The notes beneath the pieces are model-generated. The model was given only the letters and a program-made list of their open reading frames with translations, ran no database searches and was not told the DNA's origin. The position numbers and the translations under genes are program-made. Shown one piece after another: positions 1 through 64,000 of a DNA stretch of 64,000 bases (its first letter is position 1; each line of letters begins with the position of its first letter). Source of the DNA: Puffinus mauretanicus (Eukaryota; Chordata; Aves; Procellariiformes; Procellariidae); NCBI GenBank assembly GCA_023333565.1, contig JAJKFH010000482.1, positions 62,001 through 126,000 on the forward strand. The letters are read 5' to 3'.

Positions 1-189
1 AGGGGTGTCCCCGCTGGGTAAGGGGACAGGGACGGGGACAGGGATGACCCCCGGGAAGGAGGATGGGGAGGACCCCGGGGGATGGGGACGGTCCCCCCCG
101 GCCGGGACCCGGTGCTGCCCCATCCCCGCGGCCCCGGGAGCCGCCGGAACCCGCAGCGGGGGCCGTGGGGGGGGCCGTCCCCGCACTCA

Positions 190-350
190 CCGGCGGGCCG
201 GGGCCGGGGCCGGGGCCGGGCCGGGGCCGGTGGGAGCGGGCGGCGGCGCGCGGGGCCGGTGGCGGAGGCGGGAGGGGGCGGGAGCAGGAAGTGACCGGGG
301 CCGCCCCGCCCCGCCCCGCCCCGCGCATGCGCCCCGCGCCCGGGGAGGCG
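190..350 (-). promoter_or_regulatory. CpG-island promoter and probable noncoding first exon of a leftward gene
   Basis: This is a very CpG-rich block with GC boxes, an NRF1-type palindrome GCGCATGCGC at 323-332 and an ETS-type core (AGGAAGTGA) near 287-295. On the minus strand the block ends in a good splice donor, GCCG|GTGAGTGC, with the exon edge at 190. That fits a noncoding first exon of a gene running left out of the window. No ATG lies between the ETS core and the donor on this strand, and the gene cannot be identified from what is visible. Confidence 0.45.
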
Positions 351-499
351 GGAAGGGGGGGCGGTACCGGGGGGCGGTACCGGGGGGCGGTGGGACCCGT
401 CGGGGCACCGGGACTCGCCACGGCACCGGGACCCGTCGGGGCACCGGGACTGTGCGATCGTGGGGGCAGCGGGACCCGCCGCGGCACCGGGACCCGGCG

Positions 500-1240
500 G
501 GGCACGGTGTGCGGCACGGCCCCCCCGTGGGGCGCGGTCCCCATGGGCACGGTCCTCGTGGGCAGGGTCCTCCCGTGGGCCGCGGTCCCCCCGTGGGGCA
601 GGGTCCCTCCGGGGCAGGGTCCCCCCGTGGGCAGGGTCCTCCCATGGGGCGCGGTCCCCCCGTGGGGCAGGGTCCCTCCGGGCAGGGTCCCCCCGTGGGG
701 CACGGTCCCCGTGGGCAGGGTCCTCCCGTGGGGCGCGGTCCCCCCGTGGGGCAGGGACCCCCGTGGGCAGGGTCACCCCGTGGGCAGCATCACGCCGTGG
801 GGCAGGGCCAGCACCCTGCGTGGTGGCCGGGCGTAGGTCCCCCGTGGGCACCCACTGAGCCCAACCAGCGCCACGCTGTGCCCCCCATGTCCCCACGGGT
901 GGCCGTGCCCACGTGTGAGGTCCGGCGGGACGTGGTGGGGATCTCCCCAGCCAGGGGGACACGGGGGACACCTGGCCCTGTGCCACCCCACAGCCATGTA
1001 GTAGCCCAAGCCAAGAGGATGTGGCATCCGTGTCCCCCACCGGCTGTGCCACCCTGTGCCCACCGAGTCCATCACGCCCCGGCCCAGCCCGGGGATACCC
1101 CACCAGCCCCCCCCGGGTGGGGACATGCAGGGGCCGGGGTGGCATCGTCCCCAAGGTGGCATCTCCCTGTCATGCGGTGGCTTCCTGCTGCCACCCGCCC
1201 TGCAGCTGCTGAGCCGATGGGATCACGGGGGGGCCTGTGC
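500..1240. other. Intergenic, G-rich, partly repetitive
   Basis: Positions 520-800 carry imperfect short repeats built on GTGGGGCAGGGTCCC and relatives. The open frames here are compositional, with no start context, splice pattern or family resemblance. Positions 800-1240 show nothing recognisable. Confidence 0.5.
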
Positions 1241-1315
1241 CCGCCATGGCACCCACGGTTGTCACGTCCCTGCTGGGGGGACAGGTCCCCATGCCGGGGA
1301 TGGGTGTCTGGGCTG

Positions 1316-1530
1316 GGGACGCTGGTGGTGGCCATGGGGTGTCACCACTGGGGACGTGGGTTGGTGCTGGGGACATGGATGGTGGCCATGGGGTGTCACC
1401 ACTGGGGACATGGGTTGGTGCTGGGGACATGGATGGTGGCCATGGGGTGTCACCACTGGGGACATGGGTTGGTGCTGGGGACATGGATGGTGGCCATGGG
1501 GTGTCACCACTGGGGACATGGGTTGGTGCC
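1316..1530. repeat. Minisatellite, 54-bp unit, about 4 copies
   Basis: The motif GCCATGGGGTGTCACCACTG recurs at 1331, 1385, 1439 and 1493, a fixed 54-bp step. Copies are nearly identical, which implies recent expansion. Because 54 is a multiple of three, open frames run through it on both strands, but there is no sign that it is coding. It lies about 300 bp upstream of the CABP4 start codon. Confidence 0.9.
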
Positions 1531-1665
1531 AGTGCAGGGACTCAGAGAGTGGCCCCGGGACGTGCGCTGGGGACCCGGCTGGTGGCTGGCGGTGCCGTGG
1601 CCGCGTGGCTCTGCCCTGGCACGAGGCCACGGAGGACGGCGGTGGCCGGTGGCCGTTTCCTGCCA

Positions 1666-1683
1666 CTAATCACCGGTAATTGG
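1666..1683 (+). promoter_or_regulatory. Candidate homeobox (CRX/OTX-like) sites upstream of CABP4
   Basis: CTAATCA at 1666-1672 and TAATTG at 1678-1683 lie about 160 bp before the CABP4 ATG. CRX/OTX proteins prefer TAATC cores, and photoreceptor promoters usually carry them. CABP4 is a photoreceptor gene in mammals, so the sites are plausible. Such short motifs also occur often by chance. Confidence 0.3.
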
Positions 1684-1841
1684 CTTTGCCCTGCCCTGGG
1701 CCAGGGAGCCCACGGGGGGGGGCGGGGGGGGGCACGTCGGGGCGTAAGAGGATTTCCCTGCCTCCTTCTTAAGGCTCGGCCGCCCCGGGGTCCCGCTCCC
1801 TGCCCGCCTGCCCGCCCGCCTGCCCACCCGGCCCCGGCCCC

Positions 1842-4782
1842 ATGCCACGCACCCGGGGGGACAAGGGGACCCCCAAGGACACGGAAGCCCCAGGCAAAGG
1901 GAAAGGGGGGGAGGTGGGTGAGAAAACCCCCAAAGCCCCCGAGGACGGTGGCCCCCCGGGCATCAAGAGCCCTGGCTCCGAGTCCCGGCACAGCAGCCAC
2001 GGGCAGAAGAACGGCAAGAAGGGACCTGGGGACCCTCACGCCGCCGCCAGCAAGACCTACTCCCCCTTCCTCAACACCATCTTCGGCAAGGTGGGGGCAG
2101 CCGGGCAGGGCACGGGGACACTGGGCATGGAGGGGACATGGGGACGAGGTTGGGGATGCTCCGGGACCCTGGGGATGGAGGGAAAAATGGGGCACTGGGG
2201 ATGGGGATAGGGACAGTCCTCCTGCGAATGGAGGGGACATGGGGACAGTGACGATGGGGTTGGGGATGCTCTGGGACCCTGGGGATGGAGGGGACATGGG
2301 GACACAGGGTCAAAGTTGGGGATGCTCTGGGACCCTGGGGATGGAGGGGACATGGGGACACAGGGTCAAAGTTGGGGATGCTCTGGGACCCTGGGGATGG
2401 AGGGGACATGGGGACAGTGACGATGGGGTTGGGGATGCTCTGGGACCCTGGGGATGGAGGGGACATGGGGCATTGGGGACAGGGTCAGGGACACTCTGGG
2501 ACCATGGGGATGGAGGGGACATGGGGGAGCAGTGGGGATGGTATTGGGGACACTCCGGGACCCTGGGGATGGAGGGGACACACAGGGGGACAGCCTGGGA
2601 AGGGGGACCCGAGCCGGCAGTCCTCCGCGGGGGGGGACACGTGCTGTCCCCCCCAGCTCTGGGACTATGGATCACCCTCGGCAGCACCCGTGGGTGCTGG
2701 GCAAATCCCATTCGGAGCCTGGGGCAGCCCCAGGGTGGGTGGTGGGAGAGGGGGCCTGGGGACCAGGGCAGGGCGGGCGGGGGGCGCAGGCCCGGGGCAG
2801 GGCAGGGCTTTGCTTCCAATCCCTCTAATCCCTCCCGCCGGAGTTAATTTTGGCCCACGCTTAACGAAGGTGACACCGCGGTTTGCTGGGGGGGGGCGGG
2901 TTGGGGCTGAGCTGGGTCTGACTCTGCCCCCACCCCATGTGCGCCCGGCCCAGGAGCGGGAGCTGTCACCAGAGGAGCTGGACGGTGAGCACGGGGGACA
3001 CGGGGGACACGGTGGGCTGGGGTGGGCCGTGGGCGTGGGGGCAGGTGCCATGGAGGGCTCTGCCATGGGGTGCGGTGCCATGGGGACACGTGCCATGGGG
3101 GGATCTGCCATGGGGTGCGGTGCCATGGGGACACGTGCCATGGGGGGATCTGCCATGGGGTGCGGTGCCACGGGGCCACGTGCCATGGGGGGATCTGCCA
3201 TGGGGTGTGGTGCCACGGGGCCACGTGCCATGGGGCGATCTGCCATGGGGTGCGGTGCCATGGGGCCACGTGCCATGGGGCGATCTGCCATGGGGTGCGG
3301 TGCCATGAGGCCATATGCCATGGGGCGATTTGCCATGGGGCACCGCGCCATGGGGCCACGTGCCATGGGGGGATCTGCCATGGGGTGCGGTGCCATGGGG
3401 CCACGTGCCATGGGGCGATCTGCCATGGGGTGCGGTGCCACAGGGCCACGTGTCACAGCACCGCATCCAGGGAGGGACCTGCCCCAGGGTGGCGCGGTGC
3501 CCACCTGACGGGGTCCATATCCCCGCGTGTGCCCGCGCGCGTGGGCAGAGCTGCTGGACGCCTTCAAGGAGTTCGACACGGACCAGGACGGGTACATCAG
3601 CTACAAGGACCTGGGCCCCTGCATGCGCACCCTGGGGTACATGCCCACCGAGATGGAGCTCATCGAGATCTCCCAGCACATCAAGATGAGGAGTGAGCGT
3701 GGGGCCGGCCGCCGCGGGGCTGGGGGGGCAGCTGGGGGGCAGGGGCCGGGGCGTGGGGTGCTGAGGTTGTCCCTTTCCCACGCGCAGTGGGCGGCCACGT
3801 GGACTTTGAGGACTTTGTGCAGATGATGGGGCCGAAGCTGCGGGAGGAGACGGCCCACATGGTGGGCGTGAGGGAGCTCAAGATCGCCTTCCGTGAGGTA
3901 TGGCCACCGCCACGGGGGACCACGGCCCCGGGGGGGACCACAGGTATGGAGGGGACAGTGACCATGGGAAGACCATGGGGAGACCGTGACCACGGGGAAA
4001 TGGTGACCATGGGGGTGAGCAGGGGCATGGAGGGGACAGTGACCATGGGAAGACCATGGGGTGACCGTGACCATGGGGAAATGGTGACCATGGGGGTGAC
4101 CATGGGCATGGAGAGGACAGTGACTGTGGGAAGACCATGACTATGGGGATGGACAGTGACCATGGGGGTGACCACGGGCATGGAGGGGATGGTGAGCATG
4201 GGAACACTGTGTGGTAACAATGGCCACAGGTGTGACCACAGGCATGGAGAGGACAGCAAACTTGGAAAGACCACGGGGGAACAATGACTATGGGGGTGAC
4301 CAAAGGCATGGAGGGGACAGTGACCACAGGAAGACCATGGGGTGACCATGACCACAGGGAAATGGTGACCATGGGGGTGACCACAGGCATGGAGGGGATG
4401 GTGACCACAAGAAGACCAGGGGGTGACCATGGCCCTGGAGGGAGGGTGGTGGGGCCGGTGGGGAGGGCAACCCCCAACCTGTGGGCGCCGCAGTTCGACA
4501 TGAACGGGGACGGGGAGATCAGCAGCGCGGAGATGCGGGAGGCCATCGCGGCGCTGCTGGGGGAGCAGCTGAAGGCGCAGGAGGTGGACGAGATCCTGCA
4601 GGACGTCGACCTCAACGGGGATGGGCGCGTGGACTTTGATGGTGAGGGGCCCCCCCTTCCCTGCAGTCCCCCCTGCCCCATGGCACGTGGCCGTGGGCTG
4701 CCAAGGGTGGCTCAGCCCCGGCTCCCCTCACACCCTCCTCCCTCGCCCCGCAGAGTTCGTTATGATGCTGTCATCCCGGTAA
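1842..4782 (+). CDS. CABP4: Calcium-binding protein 4 (CaBP4), neuronal calmodulin-like protein
   Basis: Six coding exons: 1842-2090, 2954-2984, 3549-3692, 3788-3897, 4494-4641 and 4754-4782. All junctions are GT-AG and in phase, giving 236 aa. The first 80 residues are Lys/Pro/Gly-rich and disordered. EF1 has a canonical loop ([12 protein letters not shown], about 103-114), EF2 is degenerate as in all CaBPs, and EF3 (about 180-191) and EF4 (about 217-228) are canonical. The segments SQHIKMRMGG and KLREETAHM, and the C-terminus VMMLSSR, resemble mammalian CABP4 more than CABP1 or CABP2. CaBP4 binds the C-terminus of Cav1.4 in photoreceptor terminals and modulates channel gating. The second residue is Pro, so there is no N-myristoylation signal. 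AATAAA at 4991-4996 ends the transcript. CABP2 is the main alternative identity. Confidence 0.87.
2105..2590. repeat. Minisatellite in CABP4 intron 1, about 56-bp unit
   Basis: The core CTGGGACCCTGGGGATGG recurs at 2271, 2327, 2383 and 2440, with more diverged copies on both sides. Units differ by small substitutions and single-base length changes. It lies wholly inside the first CABP4 intron. Confidence 0.85.
3050..3460. repeat. Minisatellite in CABP4 intron 2, 45-bp unit made of 15-bp subunits
   Basis: About nine 45-bp units start at 3061 and 3106 and continue rightward. Each is built from three GCCATGGGG-type 15-bp subunits, so CCATGG recurs roughly every 15 bp. Length in multiples of three leaves open frames on both strands, but the array is intronic. 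Confidence 0.88.
3944..4430. repeat. Minisatellite in CABP4 intron 4, 81-bp unit
   Basis: The segment GCATGGAGGGGACAGTGACC or a close variant recurs at about 3945, 4026 and 4107, an 81-bp step. Shorter and rearranged copies follow up to the exon 5 acceptor region. This is the third unrelated tandem array in this one gene. Confidence 0.8.
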
Positions 4783-4990
4783 CGAAGCCTCAAGGCAGGA
4801 GAGGACACCCCACCCTGATCCTTGTCCAGGCGCTCCCTGCCCAGTTGCCCACCCCAACCTCTCTGCCAGCATTAGGGTTCAGAGTGAACAGCTGGAGCTG
4901 AGCCCACATCTGGGAGTGGGGCAGACATGAGAGCCCCAACCCCAACAGCCCCCGGGGGTGGCAGCAGGGCTGGGGAGGGCTGGGGGACCC

Positions 4991-4996
4991 AATAAA
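4991..4996 (+). terminator. CABP4 polyadenylation signal AATAAA
   Basis: A canonical hexamer about 210 bp after the CABP4 stop codon, followed by T/G-rich sequence. Confidence 0.8.
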
Positions 4997-5289
4997 CCCC
5001 CTTGGTCAGAGCTGGAGGTGTCTGTTGGTCGTTGGGAGGGGACACGGGGTGGGGTGTGACCGTCCCCAGCCCCTGCCCACGCAGGCTCTGCCCGGGGTGT
5101 GGAGGGGGGGCGGGTGGGGCACAGCTCAGTGCCTGGGGGTCCCACAGGGGACAGGGACAGCGGCCCTGGGGGGGGGAGCTGGGGGAGCTGGGGGAGAAGG
5201 CAGGGCAGGCAGGGTGGGACAGGGTGCAGGCAGGGTGCGGGCAGGGTGCCTGCTCTGCACTCCTGCAGGCACAAAGCACCTGGGGAGCT

Positions 5290-5640
5290 CGCTGGGGTAC
5301 AGGCAGGACTCTGGGGTACAGGCAGGGCCCGGGGGTACGGGCAGGGTTCAGGGGAACAGGCAGGGTTCAAGGGTACAGGCAGGGCACCAGGGTACAGGCA
5401 GGGCTCAGGGGTACAGGCAGGGTTCAGGGGGTACAGGCAGGGCTCAAGGGTACAGGCAGGGTTCAAGGGGTACAGGCAGGGTTCAGGGGGTGCAGGCAGG
5501 GCACCAGGGTACAGGCAGGGCTCAGGGGTACAGGCAGGGCTCAAGGGTACAGGCAGGGTTCAAGGGGTACAGGCAGGGTTCAGGGGGTGCAGGCAGGGTT
5601 CAGGGGGTGCAGGCAGGACGCTGGGGTACAGGCAGGGCCC
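5290..5640. repeat. Short-unit minisatellite, about 18-20 bp
   Basis: About 18 copies of GGTACAGGCAGGGTTCAAG-type units in which GGTT/GGCT/GGGC and CAGG/CAAG variants alternate. It sits between the CABP4 polyadenylation site and the CCAAT cluster. Confidence 0.88.
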
Positions 5641-5671
5641 GGGGGGGCGGGGCAGGGGCAGGCGCTCTGCC

Positions 5672-5900
5672 ATTGGCTGGATGATCCGACCGGCTGCAAC
5701 CAGCCGGCCAATCAGCACACGCCAATTAACGGGTGGGAGGGGAATATCAGCCCTCTGTGGTGTTTGCTCAAACCAACTGGCCAATCAGCGCGAGGGAGGG
5801 CACAGTCTCAACCAATCCGCAGAGAGCACCGTGCTGGCCAATAAGCATGGCCCATCCGTGCCAGCTGGCCAATCAGCAGGCGGCGTGGGGGGCACGTGCC
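5672..5900. promoter_or_regulatory. Cluster of seven CCAAT boxes (NF-Y sites) plus an E-box
   Basis: One ATTGG (5672-5676) and six CCAAT pentamers (5708, 5722, 5781, 5812, 5838, 5869) lie within 202 bp. Several sit in the fuller context GGCCAATCAGC, the preferred NF-Y site. A palindromic CACGTG E-box is at 5893-5898. NF-Y clusters mark promoters and enhancers. No protein-coding start is recognisable nearby, and the closest genes are the tRNA genes from 6119. Confidence 0.6.
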
Positions 5901-6118
5901 GTGGGGACAGGCAGGGCTGGGAGCGGTGGGGGCCACGGCCATGCCCTGCTCCCCCCCACTCGTGTCACCCCCTCCCCACCCGTGAATGTGCCCCTGGGGG
6001 GGGGTCCCCACGGCTGGGTGACCCGCGTGTCCCGGCTGGGGACAGCCTCCTGTCAAAAAGGGGTCCCTGGGAAGAGGTCGAGGGTCCCCAAAAAACCACG
6101 TCGCGGGTGGGGTGGTGG

Positions 6119-6191
6119 TGGCTCCACTGGGGCTCGAACCCAGGACCTTCTGCGTGTAAAGCAGACGTGATCACCCCTACACCATGGAGCC
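6119..6191 (-). tRNA. tRNA-Val (anticodon TAC)
   Basis: Read on the minus strand, this is a full 73-nt tRNA including an A discriminator. The acceptor GGCTCCA pairs with TGGAGCC, the anticodon stem TCTGC/GCAGA encloses loop TTTACAC with anticodon TAC, and the T arm contains GGTTCGA-type box B sequence. Box A (TGGTGTAGGGG) is intact. It closely matches the vertebrate tRNA-Val-TAC sequence I remember. No intron. Confidence 0.95.
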
Positions 6192-6245
6192 GGCTGGGGA
6201 CCGGGGGGACACCGGGGACACCCCCCCGTCCGGGGCGGGGGGGGG

Positions 6246-6330
6246 GGCTCTGTGGCGCGGGGCAGAGCGCGTTGGACTCGTAAGGGGGGCGGCCATTCCA
6301 AGGTTGTGGGTTCGAGTCCCCCCAGAGTCC
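6246..6330 (+). tRNA. Diverged intron-containing tRNA-Arg(TCT)-like gene, possibly a pseudogene
   Basis: The acceptor arms GGCTCTG/CAGAGTC and the box B region GGTTCGAGTCC are those of vertebrate intron-bearing tRNA-Arg-TCT. Two D-stem halves (GCGC) are intact. The expected CTTCTA at the anticodon reads CTCGTA, so the formal anticodon is CGT, which would pair with Thr ACG codons. The T stem has a T-C mismatch (GTGGG against CCCCC) and the D loop is changed. A G/C-rich intron-like insert of about 12 nt separates the anticodon from its 3' stem. It is either a decayed copy or an error-bearing stretch. It is not a standard tRNA. Confidence 0.6.
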
Positions 6331-6619
6331 CCGCCAGGACGGGGGGACACAGGGGGACCCCCCAGGACAGACCCCCGGGCTGGCAGCTGGGGAGGAGCGG
6401 GGCCGTGGGCCAGCATGGGTGGGTTAGGGGCAAGTGCCCCAGGAACCCCCAGACCACCCGTGGGGATCCTGGGGGGGACACGGTGAGCCCTCGATGGCAG
6501 CTGGGGTCAGTGGTATTGGGGGGGCACAGGTCAAGGTGCCGGCACATCCAGGAGGAGGAGGAGGAGGAGGAAGGCTGGGGAGCGTGTGCCCCCCCAGTGC
6601 CCCCCCCCTGCCAGGAGCT

Positions 6620-6692
6620 GCCCGGGTAGCTCAGCCGGCAGAGCATCAGACTTTTAATCTGAGGGTCCAGGGTTCAAGTCCCTGTTCGGGCG
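6620..6692 (+). tRNA. tRNA-Lys (anticodon TTT)
   Basis: A complete 73-nt cloverleaf. The acceptor GCCCGGG pairs with TTCGGGC, box A is TAGCTCAGCCGG, the anticodon stem TCAGA/TCTGA holds loop CTTTTAA with anticodon TTT, and the T arm carries GGTTCAAGTCC. The discriminator is G. It matches vertebrate tRNA-Lys-TTT. A run of T's follows within 25 nt (TTTTTT near 6709-6714) and would serve as the Pol III terminator. Confidence 0.95.
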
Positions 6693-6822
6693 GCTGCCAC
6701 CCCCCCCTTTTTTGGGGTGCAGGATTGGGATTGGGTGGCCCAGTAGCAGAGGGTCCCCTGGGATCAGCACCCCCCCACCCCCCCCACAGAGCAGGCACAG
6801 CCGGGCTGGGGCATTCACGGAT

Positions 6823-6828
6823 TTTAAT
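6823..6828 (-). terminator. Probable OSBP polyadenylation signal (ATTAAA on minus)
   Basis: On the minus strand this is ATTAAA, about 880 nt after the OSBP stop codon. The intervening 6830-7706 lacks any gene and is best read as OSBP 3' UTR. It includes a long pyrimidine (T-rich) tract at 6835-6885 on the transcript strand. Confidence 0.5.
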
Positions 6829-7706
6829 TTAGTTTTTTTCCTGGAGGAAAAAGAGAGAAAAAAAAAAAAGAAAAAAAAAAAAAAAGGCATCATACGTCCC
6901 CACTGTTCAGTTTTGGGGTGCAGAGACCCCCACAGCCTCCCCCCACAGCGCATCTCCCAAACCCTGTAGTGTTTGGGGGTGCAGGGGCCCGCTGCTCCCC
7001 GCAGATGGATGGGAGAGACCCCTGCCCCCCCCGAAAACCCAGGACCTCCCCCTGCCCTAAACCAATGGGGAAGGCACCTCGAGGGGGACCCCCGCGGCCG
7101 GGGGATCCCCCAGGGAGGCTGGGGACAGGGGGGCTGGGTGCCCGTTCCCCTGGGGTGCCGCAGAGCCGTGGGCAGAAGGGCACCCCGATCGCTCTCTACG
7201 TATATATAATGTACACCTATAGAACAGGCTGTGGGGCGCAGTCTGGGCCCCCCCCCGAGAGCGAGGGGGAAACGAAAAAAGGGGGAGTGGGGAGGGAGGG
7301 GGGAAGAGACCAAGGCCAGCCTCGGGCTCGCCCCGCTGCGCCCACCGCCCGGGCAGAGCCGGCCCCTGCCCTCCCCGGGGGGCCCACGCTGCCCGCCCGC
7401 CCCGGGGGGGGGCCGTGCCCCTGGCCCTGGGGGGCTGCGCAGGGCGCTGGCTCTCCTGCGCCGGGGAGGGGGCCGTACGGGGTGAAGGGGAACCCCCCCA
7501 AGCCCCGAGCGGGTGCGGGGGGGAGCCGTGCCGGCTCCCGCTCCCCACCCCGGCATCAAGGTCAGTTTGGATCGGCTAAGGCAACCCCGGCAGGCGCTGA
7601 CGGCGACGCGTGGGGGACAGACGGGTGGTTAAGACAGACGGACAGACAGACGGTGGGGGGGGAGGGCGCCTGTGGCTTCACCCCCCCGCCGCTCCTCCCC
7701 GCCGGC

Positions 7707-10700
7707 TCAGAAAATGTCCGGGCACAAGGTCCAGTCCTGCTTCTCTTTGCTCTCCCAGTAGCCGCCCTTGTAGACGTGCGCCAGCTCCTGGGTGACGGGG
7801 TCCTTCTTGCGCTCGAACCACAGCGGCTTGTAGGGGTCGTAGGGGGTCCCTGGGGGGCACAGGGTGGGGGTGAGGGCCGTGGGGCCAGGCAGGGAGCGGG
7901 GGGGGGCCGCTCGTCCCTTCCTTACCGTCCTCGGTGGCCCTGGCGGCCTCGGCCTCGCGTCTCTTGCGGGAGATGCGCTGCTTCTCCTCCAGCCGCTGTT
8001 TCTCGGCGTTGGCCTCGTCCCAGCGGCCGTTCTCCATCAGGCGCTGGTCGGGGCGCCGGCGGCTATCCGTGGGCGCCGTGCCGTTCTCCGGGGCGTTGAG
8101 CGTCAGCGCCAGCTCCGAAAAGTAGTACATGTTCTCCGCGTATTTCCTACGTCGGGGAAAAGGGGACGGACCTCAAGCCCCTCCGCCGGCGGGCTTCACA
8201 CCCAGCCCCACTCCCCTGCCCTTCGCCGGGGGCTCCGGAGCCAGCCCGGCCCCCCCCCCCGGCTCTTGGGACACCTCGTCCCGTGTCCCCTACTCACGGG
8301 AGCGGGTTCCTCTTCCACAGCAGCACCCGGCTGTCCTCGGCCTCGTGGGCCTTCTGCCGCCCCTCTGCTCCGTTGTCCCCAGCGCCCAGCGTCACCTTGT
8401 AGCAGTCCATCTTCTCATCCCAGGTGCCCAGCAGGACAAAATGTACCTTCCCCGTGGGGTCCGTCACCTCCCCGGTGACCTGCCGGGACAGGGGACAGCC
8501 TGAATCAGGACACCCAGGAGCCACAAGCATCCCAGCGCGTCCCACGCTGCCCGCCCAGCCTCCCCGTGCCCCTACCTTCCTCGCCACGTCCCGCGAGAAG
8601 TAGCTGTAAGGAACGAACTTGAGGTTGCACTTGTCGCCCGTCTTGTGATTGACGATCTCGATTTCACCCGACTGCGGAGGGGAGGAGGAGACGGTCAGAT
8701 CCAGCCCACGGTCCTTTCCCCGGCAGCGGGGGAAACTGAGGCACGGGGGATCCACGCCTCTGTACGGGACCGGCACAAACGGGTCGCGGGGAGCCCCGTT
8801 GCCGGGGTTTCATCCCACCTGGTCTATCCAGAGCTTGCCCACGATGATGTTGTGCACGGTGGTGGTGACCTTTTTCCACGTGTAGTGGTTGCCGGAAGAG
8901 TGGAAGACGCAGTGGATGGTACCTAGGGAGGGAAAGCTGCGCTGGGAACGGTCCCCTGCAGCCTGCCCGGCCTCGGGGGGGTCCCCAAACCTGCCCCGCT
9001 CCCAGGCGCAGCACAGACATCCTCCCTCCCCAAGCGTCTCCCCAGGCGGCACGCGTGCCCGCGCTCACCCAGAGGCATGATAGAGAGGTATTTGCCCCGA
9101 AATTTGCTGGTGATTTTGATTTCCTGGCGAAGCGTCCAGCCGTGCTTGGAGTCGGCGTGGTGGGCAGCGGCCGGCGGGTGGTGGCTCACCTGGCCGGGAG
9201 AGGGGACGGGGTCAGCGCCGGCTGCCGCGAGCCGGCCGGCGGGCCCGGAGGAGCGGGACTGGCAGTACCTGCTCGCAGAGGGAGCGGTAGCCGTTCTCCT
9301 CCAGGCGATCCAGCTCAAAGGTCTCCCCTAGGAGGGGGTTGAAGGGCTTGCTGGTGCGGAAGACAGTGGTGGAGTAGGACGAGACGGTGAAGGCAGCCAC
9401 GTAGCACAGTTGCTCCAGCGAACTCTCGCACTTGGCCGCCCGATCGAGCAGCTCGTGGTACTCCAGGTCTTCCGTCAGGCGCTGCAGCATGGACAGGGGC
9501 TCGTTGAAGTTCACCTGGAAGGAAGCGAGAGGTAAGAGAGGGGGTCCTGGGGTGCCCCCGCGCCCACCCGGCTGCGTCCCCGCTCACCGGCATGGGGATC
9601 TTGGACAACTCCTTCCCGATACAGTTTTTCATGATGCTCCAGAGGTTGAGGCTGTAGTTGGGTTTGTAGGGGATGCGGGTTCTCTTCTCCTTCTTGGTGT
9701 CCTCTACCTGGTGCTTGTACTGGGGACGAGACAAAGGGCTGCTGCAACGCTGCCGTGAGACCCCCCCCCACCCCTCCGCAGGAACCGGGGCACCCCCAGC
9801 CCGGCCCTGCCTCACAGCCGCCCCCATGCCAGCCCCGTTCCTCCAAAAGCCAGCTCAGCACACGCCGTCCTACCTGCTCATCCAGGCTGATGTCGCTGCT
9901 GGTGCCGCTGATGTTGCTGCCGGTGCGCCTGGGGGGGGAGGAGAGGGGCAGAGTCAGCCCCCAGCGGGGTGGGGGGGGAGGGCAGCCCCGCGCCCCAGCA
10001 CTCACTTGTGGCCCATGCTCTCGGGCATGGTGATAATCTCTGGGGCATCGAAGAACTCGTTGTCATCGTCCTCGTCGCTCAGGTCTCCTTTCGCAGGGCA
10101 GCACGGATCTGGGGAGAGGACAGGGCAGTTGAGGCAGCGAGTTCAAGGTCCCTCCCAGTTTCCCCCAGTGGGTACTGGAAGGTCCCCCCGTCACCACCGC
10201 CAGCCAGGCGAGGGGCCACACGCCAGCCCTGCCGCACCGAGCGGCGGCAGACAAGGCTCAGGAGGAGCGAGGCAGGTTTCACGCAGAAGAGACCGCACGG
10301 ATCTGCCGCTCGGGGTCAGCGACGCGAAGGAAGCTGAGCCTGGCGCAGGGAGAGGACTGGAAGCAGCTGGGAGTTACCCCGGGCTGGGCGCTATTGGCTT
10401 CCCCTACCCCTGTCCCGCACCATCGAGCTCCATCTCACACCACCGCTGCTCGCTGTCCCCCAGACGTCCCCCCTCCCCAGCACACGGCGCAGGGGCTCCG
10501 GGCGGCCCAGCGGTACCTTTGGCAGAGCCGCCGGTGCCAGGCGCGCTGGCGGGCAGGACGGTGGCACCGCGGAAGGCCCTCTCCAGGTGGTTGTGCTGCT
10601 TGGCCAACTGCTCCAGCGTCTCCTCCAGCCGGATACGCTGGTCCCGCTCGTGCTGCAGCGATTTCTGCCACTTCTTGCTGTGAGTCTGGGCCAGCATCAG

Positions 10701-13255
10701 AAAATCCCGGCAGGCCTGCGGGGAGAGGGTGCCCCATCAGCCACGGATGGGGTTAAGCCCCCCGCGGGACCCCCCTGCCCTGCCCCACGGGGTGGGGTGC
10801 GAACTTACGTTGATCATGGCGTTGGAGGTGATGCGGAAGAGGGTGGCTCGTTCGTTCACCTGCTTGATCTTCTCGGTGCTCTCGGCGGGCAGCCGGAGGG
10901 TCTCCAGCTCGCTGAGGGAGCGCTGCAGAGCCGTGCCGTGCTTGGCGATCAGATCGTTGCAGGTGCTGAGATCCTCCACCTTGCTGGACAGGGTGCGCAG
11001 CGTGCTCTGCAGCTCCGTCTTGTCCGTCTGCGACACCGACTCGTCACCGGAGTCATCTGCCAGCGGGAAGGGACGTTAGCGTGGCCCCGCGGGGCCTCTC
11101 TCCTCCCAGGAGATGGGGAAGAAGGGGAAGCTGCGCGCTGGGAGCACGTGGGGTGCTCCTGGCCACCACCACGGCATCCTGGACGGCGATGGCGCGGCAG
11201 GGAGCGGCAGCTCGGAGCAGATGGCCGATCTCCTGGCGCACGAGCAGTCACGCTAGCGAGGGAGCGTGTGCCAGACTGCTGGCGGCTCCTCAAGCCGGAG
11301 CTGGGCAGCAGGGAAGCCGGCTCTGCGCTGGCACGGCCGCAGCAAGCAGGACAGCGCTGCCGAGCTCACACATGGATGGACACGGCCCCTTCCAAACCCT
11401 GCTCGGGGAGCAGCTGCCAGCACCCTGGGCCACGTGCTGCGACGCTGTCCCTGCGCAGCACCCCAGCCGGGCACGGGCGACGGGTGGGGAAAAGCAGGCG
11501 GCGTTTCTGGCGGGCAGCAAGCAAAGGCGCCTTGGGAACAGGGAGGGGACGAGGGGTCGTGTTCTGCGGAGGGGCAAAACAGCCCCTGGGCCCAAGGAGC
11601 GTGACCCACGTGGGTGTAGCAGGGGGCTGACGTGCGATGCTTGGCCCGGGGGGCTGCGGGGACACACGCCGGCTCGTGTGGGGGCTGTGAGGGCATCCCC
11701 AGCGTGAGGGCCGTACCTGACTCCTCCAGCATCTTGACAGCTTTGGCCTTGGCCAGCTCCAGGGCGGTGACCCAGCGTTGCCGCTCCACCTCCGAGCTGG
11801 CCTTCAGGTGGTAGGTCTGGGCTCCGCCGTTGGAGATGATGAAGTTGCAGGAATCCTCTACGGTGATGTTGGCCGTGGCCAGGTTGATGGTGCCGCGGCA
11901 GGTGTGCCGCATCTCCGCCTTGGACCTGCACGGGGAGGCAGGATGGGGGAACGGTGAGGGGGGCTAGAGGAATGAGGTGTCCCGTAGCCCAGCCCGGACG
12001 AGAGCCGAGCTCTTGGGGACCGTGGAGGGGGCCTGGCATTCCCCATCCCGCAGACAGGGCTATTAATAGGGCACCGGCTCCAGCCCCCGGCGGTTTTGCC
12101 AAGCCAGCAGGGCGGTGGGGTTTCACCACCAGCACCGGAACGCGGCCAAGGCTGGCAACGCCGCTTCGGGGGAAGAGCGTGGGGAGGGGGCCGGGGGCAC
12201 AAAGGCTCAGCAGCCCCCAGGAGCAGCCACGGGGACCACCGTGCTCCCCCCTCGGTGCCTCCCGCATCCCGGCACGGCCCGGGAAGAGGGTGAAGTCCCC
12301 GGCGCGGTGTGAGGCCGTGCCAGCCCGGCACACCCCTTCCACGTCACCGGGCCCGGGCCTGCCGGGCGAGGGAGGGAGGGAGGGAGGCAACTGGCCCGGA
12401 GGCCAGTGCCTCCCCCCGCCCGCGGGGCTGTAACTCGAGCTGGCAGCTGCCTGCAGGCTCCGGTTCCCCCATGAATAATGGAGGGCCAGGGCCCCCACGG
12501 CCGGGCTCAGGTGTCGCCTTGGGGACCAAGCGGTGGCACAGCGGGAAGAGGGCTGGTAACGCCGCTGCCGAGCCGCCAGCCCCGGCTCCCACCCGCGAGG
12601 GGAACGGCCCTCGGTGCCCGCGGGGAAGGGCTGCTCAGAGGGACACCGAGACCCAGCGGCCGGGGGCGGGGGAACAGGCAAAGCAGCCCCGGGGCCCGCT
12701 CCGCCCGGGCAGGGAGGTGACAGCCCTTCCCCTCCTCAGCTGGCACCGGGGGACCGCGGGCGACACCAAGGCCTCACCAGGGGGGTTACATACACCGGTT
12801 CCCTCCCCCTACATCGTGGCTTGGCGGCGGGGAGAGCGGGCCGGGCCCAAGGTCACGGGGGAGCGCCGCGGCCAGGGAGGGGGCTGAGGGGCGGCGGGGC
12901 CTGCCGGGGGGCGGCGGGGCCGGGGCGGGTCCCCGGTGGCGTACCGGTAGTAGCTGAGGAGGCCGTTGCTGAGCACGAACCAGCGGCGCTGGTAGCCCTT
13001 GATGTAGTTGGTCCACTTGAAGAGCCAGCCCTCGCGCGCCGAACCGGACCCGGCGCCGCCCGCCCCGGAACCGCCGCCGCCCCCCGCCGCCGCCGCCGCC
13101 GCTCCCGCCCCCGGGCCTGGGCCCGCCCCGCCGCCCGCTGCCGGTGAGGGCAGGGCGGGGGCCGCACCGGGCGCCGCGGGCAGCGCCATGGGGCCGGGCA
13201 GCGCTGCCCCCGCCGCCGGGCCGGGGCCCGCGGCCGCCGCGCGCAGCTCCGCCAT
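7707..13255 (-). CDS. OSBP: Oxysterol-binding protein 1
   Basis: Fourteen coding exons in transcript order: 13255-12945, 11925-11717, 11056-10809, 10715-10517, 10108-10006, 9928-9874, 9719-9588, 9514-9269, 9189-9069, 8922-8819, 8671-8576, 8479-8298, 8146-7926 and 7849-7707. They sum to 789 aa in one open phase (human about 807). An Ala/Gly/Pro-rich N-terminus precedes a PH domain (about 75-170, beginning [12 protein letters not shown]). A coiled coil follows, then the FFAT motif EFFDAPE (10038-10058), which binds VAP proteins in the ER. The ORD lipid-binding domain carries the family signature EQVSHHPP across the exon 8/9 junction (about residue 500). The protein exchanges ER sterol for Golgi PI4P at membrane contact sites. 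All functional motifs are intact. The last exon ends in CPDIF then TGA. Confidence 0.96.
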
Positions 13256-13702
13256 CGCCGCCGCCGCCGCCGCCCCGCCGCACCGCCCCCCGCCGCGCTG
13301 CCGTCACCCGCCCCGCCCCCGGCCGCGCCCCATTGGTGGCGGAGGCCCCCGCGCGCACCGCCCCGACGGGCGGATTGGTGCCGACGCCAGCGCGGGGCGG
13401 TGCTTGCGGTCCCATTGGCTGCTGGTGCGCTTGCGCCGAAAGCCGTGAGGCTGCACGCCCCCCCGCCTTCTCACTGGTCCTCTCCCCCGTCTGTCTCCGC
13501 GGCGCGCCAATGAGCGGAGGAGAGGGGAGACGCGCGTCACTGACGCCAGGGCGCCCTCGGCTGGGCGGGGCTGCACGGCGGAGCGGTGACTCATCCCGCG
13601 ACCGATTGGCCGCGGGGGCGGGTCTTCCCGTTCCTCGCGCCGCCATTGGCCGAGACATTGCTCTGCCACCGGGAGGCGGCGGTGACCTCTGACCTCTGAC
13701 CG
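13256..13702 (-). promoter_or_regulatory. OSBP CpG-island promoter with six CCAAT boxes and a perfect DR1
   Basis: GC-rich sequence immediately upstream of the OSBP ATG. CCAAT/ATTGG pentamers lie at 13332, 13374, 13414, 13507, 13605 and 13645. An AP-1 type TGACTCA is at 13587-13593. At 13683-13695 the + strand reads TGACCTCTGACCT, which is AGGTCA-G-AGGTCA on the gene strand, a perfect DR1 nuclear-receptor element. A third, imperfect half-site (TGACCG) follows at 13697. Confidence 0.6.
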
Positions 13703-13965
13703 GGGCGGGGGGGGGCCGCCGGTCCCCCTCAGGGCCCCCCCCAAGGCCTCGGGCTGGGCCCGGCCCGGGGAACCGGCCATTACCGTTAGGGCCCGTGAAA
13801 GCCCAGCCCGGGCGGCGGGTGCTGCCCGGGGGTGTCACAGCCGGGGTGGGGGGTGCCCAGCACCCGTGGGTGCACCCTGGGGAGGGGCCGCGGGGGTGGG
13901 GGGTGCCTGTCCCGCGCCCCCCCCAGAGAAGGAGAGGCCAGACTCCCGGCAGTATACAATTCATC

Positions 13966-14010
13966 TTTATTTACAATACCCTATAAAAATGTAAATTTAG
14001 AAACTTTATT
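13966..14010 (-). terminator. Two PATL1 polyadenylation signals
   Basis: On the minus strand AATAAA occurs at 14010-14005 and again at 13971-13966. They lie in an AT-rich block that stands out from the GC-rich surroundings and follow a 3' UTR of about 950 nt. Confidence 0.75.
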
Positions 14011-14639
14011 CTCATTAACCAGAACCAAAAATCGGGGGGGGAGGGGGAAGCACAAAGGAAAAAAAAAAAATAGATAATAAATGAACTTTCCACTTGATCG
14101 GTCGGAGGAAAGTGGGGGGGGAGGGGAGCAGCCGAGGGGGAGGGGAGCCGGTTAATGCCAGGGAGGAGTTACCGGTTGTAAAATACCTACATGTGCAAAT
14201 CTCTTTGTTTTCTTTTTAAAAGCAAAAAAAACAAAACAAAAAAAAACCCCAAAAAACCAGTAAAATTAATCCCCCACCGCATTCCCGAGGAGCAGAACAG
14301 CAGAATCCCCCTCCCCCCGGACTGGGGGGGGGGAGGGGCACCAGGACCCGGCCGAGCCCCCTCCGGCCCCGGAGCTGCCGGGACCGCACCCCGGGGCGCG
14401 GGGGAGCGGAGGAGGGAACCGACTCTTCTCTCGGGAAGACAAAGGCGAGTGTGCAAAAAACGTGTGTGCGCGGCCGGGGGAGGGCAGGGACCGGACCTCA
14501 GTGCTCGATGGGGGCTGGGGAAGGACCGGGGAGAGGAGGAGGGGGGGACCCTGCCACCCCGCAGATGGAGTTGGGGGGCTTCTCCCGTCCCTACAGCCCC
14601 CCACCCGCTTTCCTGGGAGCAGCGGGGCGCCCGCCTTCC

Positions 14640-14860
14640 TCAGTAGTGTGCGTGTGTGTGTGTGTGTGTGGGGGAGAAGCAGCAGCCGTTGTGGGGGGGA
14701 GCGGAGGGGGCCGGGGAGGAGGCTGGGGTGCAGCAGGGAGACGCAGCACTTTGTGGGGGAGGACGGGGAGCAGCCAAACGAACCCCTCCTCCATCCAGGA
14801 TGGCGGGCGGGGGACGTCCCTCCTGTGGCGGGACACACACACACACACACACCATCCCCG
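14640..14860 (-). repeat. Inverted pair of dinucleotide repeats in the PATL1 3' UTR
   Basis: The + strand has (TG)n at about 14647-14670 and (AC)n at 14832-14852. In the PATL1 transcript this becomes a UG tract followed about 160 nt later by an AC tract. The two are complementary and could pair over about 20 bp. Confidence 0.7.
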
Positions 14861-14954
14861 CCAGGCCGGGCATCCGGGTGGGGAACCGCCTGCCCTCCAT
14901 CCATCTTCTGGAACATTCCGGTGCCGACGGCAGTTGGTGAGGAACCGCGGAGAT

Positions 14955-17900
14955 CTACCGGATCCCGTGCACTAAGCTGGTACCGGGGAAAACGGCGGAG
15001 GGGGTCAGGGGAGCGACTCCCCTCGCCCCGGGCTGCTCCGTCGCGGCTCCTCACCCTCCGCCCGCAGCTCCCCCCACCTCCAGTTTCGCCCTTGTCCAGT
15101 CCCCTCGTAGGACAGGGCCCACGCTGGCGTGGGAGGAAGGGGCTGACACTTACTGCAATTTCGTCTCCAGCAGGTTCAGCTTCTGCTGGTCGACGTAGCG
15201 AGAGAAGAGGGAGATCAGGTTCGAGGGGATGGACACGGGCTTGGCCAAAGCCGCCTGAGGGATCCGCAGGAGCTCCCGCGTTGCCATGAGCATCAGCTCC
15301 GTCCTGCCGGAGAGGGACACAGGAGAAGGGAGGAGTGAGAGCCGTTGGGTGCTCGGGGAGCTGAGCGCACTCCAAATCATAGAATCACAGAATCATTAAG
15401 GTTGGAAAAGACCTTTAAGATCATCGAGTCCAACCGTCAACCCAACACACCACGCCCACTACACCGTGTCCCTAAGCGCCTCATCTACACGTCTTTTAAA
15501 TACTTCCAGGGATGGTGACTCCACCACTTCCCTGGGCAGCCTGTTCCAAGGCCTGACCACTCTTCCAGTAAAGAAATTTCTCCTCATGTCCAGTCTAAAC
15601 CTCCCTTGGCGCAACTTGAGGCCGTTTCCTCTCGTCCTATCGCTGTTACTTGGGAGAAGAGACCAACCCCCACCTCACTACAACCTCCTTCCAGGTAGTT
15701 ATAGAGCGCGATGAGGTCTCCCCTCAGCCTCCTCTTCTCCAGGCTGAACACCCCCAGTTCCCTCAGCTGCTCCCCATCAGACTTGTGCTCCAGGCCCTTC
15801 ACCAGCTTCGTTGCCCTCCTCTGGACACGCTCCAGCACCTCCATGTCCTTCTTGTGGTGAGGGGCCCAGAACTGAACACAGGATTCGAGGTGCGGCCTCA
15901 CCAGTGCCCAGTACAGGGGCACGATCCCCTCCCTACTCCAACCCCTTGGGGAGGACCGGGGTGCCCGGGGCTACGCACGCCTCGTGGCGTTTCGGCACTG
16001 GAACCGAGCGGGAGGGCGGTGCCGTGCCCTCGCACACCGGCCTCCCCGCGGGGCAGGGTCCTCGACAGCCTCGCTGAGCTCCCCCTGCACCGAGGCTGCT
16101 CTGCGGGGCCTGGCCTCCCGCCGAGGGCGGCCGCCTCGCCCCGGGACTCGTAATGCGGCGACGTAGGAGTTTGCAGGGATGCTCGAGCTCCGGGGGAACA
16201 GCGGTAACGCCGCATCACGCGCCTCGTGCCGCGGGCTAAGCGAGATTTGGCAAAATCTCGTATCTGCTCAGGCTAAAAGCGCTACGGCCGCTGAGCTGAG
16301 GCGTGACAGCTTCCCTGCACCTCTGAGCTCCGAGGGACCGGTCTCGGCATGTCCCAAGCGGTATCTACCGCGTTCTCCCTCTGCCTCAGGCCTGCCTTTC
16401 TCTCTTTCCTTCAGCACCGTGGCTGTTTCCAGTGAGAGACCGCGATTAAACCTCCTTCTTCATCAACTCTGCCTCCCGGGTCCTTCGGACCCTGCACGGC
16501 GCAGCATCCGACCCCGACCTCCCCCGAGGCGCAGCCGAGGACGGGCGCTCACCACTGGTTGTCCTGCATTAGCTCCGTGTTGGCGTCCGAGCTCTGCAGT
16601 TCCTCCCCGCGGCTCAAGACCAAGTACAGCAGGGACAGGCCGAACTGCGGGGAGAGAGGGAGGAGATGTCCTGCCGGCACCGTCACGAGCGGTCCCCGGC
16701 CTCCCGAGGGCAGTTGTGCCTCGTGAGGGTGAGCTTTCCTCCCACCGGCTCCTCCCATCCGAGCATTTTTTGGCTGAGAATCACCTCCACCTCCCACTCC
16801 TCCCGGGGACGGTGGCACAGGCAGGAGGATCCCGGGCTGCCTCTGCAGCCCCCTGAGGAGGAGGAAGAGGAGGAGGCAGCGGCTGTTTATGGGCCTGAAT
16901 CCCGGCAGGCATTGTGGACGGCTGCGTGGCTGCGTGACCACGCTCCCTGCCCAGCTTGGAGGGACGTCTTCACGAACCCCCAGCAGAGGAGTGGCGTTCC
17001 CACCCCAGATTTCAGGGCAGGAGCCTGCAGCCCAGCGGGACAGACAAAGGAACCGGCTGTCAGATCGCAGCGGAGTCCCAGGCCAGCTCAGACGCCTGAT
17101 TAAGCTACCAGACACCCTCGTTAATCAGCAAGGGAAGGGGAGAGCGCCAGGGGCTGGCAGCCTGTGGCTCCTGCACCGTTCCTGCTGCATCCAACTCTGC
17201 CATCCAGCGCCGGAAGGCTGCTGGGAAACTCGGCTTCCCCAACTACGGGAAGACACCAGGACTTGCCGGAGCGGGAGGGATGAGATGGCACCACCTGCCC
17301 CGGGGAGCAGAGCGAGGGAGAGGGGAGCACCTTGTTTTGGAGCACAGCAGTGAGGTGCAGGTTGGTGGGTGCTGGCGCGGTCGCGCTCTGAGGTAGGTTC
17401 GTTAGCTGCTGCACAAGGCTGGTGACCGTCCCCAAGGGAAGGTGGTAGAGAACGTGTGAGAATGGCCTCAACAGGCAGGGCAGCACCTGCGGAGAGAGAA
17501 GCGGAGGAGTCGGGAGCTGCGGCAGCAGGGAGACGCGCTTCCCCGTGTCCGGTTGGTCGCCCCGGGGCCTCACGGACCCTGACAAGACGCTGCCTCGCTG
17601 CTACCCGCACCCCAGCAGCGCCTCCGCTTTCAGCCCCCCTCACACGCTCAGGGACTTGCTAACGGCATCCCCACAACGGCACAGGCCCGCTTTAAATCCA
17701 GGCAAGTCTTTTTCCTTCTTGAATCATCTCCTTTCTCAAAATAAGCTGGGATTTACTTTGCAGATGCCGTATTTTTGTTTTATACATAAAAAAAAAAATT
17801 GCAAAGGCCAGCTGAGAGCACTTTCCTCGGAAGATGCTGGCCTCTGCTCTGTCTCTGGAAGATGGAGTCTCCCGTTGTCACCCGATGAGTCAGAGACGCA

Positions 17901-20900
17901 GCCCTTCAGACAAGCGCTCAGCCAAGAGCTGGGCTCGTTAAACAAAGGCATATTTATCAGAAACCTTCCCCGTTTCCTTCCCAGCAAAGCTGGGTTGTGC
18001 CGTGCCAGCCGGCAGGCACGGGAGACGGGCCCTGCCAGGAGCTCACGGCTCCTGCAGCCTCCCCAGGCCCCCGGCAGTCTCCCAGGAGCGGCAGAAATGA
18101 CCGTCCTGAAGACACACGATGCCGTTTGCCATCCTCCCTGTGGAGGAGAGGAGATCCTGCTCCAGACCCTGCGCCGATCCCCACCTCCCAGCCCCTGGAA
18201 TCTCACCTCATCCTGAGCATCCTTCTTGATGAGGAAGGGCAGGTTCCTGGCCGTCGCCATGAGTACGTCGGCCGCTTGCTCGGGTGACAAGAAGGGGAGG
18301 ATCCGGGCCACGAGGCGCTTCCCTTTCCGGATGCACATGATCTGCATGAAGTGGTCGTCGCTTGGCCTGCCGAGGAGAGGAGAAAGGTGCCGACCCTCAG
18401 CTGGGAGCATCCCAGGACACGCGGGGTGCTCCCTTGGGTACCCCACAGCCAGCCCTGCACTGGCACCAGGCAGAAAACACGCCTGCCTCAAAAAACATCC
18501 CTGGGAGGGAGAAGCAATGCAGGAACGACTCTCCTAACCCTAACCTCTGCCTGTCTGACGGGCTAAGCAGGAGGACAAGGCCCCATTCCCCACGGGGCAG
18601 CAGAGAAGGAGCCACCAAGAGCCTGTGGCCTTCCTTGCCCATCTGTGCAAGGTCAGGCAAGAAACAGGCACCCAGAGATGCGCCGGGGTGCGGGGCTCAG
18701 GGTGGACAGACACCTAACGAGCGTGCGGACGGGCGCTATTTGCAGCATCCGAGCTGCAGGGATGGAAGTTGTTATAAGATCATAACCACAGCGAACAATG
18801 GCAAAAAAAAGGAGAAAAAAAAAAAAAGGTTATTTCAGCCCCCAGTTCCCAACACACCCCTGGAAGAACCAGCCTGACTCTTTTTTGGGAAACACGTCCC
18901 TGGAAAGCCGGTTTCAGCAGCTGCAGGTGCCCACGGACCGTCCGAGCTCCCGACAGCGACCGAGTGGCAGACACCTCCTCTGCTCACCTCTCCTGCCCGG
19001 GCGCCTTCCCCCTCAGATTGTCGTACATATCGCAGATCTTCTGCTTCCTCTCGCCCATCAGGGCCGGCCGCTCGCCTTCCAGGCTCAGGAGGTAGCGTCT
19101 CTCGTAGTCCTCCACGTCCAGGAGGAGGCTGTACGTCTGCAGGAGAGACGGCGATCACAGGAGGGCACAGGGATCTGCGACGGGATCCGCTAGCCCTGCT
19201 CCACAGAGATCCAGGACGTGCCCAGCCCTCCCGTCTTCCTTTGCTGCTACGGGAACCGCACATCCCGGCCCAGACCACGTCAAAGCCTCCCTCGGACCCA
19301 GTGCGAGAGCAGACTGAGCTCTGTGATCCACAAGCGTCCGTCCTCTCGCACGGTGGCTTGCAGAGGGCTGAGGCGTTACTGCCTCGCAGCTGTGAGTCAG
19401 TAACAGACCCTGCAAAGCCCGTCCAGGCTGTTTTGGGGCAGGGTGAAGGCACGGCTGGTAGCTGGCTCCAGCCTTTCTGCTCCAGGGCTCCCCCTCTCCT
19501 GCAAGCAGGACCTCAGCCACTGTTGAGTGCTGGCTTGTCCCCAGCTGGATGTTCAGGGGAGCTCATCGGTACTGCACCGTGGTCTCCCCAGCCCACCTCG
19601 TGCCCTCCGAGGGTCGCGGTGGTCTCCCTCAAACTCACCTTCTCGATCGTGACAAGGGTCTGGCGCCTCTTGTCTCGAACCTGCTTCTCCTTCGTCTCCT
19701 GCCGGGGAGGGACAGCGAGTCAGGGCTGCGGGCAGCTCCCACGCTGGCCTGAACACCAGCCGCAGAGCTGCGTCGGAGGAGAGGCAGGGCCAGAACTCAC
19801 GTCATCCTCACTGCGGGAGGTCACCACCGCGTCGATCATCTTCCGGGGATTGTTCACGCTGGAGACCGTGAGCTTCCCGAGCGAGCCTTCAAACTGCACT
19901 GCAGGAAGCGGGGAGAAGGGAAGCGAAAGGAGTCAGTCCAGGCCCGACCCCACCTCGCTCCCCTTTGTCTCTGGCCCAGGTCCGGGCTGCGCGGAGAAAG
20001 GAGCGTTTACCTGGCTTGTAGGTGTGCTCCAGCTTAGCCACCTGAGGTGTGATGAGTTTAGTGCGTTCCTTCTTGGGACCATCACCGTGGACTTCCTCCG
20101 CTGCTGACAACTTCTCCAGCTTCTGGAAGTAATTCTGAGGCAGGGAGAGGAGAGATTGAGACCCTCAAAAAACGGTTGGCAAGGACTGATGCAACACGTT
20201 CCTCTCCCCGGACTGTGCTCCATCCCTCGCCCGTCACTCGCTGGTCCTCCCAACGTCAGCAGCAGCATTTTAAACGCCTGTTCTTCCCCCCGTACACGAG
20301 GGGACGATTGCATCCTCCTCTTTATCATCCCTCGAGATTACAGAGGTCGAGGTTCCTCCTCAGTCCTCTCTTTCTCAATACAAACAATGACAAATCCGCT
20401 CTCCCTGTGAGGTCCCCGGCTCCCAGTCCTTCCCAGCACACTCCAGTTAGCCTGCCTCGCTCTGTTAGGACCATGCCCAGGTTGGGCAGTGCATGGCTGG
20501 GCCCTCCCACGCCGGTGCTCACGCGCTCCCCCCATCCACCCCGGCCAACGTTCGCCTCTTTCGCAACGGCAGAGCTTTGTTGACTCATGTCTCGGCTGCG
20601 GCCGCACCAGTTCCCCTCCTCTACTGGGGATCAGCTCACCCACAGCTCCCGGAAAACCTCTGTCAGCGTGATGCCTTCCGTCAGCCCCGGAGCAGACAGC
20701 CCCGGCGTCCGCAGCTCTCCTGCCAGCTCCCACCACAGCCCAGACAACCCGCAGCGAGCGCTCGTCCCTGCTCCCACCGAGCCCCTGGCCCACGGCCGAG
20801 GGGTCCGGGCTGCTCTGACCCATTTCACCGCGCTGAAGCCGCGCTGGTCACTGCCCTCCCTGCTCTGCCCCACGCTCACGGCTGCACCAACTGCTCCGGG

Positions 20901-23900
20901 ACCTTTCTGGGTGTGCGGCTGGCTCCTCTACACCCCCTTCATGAAGTTAGGGTCCAAACCTGCCGCACAGCCAACGACTGCCCCAGATAACGCTCCCAGC
21001 CACCCCGCAATCCCCGTTCCATCTCCCAAGCCAGGCATCCATCCTACGTAGCTTGAAGGCCTCCAGAGATTTCCCTCGCGTGAAGTTGCCCTGTGTACCC
21101 TCAAACCCAGCTGAGCTTTGAGCATCTACCACCGTCGGCAAGAGCCCAGCCGTCACCTTGCTTCATCTGCTCCAAATCTGGCTCCTCCCAGCCCCATCTG
21201 GTGCTCCCTATTCTTGAACTGGAAAAGAGCAGGAGCGATCTCTCCCCATCCACCTTCTCCACCTCGTTCTTTGGACCCCATGGGCTTCACCACCACCCCC
21301 CGTCAGACTAGAGTCCTCCTTACGCAGCCATTCCCTGCCCAGGGCTCTCTCCTGTATTTTCAGCTTCCCCGTCTCCCATTCCGGGTGTTTTATTCTACCG
21401 CTGTCACACGCAGCTTCTGATGTAGACGAGCTGCTCTCCTGTTATCTCGGGCCTTCTGCTGCGCCCTCCGAATCCACGCTGCCAGCGTCCCCCAACGTCT
21501 CCTCACCCCTGGAGATCTCACCCAAGAACGGGAAGGCCGTTCTTCCCTTGCCGCTGCCCCCCTTCCCTTCCCTTGCTGGGGATGTTCCCCCCATCCCGTC
21601 CCTCTGCCTCCCTCCTCCAGCGCGTTGTTCCCCATGACTGGATCTAGAAACGCTTCCTCCGCCGCATCGCTCTCGCCACTGGCATCCCCTTCCCACCCAA
21701 CGCCCCTCGGCACAGAGCCTGCGCCGGGAAGACACCGATCCCGTGGGAATGTTAAGCCGCTGCCCTGTCAGCGGCCACGGGACACGCAGGGAAGCGGGCT
21801 GGACGCTTCCCCCTCCCCGGTACCTGGTAGTAATAGTCATCCAGGTAGGGATCAGTGCTCTGCAGCTGCATCATCTGGATCTTGGACACCCAGTCCTTCT
21901 CCCGCTGCAGCATGAGGTTGGCGTAGGGATCTTTGCGCATCTGCTCCTGGTGGCTGCTCCGGTGGCCCCCTCGGTCCCCCACCGAGCCGTTGAGGCTCCG
22001 GTGCTGGCTGGCAGGAGGCAAGAAGGGCACCCGTGAGCACACAGGAGCTACAGGAAGGGACAGAGAGCGGTGCACAGGCTAGCCCCGGCAGCACAACCCC
22101 CCCGCGGCGGAGGGGCGATGCAACCCGCCCCCCAACACTGCGCCGGGCAGCCCCTCGCCCGGCTCCGGCGCAGGGCCGGCACTCACTTTCGGTTCTGCTG
22201 CCGCTGGTGCAGGAGCCGGCGGTGCTGGGGGTGCAGGTGGGTCGTATCCGGCCGGAACATCTGGTGCTGCGGCCTGGGGAGAGCGGGGAAGTCTCAGAGG
22301 CGGCTGCAGAGAGCGGGCAGGAGGCCGGGAGAAGGACCAGCACCTACCTCAGGCTCTGCAGGTGGGATCCGGGGCCCGGCGGGTGCTGCGGCTGCGAGGG
22401 AGGTGGAGCGGGGGGAGCCCCGAAGAAGGCACGAAACCCGCTGGCCGGAGACATCATCTGCCCGACTCTGCCCTGGAGCAGCTTGGGATTCACGGAGGGG
22501 AGGGGGCTCCCAACCAGGCCAGAGACCCGGGCAAACTGGCTGGGGGACATTCGGCCGGCCTGGCAGAGCAGAGAGGGCACCCGGAGTCAGTTGGGGGCAG
22601 ATTTGGGGGCAAAGGGAAAGGCCCAGCCAGGGCAGCCGCGTCTGGGACGGCCAGAAAGAGCCACGCAGAGCCAGCTCCCGCAGTCACGTGAAGAGAAATG
22701 CCGGGACCCTGCCCGTGGGGGGGCCGGGAAAGCGCAGGAAGGGAGCGGAGGGGGTTTTACCTGGGCTCCTCCGAGCAGCTGCGCTCTCTGCAGGTGGGTG
22801 AGGACGGGAGAGACGCTGTGGGGGAACGGGTGGCCCAGGAGGGAGGAGTTCTGGGGAAAGAGAAGGGAAGAGGGACCCTGGTCACAGCGCTGGCACAGCC
22901 GATGGTGGGCAGACGGGGAACGGGCGACGGCACGAGACGAAGCCCCAGGAGGGTGCCCCAGGCGGGCTGGGAGCCAGGCCAGGCTCCAGGGAGCGGAGCC
23001 GACCCAGCAGGATGAGGCAGACGGGCCGAGCTACGGAACTAGAGACAAGCTGCTGGCTGGCTTGTGTGTGACGGTGACAGGTCCAGCGCCATCGGGGCCC
23101 AAACTTGCAGATGGGAGGAGGGGAACAGGGCACCGGAGGTTTCTGAGAACCTCCCAGCAACAGGGACCTCGAAACCAGCACCCAGGAGGAAGGGTGCAGA
23201 GGGGGCTGCGTACCGGTACGTTGCAGAGCTGGTTGGGGGACATCCTCTCGCCGTAGGGAGCGGGGTAGCGCTGCTGCATGGTAGCTCGGATGTGGACAGG
23301 CTTCGGACACAGGATCTAGGAGGAAGGAAGGAGCGCAGACCCCCCCGTCAGCTCCCTGGGGACCAGCCTGCGCCCTCTGAGCCGCAGGCGGCGAGCGGGG
23401 CCCATGGGGAGGTACCTGCTGGTTGAAGTTGGGCACGGCAGCCTGCTTGGGAGGGGTGCCGATGGGGACAGCCCGGACAGGGGGGCTCCCGATGACAGGG
23501 GACGATGAACGCCGGGGCAACGCCCGCTCGGAGGGGTCCCGCTCTTCCTCTCGAGCCTGGGGGGGTCTCTGAGGCAGAGCGTAGTCCAGCACGGACACCG
23601 ACGGCATCTCCTGCAAGAGGAAGGGGAGAGAAAGCCCCCCCCCGGGATAACAGTCACTGACTGGGACGGGGAGGACTGGCACCCAGGGACATTGCCAGGA
23701 AGCGATGGGCACATCCTTCCTTCCGCCAGGTCTTCTCCGCATCCCACTGCACTTCTCTGGGAGCCCCACGCGATGGCGGGGGTTCCTGGGGACCCCCAGG
23801 GCCTGCCCCGCAGAGCCCACGTCGCTGCTAAGACGCCCGTTTGTGGTGACAGCGCTGCCCGAGCGTGGGGTGGGAACGCTCTGCGTCACCGCCGCGCAGG

Positions 23901-25319
23901 CTGCACGCACACACCCGGTTCCCAGCCCTCGTCAGCCCTGCAGAGCGGGAGAGGGCTGGCTGCACAGCACGCTCCGCTTGCACTTAAAAGCCTGACTCTT
24001 AATTAACCCGCAACAAAAAAGAAAATCCTCTGCCTTGAGGCGCTGACATTCCCAAACCCTGACGGCAGCGCCGACGTCTCTCAGACATCACCATGGATCA
24101 GCAATAACCCCCCAGCCTGGCTCTCCAGCCTCTGAGGTGGGACAAGGGGTGACATCTAAGAGGGTCTTACAAATGAGCCAGAGAGCGGCCACCCGCACCC
24201 AGCCAGGGGCAAGCAGGACGCCCCACCGTCCCAGGCTGATCTGGAGGTGCTCCCCAGCACCGGTGAGCCTGCGGCAGCACAGCACATCTCGCCCCTCAGC
24301 GCCCAGCTCGCTGCCACAGGAGTTTGGGGGGAGGGGGCGTTAGGGAAGCCACGATGGCTACCACTCGTGCCCCGGCACCGTACCTGAGTGAGAAGCGGCC
24401 CCCGGATGCGCCGCAGGACGGCCGAGCTGTCCCAGATGCTGGAATTCAACCCTCCAGGCTGCTGGAAAACAGACAGGGAGTCAGCACGGCACTGCTGGGT
24501 CCACACCCGCCCCAGCGCTGTCGGATCCGCACCCACCCCATCCTCCTTCCCACCTGCGCGGGGGCCCTGGTCTGCACAGCCTGCATGATGGCGGGATCCT
24601 CCAGCTCGCTGTCGATAACCAGCCTGGTCAGCCGCTCCGCCAGCGTATCCTCGGGTTCACCCAGCAGATCCACCTCCTCTCCGCCGGGCCCATCCCGCTC
24701 CCTGGCTGCCATCGGTTTATCCTCCAGCTCCGCCAGCCGCTCGTGTGCCTCCTGCCAGTCGTCGTCTGCGAAGGACCCGCGGTGAGGGACAGGGAAGGTA
24801 TCGGCGAGGCGGGAAGGGCGCACGGCCCCGTGGGTGGGAGGTTGTGGGGGTTTCGCACAAACAAGCGCTCACCGACAGCCCCGGCTCCGAAGGTGTCATC
24901 GTTGAACTGGTCGATATCTTCATCTTCCTCCCCCAGGGCCTGGAAAGCGTCTTCATCCTCATCCAGCGGGCAGTCCTCCAGGGACTGGGGGAGAGAGGGG
25001 CGGGGAGAGGGGGGTTAGCACCGGCTTCCCACCCGCAGCACCCCACAACCCGCGCTTTCCCTTCCCGGTGGCCTCCACACCGACCCCCAGCACCGGGGCG
25101 GCCGTGAGGGTGCTGGCTGGGTACCCTGCCCATGCACCCTCCCCACCCCGGCCCGGGTGGCTCCCCCTGCATTCCCAGCCCTCCCAGGCCCTCCCTGCTC
25201 ACCTGGTAACGGGAACATGAGTGGCGGGCGGCGGCGCCCACTGCCTGCAGGCTCCGCAAGTGGCCTGCTCCCAGGCCCCCGGCCCTGCTGGCATGGAGCC
25301 GCTTTTTCAGTGGGCGCAT
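14955..25319 (-). CDS. PATL1: PAT1 homolog 1, deadenylation-dependent decapping factor
   Basis: Coding exons in transcript order: 25319-25203, 24984-24873, 24765-24554, 24461-24384, 23610-23416, 23315-23214, 22850-22761, 22559-22348, 22273-22187, 22007-21824, 20134-20011, 19898-19801, 19698-19639, 19136-18988, 18366-18207, 17486-17331, 16644-16553, 15303-15154 and 14976-14955. From exon 2 on they give 760 aa in one phase (human about 770 in total). The acidic N-terminus ([15 protein letters not shown]) is typical, followed by a Pro-rich middle and the conserved Pat1 mid and C-terminal helical domains. The protein bridges DDX6, LSM1-7, CCR4-NOT and the decapping complex in P-bodies. Two oddities are discussed as findings: the usual ATG is out of frame, so the in-frame upstream ATG at 25319 is used here with low confidence, and the last coding exon is only 22 nt. 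Confidence 0.92.
15376..15932 (-). mobile_element. CR1 LINE, 5'-truncated 3' end
   Basis: About 555 bp in the minus orientation. The 3' end is the diagnostic CR1 terminal repeat (ATTCTATGA copies, here at 15376-15395 in reverse). The minus strand still reads a CR1 reverse-transcriptase ORF tail, including [18 protein letters not shown] and a [23 protein letters not shown] stretch, interrupted by a stop after [10 protein letters not shown]. It sits in a PATL1 intron in the sense orientation, between the exons ending at 15303 and starting at 16553. Confidence 0.93.
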
Positions 25320-25440
25320 CGCGCATGACGTCACTCCACTTCGCTAGCGCGGGGAAGGGGTGAGGCGCATGCGCGGCGGCTGGGCGCGCGATGTAGGGGG
25401 CGGGTCTGTGTTAGCCCCGCCTTCTTATAAGGCCTTAAAG
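25203..25440 (-). promoter_or_regulatory. PATL1 promoter with CRE and NRF1 sites
   Basis: A palindromic CRE, TGACGTCA, is at 25326-25333 and an NRF1 palindrome, GCGCATGCGC, at 25365-25374, both just upstream of the first PATL1 exon. A TATAA-like element (CTTATAAGG) sits at about 25426-25434. Neither factor site has a preferred strand. Their position suggests transcription starts near 25220-25320. Confidence 0.55.
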
Positions 25441-25509
25441 GAGCCGCACCGCCCCCGGGCTGCTCTTAAAGGGGCAGCGGCCCCTTTTCTCCTCCGCGGG
25501 TGCAATCCC

Positions 25510-26405
25510 TCACGGACGCGCGTGTCCCCCAGCTGTCACCGCATCCATAGCTCTGTCCATCCCCACCCGTGTGCCCTATCCCCAGCCGTGCCCCCCCCCC
25601 CAGCTGTGACCTCCATCCACAGCCGCGTCCCCCAATTCTGTCCCCTGTCCGCAACCATGTCCCCCAGCTGTCCCCTCTCCCCAGCTGTGACCACTATCCA
25701 TAGCCGCGTCCCCTCTCCCCAGCCACGTCCCCTCTCCCCAACCGTGTCCCCCGTCCCCAGCCGCATCCCCTCTCCCCAGCCACATCCCCCATCCCCAGCC
25801 ATGGCCCCCGTTCCCAGCTGTGTCCCCCATCCCCGTCCGTGTCCCCTCTCCCCAGCCGTGTCCCCCATCCCCAGCTGCGTCCCCCCAGCCACGTCCCCTC
25901 TCCCCAACCGTGTCCCCCGTCCCCAGCTATGTCCCCCATTCTCCCAGCTGTGTCCCCATCCCCGTCCGTGTCCCTCTCCCCGCCTCCTTGTCCCCATCCC
26001 CAGGCATGTCCCCCATTCTAGCTGTGTCCCCATCCCTGTCCTATGTCCCTCTCCCTCAGCCATGTCCTCCCCAGCTGTGTCCCCATCCCCAGCTGGGTGT
26101 CCCCCAGCCACGTCCCTCTCCCCAGCTGTGTCCTGTATCCCCAGCTAGTGCCCCCCAGCCACGTCCCTCTCCCCAGCTGTGTCCCTGTCCCCAGCTGTGT
26201 CCCCTGTCCCCAGTCAGCATCCTCCTCTCCCCAGCCACATCCCCCATCCCCAGCCATGTCCCCCGTTCCCAGCTGTGTCCCCCATCCCCGTCCGTGTCCC
26301 CTCTCCCCAGCCATGTCCCCCATCCCCAGCTGCATCCCCCCAGCCGTGTCCCCTCTCCCCAGCCGTGTCCCCCATCCCCAGCCATGTCCCCCACTGCAGC
26401 CACCC
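25510..26405. repeat. C-rich minisatellite array between PATL1 and STX3
   Basis: About 890 bp of roughly 20-bp units of the type CCCCAGCCGTGTCCCCTCTC, with many variants and higher-order blocks. For example, parts of 25740-25990 and 26220-26400 repeat the same unit series. It fills the interval between the two divergent genes. Confidence 0.88.
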
Positions 26406-26820
26406 GTGACCGGGGACGACACGTCGTTGGCGCGTGACCCCCGTGGGGACCAGCTTCCTCATCGCCTCCCAGCCGGGGCCACCCCGCATCCGTCCCCGCC
26501 TCGCCGCCACCTCCCGGGGTGGCCGGGGGCACCCACAGCCGTCGCCTTTAACGGGCCCGGTGTCCCCGAGTGTCCCAGGTGAAGGGTGGCTCCACCTCGT
26601 CCCTCCCCTCGGCGCCTTCCTGCCTTCCTTGTGCCTGTCACTGGGGATTAGCGAAGGGACAGCCCTGGGCTTGGGGACAGGGACGGGGACAGGGCCACCC
26701 GCCACCTCCTCTGGATGTAGAAGGCCCAGCTGGCCGGGGAGGACCGAGGGTGGCATCCCCCATCCCTGCGGTGGGCGAGGACGGGGACCCCCCCGCGCCC
26801 CGCCAGCCCTCGGGGGCACC

Positions 26821-29800
26821 ATGAAGGACCGGCTGGAGCAGCTCAAGGCGGTGAGAGACCCCGGGGTGGGGAGGGGACGGGGGGCACCTCGTGGGGCGGG
26901 GGTCCCTGGGGCTCGCTGCGGGTCCCTGAGAGCCCACCCCATGGTGCCTGGGGGTGTCACGGGGATGGGGTCCCTGACAGCCCACCCCACGGTGCCCGGG
27001 GGTGTCACGGGGATGGGGGGCCCTGGGAGCCCACCCCACGGTGCCTGGGGGTGTCACGGGGATGGGGGGCCCTGGGAGCCCACCCCACAGTAGATGAGGG
27101 TGTCACGGGGATGGGGGTCCCTAAGAGCCCACCCCACGGTGCCGGGGGGTGTCATGGGGATGGGGTCCCTGGGAGCCCACCCCACGGTAGATGGGGGTGT
27201 CACGGGGATGGGGGTCTCTAAGAGCCCACCCCACAATGATGGGGGTGTCAGTGGAAAGGACCGGGGGGGTCAGCCCTCTGTGTCGCTTGGGGGTGCGGAG
27301 GGTATTTTGGGGGGACATGAGCTGTACCCCCCATGCTGTGGGCTGCAACGGGGAGACACCAGCCCCCACCCGGGGTTCCCGTCCCTTGGGGGGGCCGGGG
27401 GCCAATGCGGGGTGCCCACGGGGTGCCCAGCACCCTATCCTGCACCCCACACCTCGCCGCGCTCCCCGCCACCATCGCCGCTTCCTCCTCCCGCGCCCGC
27501 CCTGCCGTGGGGCCCCGCTGCCCCCCGCTCCCCGGGGGCCTCCCCCTGCCAGCGTCGGCTCCCCCCAGGCAGTGGGGGGGTCCCAGCAGCCCCCCACCCC
27601 GCGCCCGGGCCCTTGCGTGGGGCTTGGCAGGGATTTAGCGGGGATTACGAAGCCATCAGATAAAACCTTTGGGAGGGAGAGAAGGGATTAATTTTATTTT
27701 TACTCCAGCGGGGGGGGCGGGGGTCCCCAGCTGGGGCCTGTCCCCCTCTCTGGGGACACCACAGCCGGACCCCGGGGTGCCAGCGGAGATGAGGGGGGCG
27801 AGGGGAGGCAGAGGGGACAGGGCTGGCACCCCGGGAAGGGACGGAGCCGGGAGCCTGTGGGTGGGTGGCCAGGCATGACGCCAGGGTGATGGGCAACATC
27901 CACCTTGGGGCCCCCCGCCGAGCCCCGGCGCTGTTCAGACTGGCCACGGGACGAAGGTTGGGGCCATAAAACCCCGTCCCCGTCCCCGTCCCCTCCCTCC
28001 GGCCAAGCCCAGCAATCCCTTAATTCCCCGGCCGTGCTGGGGCCAGATGTGATTCGAGCTCAGCCCCCCCCCCCGCCGCTGCAGATGTCCCCCGCTGGGC
28101 CACCGCGTCCCCATGGCTGCTCCCGCCGCGTCCCCCCCTGACCCCGCAGAGCTGGTGGCCGCCCCGGGTGACTGTCACCCAGGGGGTGTCCCCGAGTGCA
28201 AGCAAGGGGGGTGCCACCCCTGAGCGCTGCCCGCCGTACCCCGCAGAAGCAGGACGCGGACGATGACACGGAGGAGCTGGAGATCGCCGTCGACAACACG
28301 GCGTTCATGGACGAGTTCTTCTCGGAGGTGAGGGGGGGGCCGGGCACGGGGCAGGGGGGTGCGGGGCTGCCTCCTGACCCCCCCCCCATCCTGCCCGGCT
28401 TGTCTAGATCGAGGAGACCCGGCAAAACATCGACAAGATCTCGGAGAACGTGGAGGAGGCCAAGAAGCTCTACAGCATCATCCTCTCGGCCCCCATCCCT
28501 GAGCAGAGTGAGTGTGACAGCCGCGTCCCCTCCCTGGGTCACGGGTCCCCTCCCCAGGTCACGGGTCCCCTACCCGGGGACGTTCGCGCGGTGGCTTCCC
28601 CGTCTCACGTGCTGCGACCCCGCAGAGACCAAAGATGACCTGGAGCAGCTGACGGCGGAGATCAAGAAAATGGCCAACGGCGTCCGCAACAAGCTGAAGA
28701 GTGAGTGGCCGCGGTCCCACCAGCCCCGCGGGTCCCCCTGTCCCCGTGGGAAGGGCAGGGTGTGCTGGGGACACTGGGGCCGTGGTGTGGTGGGGAAGGT
28801 CCCTGACGGGCTGGGGTCCGGCTCTCGCCAGGCATGGAGAGGAACATCGAGCAGGACGAGGCGCGGTCCTCCGCCGACCTCCGGATACGCAAGTCCCAGG
28901 TGAGCTCCGCTCCCTGGGGGACCCCGTCCCCAGCACCGGGTCCTGACCCCGGGGACCAGGGAGGTGCCATGCCCAGGGTGTCCCCAGCCCCATGTCCTTG
29001 TCCCCATCCCCAGCACCGGGTCCTGACCCCGGGGACCAGGGAGGTGCCATGCCCAGGGTGTCCCCAGCCCCATGTCCTTGTCCCCATCCCCAGCACTGGG
29101 TCCTGACCCCGGGGACCAGGGAGGTGCCATGCCCGGGGTGTCCCCAGCCCCATGTCCTTGTCCCCATCCCCAGCACTGGGTCCTGACCCCAGGGACCAGG
29201 GAGGTGCCATGCCCGGGGTGTCCCCAGCCCCATGTCCTTGTCCCCATCCCCAGCACTGGGTCCTGACCCTCGGGACCAGGGAGGTGCCATGCCCGGGGTG
29301 TCCCCAGCCCCATGTCCTTGTCCCCATCCCCAGCACTGGGTCCTGACCCTCGGGGGACCAGGGAGGTGCCATGCCCAGGGTGTCCCCAGCCCCATGTCCG
29401 TGTCCCCATCCCCAGCACTGGGTCCTGACCCTCGGGACCAGGGAGGTGCCATGCCCAGGGTGTCCCCAGCCCCATGTCCTTGTCCCCATCCCCAGCACTG
29501 GGTCCTGACCCCGGGGACCAGGGAGGTGCCATGCCCAGGGTGTCCCCAGCCCCATGTGCTTGTCCCCATCCCCAGCACTGGGTCCTGACCCTCGGGACCA
29601 GGGAGGTGCCATGCCCAGGGTGTCCCCAGCCCCATGTCCTTGTCCCCATCCCCAGCACTGGGTCCTGTCCCCCAGGGACCGGGGAGGTGCCATGCCCTGA
29701 GTGTCCCCAGCCCCACGTCCTTGTCCCCGTCCCCAGCACTGGGTCCTGTCCCCCAGGGACCGGGGAGGTGCCATGCCCGGGGTGTCCCCAGCCCCACGTC

Positions 29801-32800
29801 CTTGTCCCCATCCCCAGCACTGGGTCCTGTCCCCCAGGGACCGGGGAGGTGCCATGCCCGGGGTGTCCCCAGCCCCACGTCCTTGTCCCCGTCCCCAGCA
29901 CTCGGTCCTGTCCCGCAAGTTCGTTGACGTCATGACCAAGTACAACGAGGCGCAGGTCGACTTCCGGGAGCGCAGCAAGGGCCGGATCCAGCGCCAGCTC
30001 GAGATCAGTGCGTGCCCCCCGCCCCCTCAGGCCCCGCCCCTCTGGAGAACTGGGCGGGGCTTCATCCTTCTGACCCTGCCCCTTTAGCAAAATGGGTGGA
30101 GCCAGGCCCTACAGACCCCACCTCTTTGGCAAAGTGGGTGGAGCCACATCATACAGACCCCACCCCTTTGGCAAAGTAGGTGGAGCAAGGCCCTACAGAC
30201 CCCACCCCTTTGGCAAAGTGGGTGGAGCCAGGCCCTACAGACCCCACCCCTTTGGCAAAGTGGGTGGAGCCAGACCCTACAGACCCCACCTCTTTGGCAG
30301 TGGTGAGCCAGCCCCTACAGACCTGCCCCTTTGGTAGAGATGGGTGGAGCCCCCCTACAGACCCCACCTCTTTGGCAAAGTGGATTTTGGAGCCAGCCCT
30401 ACAGACCCAGCCCTGGTAAAACAGATGGAGCTGGACACTAAAGACCCGCCCTTTTGTGAAGCTGGTGGAGCTAGGCCCCAAAGACCCTGCCCCTTTGGGA
30501 AAGTGGGTGGAGCCAGGCCCTCCAGGCCCCACCCCTTTTAAGCAAAGTGGTGAGCTAGCCCTACAGACCCCACCCCTTTGGTAAAAGCAGACAGCTGGAC
30601 TAAAGACCCCACCCCTTCAGCAGTGCAGTGGAGCTAGGCCTCAGACCCTGCCTCCTTTGATGGAGTGCATGGGCCTCCCACTGGACCCCACGTTCAAGTA
30701 GCCGGGTGAGAACACGACGAGGAGCTGGGCTGAGATGCTGGAGCGGGAACCCCTCCATCTTCACCTCCGGGGTGCGCCCACTGGGGGGGGGGACCAGGGG
30801 ACCAACTAGGACTCCCTGATTCGCCCTCGCCCCTTCCCCGCCTCGTCGCAGATCATGGACTCTAGGATCTCAAGCAAGGCTGAGCTAGACGAGGCAGCCT
30901 ACAAGGACATCGTGCGGGTGAGAGCAGCATCAAGGGAGCCACACTCTATTTCTGCCGACATCGCCATGCTGGTGGAGAACCAGGTACGGCTCTGTGGGGG
31001 ACAGCAGGACCTGTGCATGGGCTGCATGGGGATGAGCAGGACCTGTGCATGGGACCAGCAGGGACCTCAGATGGGACAAGCAGGATCCGTGGCATGGGAC
31101 GGTAGCAGGGACCCTGCATGGGGATGACAGCATGGGGGCTGCACGCGGGACCCAGTAGCAGGGGACTGCATGGCACAGCCCAGCAGGGACTCCAGCACAC
31201 AGGGCGACAGGGACCTGTGCATGAGGAGTGAGCAGGGACCTGTGCATGGGGCTGCACGTGGACAAGCAGGACCTGTGCATAGGGACAAGGCTGCACAGGG
31301 ATGAGCAGGGACTCAGCCCGTAGGGCTGTGCCAGGGATGAGCAAGGACCTGTGCATGAGGATGAGAGCAGGGACCTGTGCATGGGCTGCATGGGGACGAG
31401 CAGGGACCTGTGCATGGGCTGCATGGGATGAGCAGACCGTGCATGAGGCTGCACAGGGATGAGCAGGGACCTGTGCATGGGACTGTGTGGGGACCTGTGC
31501 AGGGCAGGGACTCAGTGCATGGGCTGCACAGGCATGGGGCTGCACGTGGACAAGCAGGGACCTGTGCATGGGGCTGCACAGGGAAGACCAGGGACCTGTG
31601 CATGGGCTGCATGGGGACGAGCAGGGACCTGTGCATGGGCTGCATGGGGACGACCAGGGACCTGTGCATGAGGATGCGTGGCGACCCATGCGTGAAGCCG
31701 CACAGGGACTGGCACTCAGGGCTGTGCAGGGCTCCGTGGGGACACAGGGTGGCACGGGGCCACGTGGGCACCTGCACGGGGCAGCACAGGGACCCGTGCA
31801 GGGGGACCCAGGCACGGAGCCAGGCGGGGCTGGGTGGTGACCGGTGCATAGGTCCCTGTGGGACCACCCAGCACCCAAGCCCCTGGGGGCCTGGGGGGGG
31901 GGCAGGGGCGGGCAGGGGTGCGCCCCACGCCGCGGTGGTCCCGGCCCCTCTCTCAGCCCCTCTCTGTCCCCCCCATGCAATGCGAGGAGCCACCGCGTGC
32001 ACCGGGGAAGGGTGAGTACCCGCGCCGTGGGGCCGTGCCACGGGTCGTGGGGCCGTGCCACGTGCCGTGGGGCCGTGCCACGGGGTCCCTGCTGAACGTG
32101 TCCCCTCTCCTGTCCCCGCAGGGTGGGCTGCTGGATAACGTGGAGCAGCACGTGATGCACACGGCCGAGCACGTGGAGCAGGCGAACCAGCAAACCAAGA
32201 AGGCGCTCCAGTACCAGGGCCAGGCGCGCAAGGTGGGTGGGTGCCAGCACCCTTGGGTGCTCTCAGCGTCCCCCCCCCTCCTCTTCTCTCTCTCTCTGTC
32301 TCTCTCTGCCTCCGCCCCGCCGCCCCCGCGCCCCGTAGGGAGCCATGATCGACCGCATAGAGAACAACATGGACCAGTCTGTCGGCTTCGTGGAGCGGGC
32401 CGTGGCTGACACCAAAAAGGCCGTGAAGTACCAAAGTGAGGCCAGGAGGGTGAGACGGACCGACGGCCCCAGTGTCCCCCAGTGTCCCCTCCACAGCCCC
32501 CAGCATCCCAAAGGCACCCCCAGTGCCCCCCTCTGTCCCTTCACCTCTCCCAGTGCCCCCAGTATCTCCCCATATCCTCCAGTGGCCCTGAGACCCCCTT
32601 GTCACCCCAGGCACCTCATGTCCCCCAGCCAGCCCTTATGTCCCCCAACCACCCCTCGGGTCCCCACCTGCCCCCAGTGGTCCCCCAGATGACCCCAATG
32701 ACTCCCACCTACCCCCAGTGACCCCCCGCCACCCCAACCGGTCCCTGCTCCTCCCTCGTGACCTCCACGGGTTGGCAGCTCTGTCCCTCTCTGTCCCCCT

Positions 32801-34873
32801 GCCAGCCCTGACCCCCCTCCTACCCTCAGGTGTGATGAGCTGGTGAGGGCTCAGCCCCCCCTGCCCTGTCCCCGGGTCTGCAGCATCTCTGGCTCTTCTG
32901 GGCTCCTCTGTGCCCACCTCTGCTCTCCGTGTCCCCCCCCCGCACGGGGCAGGCGTAACCGGCCCCCGTCTCCCCTTTCGCCCCCTCCAGAAGATGCTGA
33001 TTTTGGCGGTGGTAGTGGTGCTCTTGCTGGGGATAGTTGCCCTCATCATCGGACTTTCCGTGGGGCTAAACAAGAAATAGCCCCCCAAGGCGGGGGCTGT
33101 GGTCTGTAAGTGTTGGGGGGCAGGGGAGCCCCACCACGGGGCCGGAGCGCCCTGGAGGGCTCAGGGACGGCAGGCAGGCACGGACGGGCTGGCACCTCCA
33201 TCATGCCCTGCCCGGGCTGCTCTGCCCGCCCGTGGGGCTCCGTGTCCCCGTGTCAGGGTCTGGGTCTCCGGTGCTTCGGTTTCTGCTGGGTCTGGGGGTG
33301 CTGAGCTCTGGGTGCTGGGTGCCCGTCGGCTGGTGGCCTCGGGTCTGCGGTGTGCGGGGCTCCATGGTGCTCGGGGGTCTGCAGTGCTCGGGGGTCTGGA
33401 TTTCGGCTCCGTGCTTGGCTGCATGTTCCCCACGTCGGTCTCTGCCGTCCCCGCTCCCTCCGGACCCGCAGGGCCCTGCTGCAGCCCCTCGGCCCCTTCC
33501 CCGCCGGCCCCTCCGGCTGGGGGCTGACATCTCCCCCTTTCCCTCCTCCAGACGCTTCCGACCGTCCCAGCGGCGACGTCTCCCCGCGGGACCCTCCCCG
33601 GCACCGCGGCCCGGCCCCCTCCTCTCCCCGCTTCTCCCGGACCTGCTGCCCTCAGCCCCCGCGTAGCGGCTCCGGCCGGGCCCCGGCTCGGCTCTCCTCC
33701 CCGGAGGGGTCCCATCACCGCCGGCCCGGCCCCTACGGCCCCCGCTGTCCTGCCGGTCCCTGGGGTCTGCCCTTGTCCTCGTGTCCCCCGCGGGAAGGGG
33801 ACAGGACTCAACTATTTATTTTCCTTTCCTGATAAATCAACTTCTCCTGGTCCCCCATCTCTTGCCCCGGGGGGAGTGAGGGGGGCCGGGGGCCGTGCTG
33901 GCACCGCGGGGATGTGGCAGCCGGTGCCACGGTCCCAGCGAGAGGAGACGAGGTGCCCCGCTCGGGGCAGGCGAGGGCCGGACCCTCACCCGCACGGGCG
34001 TCCCGGGAGGACGAGGGACGGGGATACGGTCAGGACAGGGCGTTTGGTGGCACCAGGCTGGCTGCGCTTTGCTGTCCCCCCGTGCCGCGGCAGACGGAGC
34101 CGCCGGGGACCTGGTCCCCTCTTGGCCTTGATGTCTGTGACTGGCACGTCCCCGACGCCGACTGCCCCGGCGCTGAGGGGAGCCGGGGCGGGAGGACGCG
34201 GCGGTCGCGGTTATTTAATTGCCGTTCCAATAAAGATCCCTGCCGATGCCCGCCCTGCGCCTCTCCTCTCCGTGCACAACGCGATGCCGGGGCGCTGCGG
34301 GGACAAGCGGGGTGCTGGCACCCCAGACACCCAAAATGGGGTGAGGGGGGGCTGCCCCTGGGCTGAGCACGGCTCCGGCTCGGCTCACGGTGGCCGTGGC
34401 ATCACGGCCGGGCTGGTGGCTTTGGCTGAGGACCCAGGGTCTGGCACCGGTCCCGGTTTTCGGGTGCTGTAGCCAAGCAGCCCCTCGGGGTGGAGACGTG
34501 ACAGGGGGAGCACAGGGCTGGGGACACCCCCAAACCCTACAGGCTCTGCCAGGCCGGGCCGGATCATCTTCCCCCACGGTTTTGGGTAAGTCACGGCGAC
34601 GGGGACGTGTCCCCCCCCAAGCGCTGGCGCTTGGCCGCCTGTCCCAAGGGGGACACAGCCACATCCCGGTGCTCCGCAGGACCAGCTCACACCTGCCCCG
34701 CTGCCTCCCCCGCCCCTGTCCCTGTCCCTTGTCCCCCCTCCCCAGCCCCGTGCCACCCGCGGCCCTGCCTCACGGCCCCTCTCTCCCCCGTGCAGAAGAA
34801 GATCATGATCATGTTGTGCTGCATCATCCTCGCCATCATCTTGGCTGCCAGCATCGGGAGCATCTTCGCCTGA
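26821..34873 (+). CDS. STX3: Syntaxin-3, plasma-membrane t-SNARE with alternative C-termini
   Basis: Exons: 26821-26850, 28247-28327, 28408-28507, 28626-28700, 28832-28899, 29899-30007, 30702-30771 (damaged), 30852-30983 (damaged). Then come either 32122-32232 plus 32991-33080 (form A, ending GLSVGLNKK) or 32339-32449 plus 34796-34873 (form B, ending AASIGSIFA). Intact, the protein is about 290 aa, the syntaxin norm. The order is an N-terminal peptide ([10 protein letters not shown]), the three-helix Habc domain, the SNARE motif (split across exon 8 and the alternative exon), and a C-terminal membrane anchor. Syntaxin-3 directs apical fusion in epithelia, and form B drives ribbon-synapse exocytosis in retina. 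Exons 7 and 8 carry indels against the family consensus, while the exons on both sides are clean. AATAAA at 34229 serves form A and AATAAA at 35592 serves form B. Confidence 0.93.
26935..27250. repeat. Minisatellite in STX3 intron 1, 49-bp unit, about 7 copies
   Basis: The landmark GTGTCACGGGGATGG recurs at 26954, 27002, 27051, 27100, 27149 and 27198, in steps of 48-49 bp. It lies about 90 bp after the exon 1 donor. Confidence 0.9.
28925..29898. repeat. Minisatellite filling STX3 intron 5, 80-bp unit, about 12 copies
   Basis: The landmark GAGGTGCCAT recurs at 28961, 29041, 29121, 29201, 29281, 29363, 29443, 29523, 29603, 29684, 29765 and 29846. The array fills nearly the whole intron. Each unit contains TCCCCAGCACTGGGTCCTG, a close copy of the true exon 6 acceptor and exon start (TCCCCAG|CACTCGGTCCTG at 29892). 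The last units also share the following TGTCCC. Confidence 0.95.
30065..30640. repeat. Minisatellite in STX3 intron 6, about 41-bp unit
   Basis: About 13 copies of a unit containing ACAGACCCCACCCCTTTGGC and AAAGTGGGTGGAGCCAGG, at roughly 41-42 bp spacing (for example 30111, 30153, 30195). Copies degrade with many single-base gaps after about 30300. Confidence 0.88.
31000..31720. repeat. Minisatellite in STX3 intron 8, GGGACCTGTGCATG-type units
   Basis: About 20 irregular units carrying GGGACCTGTGCATGGG with GCTGCA and ACGAGCA linkers, 25-45 bp apart. The left part has many small length differences. From about 31560 rightward the units are clean. Confidence 0.85.
32122..32232 (+). other. STX3: STX3 alternative exon 9a (SNARE motif C-terminal half, form A)
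   Basis: 111 nt, CAG|GGTGGG to AAG|GTGGGT, encoding [13 protein letters not shown] and ending QYQGQARK. Same length and phase as 9b, 106 bp downstream. The heptad pattern around the ionic layer continues from exon 8. Confidence 0.85.
32339..32449 (+). other. STX3: STX3 alternative exon 9b (SNARE motif C-terminal half, form B)
   Basis: 111 nt, TAG|GGAGCC to AGG|GTGAGA, encoding [17 protein letters not shown] and ending YQSEARR. It matches the retinal syntaxin-3B segment I recall from mammals. Because both 9a and 9b are in the same phase, they must be used alternatively: including both would duplicate half of the SNARE helix. Confidence 0.85.
32991..33080 (+). other. STX3: STX3 terminal exon 10a (membrane anchor A)
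   Basis: Begins after CTCCAG and encodes [18 protein letters not shown], ending GLSVGLNKK before TAG. This is the widely expressed anchor, with a 3' UTR running to AATAAA at 34229-34234. Confidence 0.85.
34229..34234 (+). terminator. Proximal STX3 polyadenylation signal AATAAA
   Basis: A canonical hexamer about 1.15 kb after the exon 10a stop codon. Using it would remove exon 10b, so 3'-end choice and splice-form choice are linked. Confidence 0.7.
34796..34873 (+). other. STX3: STX3 terminal exon 10b (membrane anchor B)
   Basis: Begins after GTGCAG and encodes [17 protein letters not shown], ending SIGSIFA before TGA. This is the syntaxin-3B anchor. Its transcript ends at AATAAA 35592-35597. 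Confidence 0.87.
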
Positions 34874-35591
34874 GACCCCCGCCCGCTGCCCTCCAGGTGA
34901 CCGGGCGCACGGCGGGAGGGTGGCAGGCGGGGTCCCCAGTACCGCCCCACACCCGGGGGGCGGGTTTGGGCCTCGGTGGGGTTGGGCTGGGTGGGATTCA
35001 CCCCGTTTGGACTTGCCAGCACGTCCGTGAGGCGCCGGCAGAGCCCCGGACGTCCCCAGGCAGCTGTGTCAGGGAGGGATGGGGACAGCCGCAGCGGTGG
35101 GAACCGCATCCCCTTCCTCAGCGGTGCCTCATCTTCCTCCCCGTTGCAGGTGGCCTTTCCCCCTCCTGCCCCACCGCCCGGATGATCCCGCCTGCGGCTC
35201 CAGCCATCGGAGAGACCCCGACCGCCGGCCCCGGGACCCGCCTGCCAAGCCCGGAGGACATCCCTCCACTGCAGCCCGCGCGTCCCCGGCGCAGTGGAGA
35301 CCACCTGCCCTGCTCCCCCTTTCCCCCCCACCGCCGGGCGAACACCCCAAGGTCCCTCCTCGCTCCCCATTTGGCCGACGGTCAGCGGCCCCCGCGAAAA
35401 GCAGCCCCCTCCTCGGCGGCACAGAGGAGCCGCGTTCCTCCCCGGGGCAGCGTGCGGACGACGTAGAGGGCTCTGCCTTGCTCGGGGTGGAAGGAGGAGC
35501 CTCCCTCTTCGCTCGGAGCTCGTCTGCGGCGACTTCTCTGCCTCGCCGGCTCTTCCGATGTGCAGCCACCCGCGCCGGAGCCCTCCTCGTG

Positions 35592-35597
35592 AATAAA
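35592..35597 (+). terminator. Distal STX3 polyadenylation signal AATAAA
   Basis: A canonical hexamer about 720 bp after the exon 10b stop. It is only about 160 bp from the opposing MRPL16 signal, so the two genes end tail to tail. Confidence 0.75.
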
Positions 35598-35759
35598 GAG
35601 CTCACCCACGCTCTGCTCCGGGGTGCTGCGTCGGGGATGGGGGGGTGTCTCAGCAGCGGGAGACAAACCCTGATACACGCATCACCCTCCGGGACGCTCC
35701 TGGCCCCGTGTTTGCGCCTCCAAAAACCACAGCGACCGATGCAGGTTCTTGTGGGAAGG

Positions 35760-35765
35760 TTTAAT
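35760..35765 (-). terminator. MRPL16 polyadenylation signal (ATTAAA on minus)
   Basis: Lies 28 nt after the MRPL16 stop codon, so the 3' UTR is extremely short. Confidence 0.6.
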
Positions 35766-35792
35766 TAAGGCGGCCCCCTCCCCAGCTGCTCG

Positions 35793-37463
35793 TTACACCC
35801 TGTGTTTCAGGAAGAATTTGCCCCAGTAGCGTCCCTTTAGCTGCAGGTCGTAGGGGCTGAGGTACTTGCGCATCCCCAGCATGTTGGAGGTGACGACGCG
35901 CTCGAAGGTCCAGGGGTTTTGGTTGTTGAGCCTCTTCTCCTCTTCCTCCTGTCGCATCTGCTGGAGGCCGTCGCGGCTGACGGGGACGGCGGGGAAGGGC
36001 AGTTTCTTGGCCACCTGCGTGAGGAAGGGCTTCACCTCCCCAAACTCGCAGCGTCCGCCTACTTCCACCACCAGACGTCCGCTCTTCACCGCCGTCACGT
36101 AGTGGTCGATGGGGCCCTTGCCGCCCCCCATGCGGTGTCCCAGGCTTTTCCGCGTCACCGGTTTGTAAGGGGCCGGCACGCGCCAGATGGCGAACATGGT
36201 CTTGGGGTCCATGGCGCGGCCGATGGTCAGGCGGATCATCTCGAAGTGGCCCCAGTGGAGGTACCCACCCCCCAAGGCCTGTGGGAGAAGGACGGGGTCA
36301 CCCCAGGGACCGGGCGCTGGTGGGACGAGGGGGACAGAGGTTCCTCTCCTGCCCTGCGCTGGCAGCCATCCCCCCCACCCTTCACGTGCGCTTTTGGCGG
36401 GGGAGCAGCCTCGCTGAGGACGTCTCAAAGCTGCCTTTCCAATTTAAGCTCGGTGTTATGTTCCTTATCCCCTCTCTGGGGAAACTGAGGCCCTTCCTGA
36501 TGGAGGCAGCTCAGTCAATCCAGCTTTTCGGAGCCGGTTTGGGACCGGTCCCCTCCGGTTGCCGGTTTGTTTGGTGTTTTCACCACCCACGGGAAGGCTC
36601 AGCACCAGAGGGGGGTCTCCAGCCTGGGGGTGCCCAGCTCCTGCCCCCTCCCCACCTCCCACCCAAGCTGCCCAAACGCAGCCCCCAGCCCCTCCGGGCT
36701 CCCCCCTTGCCACCCCCTTGGCTCCGGTTGGGGGGAGCAGGGCCCCATCCCGCTCACCAGGATCCCGTACTGCCCCTGGGTGAAGTCGGTGGCCACCTGG
36801 GCCGGGCCACGGATGTCACGCAGCCGCCGGGGCTCCCGCCTGACCTTGGGCACTGCCGGGACCTTGTCCATGAACTTCAGCTTTGTCTTCTCCGGGAGGG
36901 TGATACCTGCCGGGGGACACGCATGTCAGGGTCACCGGCCCCGGTGCAGGGGAGCACGGGCGGCAGCAGATTGGGGGGTGCCCCCGCAAATTGGGGGATG
37001 CCCCTGCCATCCCCGTGGGGGGAGTTCTCCCCTCGCGTGTCCCCCTTACCGCTGTAGTCCGGGGGTAGCACGTACTTCTTGAGGCCCGCCCGGGGGACGG
37101 TGACACCGCCGGGACCTGGGGGACAGAGCCGGGGCTCAGAGCGGGGCCTGATGCACCGGGAGGGGGGCCCGGGGGCGGCCCCGCTTCCCGGGAGCGGCTC
37201 CAAGAGCGTCGAGAGGGATCGCCCCTCCCCGCACCCCAACATCCCCCCCACGGCCACCACAGCTGACCCGGGAGTCCCAGACCCGGTTAATGCGGGAGCG
37301 GGCCCGGGCGTCCCGATGTCAGAGCTCCCCCCCCCCCGCCCCCGCCGGGACCCAGGCACCCGGACACGCTCCCCCCGGGCAGCCGGCGGCCCCGCGGAGC
37401 GCTGCCCGGGCTCCCCTGACCTCCTCCAGCCGGGAGCGACGGCGGGAGCCGCCATCGCCACAT
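35793..37463 (-). CDS. MRPL16: Mitochondrial large ribosomal subunit protein uL16m
   Basis: Four coding exons: 37463-37421, 37115-37050, 36906-36758 and 36278-35793, giving 247 aa (human about 251). I chose the ATG at 37463 ([15 protein letters not shown]) because it keeps phase and resembles the human start MWR. A second ATG 8 nt downstream (MAAPAV) breaks the frame after splicing. The N-terminus is a basic mitochondrial presequence. The core carries the uL16 hallmarks [19 protein letters not shown] and [13 protein letters not shown]. uL16m sits by the peptidyl-transferase centre and A-site tRNA in the mitoribosome. The donor of exon 1 (GAG|GTCAGG) is weak but fits the phase. Confidence 0.93.
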
Positions 37464-37805
37464 CGCCGGGCCGCGCCGCCGCCCGGCCGGAAGTGCCTGT
37501 AGGGCGCCGCCATGGGGTCCTCCCCTGGAGCCGCCCGGCGGGGGACACTTCCGGTAGAGCGATCCGTCCCTCCGATGCACCCGAGAAACGCGGACGAGAA
37601 CATGAGTTCCGGGAGGGCCCAGCGCGGCGGAATCCACCCTCCCCTGTCCCTCCACGACGTCGCCCGCGATCCCCCACCCCGTGCCGGGCATGGGTCCCCG
37701 CCGGGCAGGCTCACCCCCCGCCTCGGTGTCCCCTGGAGGGATGGAGGGGCCGCGGGGCACCGCCGCCTCACACACACACACACGGATCTGTGTTGCAAAT
37801 GGCTC

Positions 37806-37811
37806 TTTATT
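37806..37811 (-). terminator. CBLIF-like polyadenylation signal (AATAAA on minus)
   Basis: Lies 45 nt after the stop codon of the cobalamin-binding gene. A short (CA)n tract follows at 37769-37783. Confidence 0.8.
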
Positions 37812-37855
37812 CCCTTCATGGCGGGCCCGGCGGGGCCGGGCCTCCCTCGGCGGCT

Positions 37856-39906
37856 TCAGTAGGTGCTGAAAACAGCCTGGACGTGCTCCCCGTCCTGCGG
37901 CTTGTAGGTGCCGACCCCTGCGGCGAAGGGACAGGCGTGAGGCCGGAGCGCCGCGGCCCCCCGCGCCCCCCGCCCCGGGCTGCCCACCTTCCTGCAGGGC
38001 GTCCCCGCCGCTGAGGAACTGCCAGTAGGTCCTGTCGGCCGGGTTGGCGGCCAGCCCGTGGATGGAGACCACCATGGGACCCCAGGACGTCTGCTTCGTC
38101 TGGAAGCTGCCGGGGAGGGCAGGACAGGGCTCAGGGCTCGGTCGGGGGGGATGCCCTGGTCCCCCCCCACCCCGGCCCCTCTGGCTCTCACCTAAAGATG
38201 TCGGGTTTCTCCGCCGCCGCCACCTGCAGCACCCGGAGCAGCGTGGAGCCGGCGGGGACCCTCACCGAGGTGGTGTAGGTGAAGTGCCTTCCCTGCAGCT
38301 TGTTGATGATGGAGTAGTGCACCGTGATGGGGGCTGTTGGCAGGGGAGAGGGGCAGGGTGGGCGCCCGGCACAGGGGGCAGGAAGGGGCTGGGAGCATCG
38401 TCCCTGCGGGGTCTGGGGGTGCTCCAGGCGGCCGTACCTCTGTGAACCCCCGTTGTTTCCTCCAGCTCTGGGGACAGGGACAGCTGGAGGCTCGGGGACA
38501 CGCTGGCGCTGGCAGTGCAGTCCAGGCCAGCCGCTTCCAGGTAGGATCTGCCCACCAGGGCAGGCAGGACCTGGGCGATGGCCATGGGCTGCTGGTAGTC
38601 ATGGCTGTACACCACGGAGAAGGCCTGGGCGCAGTCCCATTCCCGTGGGGCGTAAAACTTGCCCGTGGCCACCAGCGCCTGCGGAGAAGGCGGAAGGCGG
38701 CATGAGGAGCCCCGGGAATGGGACCAGGCGGCCGCAGTGCCACAGCCACCCGCCGTACCTGCAGGGCCAGCCCCATGCTGTAGATGTTCCCGATCATGCC
38801 ATCCCCCTTCTCCTGCTCATCGAGGAAGCCGTTGGTCACCGTCGACAGTGCCTCCCAGAGCAGCTCCCGCACATCATGGAGCTCCGTCTGGCCGTACGTG
38901 CACACCAGCGCCAGCGCCGCCACGGCACGGGTGTCTGCGAGATCCCGGCGTCACTGCCAAGCCCACCGGGGCAGCGCTGCCGGGAGCGGGGTTTTGCCAG
39001 TGGAGGGGACGCAGTCCCTTACCCACGGAGAGGTGGCTCTCGGGGCTCAGCACCTGCTTGGCCAGGACCACAGATGGCCCTTGGTAGCCGTCCGCTCCCG
39101 CCAGGCACAGGCCCAGGGCGTCCAGGCTCACGCCGTACAGGGTGGTTTTCGGGATGCCCTCCGCCTCTGCCAAGCAAAGTGCGGTGAGCTGACGAGGGGC
39201 CGGGGCGCGGGGAGGGTGACACCTCCCTGGGCACCCCGGGTCCTCCCTCCCGTACCCAGGCTGGCCATCTCCTCGTCCGTTTTCTGCTGCAGGACGCGGA
39301 GGAGGTCGAGGGTCTGCCCCAGGGCCTGGACACGCTGGGGGTTCTGGCAGGAGGAGAGGAGGGCGAGCACGTACAGAGCCACCTCTCCCGAGGTCATGTC
39401 TGCGGGGACAAGAGAGCAGCTGGGGCGCACGGCGGGGCCGGGACCTGGCACCGGTACCCGTACCGGCACTGGCACGGGTACTGGGTCTGCTGGGACCGGG
39501 TGCCGCGGCAGGGGTGCACCTCCCGCCTCTCCTTACCTTTCTGGGCTCTCTCCACGGCCTCCTCCTGTAGCTGGTGGAGCAGCCACTTGTGGGTGTTACT
39601 GCCGGTGGCCCCGGCCAGGTTCATGGCCAGCAGGACGCTGGGGTTCGGCGGCTCGTCCATCTTGACGGAGTCCTCCAGGCGCTGCAGCATCTTGGAGACC
39701 AGTTCGTGCGGGGCGACTGGAAGATAGAGGGGCCACCGGGGCGGGAGGTCACCGAGGACCCCACGTCCCCTCCACGCAGCCCCTCACAGGGCCACCGATC
39801 CCTCTCCGGTGCCTCCGCGGGAGGGCTGACGCTCACCGCAGCCCTGCGCGGCCGTGCCGCCTGCCAGGGCCAGCAGGAGCCCGATGCCAAAAGCCACGCC
39901 GAGCAT
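37856..39906 (-). CDS. CBLIF: Cobalamin-binding protein, intrinsic factor / haptocorrin type
   Basis: Nine coding exons: 39906-39837, 39716-39537, 39399-39256, 39166-39023, 38934-38759, 38678-38438, 38333-38192, 38106-37988 and 37917-37856, giving 425 aa. A signal peptide (MLGVAFGIGLLLALAGG) is followed by the alpha/alpha-barrel domain (PNPSVLLAMNLAGA, GDGMIGNIYSMGLALQ) and a C-terminal beta domain with TYWQFLSGGDALQEG. These are features of the vitamin B12 carriers CBLIF, TCN1 and TCN2. The secreted protein binds cobalamin in the gut or body fluids. Gene order (next to MRPL16) and the TYWQFLSG motif favour CBLIF. TCN1, its tandem neighbour in mammals, is the alternative. Only one copy is present here, so it may be the undivided ancestor of both. 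Confidence 0.85.
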
Positions 39907-40137
39907 CCTCTCGTCCTCGGGGCAAGCGGATCCACTCAGGCCGGCAGAGTCCCGTGGGCACTCGTATCTCCGGGTGTCCTCCCTGCTTTTAGCTGCTCCC
40001 GGTGCCTTTCTCCGGTCACCTGCCCTCCCACAGCCTCGCACTGCCAAGCGCCGCCAGCTTATCTGCATGCCCGAAGGTGTCAAATAGAGTTGAAGGGTCA
40101 CGGCTGCGGGGACAGTAATTTTTCCATTTGAGATCAC
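39907..40137. other. Upstream region of the cobalamin-binding gene
   Basis: No CpG island and no clear TATA box at a suitable distance. Nothing else is recognisable before the CR1 remnant. Confidence 0.4.
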
Positions 40138-40920
40138 CGATGACCAGTTGTACCAGTTAAATGTCCCTGAGCCTGCGGGGCTGGATGGGATTCATCCCCG
40201 GGTCCTGAAGGAGCTGGTGGGTGTCACAGCAGGACCCCCCACCCCCGCCTCAATCACCTACCCAAGGTCCTGGGTGCCCGGGGAGGTCCCCGCGGGCTTG
40301 GCGTCAGCCGTGTCCCTATTTACAAAAAAGGGCTGGTCCTTCCCAGGGAACGGCAGCCCCGTCCCTCCAACCTCAGTACCCGGAACAGTGGTGGAGGAGG
40401 TCAGCCTGGGTGCTATCGAAGAGCGTTTAAAGGACGATGCCATCACCAGGCACGGTCAGCACGGGTTGAGAAAGGGAAATTCCTGTCTAACTGGTTCGAT
40501 ATCCTGCTACGATAAGGTCACCCCCCCCCTCGGGGATGACGGGAAGGGGCTGGATGTTGGTTTTTCTGGATTTTGGTAAAGCTTTTGAACCTGACCCTCA
40601 CAGCATCCTGCTGGAGAAGGTGTCCAGCTGGGAGGGGAGCAGGTACAGGGTGCGCTGGGTGAAGGACTGGCTGGACGGGGCTCAAAGGGGTGGAGGGAAT
40701 GGGGCTGCAGCTGGCTGCAGACCAGTCACTGCGGTTCAGCGCACCCTTAGCCAGTCTGCGGTCGATACCAAACTGGGAGGTGCTGGTGACTCTCTCAAGG
40801 GACAAAAACCCTGCGGCTGGATGGGAGCGTCGGTCAACGGCAGGAAATTTAACAAGAATAAAAGCCGGATTCTGCTCCGGGGACAGAGTGCGCTGGCGGG
40901 GACCTTCCTTACCAGCGTGG
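40138..40920 (+). mobile_element. Degenerate CR1 LINE, internal reverse-transcriptase segment
   Basis: The + strand still shows diluted CR1 RT motifs in order: GLDGIHPRVLKEL, PGEVPAG, then HGLRKGNSCL and SILLEKV, and finally RWVKDWLDGAQR and DTKLGG. Several frameshifts and stops separate them. The 3' end is missing. It is clearly older than the copy at 15376. Confidence 0.85.
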
Positions 40921-41674
40921 GTGACCACGTAGCGGCCGCGGTTACGCAGCCGCTCTGCCTCCAGCGCTGCGCTCCGGGCAGGGGCAACCGTGGGGCGAGC
41001 AGATGGGGGGGCTTGGGGGCAGCTCTGGGTCCACCGACCTGGTCATCTCCTGCCCCAGGCTGCTCACCACGGGGGCTACAGGGGTGTCACGGGCTCCCGC
41101 GGGGGCAGAGGGTCCGGCCAGTGCCAGGACCAGCCCTGCCTGTCACCCCTTCCCCTGCCTGGAGGGCAGGGGGGGTCCCCGGAGGCAGCCGGGATGGGAA
41201 GGGCAGGTTTGGAGGTCCCTGGGTGAGCCGTGTGCCCCCTCGTCCCAGCACAGCCCGAGGGACAGGGGTCAGTGTCCCTCTGTGCCTCAGTTTCCCCAGA
41301 GGCTCTGCAGTGGGAGGGTGCCCCAAGGACATGCTCGTCACCCTGCGTGCGAGGGCCAGCCTGCTTTTGGGGTGAGGAGAGATGGCCAGAGATTGACCCC
41401 CCCACCTTCTCCATCACCCCCCAGGCAGGGGCGGGGACCAGGACCAGGGGAAGGAGCAGGGCCGGGGCAAGGACAGGGACAGGGACCCTGGCCCTCGGTT
41501 TGCCCCCGGGAGGAGGAGAGCTCTGCGGAGACGGGCCCCAGGTGGGTGCGAGGGGCTGGGCGTGGGGCTGCAGGGACCACCCGGCCTCCCATTGGGAGAG
41601 CTGCGGCCGCCGACCTTGGCCCAGGTGTAAAAGCCATCAGCGGAGGCTGCCCCTCCTCTTCCTCCTCCATCACG
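40921..41674. other. Region upstream of the ZP3-like gene
   Basis: G/C-rich, with no recognisable exon. Positions 41420-41490 hold a purine-rich GGGACCAGGAC-type simple repeat. Confidence 0.4.
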
Positions 41675-44600
41675 ATGAAGGCTCTCAGGGGAGGGTGGTT
41701 TGTGTTCTTTCTTGCGGCCGCAGCCTGGGCGCAGGATGCCCTGGGTAAGGGGCTGTTTTGGGGTGGGGGGGAGTCCTGCTGGGTCTGGTCCGGGGAGGGG
41801 GAGCGGGCAGTGCCCCCCAGGCTGGGCTGCTGGGTGCCTCTGCCCTGGGCACGGCTGTTTGCTGCGGGGTGGGGGGCACGGGTGCTGCCTGGCTGCCAGC
41901 GGAGGAGGACCAGGGTCTCCTCTCCAGCCCAGGCTGGGCAGGTCTGTAGGTCAAACTGCCCCACGCACCAGGCGTGGGGCTGAGGGCCCGGATCCGGAGC
42001 GAGGGGAGCCCTGGGGTGGGTCCTGCATCCCCCCCACCTCACCGTTGGGGACCCTTCAGGAGCATCACGGCCGCATCGGTGCCCCGGGGTGACAGCACAA
42101 AGCCCCTGGGGCCGCCTCCGTCCCTCTGCTCCCCGAGGCTGTAGATGCTAAAACGGGGGAGCCCCAGGGGATGTCTGTACCGGGGGTTCGCCCGCCTTGC
42201 TCCCCTGGGAGCAGGCAGCCTGGGGGTCCCCAGCGAGCTGGCTCAGCCCTCCCTCTCCTCGCCCTGTCACAGTCTCCGTTACGTGTGGCCACGCGTGGCT
42301 CTCCGTGGCGGTGCGGGCTGGCCTCCTGGGGAGCCGTGTGGCCGGTGGGGAGCTGACGCTGGGAGCCGGCTGCGGGGTGACCGCCGCTGACGGGGACGGG
42401 TACCGGCTGGAGCACCCGCTCGTGGGCTGCGGGACCACCCTGGAGGTGAGGAGCCGGGGGTGACCGCGTGGCCCTGACGTGGTCCTCCTCGGGGTGGGTG
42501 TAGGATGGAAGGCAGGGGACCATGTCCCACAGGGGAGGGGCAGCGTCACTTGGCTGTGACTGCCGAAGCCCCCGTGTCTGAGGAGACCCGGTGGGTCCTC
42601 CACAACCACCTGTTTCCCCCGGGGTGCCCGTGCCATTGTTGTCACCGCACCCATGTGTTGGGTGAGCTCCAGGGCTGGACCCCTGGGTCCTGCCGTCCCC
42701 CTGGCACAGTCCCCATGGGGAGGGCACCCGGCAGCACCCACAGGGACACCCACCCTTTGTGTGAGGGTGGGAACGCCGGTTAAAGTGAGCGGGGCCGTTA
42801 CCTATGACCTGAAACCTGGCTCTCACCGTGCGCCGAGGAGCTTTCTGGCTCCCAGGCTGGCAGCACCCTCCCGGGTGCTGGGGACAGGGAGGGGACACCC
42901 GCTCCGACCCAGGTGACACCTCCAGCCCCATGTCTGCTCGTTCCCCCAGCTCCTCCCGGGCAGCATCCGCTACAGCAACGTCCTCCACTACCGCCCCTCG
43001 GCCGGGGGGCCCGTGGCTCGTGCCGGACCCTTCTCCCTCCCCGTGGAGTGTTACTACCCCAGGTAAGCGGGGACCCCCGCGGAGCCGGGCTCCGGCTGAG
43101 CCCCGTGTGCCCACGCTCCCTGGGTGTGATCCACGGTGGGACCCCTCGGTGCCTGGTCCTGGGCAGGGGGGGTGCCTGCCCGTGGGGGATGTGGTGCGGG
43201 GGTGCCCCCGGGAGCCTGTCCCCCCACTCGAGGATGCTCTGTGGTGCAGGACGGGCAGTGTTTCGTCCGGGGCCGTCCAGCCCACCTGGGTCCCCTTCGG
43301 CTCCACCGTCGCTCACCGGAGACGCTTGCGCTTCGCCTTGGATGTGTATGACAGTGAGTGGGGGGGAGCCCCAGACCCCCTCGTTCCCCTGTGGGGGGGG
43401 GGGACCCCGGGGCCCCGGGGCGATGCTCGGGGCAGCCCCAGCCACGTGCCTTCCAGGTACCTGGTCCTCCCGCCTGCGCCAGCCCACCTATTCCCTGGGG
43501 GAGCTGATCAACATCCAGGCGTCGGTGAGCACCGACCCCCACCCGCCCCTGAGGGTCTTCGTGGACGAATGCGTGGCCAGCCCGAGCGCGGCGGCGCGGC
43601 TGAAATACGAGGTCATCGCTGACAACGGGTGAGCGCCGGGGCTGGGCGCAGGGTGGTGGCTGCTCGCCCGAATTGCCGCTCTCCCTCCTCGCCGGGACCC
43701 TGCGGGCGGTGGCAGAGCCCGGCTGGCCCTGGGGGGGGGTGGCAGTGCCCGTCTCACCGCGTCTCCCATCCCGGCAGGTGCCTGCTGGATGGGCAGCTTG
43801 GTCGCTCCCGCTTCCTATCCCAGCGTGGAGACCGCTTCCTCCGCTTCCAGCTGGACACCTTCCTCTTCCCAAACGCCTCCGGCAGCCAGGTCTGTGCCAG
43901 CGGGGTCTGGGGGTGACACCCACCCACCCACCAGTGCGGGGAGGGGGTGGCTGGGGGTGATCGGTGGAGAGCCGTGGGGCAGCTCAGGTGGATGCTTGTC
44001 CCTGCAGATCTACCTCCGCTGTCACCTGAAGGCTGTGGCGGAGGGGGCTGGCAGCACCTCCGGCAAAGCCTGTTCCTACGACCGTGTGGCAGCCGCCTGG
44101 CGCTCCCCGGATGGGGCCGACTGCTCCTGCTGCGGCTCTCCAACCGGCTGCGGGGGCCGGCGGCGGCGCCGGCTGGCCGGCAGCGGAGGTAAGAGACCCC
44201 CTCGGTGGGATGCTTGAGCCCTACGGGGATGCCTGTGCCCAGCGGTGCCTGATGGGCTTCTCCTTGCAGGGCTCCTGGGGGAAGCCAGCGTCCGCCTCGG
44301 TCCCCTGGGGCTGCTCTCGGCTCTGCCCAGCTCGTCCCCGGCCCCCACGGGGCTCCCCACGGCACTGGAGCCCAGCACGGCACCGCCTCGCCGCCCCTCG
44401 GTCCCCGTGGTGCGGGGGGAGAAGAGGGACTCGGGTGAGTGCGAGCCGCCCCACGGTGCTGGGGGGGTGGCTGGGGTGACCCTGCCGTCCCCCTCACCCC
44501 GCTGCCTCTCCCCGCAGGGCTGGCTCTCCCCGTCCCGGGCACCACGCTGGCCATGGTGGCCATGTGCTCCATCCTCGCCGCCGTGGGCATGGCCGGCTGC

Positions 44601-44759
44601 TACTGCTCGGTGCGGCGTCACCGGAGTGGGCAGAGGGTGGGGGGTCCCGAGGCGGCCCTGGGGGAGCCCCGCGCTGTGGCCATGGCCCCCACCGCAGCCG
44701 GTGGTGCCTGGGCCACCCCCGGGAACCCCTTTGCTCCTGCGGACCCTGCCGTCCTGTGA
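41675..44759 (+). CDS. Zona pellucida (ZP) domain glycoprotein, ZP3-like
   Basis: Nine exons: 41675-41744, 42273-42445, 42950-43062, 43250-43353, 43457-43628, 43778-43889, 44008-44188, 44270-44434 and 44518-44759, giving 443 aa in phase. A signal peptide is followed by a ZP-N domain (VSVTCGHAWLSV, IPVECHYPR-like LPVECYYPR) and a ZP-C domain containing VQPTWVPFGSTV, LGELINIQASVST, RVFVDECVA and IYLRCHLKA. The CSCCGS cluster then precedes RRRRR (about 298-302), a furin-type site, and a transmembrane helix (about 370-393) with a short tail. One N-glycosylation sequon, NAS, lies at about 243. This is the ZP3/ZPC layout. Such proteins polymerise into the egg coat after cleavage. I do not recognise the exact paralog. 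Confidence 0.88.
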
Positions 44760-44773
44760 GCCTCCTTGTTTTA

Positions 44774-44779
44774 GAAATA
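44774..44779 (+). terminator. ZP3-like gene polyadenylation signal AATAAA
   Basis: AATAAA lies 15 nt after the stop codon, so the 3' UTR is minimal, as is usual for ZP genes. Confidence 0.75.
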
Positions 44780-44799
44780 AACCTGTGGTAGAAAGGCTG

Positions 44800-46300
44800 T
44801 GCCGGGTCAGTGTGGGAGGGGGCTGTGGGGGCCTGGCTGCTCGGGGTGAGTGGGTGGGGGGCGATGTGACGTGTCCCCAGCGCCTCTGTGTACCCCAAAG
44901 GGTCCCACTGGCTTCTCTGGGGTGCTGCCGGACAGCCCACGCCACCCACCACGGGGTGGGAAGGAGGGCTGGGTCCCTGGCAAGCATGGCTCCTGGTAGC
45001 CGGCCGACTCGGGGGGGCAGAGCGCTGGCACCCCCTCTGCCCGGGCGGTGGGTGGAATGGGGGTGCAATAGGGACCAGCACGGTGAGCCAGCGCGCTCTG
45101 CGCCACAGCCTGCGGCCCCCTCCCCGGCACGGCTGCAGCCCCCTGCCCTGGGGTGCTCGGGGGGTGCCGGGAGAAGGGGGGGGGGCGAGAGCAGAGCTGC
45201 TGGGGCGGGGGGGGGGTTGGCATCCCAGTGGGAGCTTGTGGGCACCTCGGCTCCTGGCTTTGCCGGGTGTGGGGCTGTACGGGGGCAGATGGGCTGAAGG
45301 CACCTCGCTGCTCTCCCGCTTCCCAAAGCTGCTCGGCCGTGGTGGGGCAGGTCCCTGGGCTTTGAGGGGGGGACATGGCTCAGAGGGCCCTCGTGCCGCT
45401 TTCCTGCGGGAGCCGGCCGGGGAAAGCGAGCAGTGGGCAGTGCCAGGCGCAGGATGGTGGCGCGTAGGGCGGTATCGCGTGGTCCCCTTCGTCCACAGGG
45501 CTTTAATTATTTACTGCCTTTTGGGGTTTTTTTCTCCCCTGCTTGGAGCTTTTGGCTTCTCCTCTTGGCCGGACACCCTGAAAGCGTGGGCCAGCACGCT
45601 GGGCGTGAAGCCACCGCAGCGGAGAGTAGCTGGCTGGGGGGGGGGGGACACGCGATGGTGACAGGACCTGCTCGGGGTCCCCTCCCGCAGCCAGGGAGCG
45701 GGGGCAGAGCCGGGTGAAGGGGGTGCCAGGGAGGTCTGGTCCTCATGACCCCGGGAGGGGGGATGCGGGCAGGGGCCAGCCCCCGGCTCTGCGAGGAGGA
45801 GGCGTTCGTGCCTAATGGATGCCGTGATGGATCTTCCAGGAACTCGCTGCAGAGAGCTGCTTTTTATTTTTTTCTTCTTCTTTCTGAGCTCCTGTAAACA
45901 CGGCCTGGTGCTGGGGCACGGGGGCTGCGAGCGGGGCTGGGCACGGCTCGCAGCGGGGTGGGGGGGCACAGCACAGCTGGGGGGGGGGGCTTTTGGGGCA
46001 GCCTGGCACCCCTGGCACCCCGCTTTCCTCATCTCCCTTTCGTGTGGCCCTGGGTGTGCTGCGGGTTGAGCATCTTTCCCCGGGGGGGGTCAGGGTGCCC
46101 AGGACCCCTTCCTTGAATGGGGCGGGGGGGCAACACTGAGCACCCCCCCCCCCCAGTGCAGCTGGGGTGCCCCGCTTTCTTCTCCCCACTGCACCCACGG
46201 GTGGGGTGGGTTTGGGGGGGCTGCCTCCTCCCCCCCATCTGCTCCGAGTAGTGGGGTCCCCCCGTGGGGTCACGCGTGGGCTGGGCGGTGGCCCGGGGAT
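44800..46300. other. Intergenic, no gene seen
   Basis: About 1.5 kb between the ZP3-like and first MS4A genes. It has long G runs and a T-rich stretch at 45860-45890. A CpG-rich section from about 46320 leads into the MS4A promoter. Confidence 0.5.
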
Positions 46301-46463
46301 GCTGCAGCTTCTGACATCAACCGCGCTGCACCAATGGGAGCCCGGCAAGGCGGGGTGGGGCGGGGGCGGCCCCGGCGGGGACCGGGCTGCTCCGGGGACC
46401 GGCGGCGGCGGCGGCGGGGGGGGGGTCCCGCTGCGGGCCGGCCCGCTGCCCCCCGCTGCCTCC

Positions 46464-48391
46464 ATGCAGGGGATGGGGAGCCTGCGGCTGGGCAGCCGCG
46501 CCGTGATGTACACGGCCGAGACCCTGCCCAAGGGCAAGAACCGAGTGATGGGGGTGAGTCGGGGGGGCGGGGGGGGGGAGGGCTGGCACCCCTGAAAAAT
46601 CCCCCCCAACCCCATCCCCGGAGGTTTCTGCCCCTCCTGCTGATCCCCCGGGGGATGCTGCGGCCCCCGGAGCGGCTCGGGGACCGGGACACCCCAATCC
46701 CCAGGGCAGTGGGGTGTGGGGGGGTGTGATTTGGCCCCATTCTCGCCCTGCCCCATCCCACAGACCATCCAGATCATGACCGGCTTCATGCACATCGGCT
46801 TCGGGATCGTCCTGACGACGCTCACCAACGTCTACACCTCCGTCTTCATCATCGGCGAGATCCCCTTCCTGGGCGGCGTGTCTGTGCGTAGCGTGGGGCC
46901 GGGGAGGGATGCCCACTGGTGAAGGATGCCCACTGGTGAAAAGGGATGCCCACCGGGGTCCCAGGGCCCCCGGGGACTGGGGGCAGGGGGATTCTGGTTC
47001 AGCAGCTGTAAAACTCAAGGACTAACAGCCCCCAAGGGGGGATCGCCGTGCCCCTGAGAGCCGTGGGGCCGTGCCCGTGGGCAGCTTGTTGATGCTGGGT
47101 GGGTTTGGGGGGCTCAGGGTGACCTCGGCGGCGGCTGATTGTCCCCCTTTCTCCCGGTGCAGTTCATCATCTCAGGTTGCCTCTCCATCGGGGCGGAGAA
47201 GAGCCCCACGGAGTGTGCGGTGAGTGTCCCCGGGGATCCCAAAAAAACCACCCCAAAGGCAGCCTGAGCTGTTACCCGCGACCGGACCCCCGGGCAGTGC
47301 CACAGAGCCGGGGGGCGGTGGGTGTCCCCACCCACTTTGGGGTCTGACGCCTGCCCCTTGCCATGCCTGCAGGTGAAGGGCAGCCAGACCATGAACGTCA
47401 TCAGCGCCATCTTCGCTCTGCTGGGCATCGTCGCCTTCATCGTAGACCTCAACCTGAACGGGCTCTACCGCTCCAGCTTCGACTACAACAACTATCTCGT
47501 CCTGGTAAGCGGGGGCACAGCCGGCCCCCCCCCCTCCCCCAGCCTCCGCTTTCGGAGCAGCGGTGCCCAGGGCTGGCTGAGCCCGCCCGGACATGGCTAA
47601 GCCTTTTGGGAACCTCCCCTGCCCCCTTCTCCATCCCTCCTGGGGGGCTGTCCTGCCTCCCCCCTGGATGCTGCCTGAACCCTTCCCTGGGGGCGGCGGG
47701 GGGCTTTGCCAGGCTCCTCTGCGGGGTTCAGCCCCGTCGCCGTTGGGGAGCGGGGAGCCCGTGGCCGGCGGCACCCCGACCGCGGGGCCGTCTGCCGGCG
47801 CGGCGCCGTGCGCCTGACCTATTTTAGGCTGATACCTCAGGAGATGACTCACACCCTGGAAGCGCCCGTTTCTCTCCGCAAGCTGTAAAAGCAGCGAGGC
47901 GCAGGGCTCCGAGTGAGACCTCGGTGTCGGGGCTGCAGTGCTTAGGATCGGTGGGAGATAGAAGAGGGGAACCCCCAAATCCTCACCCCGAAACGTGGGG
48001 TGGGGTGCACCCTGTGGGGCTGAGCCTGGGTTTCCTCCTCCTGGGCGCTGCTGATGGGGCTTTCCCTGTCCTGGAGCTCGCAGGGAACGGGATTTCCATC
48101 GTCCTGCTCATCTTCACCATCCTGGAGTTCTGCATCGCCGTGGCCACCGCCAATTTCTGGTGCCGGGCCACCCGCCTCAACTCCAACGAGGTAGGGCAGG
48201 GGGGCGAAGGGCAGCAGGACTGAGCCCCATCCGGACCCCCAGCACCGTTCCCCCCCCCCCCTGCTCTCCCCCAGGCCATGCTGATCGTGCCCAGCACCAC
48301 GCAGGTGGACCTGGCAGTGCCGCTGACCGACCTGCCCCAGCCGCCCAGCTACGCCGAGGTGATCTACGACCCCAAAGAGCAGCCCAGCTAG
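46464..48391 (+). CDS. MS4A-family four-pass membrane protein (first intact copy)
   Basis: Six exons: 46464-46553, 46764-46883, 47163-47219, 47373-47504, 48077-48190 and 48275-48391, giving 209 aa. TM1 is in exon 2 (IQIMTGFMHIGFGIVLTTL), TM2 spans exons 2-3 (FLGGVSFIISGCLSIGAEK), TM3 is in exon 4 (MNVISAIFALLGIVAFIV), and TM4 is in exon 5 (ISIVLLIFTILEFCIAVAT). The exon phases are all 0, as in mammalian MS4A genes. The C-terminal tail holds PPSY, a PPxY motif for WW-domain ubiquitin ligases, within QPPSYAEVIYDP. It resembles MS4A4A/MS4A15 without a clear one-to-one match. The exon 5 acceptor at 48077 was chosen for phase; a CAG 7 nt further in would shift the frame. AATAAA lies at 49195-49200. 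Confidence 0.88.
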
Positions 48392-49194
48392 AAGCGGAGT
48401 CGGGGCTGGGCTGGCTCCCAGGAGCAGCGTCCGACCCCTGCCTGCATGACAGACCTCCTCCCGCCGCCGCCGGTGCCTCCCCCACCCCGGGAAAGCATGC
48501 CACCCCCCTTCCCGGGGAGCACCCCGGCACCTCTGCCTCGCTGCGCCGGGCGCTGCCGCAGGCATGGGCGGGCGCGGGGCGGGGGGGGGAGGAGGAGAGG
48601 CCGGAGACCCCGCGGACCCCACGGGGCGGTGGGTGTCGGGGGGGGGCCACCCCGAACCCTGTCCCTTCCCAGAAGCAGCAGCTCTGGGGTTTCTTTGCAG
48701 CTGGCCGCCCCCCAAGTCTAGCGAGGCGCTGGCCCTGAGGACGTCGGTGCGGGGTCCTGCCTCCACGCTCCCAAAACCGTCCCCAGCCAACTTCCCCCTG
48801 TCCAGGGCTACGGCATCCTCCTCCCGCTGCGCTGCAGGCTGGGACACGCTAGTACCCTCTCCTGAAAGCCAGCAAGCACCCCGACTTTGCCCCCTCCCTG
48901 CCCATCTCCTGCGCCCGCGCTAGGTCTCAAAGAGGGGCTCTTCACCTGCTGGCTGCTTGGGAGAAGGGGCTTCTCCGGGGAGGGGGAGGACATCTTGGGG
49001 CTTCCCAGGGTGTTTCTGCCCGTAAATACCCGGTTGGCTGCTGGGGTTCATTCCCGTCGGGGTTCAGGACCCCCGTGAGGTCTGGTAGCCATGTAGCAGG
49101 TAGCTTATAGAGACCCCGACGGATGCCAGGAGCCGCGCGGGCGGCCGGACTGTCTACCTCGGCTCGTACCCCCTTGGCTTTATTTTATCTTTGA

Positions 49195-49200
49195 AATAAA
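49195..49200 (+). terminator. First MS4A gene polyadenylation signal AATAAA
   Basis: A canonical hexamer about 800 bp after the stop codon. Confidence 0.75.
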
Positions 49201-49215
49201 CGCTCCGGCCGGGCC

Positions 49216-52000
49216 TGTCTCTCCTTATTTTGGGGATTTCTCAGCATGGGAGCTGCAAATCCCCCCCCGCAGAGCCGCTGTCTGTCCGGCAAGGGGCTCA
49301 TCCCGCCTGGCTTCAGGGGTCTCCCGTGCCCATCACCCTCCTCTGGTCCCGCTGGAGATGGCAAGACGTGACAGCACCCCCAGTACCTGCTCCCCCCAAG
49401 GAAATCTGCCCCCCTATATCCCCCATATATACATAGCGGCACGGCTCGCTATATTTAGCGCTGCTGGAGCAGCTGGTCAGCCGGCGGCGATGACGGTGAC
49501 GGCAGCAGCTCCGGGTTCTTACAACAGCCAAGGAGCTCTCCCTGGGCTGGGGCTGCTCCTTGGGGTGACACGGGGACACCGGTGACACGTGCTCCCTCTT
49601 CCCCCGAGGCTGGGAACGGAGCCGAGGGACTGATGAGCGCTCCCGAACCTCACCCGTGCTGCAGTCCCTCAAAAATCCCCCATCTCGGGGGCAGGAATTC
49701 AGACCAAAGGCTTCTTGACCCATTTTTAATCAGCAGAGAGGTTTGGTGGCTCCTGACGAGCTCGTTACTGACTTCCACCCCCGAGCACCCTGCAGCGGTG
49801 GGGACGCTTGAGAGCCCAAGGAGGAGCCGGGGTGGTGCTGAGCGTCTGGTACAGCATGCCGGCGGAGGAGCCGGAGCTCGTGGAGAGCCCGGTGCTGATT
49901 TTCGGAGGGGTGGGAGCACCCTGGTGAGTTGTGGGTGCCCTAAGGGGGGGATCTCGCTCCCTGGGGCATCCCCCCCCGCCCCCAGACCTCACCTCCAGCC
50001 CCGGAGCAGGGTCAGGGAGCGCCTCTTTCAACCATCTCTTTAGTTTTGGGTTGAGTTAAATGTTTTCTTTCTTGTTTCAACAGCTCCCCCCCCCCGCCCT
50101 GACAACGCTCGCGCTGCTCAGCCAAAGCCTCATGGATTATTCACTCGCTGTCAGTTATTTCTGTTCCCAGCTCTGAAAAAATAATGAGCCGGTTTGGTAG
50201 GAAAAGCCCCGGAGATTGGGGGAGTGGGATGAAGAGGCTGCCTCTGCTCATCCCGCGTTCACGGACCATTTACGGCTCCGGTTCCTCACCTCTGGCTCCG
50301 GGAACCTCCCGTACCTCCTCTCCCACGGCAGCCGGGGAGGTTCCCTCCCTGCTCACCCTCCGCCGGCATCGGGCTCTTTTTTCCCCGGAGCATCCCACAC
50401 GCCGAGCCGCTGCTGGGTCGGGGCCAGCCTCTTGCTGCCAAGGGCAAAAAGCCCCTTCCCGTGAAATCAGGCATTAGCACGGCGATAACCCGGAGCCCCT
50501 CGATCTTTAAACCCAGATGATCTTTCCACGGGCTTTCAAGGTTTTCTGCCGCTTCGCCGCATTTAGGTGCAGCTGGAAACGCAGGAATAGGTGTTTTAAG
50601 GCTCTAGGGAAATGTGTTTCTTTTCTATATGTCTACTTCTATGCATTATGCAGCCCTGAAACCTCCTGGGGAGGAGCGGGCACCTCTCAGGGTCTGGGGA
50701 CAGAGAGGGTCTGGGGACCCGGCAGAGTGATGGGGAGGGACTCGCTTGGGGACACACGGTGCTGGTGAGCCGGGAAGGTGGCGGCGACCAAAGGGCCATA
50801 AAAAGGGTGGCAACGAGGGCGGGAGAAACGCTGGGGCAAAGGCTGGCACCTTTGCCGGGGAGGAGGGTACCCCGAGGGATGGCACGGAGCGTGCCCCACG
50901 GCCGGGACGGGACGCCATGCGCCCCGGTGCCACCTCTCTGCCGTGATGGGGAGGGTTGGGGGGCTCGCAGGGCAGGGACCCCTGCGGGGAGACCTCCGTG
51001 CCCGGTGGCCTCCCGCAGCGTCTCCGGGCTGGGAGAAGCAGAGGGAGCCCCTGGCCCTGGCTCGTGCCAGGCTCGGCACTCGGCGTCTCGGAGCAGCTCG
51101 TGTTTATGGCGTCTGCCGCAGTCGCAACCGTCCCCGAGGTGGAGGTGGGGAGCACGGGACAAGCCCCTCTTGCCCGGCGTCACCGGCACTGCTCAGAAAG
51201 CTCTGGCTTCCTTCAACTGCCGTGAGCCGTGAATGTTCCCCGGGGAGACCCCCGCCACGCCGGACCCGGGCACCGGGCACCGGGCTGACCTCCCCTGCGT
51301 ACCCGCTCCCTGCCCCGCGGCGCTGGGGGATGCCCCCCTGCCCGCTCCTCGGGGTGGGCACAGGCCGAAGGACCTCGGGGCTTCTCTCGGCAGCCCCCCT
51401 TGGAGGGAAAGGGCCCCTGGGGACAAGGCGTGGGGTGGCAGAGGAGAAGGGCAGCTCGGTGTTGGGCAGCGATCTCGGGGGTCCGTGAAATGCTGGTGGT
51501 TTGGGGGAGAGGAGCTGCTGGGGCTGCTTTACATCCCTGGGCAAAGCTGGGGAGCGCCTGGATCCCAAACACATCCTTCCATCCCGCATCTTGGAAGGAT
51601 GCTGAAGCCCTGGAGGATGCAAGGAGGATGCCCGGGGGGCTGAGCGGGCGAGGGGTCTTCAGGATGAAGAAGATGGCTGAAAGGAGGAGGGCTGGGAGAG
51701 CGCACGGTGGTTCTCGGTCTTCGTGTGACGCAGCAAGCCAGTGGTGGGCTGAGCCGGGCTGCAGGAGGGGTCTCTGCACCCCCCGACGAGAGAAACGGGG
51801 AGATGTGGAGCTGAAAAGGGGGGGGGACACAATCTGCTGAAGGGCACCGACGCATCGCCCTGGTGCTGTGCATGGGGAATGGTGCAGCCGGGCCGGCTGC
51901 GAGGGCTCTCCCTTGCGGTGCCTGGGATGCCGCAGCGCTGGGGACAGTGCCCAGAGACCCTTTTGTCACCTTCCCCCCCCTAAACCTTCCCGGGAGATGC
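49216..52000. other. Intergenic, no gene seen
   Basis: About 2.8 kb without recognisable exons. A MEF2-type site CTATATTTAG is at 49449-49458. The composition is less G-rich than the gene-bearing parts of the window. Confidence 0.45.
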
Positions 52001-52007
52001 CGGGGCC

Positions 52008-52545
52008 TTGCACGGGGCTGGCTGCTGCAGGCTGGTGTCGGTCACCCCCCCGAAAGGGGAGCTGGGGGTAAAGACGAGCACCCACATGCCCGTGCCCCCG
52101 TCCCGGGGCTGCAGCCGCTGCCGGGCTGCCCCGCGTCCTCTGCTCCCCAGGGCATCCAGGTCCCCTGGGCATCCTCCACCCGGGCTGCGGCGGGGTCCTC
52201 ATCTCCTCCATCAGGTCCTGCTACTTCATCTGGGGAGGATTCCTGGTACGGGGGTTCCCCGAGCTGGAGGTGTCCCCTTGGTTTTGGGGCAGTACCCGCT
52301 GCTTCACACCCTCCTCCTCCTCTCCCAGCAGTTCATCCTCTCCAGCTCCGTGGTGGCAGAGAGGAAAGGGGGTCTCCGCTCCCAGCGTTTCCCTGGGGTG
52401 CAGCGGTGCTGGCTCCCGGCACCCCGGCTCCTCCGAGTGCCAGAATGTCCCAGGGCACGGGTGTCGGTGAAGCCTTGGAGATGCGCTGGAGCTTTTCTGC
52501 AGCATCAGGCGTTTTATCGGGAGCAAACGGATCAAAGGCTGGAAG
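52008..52545 (+). pseudogene. MS4A-like locus with a frameshift, probable pseudogene
   Basis: Successive pieces match MS4A exon structure. The end of exon 1 (TPPKGELG, then GTAAAG) is at 52067. A TM1 exon at 52151-52245 reads GIQV, then after a one-base frameshift LGILHPGCGGVLISS and CYFIWGGFL, with donor GTACGG. A TM2 exon begins at 52332 (FILSSSVVAERKG) after a TCCCAGCAG acceptor but has no good donor. A possible TM3 exon lies at 52453-52545 (SFSAASGVLSGAN, donor GTAACG). Order, orientation, phase-0 edges and the short introns (83 and 86 nt) all fit. No TM4 exon was found. The frameshift and missing end favour a decayed copy; a sequencing error in a real gene is possible. Confidence 0.6.
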
Positions 52546-53777
52546 GTAACGGGAAGGCGATGACGGACGCATCTGGGACGGGCTTTAGGAGCGCTGCCGC
52601 GGCGCCCCAAATGACGGCGCGAACCCCAACCGCTGGACTCCTGCCCAAAAGCCTTTAGGGTGGTCCGGTGGGGGGTGTCACCGAGAGGCTGGCTCTGCGT
52701 GCGCCACGTATGACAGCCCCTTGTTCGAGGGGTCTTCCGCGACGCAGCCCCTGCCCCGAAAGACCACCTCCGGTTGCGGTTTGAGCTCCCTTCTCGCAAT
52801 GCATTTCCCTCCCTGTTGCGTTCTCCTAAGGTGCCACAGGTCCCACCATGGCTATTCCCACCAGCGCCGGAGCAGCCACCTTGAGCAGCCCGGTGCCACA
52901 AAATGGGTAAGGACCACCCCAGCAGGCAGCGACGCTCCCCCAGCCTCCCTGCCCGCCTCTGCCTGCTCCTGGCTCCAGGTTTCCTAAGCCAGGATGGATA
53001 CCTCGGTGTTGAACACCCTCGGAGGAGGTTCCCTCCGTGGGTTTTTGGGACACAGAGTGGGGACAACGCTGGGTCTGGGATTACAGACCAGCGTGTTTGG
53101 CTGCAGTGAAAATTTAAGGGTTGGCACCACCACCGCCCCGGGACTGCCGCGCCTCCCCGGCAACACGGCACGGATAAAAGCCAGCTGCTTTTTTTTTAAA
53201 AAAAAAAACCTGAAACCTGTCCCAGAAAATGTGGCTTTCTCATTCTGGAACCAGTATCGTAACAGCCCTGTGAGGACCAGAAACATTTGGAGGCAAAGGA
53301 AAATGTTGACTTTTGGTATTTTTATGGGGATATAAAGTTTTTCACAGGAAGCAGCAACCTTCTGTGAAAAGCATTTCTCCATCGCAATCTATTTTCTTTG
53401 GAAAAAAACAGGGCTTTTTGGGGTTGGAAAAGGACTTTCAGTTCCACCAGGCTCGTAAACTTGTCCTGCGCTGGTGGGAGGGGATGCTGGGGGGGCTCTC
53501 GCTGAACCCCCCCCGAGCCTCAGCACCCAGCCAGGCTTCTCCCGTGACACCCTAAGGGACACCGGCCCGTGGTACTGAAGCCACCGACGTGGGAGTCCCC
53601 GGGCACCGGCCCAGGGGTGTTTGCGCTCCTCCAGCCGTGCCGAAAACCACGCTCGTGGGGCAGACGTTTCGCCCGGCACCAGCACTCAGCCCGTGCGTAA
53701 GCGGCTCCTGGAGATTTAAAAGGAAGAATAAGCGGCAAAGAAAAGATTTCCAGCTGTCGGGAGAGCAAAACTCGACC

Positions 53778-53778
<1 letters not shown>

Positions 53779-53805
<27 letters not shown>
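53779..53805. repeat. Poly(A) tract, 27 bases
   Basis: A pure A run on + with no LINE 3' end or processed-gene body recognisable on its 5' side. CR1 elements do not end in poly(A), so the source is unclear. Confidence 0.85.
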
Positions 53806-53808
<3 letters not shown>

Positions 53809-54549
53809 AAAGAACGCGTTGTGTATATCAGCAAAGCCAGAAATTCCTGCAAATAAAGGGCTGGAAGGCTCCCCCGGCCGGGCTTGCCGCTTCCCTGCAT
53901 CTGCTCAGCCAGACGCGTAAAGGCTTCACCTCCTCTGGCATCTGTTTCCAAAATAAATCGTAACGTCCTACCTTGGGCTCCTGCCATCCCCAGCTGGACC
54001 TGGCTTTATTTAGAAAGGGAAGAGCGCTTTCTCCACGGATACCTCGCTCGGAAAAGGGTTTTTTTGCTCAGCCACTTCACCAAGCCCGGCTGCTGCGCCC
54101 AGGGCAGTCACGGCTGTTTCTGGCTGAAAGGCTGAAACTTCAGGAATGCTTTAGGAATCTGAAAAGGCGGATTTGGGAGGAAATCCACCGTAGCGGGCGG
54201 TTTCGGCTGGGAACACGAGCCATCGCTTATGCTGGAGGACACCCTGCCTGTGTAAAGGCTAAAGAGGGGATCCCAGCATTTCCACGGGTGCTAAAGTGTT
54301 CCATACCCCTCGGGTGCTGCCGGGGCTGGAACGAGATCCCAGGCAGCGCAGGGCTCGTTAGCATCGGGGTGTCGAGAGAGGCCCTCCCTCCAGAGACGAG
54401 TTACCAGCAGAAACTAAAGGCTAAGAGGCATCGGGAGTGCGATGAAGAGGCGCGGTTGAATCTCGTCCATCTCCGTGTTTTTCCTGGAAAGCCGTGCCGC
54501 CAGTTGCGGCTCTTTACAAGGCCAAGTGCTCGCTCCCCCACCGGGGCTG

Positions 54550-54745
54550 CAGGATGGAGGAAGGCCACCGGTGGGATGGAGGAAGGCCACCGGTGGGATG
54601 GAGGAGGACACCGGTGGGATGGAGGAAGGCCACCGGTGGGATGGAGGAGGCCACCGGTGGGATGGAGGAGGCCACCGGTGGGATGGAGGAAGGCCACCGG
54701 TGGGATGGAGGAGGCCATCGGTGGGATGGAGGAAGGCCACCGGCA
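54550..54745. repeat. Minisatellite, 21-22-bp unit, about 9 copies
   Basis: The unit is built on GCCACCGGTGGGATGGAGGA, with one-base length variation between copies. Open frames through it are compositional. Confidence 0.9.
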
Positions 54746-57483
54746 CCTCCTCCCCAGCACGCAGGGGCTGCGAGCGCCCGGCGCCGTCAGCAGCAGCTTC
54801 TCTCCGCCTGACGTTTTCCACCGTGGGATGGGGGATGCAGGCAGGCTGCGATGCCCGGCGACCCCCCTGCCCTCTCCTCCCGCTGCCTCCCAGAAGCTCG
54901 CTGCTCGTTGCTGGCCGGCTCTGTCCTCCCAGCCCTTTTCTGAGACCTCCTTCAGGCTGGTTCGGTGGGATTCCCGCCCCCCAGCTATGGGCAAATCTTT
55001 GGGGCCAGCGTTCAGCCGCGCTCTGGGTTTACCAGCTAAACAACTCCTGCTGCTGTGCCAAAAATCCTCCCGTTCCCCCGCTGCGTGGCAGCACGGGGAG
55101 GGCACAGACCGACGGCGCTCCCTCTCCTTAGCCAGCGGACAAGGAGCTGGGGAAATGGCCTGGCCATAAGGACCCAATACGGGACGGGGGAGAGCTGAGA
55201 CCCCGCAGCCCCAGCTCGGCTGCCGAGGCTTGCCCGGCGTCCCACTGCCTCCTCTGCGGCACCAGCCTGCTCCCAGGCTCTTGGCCATCGCCCCAGTCAG
55301 CCGCTGGTCAGTCCCCTGGTCTCCAGCCCGCGCAGCAGGGATGCAGAGAAAGCCTTCGGAAAAATCCCCGGAGAAACACAGGGTCTGCAGGGATACGTGG
55401 CCTGACGGCTTCGCTCCAGCGTCTCTGCAAACTCAAGAGCCAAGGACGTGGCCGTGCTGCCCGTCCCTCCGCGGGAGACACCGAGACGTGGCCGCTTTCC
55501 GTGTGCCCAGGTTTGGTACCACCGATCCCCTGGTTTCCCCCTGGGCAGCCCGGGATGGGGGGGCTGCTGCTGCTCACCCCTCGCTGGGGATCGCGCCCCG
55601 CTGCTGGCCTCAGCGCTGGAAGCCTCTGCCGAGCTCTGGAAGCCGTGTGCCTCCAAACCAGGCGTCTCAGCTCCCTCTAGGGCCAAAGAAAAGGAAAAGG
55701 CGCTTCCAAAAGTTGCTCCACCTGCTCCTAAAATCCTCAGCTGGAACCGCGGAGGGTCCTGGCCCTCCCCGGGTCTGCGGTGAGGGGCTCGGGCAGAGGC
55801 AGGGGTGTTGGGGCCCCTAAGGCTGGCTGCCAACGCGGTGTGAAGCCAACCTTGGCTGCCTGCGGCCAAGCTCAGAGATGCCAAAACCTGTACCTAAATA
55901 TTCCTGTTCCGCCAAGGAACAGCTCGGGTAAAGCCTCGGGCAGTGGTCAGACATTCGCAGCCTCCAAGGGAGGAAAAAGCCCAAGAGCCATGTCCGCCAG
56001 CCCTGCTCCCCGAACCAGACCAGACCGTCTCCGGTCCCATGGGGGGAGGTTGAGTCAAACCTTGTCCCATTTGCCCCTCGTCCCCTTCTCCTGCACAGCA
56101 GGGAGGGAACGAGGGGCTTTGTGCAGTCCCAGAGCCGGACTCTCTGCAGCACCCAGCGCTGGGGACTTTACTGAGCACAGGGGAGGATGAGGATGAGAGG
56201 GGATGGGACCAGCACCCAGCATCCTACCCCACAGCACCCTACTCCGCACCCGTCGAAGTCCAGGAAACCTGGGGGGTCCTCGCAGGCTGGCGGGGAGGAC
56301 CCCGGCCCTCCTGGCCAGCAGATGGGGAGGGCGGCCACGAAGGAAATAGCTGTTTTCTGGCAGACCTGGAGCCCAGTGGCCAGCGGAGGGAGGAAGGGGC
56401 CTCCGAGCTCGCCCCGCGGGAGCTCCTCGCCATGTGCGGTGGCTCCGTTCCCAGGCTGAGCTCTCATTTCCTATCGGAAACAACCGCATCTCCTTTCCCT
56501 TCGGCTCCCGCCGGGCCCGTGGCGGAGCCGTCCGGTACCGTACGCCGTGCTGCCACCCCCCTCCCCGGCTCGCTCCTGCGGGTGGGCTGTCCTCAGCGGG
56601 GACAGACCCACAGGGTCGAGGGGCTCATGAAGGAAGGAGAACTCCGAAGAAAACAAAAAGGCAATAAAAGAGCTTCCTTGGGACCTTTATAAACGGGGTT
56701 TGTAACGTTTGTGCCATGTCCTGTTTCACTCCTTTTTTCCTCCTGTAAGGGGAACTCCAGGGCTGGCAGCCTCGTAGCGGCCCTAACGAGGGCAGCCAAA
56801 TGAATCTCCCAGCACCTCGTTAGGACCCTGCCAGGGCTGGCACGTGGCTAATTGTGGAGATGATGCCCGAGCAAAGTGTCCGCAACCGGGGATGGAGAGG
56901 TCTCACCCAAGACTGGGCAGAGGGGGGTCTCCTCCTCGGAGCATCCCAAGGGACAAGTGTCCAACCCCTTCCCCAGGCTGCAGCGGAGCCCTCGGAGGGG
57001 ATGCCCACCTCGGGCTTGCGAAGCCCCTCTCCTTGCCTCCCTCTCCCTCCACCTCCTGCGTGCAGGCGGGCGCGTGCCGGGTGTTTGCCAGCCTCTCTCC
57101 CCTCCGTTGGCAAAGCCGCCTCGTTGAGCAAGAGGGGCCTGACGACATTTCCATCAACAAACTTCCCGCAGGGAGCAAAGGGCAGCGGGACCGCGTCCCT
57201 GCCCGACCACCACCTCCCGGGGAGGTTCGGACAGCGAAGGGACTGCTAGCGGCGGCCGTGGGGAGGAGGAGGAGGAGGGCAAACCCAGGCTGAAGGAGGT
57301 ACCTGGGTGTGGGGGGCGAGGTGTGGGGTGCAGGATGGGGTGCGGGACATCCTTGTGAGAGGGTATCAGTGCTTCTTGTGCCACCGTGGACCCCGGGCAG
57401 GTCCCCGGGCAGGGTGGGAGCTGGCCTGGTCCTTCAGCTTCCCCGCCTGCCCCCTCTCCCCAGCCCCGCTCTGCCCGCAGGCG

Positions 57484-59562
57484 ATGGCAGCCACCACGGT
57501 GACCGACTCCGGGGGGGTGAGGATCATCACGGAGGTCATCCCGGCCACAGACCCCCGAGCAGCCCAGTTGGCCTCCGGCTCCGGGTTGCCCGCACCCGCT
57601 GTGTCGTCATTTCAAGTCAGAGGTTTCAGAAGGGCTCAGCCCAAGACGCTGGGGGTGAGACCGCGGTGTCCCGGGGGGACGGGGCACCTCAGGGGCAAAG
57701 CGGGGACTGAGTATCCCCAGGGATTGCCCTGCTTGAGGTTCTCCTTGGCTGGGGTAGAGGTGACGTTCGGGACCGGCTCCCTTTGCTGGCTCACGTCGCT
57801 GCGCCAAGCGCCAGCACACCCAGCTGTCCCGAGTCCCTTCTCGGCACCGCGGGGCGCAGCCAGGACGCGGTGTGACAGCGGGATCGGGGTGGGACGCGGC
57901 TAACAGCAACGGTGATATCCATCCTTTGCCGGTGCTGGCAGACAGGCAGCGCTTTGGGCCAAGAGTGACCGGGTGGGCGATCCCTCTCCCCCCGTCCTTC
58001 CCCAGACCATCCACATCTTCACCGGGATCATCCACGTCTGCTTCGGGATCATCCTGACGGTGTCGGAGTACGGGACCCCTTCACTCCCTGTGGCCAGCGG
58101 GGTCCTCTTCTGGCTCGGGCTCCTGGTAAGCAGGGACACACCTGGCCTCCACCTCCTTGCCATCCGACAAGGACAGGGGGATCTCGGTGGATCAGGGGTC
58201 AGATCCCCTCTCACCTGGGCCTCCTCTTACACCCGCATCTTCTGGCTGTGCCCTCTGGGGATGGAGGCTGTGTGCGTGCAGCCCTGAACACCGATTCGCA
58301 GCCGGAGGGGTTTGGAATGGGTGCCAGCAAAGGGTGCCTTGCTGCTGATGCCCTCCTTCCTCTGTTTTCTGAGCAGCTCCTGGTCTCAGGTTCTCTGCTG
58401 GTGGAAAGTGAAAAAAGAGATAACATCTTGCTGGTAAGGGGGTCCCCTGCGGCCAGGCTGGAGGGACAAAGCATCCCCCCTGTCCCTTCTGTGACTTCTG
58501 CCCCTCCCAGCGGCCGGCGGGACCCCTCTAGCGAGGGTCCTAAGGCCGGTCTCACCCTTGGGAGGTGCCCAGCTCTCTCCCCGTCGACCAGAGGGTGGGC
58601 AATCCTTCACGCTTCAGGGCCTCCACAAGACGCTCGGGGCCTGGTGGAGCAAGGCTTGGATGCCAGGGAGAAGAGGTGTCCTGGAGGGTGGCTGCCCCAG
58701 GTGGCTTCTCCAGGAGTATATTTGACCTGAGTCGAATAATCCAGCTCCGAGGTGCCCCTGCTCGGACAGCTCAAACAGAAAACCCCAAGCGGCTTCTCCC
58801 TCGGCTCTGTGGCACCTCGCGGGGGTCTCTGGCAGGGTGCTGCCACCCGCAGAGCTCCTGTGCTCTCGGTGGGAGCAGAAGGGACAGAGCTGCTGATGGC
58901 TGACGTGGGGTGACCCGCACAGGTGAAGATCTGCTGCGTCGTCAACGTGGGGGTTATCCTGAGCACGCTGGTGGCCACTCTTGTCCACACCACGGCCATC
59001 ACTCACAACATCCCCGGCTGTGAGACCAACACACTGCACCAGCTGAAAGCCGACTGGTGCTTCAACGTTGAGAACAAGGTAGAGCCTCCCGGTCCTGCTC
59101 AGGCAGGGGAACCGACCCTCCTGCCGCTGCTGACGGCAAGCAAGCAGGGTGACTGCTGCGCAGGGGAGGGGGACGAGGGGCGCTGCCAGCGAGCAGCGGG
59201 ACCCTTCCGCGCTCCTCCTCGCAGATCCTGAGCAACGGGTTGGATTCCATGTTCATCATCTTCTGCCTCCTGGAGTTCTGCGTGGCGGTGGCAGCCCTGG
59301 CCTTCGGCTACGATGCCGTCAAGCAGCACAACTACACGCGCATGGTGAGGGGGGCCGGGGCCGGGCCCGTGGCGGGGCCCCGTCGCAGCCCAGAGCCCTG
59401 GGGAGACTTGGGGTGCCGGCTCGTGTTTCGGCGGGAGCGGGGCGGCGTCACCCACCCACTTCTTTCCTCTGAGGGGCCGCCCCGGGCCGGTGGCCCACGG
59501 GGGTGTCTCTGCATGACCCCAAAAGCGGGATTTCCCCCTTTTTCCTCTGCCAGGTGCTGTAG
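57484..59562 (+). CDS. MS4A-family four-pass membrane protein (second intact copy)
   Basis: Coding exons: 57484-57654, 58006-58125, 58377-58433, 58923-59078, 59225-59344 and 59554-59562, giving 210 aa. The first lies 3 nt after a CAG acceptor, so a noncoding exon precedes it. TM1 is IHIFTGIIHVCFGIIL, TM2 spans VLFWLGLLLLVSGSLL, TM3 is CCVVNVGVILSTLVATLV, and TM4 is SMFIIFCLLEFCVAVAALAF. The loop between TM3 and TM4 holds cysteines (IPGCETNT and DWCFN) that probably form a disulfide, as in other MS4A proteins. The C-terminal tail is very short (YDAVKQHNYTRMVL), and the last exon adds only VL before TAG. Exons 2 and 3 have exactly the same lengths (120 and 57 nt) as the first copy, which supports tandem origin. 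AATAAA is at 59756-59761. Confidence 0.88.
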
Positions 59563-59755
59563 CCATGGCCAAGCCCACAGCCATGGTTAAGAACCACTGC
59601 ACGCCCCAGCCCTGCTGCAGCCGAGGTGCAGGAGCCCGGGGGGGGCCTCCCTGGTGCCTGACCGTGGAGATGACCGGAGCCCGAGACCCCTCCGCACCCC
59701 GGCCCTGGGCCTGGCCCCGGGCAGGAGCCTGCTCCCCTCTGTGGGTTTGGCCCCC

Positions 59756-59761
59756 AATAAA
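59756..59761 (+). terminator. Second MS4A gene polyadenylation signal AATAAA
   Basis: Lies about 190 bp after the stop codon and only about 170 bp before the YY1 sites of the CCDC86 promoter. Confidence 0.8.
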
Positions 59762-59923
59762 GGCCTCTCCCCTCAGCCCAGGCCACGCGTCTCTCTGGGG
59801 CTCGCTCAGGGGGCCGGGGTGGGGGGGGCCTCGCCGGGCTCTCGCACCGGAGGGGTGGAGGGCACCGGGCACGGGCCGCCGCGACGGGGTGATGATGGGC
59901 ACCGGGAGGCGTCTGCCCGGCAC

Positions 59924-60106
59924 AAACATGGCGGCCTCCGCCCCGCGCCGTGGGGGAGGCGGGAAGTGCTGCCCGACACTAAAATGGCGGTCGGGGACTC
60001 GGCGTCGGCGTTCGTCCGCTCTGAGCATGCGCATTGTGGCCGCGGTGGCGCGGCGCATCTCTGACGTCATCACACGGCGCCGTCGGGGAAGAGGGCCGCG
60101 TGGAAA
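59924..60106 (+). promoter_or_regulatory. CCDC86 promoter: two YY1 sites, NRF1-like site and CRE
   Basis: AAACATGGCGGC (59924-59935) and AAAATGGCGG (59981-59990) are YY1-type motifs. GCATGCGCA at 60025-60033 resembles NRF1, and a palindromic CRE, TGACGTCA, is at 60062-60069. This mix is typical of housekeeping growth-related genes, and it ends 38 bp before the ATG. Confidence 0.6.
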
Positions 60107-62402
60107 ATGGAGGGGGAGTGCGGGGCAGCCCCGGCCCCGGAGAAGCCCAGCGGGGCGGCCCCGACCCCGACCCCCGCCCCGGCCCCGGCTTGGCGGCGTC
60201 GGAAAGCCGCCAAGAAGCGAAAGGAAGCGGCGGCGGCCATCCCGCGGGGCAGGCCCAAGTCGGGGCGGGTGTGGAAGGACCCCGGCAAGAAGAGGTGGGC
60301 GCGGGGGCGAGGGCCAGGCCTCGGGGGGGGGTCTGCAGGGTCGGGGGAGGAGCGCTTTGGGGGGCCTCTGGTGGAGGCAGGGCTGTTTGGGGATTCTGGA
60401 ACTGGGGAGACGCTCTGCGGGTGCTTTGGGGGGAGACTTTGGGGGGGACAAGGCCGTTTTAGGGGTGGGTTGACCCGGGAGGGACGTGGGGTGGGCAGGG
60501 CTGCTTTGCTGGGGCCACGGGGGTGGTTTGGAGGGGAACTCCGGAGCTATCTGTAGAGTTTAGGGAGGACACGGAGAGGACAAGGCCGTTTTGGGGGAGT
60601 CCTGAGCTGGAGGGAAGGTTTGGAGGAACTGTCCAGGGGCCGAGGCTGCTGTGGGAGGCTTTGAGCTGGGGGAGTTTCACAGAGTTCTGGCCCGAGGAGT
60701 TTCTGGAGAGGGTCCGGAGGGGGAAAGGCTGCATAGGGTTTCTGTGAGCCACGGGAAGCTCAGCTCTGCATCCTCCGGGTGCTGACACGGCCTGTCTGCC
60801 TGCTCAGGTTCTCACACATGATCCAGGACAAGGCCCTTCGCACCTCCTGGGCACGGAAAATGAAGGAACGGCAGGAGAAGAAGCTTGTTCAGGACCTGGC
60901 ACGGCAGCTGCAGGAGGGGAAGCAGAGAGAGCGAGAGGTAACGGGGCTTGCGAGCTGGGCCTTGGGCTCAGGACCCTGCGGGCAGCATCGCCCAGCCCCT
61001 CCGTGCCCGCTGTCTCCGTGGGGCAGTGACCGTGCTTGTGACACCGACACCCCGTGGGGACCTTTGCCGGGCAGCCGGGAGCTCTGCTGTCCCAGCCCTC
61101 GGCTAGAGCTGCCCGCTCCCCTTGCTAGGGCCGCGTTGCGGCGTCAGGCCGTGACCAGAGACTTTCCACCTCTCTCCGTACAAAACCCCGTGTCTCTGCC
61201 TGCATCCCGAGCGTCGGGACCGTGGCATTATTGCCTGCGGGATGCCTGCCTCACAAACCCCACCGGCCGCCCTTCTCGTGGGCAAGCGGGACGGTGAATT
61301 CCCTGTCGTCCTGCCAAATCCAGGCTGCGACGGTCACGTGCTGCAAGTCACTGAGTCGGAATAAACTCGCTCAGTCAGTTTGAGCCTCGTGCCGGGGGGG
61401 AAAAGCGCTGCTGGCTTGGCTTTGTGCAGCAGATTTCACGCTTGGGAAGGTGTCGCTCGTGCTGCCGTGCAGTTCCCTGACCGGCGTCTGCATCAGCTGT
61501 GGGTCGATGCTGGTTTGGGTTTAAACCCGGAGGGAGGGACCCGCAGGGAACGTTTTGGTGCTGCTCCTGCAGGAGAAGAAGCGGCGGCGGGAGGAGAACC
61601 TGAAGCGGCGTCTGGAGAACGAACGGAAGGCGGAGATCGTCCAAGTGGTGAGTCGTGGCCCCGCTCGTGGCTGGGGATGCCGTGGTGGCCTGGCAGACCT
61701 GGTGGCTTCCAGACCCCGGGCACTGGGCTCCAGTTCGCTCCACCACTGGGAGGATTGGGGAAATCCAACCAAACCCAGCTGCACCAGGAGGGTGTCTCCT
61801 CTGCCCAGCAGGGTGGGGTGGGGGGACAGCTTCTCTTTCAAGCTTGAGAAGACCAGGGAGGGGGTCACCCTGGGGATCGCTGGCACGCGGGGCGATAGAG
61901 CAAGGGAAACTCGGCATCGACGGGGATCCGAGCACACTGGGCTTTCGTGGGTGTGGTGACGAGGACGGGGTTATTGCCTGTCCCCTCCGACACAAGAGCT
62001 GGGGCAACTTGGAGATGTTCCCAGGGAGGAGTTTTAGGGTAAATCTGATGAGGAGGCGGACGGTTTGGTGTACAGGCTTTGGTCATTGCTACGTCTGCTG
62101 CTTTGGCGGCGGGAGGAGGAAGATCCCATCCCGTAGCTCCGTGCGGAGGGATCTGGCACCGGCTGGGGCTGTGCCTGCTGCGCCGCAGCGGGGGGAGGCT
62201 GGGAGCCCTGCCGTGCCCGTCCCGCCTGGCTCTCCCCGCTGCCATCTCTGTGCCTGAAAGCCCCTTCTTCCCCCCCACCCAGATCCGGAACCCGCTGAAG
62301 CTCAAGCGGGCGAAGAAGAAGCAGCTGCGGCGGGTGGAGAAGCGGGACACGCTGGCCCTGCTCCAGAAGACACCCGTGCGGCGCAAAGCAGCCACGGATT
62401 GA
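60107..62402 (+). CDS. CCDC86: Coiled-coil domain-containing protein 86 (cyclon), short form
   Basis: Four exons: 60107-60294, 60808-60937, 61573-61647 and 62283-62402, giving 170 aa. The conserved core begins [19 protein letters not shown], continues with [18 protein letters not shown], and a basic Glu/Lys/Arg coiled coil follows ([16 protein letters not shown]). The end is [20 protein letters not shown], then TLALLQK, the family's C-terminal signature. The human protein is about 360 aa with a long acidic N-terminus. Here only about 45 residues of Ala/Pro-rich sequence precede the core. The protein is nucleolar and associated with the mitotic chromosome periphery. It follows the MS4A cluster as in human. 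No canonical polyadenylation hexamer was seen nearby; GATAAA at 63052 is a candidate variant. Confidence 0.93.
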
Positions 62403-64000
62403 GATGGGAGACGGGGCACCACGGTGCCTGGCCCGGGCAGCTGGGGTTTCTGTGGGTCCCGCTCCTCCCCAGGGGCGATTCCTCGGCTCGGTGGGCAGGA
62501 GTCGCCGCCCGGGCCCTCGGTGTTGGACAGACAGCGGGACGGAGCTGCGGCCGGTTACGCAGTGCCGTGATCCGCAGGAATCCGCAGGATCCCCCCTGCC
62601 CTGTGAACTCGGGGTGTTGCTGACAGCCAGGGGCTGGAAGGAGAACTGCTTCACCTGCCCAAATCTGCTTTTTTGTTATAAAAATGAATAGGAACTGACC
62701 CAGACTCGCCTCCAACGGCTCGGGGGGGGCTGCTGGCTCCAGCTCGGGGCCTTCCCTCTGCCCAGGCAGATCTCCCTCAGCCTGGGATCACCGTGGCCCC
62801 TCGCCCCCCTGGGGTTCCCCTTTCTCAAAGAGGGGTCTCGCCCCCCCTGGAATGAGCCCTGGAGCCCGTCACGAGGGGAGGGGACACATCTCTGCTGCGC
62901 TGCGGAGGTGGCAGGGGAGTGCACGGCGCAGCACAGCCTCCTGTCACCCTTCTCCGGGGGTGCGGGTGGGCTTGAGGGGGGGGTGCTGGAAGGAGGTGGC
63001 TTGGAGTGGGAAACCCACAGGGATCTGTTCACCTTCCTGGTTTTTCTTGCTCGATAAACGCCCCTTTCTGCATTCCTGGGGAGGGCCGTGTCTTCAGCCT
63101 GCGGTGAGCCAGACCAGCGGGGTGGGGGGCCCAGGGTGTCGCTGGGTGGGCAGACGCGAGGCTGGGGGGAGGATAAGCCCGTGCTTGCAGTGGGGAGCCC
63201 TGGCGTGGGAGGGCGTCGTGGGGCGCGGGCCCAGGAGCTTCATCTGGGGGGGGTGGGGGGCTGCCCCTCTGCCCCCCGAGGCAGAGCGAAGCTGGGGGCA
63301 TCACAGGGGCTTGGGGGACCCCAATCTGGGGGGGCAGAGCATCCCACTCAGCCCCATGGTGGCCCTGCCCAGGGAGGGGGCTGCTTGGTGGCCCACCGCG
63401 GGCTGGCAGCAGGGGACTGTCCCCCCCGCCCCGCAACGAGGGGCCCCGGGACTTGGCGATCCCACGATGGGGTTTGCAGCCCGTTGCCCCCACTGAGTAT
63501 GAATTTGGGGGGGTTCCCACCCACGCCCAGGGCAGCCCCCATCGAGGGGTGCTGCAGGCAAGGTGGGGGCCTGGCAGGAGCTGTGGGGTGCAGCGGAGCC
63601 GTGGGGCGGCTGCCAACCTGGCCCGGGTCATCGGGCAGGAGGGCTTTGCCCTCGCTGCGTCTTGCGTTAATGATTGCCGAGCGCCCTGCCTCTCCCACCC
63701 ACTCCCTCCCCAGCGCCGCAGCACCAGCCCAGCCTTCGCCCCGCCAGGGTAAGAGGGGGCTTGGAGCCCATCCCCGTGGCTTCAGAGCTTGCAGGCAGCC
63801 AGGGTTTTGCAGGGCGGGGGGGGGGGGCTGCTTTCCTGGCAGGGCGTAGGTGGGTGAACTTGGCGTCTCCTCCCAGGCCTGGGCTGGTGCCAGCACCTCG
63901 CCGGGCTCCCTGCGTGCTGCCGCGGCCTGCCTGGCCGCCCTGCCGCGCGGAGGGGAATCGGGGTCTGCACGGGACCGGGGGGGCCGTAGCCCCTGCCCTC
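62403..64000. other. CCDC86 3' UTR and unannotated sequence to the window end
   Basis: Positions 62403-63060 are plausibly CCDC86 3' UTR. The rest has no recognised exon on either strand. PTGDR2 and ZP1, next in human, are not visible here. Confidence 0.4.

Follow-up and report, generated by a model that had tools for sequence, protein, structure and literature searches.

Intron 5 of the syntaxin-3 gene (STX3) of Puffinus mauretanicus is made up almost entirely of copies of its own 3' end. In the window, by which we mean the whole 64,000-nucleotide stretch of contig JAJKFH010000482.1 analysed here, the intron (28900-29898) is nearly all taken up by 12 tandem units of 80-82 bp, and every unit contains a C-rich tract, an AG and a copy of approximately the first 16 bases of exon 6. 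We propose that this minisatellite grew from the duplication of one acceptor with its exon edge and is tolerated, that the last copy is the one mainly used and that the consequence is at most a cost in splicing efficiency. We give this reading a probability of about 0.6.

The array and its exon edge

A sequence-only reading of this DNA had named both the gene and the intron, and both are supported. The syntaxin-3 exons were located, bird syntaxin-3 records 97-99% identical are among the best matches, and Pfam Syntaxin and SNARE domains were both found in protein P0055 (source 'lgn', 1313-nt contig), which equals the window over 154 aa, exons 1-6. The claim of about 12 tandem 80-bp units is likewise borne out. 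TRF places the array at 28922-29914 (period 80, 12.4 copies, 95% matches, score 1696), its start falling inside the intron 5 head, and cutting at the acceptor delimits 12 full units between 28934 and 29898 (Table 1). Units 1-5 and 7-9 are 80 bp long, unit 6 is 82 bp and units 10-12 are 81 bp; CACTGGGTCCTG is present in 10 of the 12, and units 1-2 have CACCGGGTCCTG instead. The array continues without a break into exon 6, whose true junction reads TCCCCAG/CACTCGGTCCTGTCCCGCAAG (exon start at 29899). With head-to-tail units in the range of roughly 10-100 bp it is, as seen in one assembly, a minisatellite and a candidate VNTR. Introns 2-4 measure 80, 118 and 131 nt against 999 nt for intron 5, so that the array accounts for the length of the latter. 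Just downstream, exons 7-8 are full of indels, although intact in relatives, and the consensus quality nearby is poor.

Table 1. Features of the STX3 exon 5 to exon 6 region, in window positions
Feature	Position	Strand	Description
STX3 exon 5	28832..28899	+	ends ...RIRKSQ, phase 0; then donor GTGAGC
Intron 5 head, 34 nt	28900..28933	+	donor and single-copy start; short partial copy ...CCCCGTCCCCAG at end
Units 1-9, 5' type	28934..29655	+	CTGACCC after exon-edge copy; mutual identity 0.93-1.00
Units 10-12, 3' type	29656..29898	+	CTGTCCC, same as exon; mutual identity 0.96-0.99
Unit 11	29737..29817	+	an exon start at 29737 would lengthen the protein by 54 aa, in frame; acceptor 23-mer equals true one
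Unit 12	29818..29898	+	an exon start at 29818 would lengthen the protein by 27 aa, in frame; tail is true acceptor region
True acceptor	29876..29898	+	C-rich tract, AG at 29897-29898; candidate branch A at -22
STX3 exon 6, 109 nt	29899..30007	+	starts CAC TCG GTC CTG TCC CGC AAG = HSVLSRK
Copied exon edge	29899..29914	+	exon 6 bases 1-16, in every unit; end of TRF array
AG 21 nt into exon 6	29918..29919	+	fits the later start of human isoform 6 and Athene noctua X6 (alternative acceptor)

Each unit spans about 64 nt of intron end and 16 nt of exon edge, and the proposal that the units copy the acceptor and the start of exon 6 is confirmed by comparison with exon bases 1-16, of which units 10-12 match 15, units 3-9 match 14 and units 1-2 match 13. 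Elsewhere in the window, with both strands counted, no position does better than 13/16, and 2 of 125,906 reach that figure. TRF returns 74 rows in the window; among 16 STX3 rows compared with nine STX3 exons (the scrambled exons 7-8 being left out), only the array and its sub-row overlap an exon. Among 165 syntaxin records gathered in the first two protein searches, 162 read KSQ/(H or Y)xxLSRK at this junction. As the exon 6 edge is thus coding and conserved, the sequence passed from the exon to the intron and not the other way. At one position where exon 6 has C, a G stands in all 12 units (CACT[C/G]GG; CACCGGG in units 1-2), which fits a single copy that was changed first and amplified later. 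The units nearest the exon resemble it most, and they also have its CTGTCCC.

Traces of the array are seen in gene models of other birds. The possibility that these carry the array without the exon edge is argued against by exon-edge copies in gene predictions, HSVLS in a manakin and YSVLS in a leafbird. The manakin model and the unit can be aligned over 48 positions with no gap and 21 identities, a score that none of 300 shuffles equalled. In an egret gene prediction, 14 of 15 residues of one unit stand directly before HSVLSRKF. The leafbird model (P0172) as a whole did not rise above shuffles (1 of 300 reached its score) and was set aside, only its PQ-YSVLSP words being used. A unit was looked for in the retained-intron models of a coucal (P0176) and an antbird (P0167) and was not found there. 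Exons 6-8 are missing from the manakin and leafbird models, and the egret model begins inside a unit.

Acceptor look-alikes and the reading frame

The intron had been said to offer about a dozen decoy acceptors. The row of look-alikes is real, but the plausible number is 11, not 12, because the first (28934) differs from the true acceptor at 6 of 23 bases and would leave an intron of 34 nt. The 11 others lie within 0-2 of 23 bases. The true 23-mer (-20 to +3) recurs exactly at one site, 29737, with one mismatch at eight and with two at two, and the plus strand of the window holds no further site within three mismatches. With so few differences, local signals cannot choose among these sites. 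Context, as read from the sequence, can discriminate: runs of at least three G within 80 nt downstream number four behind the decoys (three behind one of the twelve) and one behind the true site. RNA accessibility found no support as the reason why the true site wins, its AG being predicted to be less open (0.04) than all 12 upstream (0.05-0.31); the A at -22 of the true site is predicted to be the most open of its kind (0.81 against 0.03-0.71 upstream). Recursive splicing was also discarded, since CAC rather than GT follows the AG of the unit and leaves no ratchet site. The short neighbouring introns suggest intron definition, which would favour near acceptors and counts against a preference for the last copy.

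What would use of a decoy do to the protein? It had been expected to add repeat sequence between the Habc domain and the SNARE motif. The addition holds for the two nearest decoys only, 29818 and 29737, which are in frame and open (27 and 54 extra residues); the other ten run into a stop after 14, 30, 84 or 119 residues, unit 10 being in frame and yet stop-bearing. The expected location is wrong. The insertion point follows residue 118 and lies inside the Habc domain, within Pfam Syntaxin (30-179) and within the stretches that match the N-terminal-domain chains 1ez3 (25-149) and 1br0 (29-145).

P0055 has exon 5 spliced to the true exon 6 at the canonical junction. It shares with the window a Gly-89 absent from 12 close relatives, and it matches the window at 112 of 117 positions across exon 9b and the next intron. 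It is a single contig whose RNA status rests on its splicing; it gives no ratio, and unstable decoy products would not show in it. This little transcript evidence suggests that the true site still wins. The exon 5 to exon 6 junction is canonical in 162 of 165 records, shorter in two and without exon 5 in one, and no decoy product showed among the 265 proteins fetched; absence from predicted records weighs little.

Proposed origin and competing readings

How could such an array arise and persist? We infer that it grew outwards from the exon. Intron 5 would originally have been short, and a tandem duplication in an ancestor would have taken in its final ~64 bases plus the first ~16 of exon 6; ordinary minisatellite amplification would then have brought the copy to about 12 units. 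Two ideas on these steps can be offered: an origin through microhomology, for which GCTCCC in the intron head and TGTCCC in the exon were noticed by eye, and a G-quadruplex as the engine of expansion. Neither strand of the array has a strict G-quadruplex motif; when loops of up to 12 are allowed, each unit shows one such relaxed motif on the minus strand, 12 in all. Each unit presents a complete acceptor, followed by an 'exon' of 16 bases and then by intron-like repeat rich in G-runs. Many of the sites may be recognisable by the spliceosome, with productive splicing going mainly to the last copy, and the array would be tolerated because this copy, the sole one with a real exon and a donor behind it, wins. 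The effect would probably not exceed a loss of efficiency: several acceptors might be occupied together, with some retention or some products of nonsense-mediated decay, and the cost would rise with copy number.

We consider it unlikely that the decoys are instead used appreciably as unproductive splicing, in which stop-bearing transcripts are destroyed and copy number sets STX3 output. The near-identical local signals of 11 sites and the stops behind 10 of the 12 are what such a mechanism would need, and in the ABCA7 study (PMC5954066) a C-rich intronic VNTR at a splice site goes with lower expression, exon skipping and single-unit retention. Against it, the unit-retention isoform of ABCA7 is described there as constant across VNTR length, and when the decoy-truncated protein served as query, none of the 119 matches ended in unit peptide after RIRKSQ save models of other birds without exons 6-8; decayed transcripts would escape this search. 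It is less probable still that the array, present in one form or another in this bird and in the egret, leafbird and manakin, is old and has been retained to throttle splicing. In that case U2AF and U2, sitting on several acceptor copies together, would slow the removal of intron 5, a higher copy number would lower STX3 output, and the two open 81-bp units next to the exon would be held in reserve as alternative starts.

That these units 11 and 12 already serve as alternative exon starts, giving STX3 with 27 or 54 extra residues, seems to us very improbable. They are stop-free and in frame, the exons they would produce (190 and 271 nt) have normal lengths, 29737 has the true 23-mer, and the exon 6 boundary is flexible, as human isoform 6 and Athene noctua X6 lack HSVLSRK and begin 21 nt further in. 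However, no insert between KSQ and HSVLSRK was found in 265 fetched proteins (which include the best 120 of 2162 and the best 120 of 2815 matches), one search having used the insert as query; the insert is proline-rich and would probably unfold the Habc domain; and unit 10, though in frame, has its stop. There is similarly little to commend the view that the array or its copy number is a product of assembly: the indel-ridden stretch downstream, intact in relatives, speaks for it, but the units are clean, their differences are consistent and block-specific, and the egret and manakin models contain unit sequence. The notion that an ordinary intronic minisatellite resembles the exon by coincidence of C-rich sequence, to which the CCCCAG and GTCCTG-like words common in the many minisatellites of the window lend some colour, is strongly contradicted by a 15/16 match in register and contiguous with the exon, set against at most 13/16 elsewhere, and by the exon-edge copies of the manakin and leafbird.

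Related systems and implications

Reed and Maniatis (1986) reportedly used a duplicated 3' splice-site design. Constructs of this kind, in a study that includes globin substrates (PMC5389562), share with STX3 tandem identical acceptors and a short piece of exon after the upstream one (14 nt in one construct against 16 nt), but have two copies, in vitro, where the STX3 gene has about twelve. A second substrate with a duplicated site likewise spliced poorly and was doubly occupied by U2AF and U2. The 205-nt exon copy of the globin study lost too, so that exon length need not decide. The NOTCH1 juxtamembrane expansion of T-ALL is, like the STX3 array, a tandem duplication over an intron's 3' end and an exon start; it is somatic and selected for a lengthened protein, whereas here we find a germline array of about 12 copies and no lengthened protein. 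That an upstream acceptor can prevail in vivo, a point against a preference for the last copy, is shown by NOTCH1 intron 27/exon 28 duplications (PMC4085879) and by intronic acceptor-creating variants in NOTCH1 (PMC11718197).

The STX3 array resembles the splice-site-bearing minisatellites of the IFI6 and ABCA7 type in that its unit carries the splice site of the adjacent exon. The human IFI6 (6-16) minisatellite is said to contain multiple splice donor sites in a short unit of 12 nt; it thus repeats donors, in contrast to the acceptors with exon edge of STX3. The human ABCA7 intron 18 VNTR (PMC5954066) is also a C-rich intronic minisatellite adjoining an exon, with units that start with the exon's splice site and products that include one retained unit. 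ABCA7 repeats a donor (25-bp unit, GT shared with exon 18), STX3 an acceptor with 16 coding bases in an 80-bp unit; splicing and expression were measured for the former, and the latter is known here from sequence. We found no paper on an acceptor-based minisatellite or on STX3 intron 5 in the open-licence literature, and the text of a study on sequencing-refractory bird regions (PMC8449477) is without STX3, minisatellite, tandem repeat, OSBP or PATL1. The array is the acceptor-side counterpart of the known cases, and the acceptor side is what is new.

The locus shows a way for a minisatellite to arise from a splice acceptor. Splice-site models based on local signals cannot separate eleven of its acceptors from the true one, and because these signals are near-identical the locus offers a natural test of which other factor decides, be it the following exon, the downstream donor, the distance from the upstream donor or the order of transcription. 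It is a natural version of the classic duplicated-splice-site experiment. The array is also one possible reason why STX3 is broken in several bird gene models and, should individuals differ in copy number, it would be a candidate cause of differences between them in STX3 splicing.

An acceptor and exon edge repeated across intron 5

STX3 (syntaxin-3) lies on the + strand of the window, where exons 1-6 and the alternative exons 9a, 9b and 10a were placed via their peptides; bird syntaxin-3 proteins are the best matches to this gene in the protein search. Introns 2-4 measure 80, 118 and 131 nt, whereas intron 5 reaches 999 nt and is filled by a tandem array that starts 22 nt past the donor and extends 16 bases into exon 6. 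Cut at the acceptor, the array yields 12 units (eight of 80 bp, one of 82 bp and three of 81 bp) in two blocks, units 1-9 (internal identity 0.93-1.00) and units 10-12 (0.96-0.99), with 0.88-0.95 between blocks. The sequence-only reading, a minisatellite built from the exon 6 acceptor, outlined the array correctly. The array is real and well above chance; its functional weight is that of a candidate only. G- or C-rich minisatellites are dense upstream of STX3 and in its first intron (window 192-5645 and 25557-27250).

Features of the STX3 region in window coordinates
Feature	Position	Strand	Description
STX3 intron 5	28900-29898	+	999 nt
Tandem array	28922-29914	+	TRF, period 80, 12.4 copies
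In-exon AG	29918-29919	+	21 nt inside exon 6; matches alternative start of P0081 and P0013
Second minisatellite, intron 6	30072-30585		fills the intron from shortly after exon 6; 42-bp units, 77% match; no exon overlap
Alternative exons 9a, 9b	32126-32449		adjoining, both intact
Upstream/first-intron minisatellite (example)	25557-26393		19-bp units with CCCCAG

The first 16 bases of exon 6 are copied at the start of all 12 units, with 15/16 matching in units 10-12, 14/16 in units 3-9 and 13/16 in units 1-2; outside the array the best match on either strand of the window is 13/16, at 2 of 125,906 positions. These bases are coding, and they are conserved: of 165 records fetched in the first two protein searches, 162 have both boundary and edge. 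The exon is therefore the original from which the units were copied. Every unit carries G at a position where exon 6 has C, which would fit amplification of one copy that had already mutated, not a series of copies taken from the exon.

Repeat-borne splice sites are already known. The IFI6 minisatellite is said to be a source of multiple donors. In ABCA7 (PMC5954066), intron 18 contains a C-rich VNTR whose 25-bp unit has the exon's donor GT as its first two bases; lower expression and skipping of exon 19 are associated with VNTR length. STX3 mirrors these donor repeats on the acceptor side, with part of an exon included in the unit. This form is a new variant: no acceptor-side minisatellite with an exon part in its unit turned up in the open-licence literature searched.

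Decoy acceptors and their use

The 23-mer of the true acceptor (-20 to +3) has one further exact copy, at 29737; eight upstream sites differ from it by one base and two by two bases; the look-alike at 28934 has six mismatches, and its use would leave an intron of 34 nt. A model confined to this stretch is bound to give the nearest decoys scores like that of the true site. The difference lies downstream, where runs of at least three G within 80 nt number four for the decoys (three for one of the twelve) versus one for the true exon. G triplets reportedly act to fix the boundaries of small introns in vertebrates (McCullough and Berget 1997). Compared with the decoys, the true AG is not favoured by predicted RNA accessibility.

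Which site is used? P0055, the protein of a spliced 1313-nt contig with 4 member sequences (source 'lgn', taken as assembled public sequencing runs), is identical to the window at 154 residues of exons 1-6, among them Gly-89 (Ser in 12 close relatives), and matches 112/117 residues over exon 9b and the following intron. Its exon 5/6 junction, seen in this one contig, is canonical. None of 265 fetched proteins, which could reveal stable products only, has residues between KSQ and HSVLSRK; one query included the insert itself and would have ranked an insert-bearing protein high among the best 120 of 2815 matches. Human STX3 isoform 6 (P0081) and Athene noctua X6 (P0013) start exon 6 21 nt further in and lack exactly HSVLSRK; since the window has a matching AG, the splice boundary can shift into the exon, but no shift into the intron was seen in the 265 proteins or P0055. 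The same in-exon acceptor thus occurs in a mammal and an owl.

In PMC5389562, a beta-globin substrate with a duplicated acceptor, its upstream copy carrying 14, 55 or 205 nt of exon, was spliced very inefficiently in vitro, and to the downstream copy only. In another substrate with a duplicated site, about half of the molecules carried two U2AF and two U2, and splicing improved once competitor lowered occupancy. Carried over to STX3, the last acceptor copy would win and the array would cost efficiency. The 205-nt copy lost too, which means that exon length did not decide the choice in that substrate, and in NOTCH1 acceptor-spanning duplications and acceptor-creating variants are described as yielding lengthened proteins (PMC4085879, PMC11718197); both count against easy transfer of the globin result.

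What would decoy use mean for the protein? Added repeat sequence, as first proposed, is possible from 29737 (+54 residues) and 29818 (+27 residues), which are open and in frame; translation from the other 10/12 decoys into exon 6 stops after 14, 30, 84 or 119 residues. The proposed location between Habc and the SNARE motif does not hold: the insertion point, after residue 118, falls within Pfam Syntaxin (30-179) and within stretches aligned to solved syntaxin-1A N-terminal-domain chains (25-149, 29-145). A proline-rich insert would sit in the Habc bundle, not the linker to the SNARE motif.

Downstream exons and traces in other birds

Exons 7-8 (window 30680-30990) are scrambled by indels, the main tblastn piece being 52% identical. 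Since they are intact in P0055 and other birds, and ragged arrays lie between 30040 and 31700, the damage points to poor consensus rather than gene decay. The side-by-side layout of 9a and 9b is presumably that expected for STX3A/STX3B.

Comparison with other birds draws on protein records from gene prediction. The egret record P0121 (Egretta garzetta, 153 aa) starts MPGVSPALCPCPHPQ, followed immediately by HSVLSRKF, and is identical at 14/15 positions to the window's unit-encoded peptide. In the predicted manakin protein P0166 (Lepidothrix coronata), RIRKSQ and HSVLS precede a stretch that aligns ungapped to the window's unit over 48 positions, 21 identical, a score reached by 0/300 shuffles; its first 32 positions share 15 with the best-fitting unit frame. 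The leafbird model P0172 (Chloropsis hardwickii) has LPCPQYSVLSP within a retained intron; as a whole it aligns to the array no better than shuffles (1/300 reached its score). P0166 and P0172 go straight to exon 9b, leaving out exons 6-8; they are therefore predictions made across an assembly gap and do not count as RNA evidence. Recurrent origin of the acceptor-plus-exon-edge duplication in different birds is possible; the shared peptides suggest instead that it is older than P. mauretanicus and common to songbird relatives. Intron 5 has probably often damaged avian STX3 annotation, as P0166 and P0172 skip exons 6-8 and carry repeat-coded residues.
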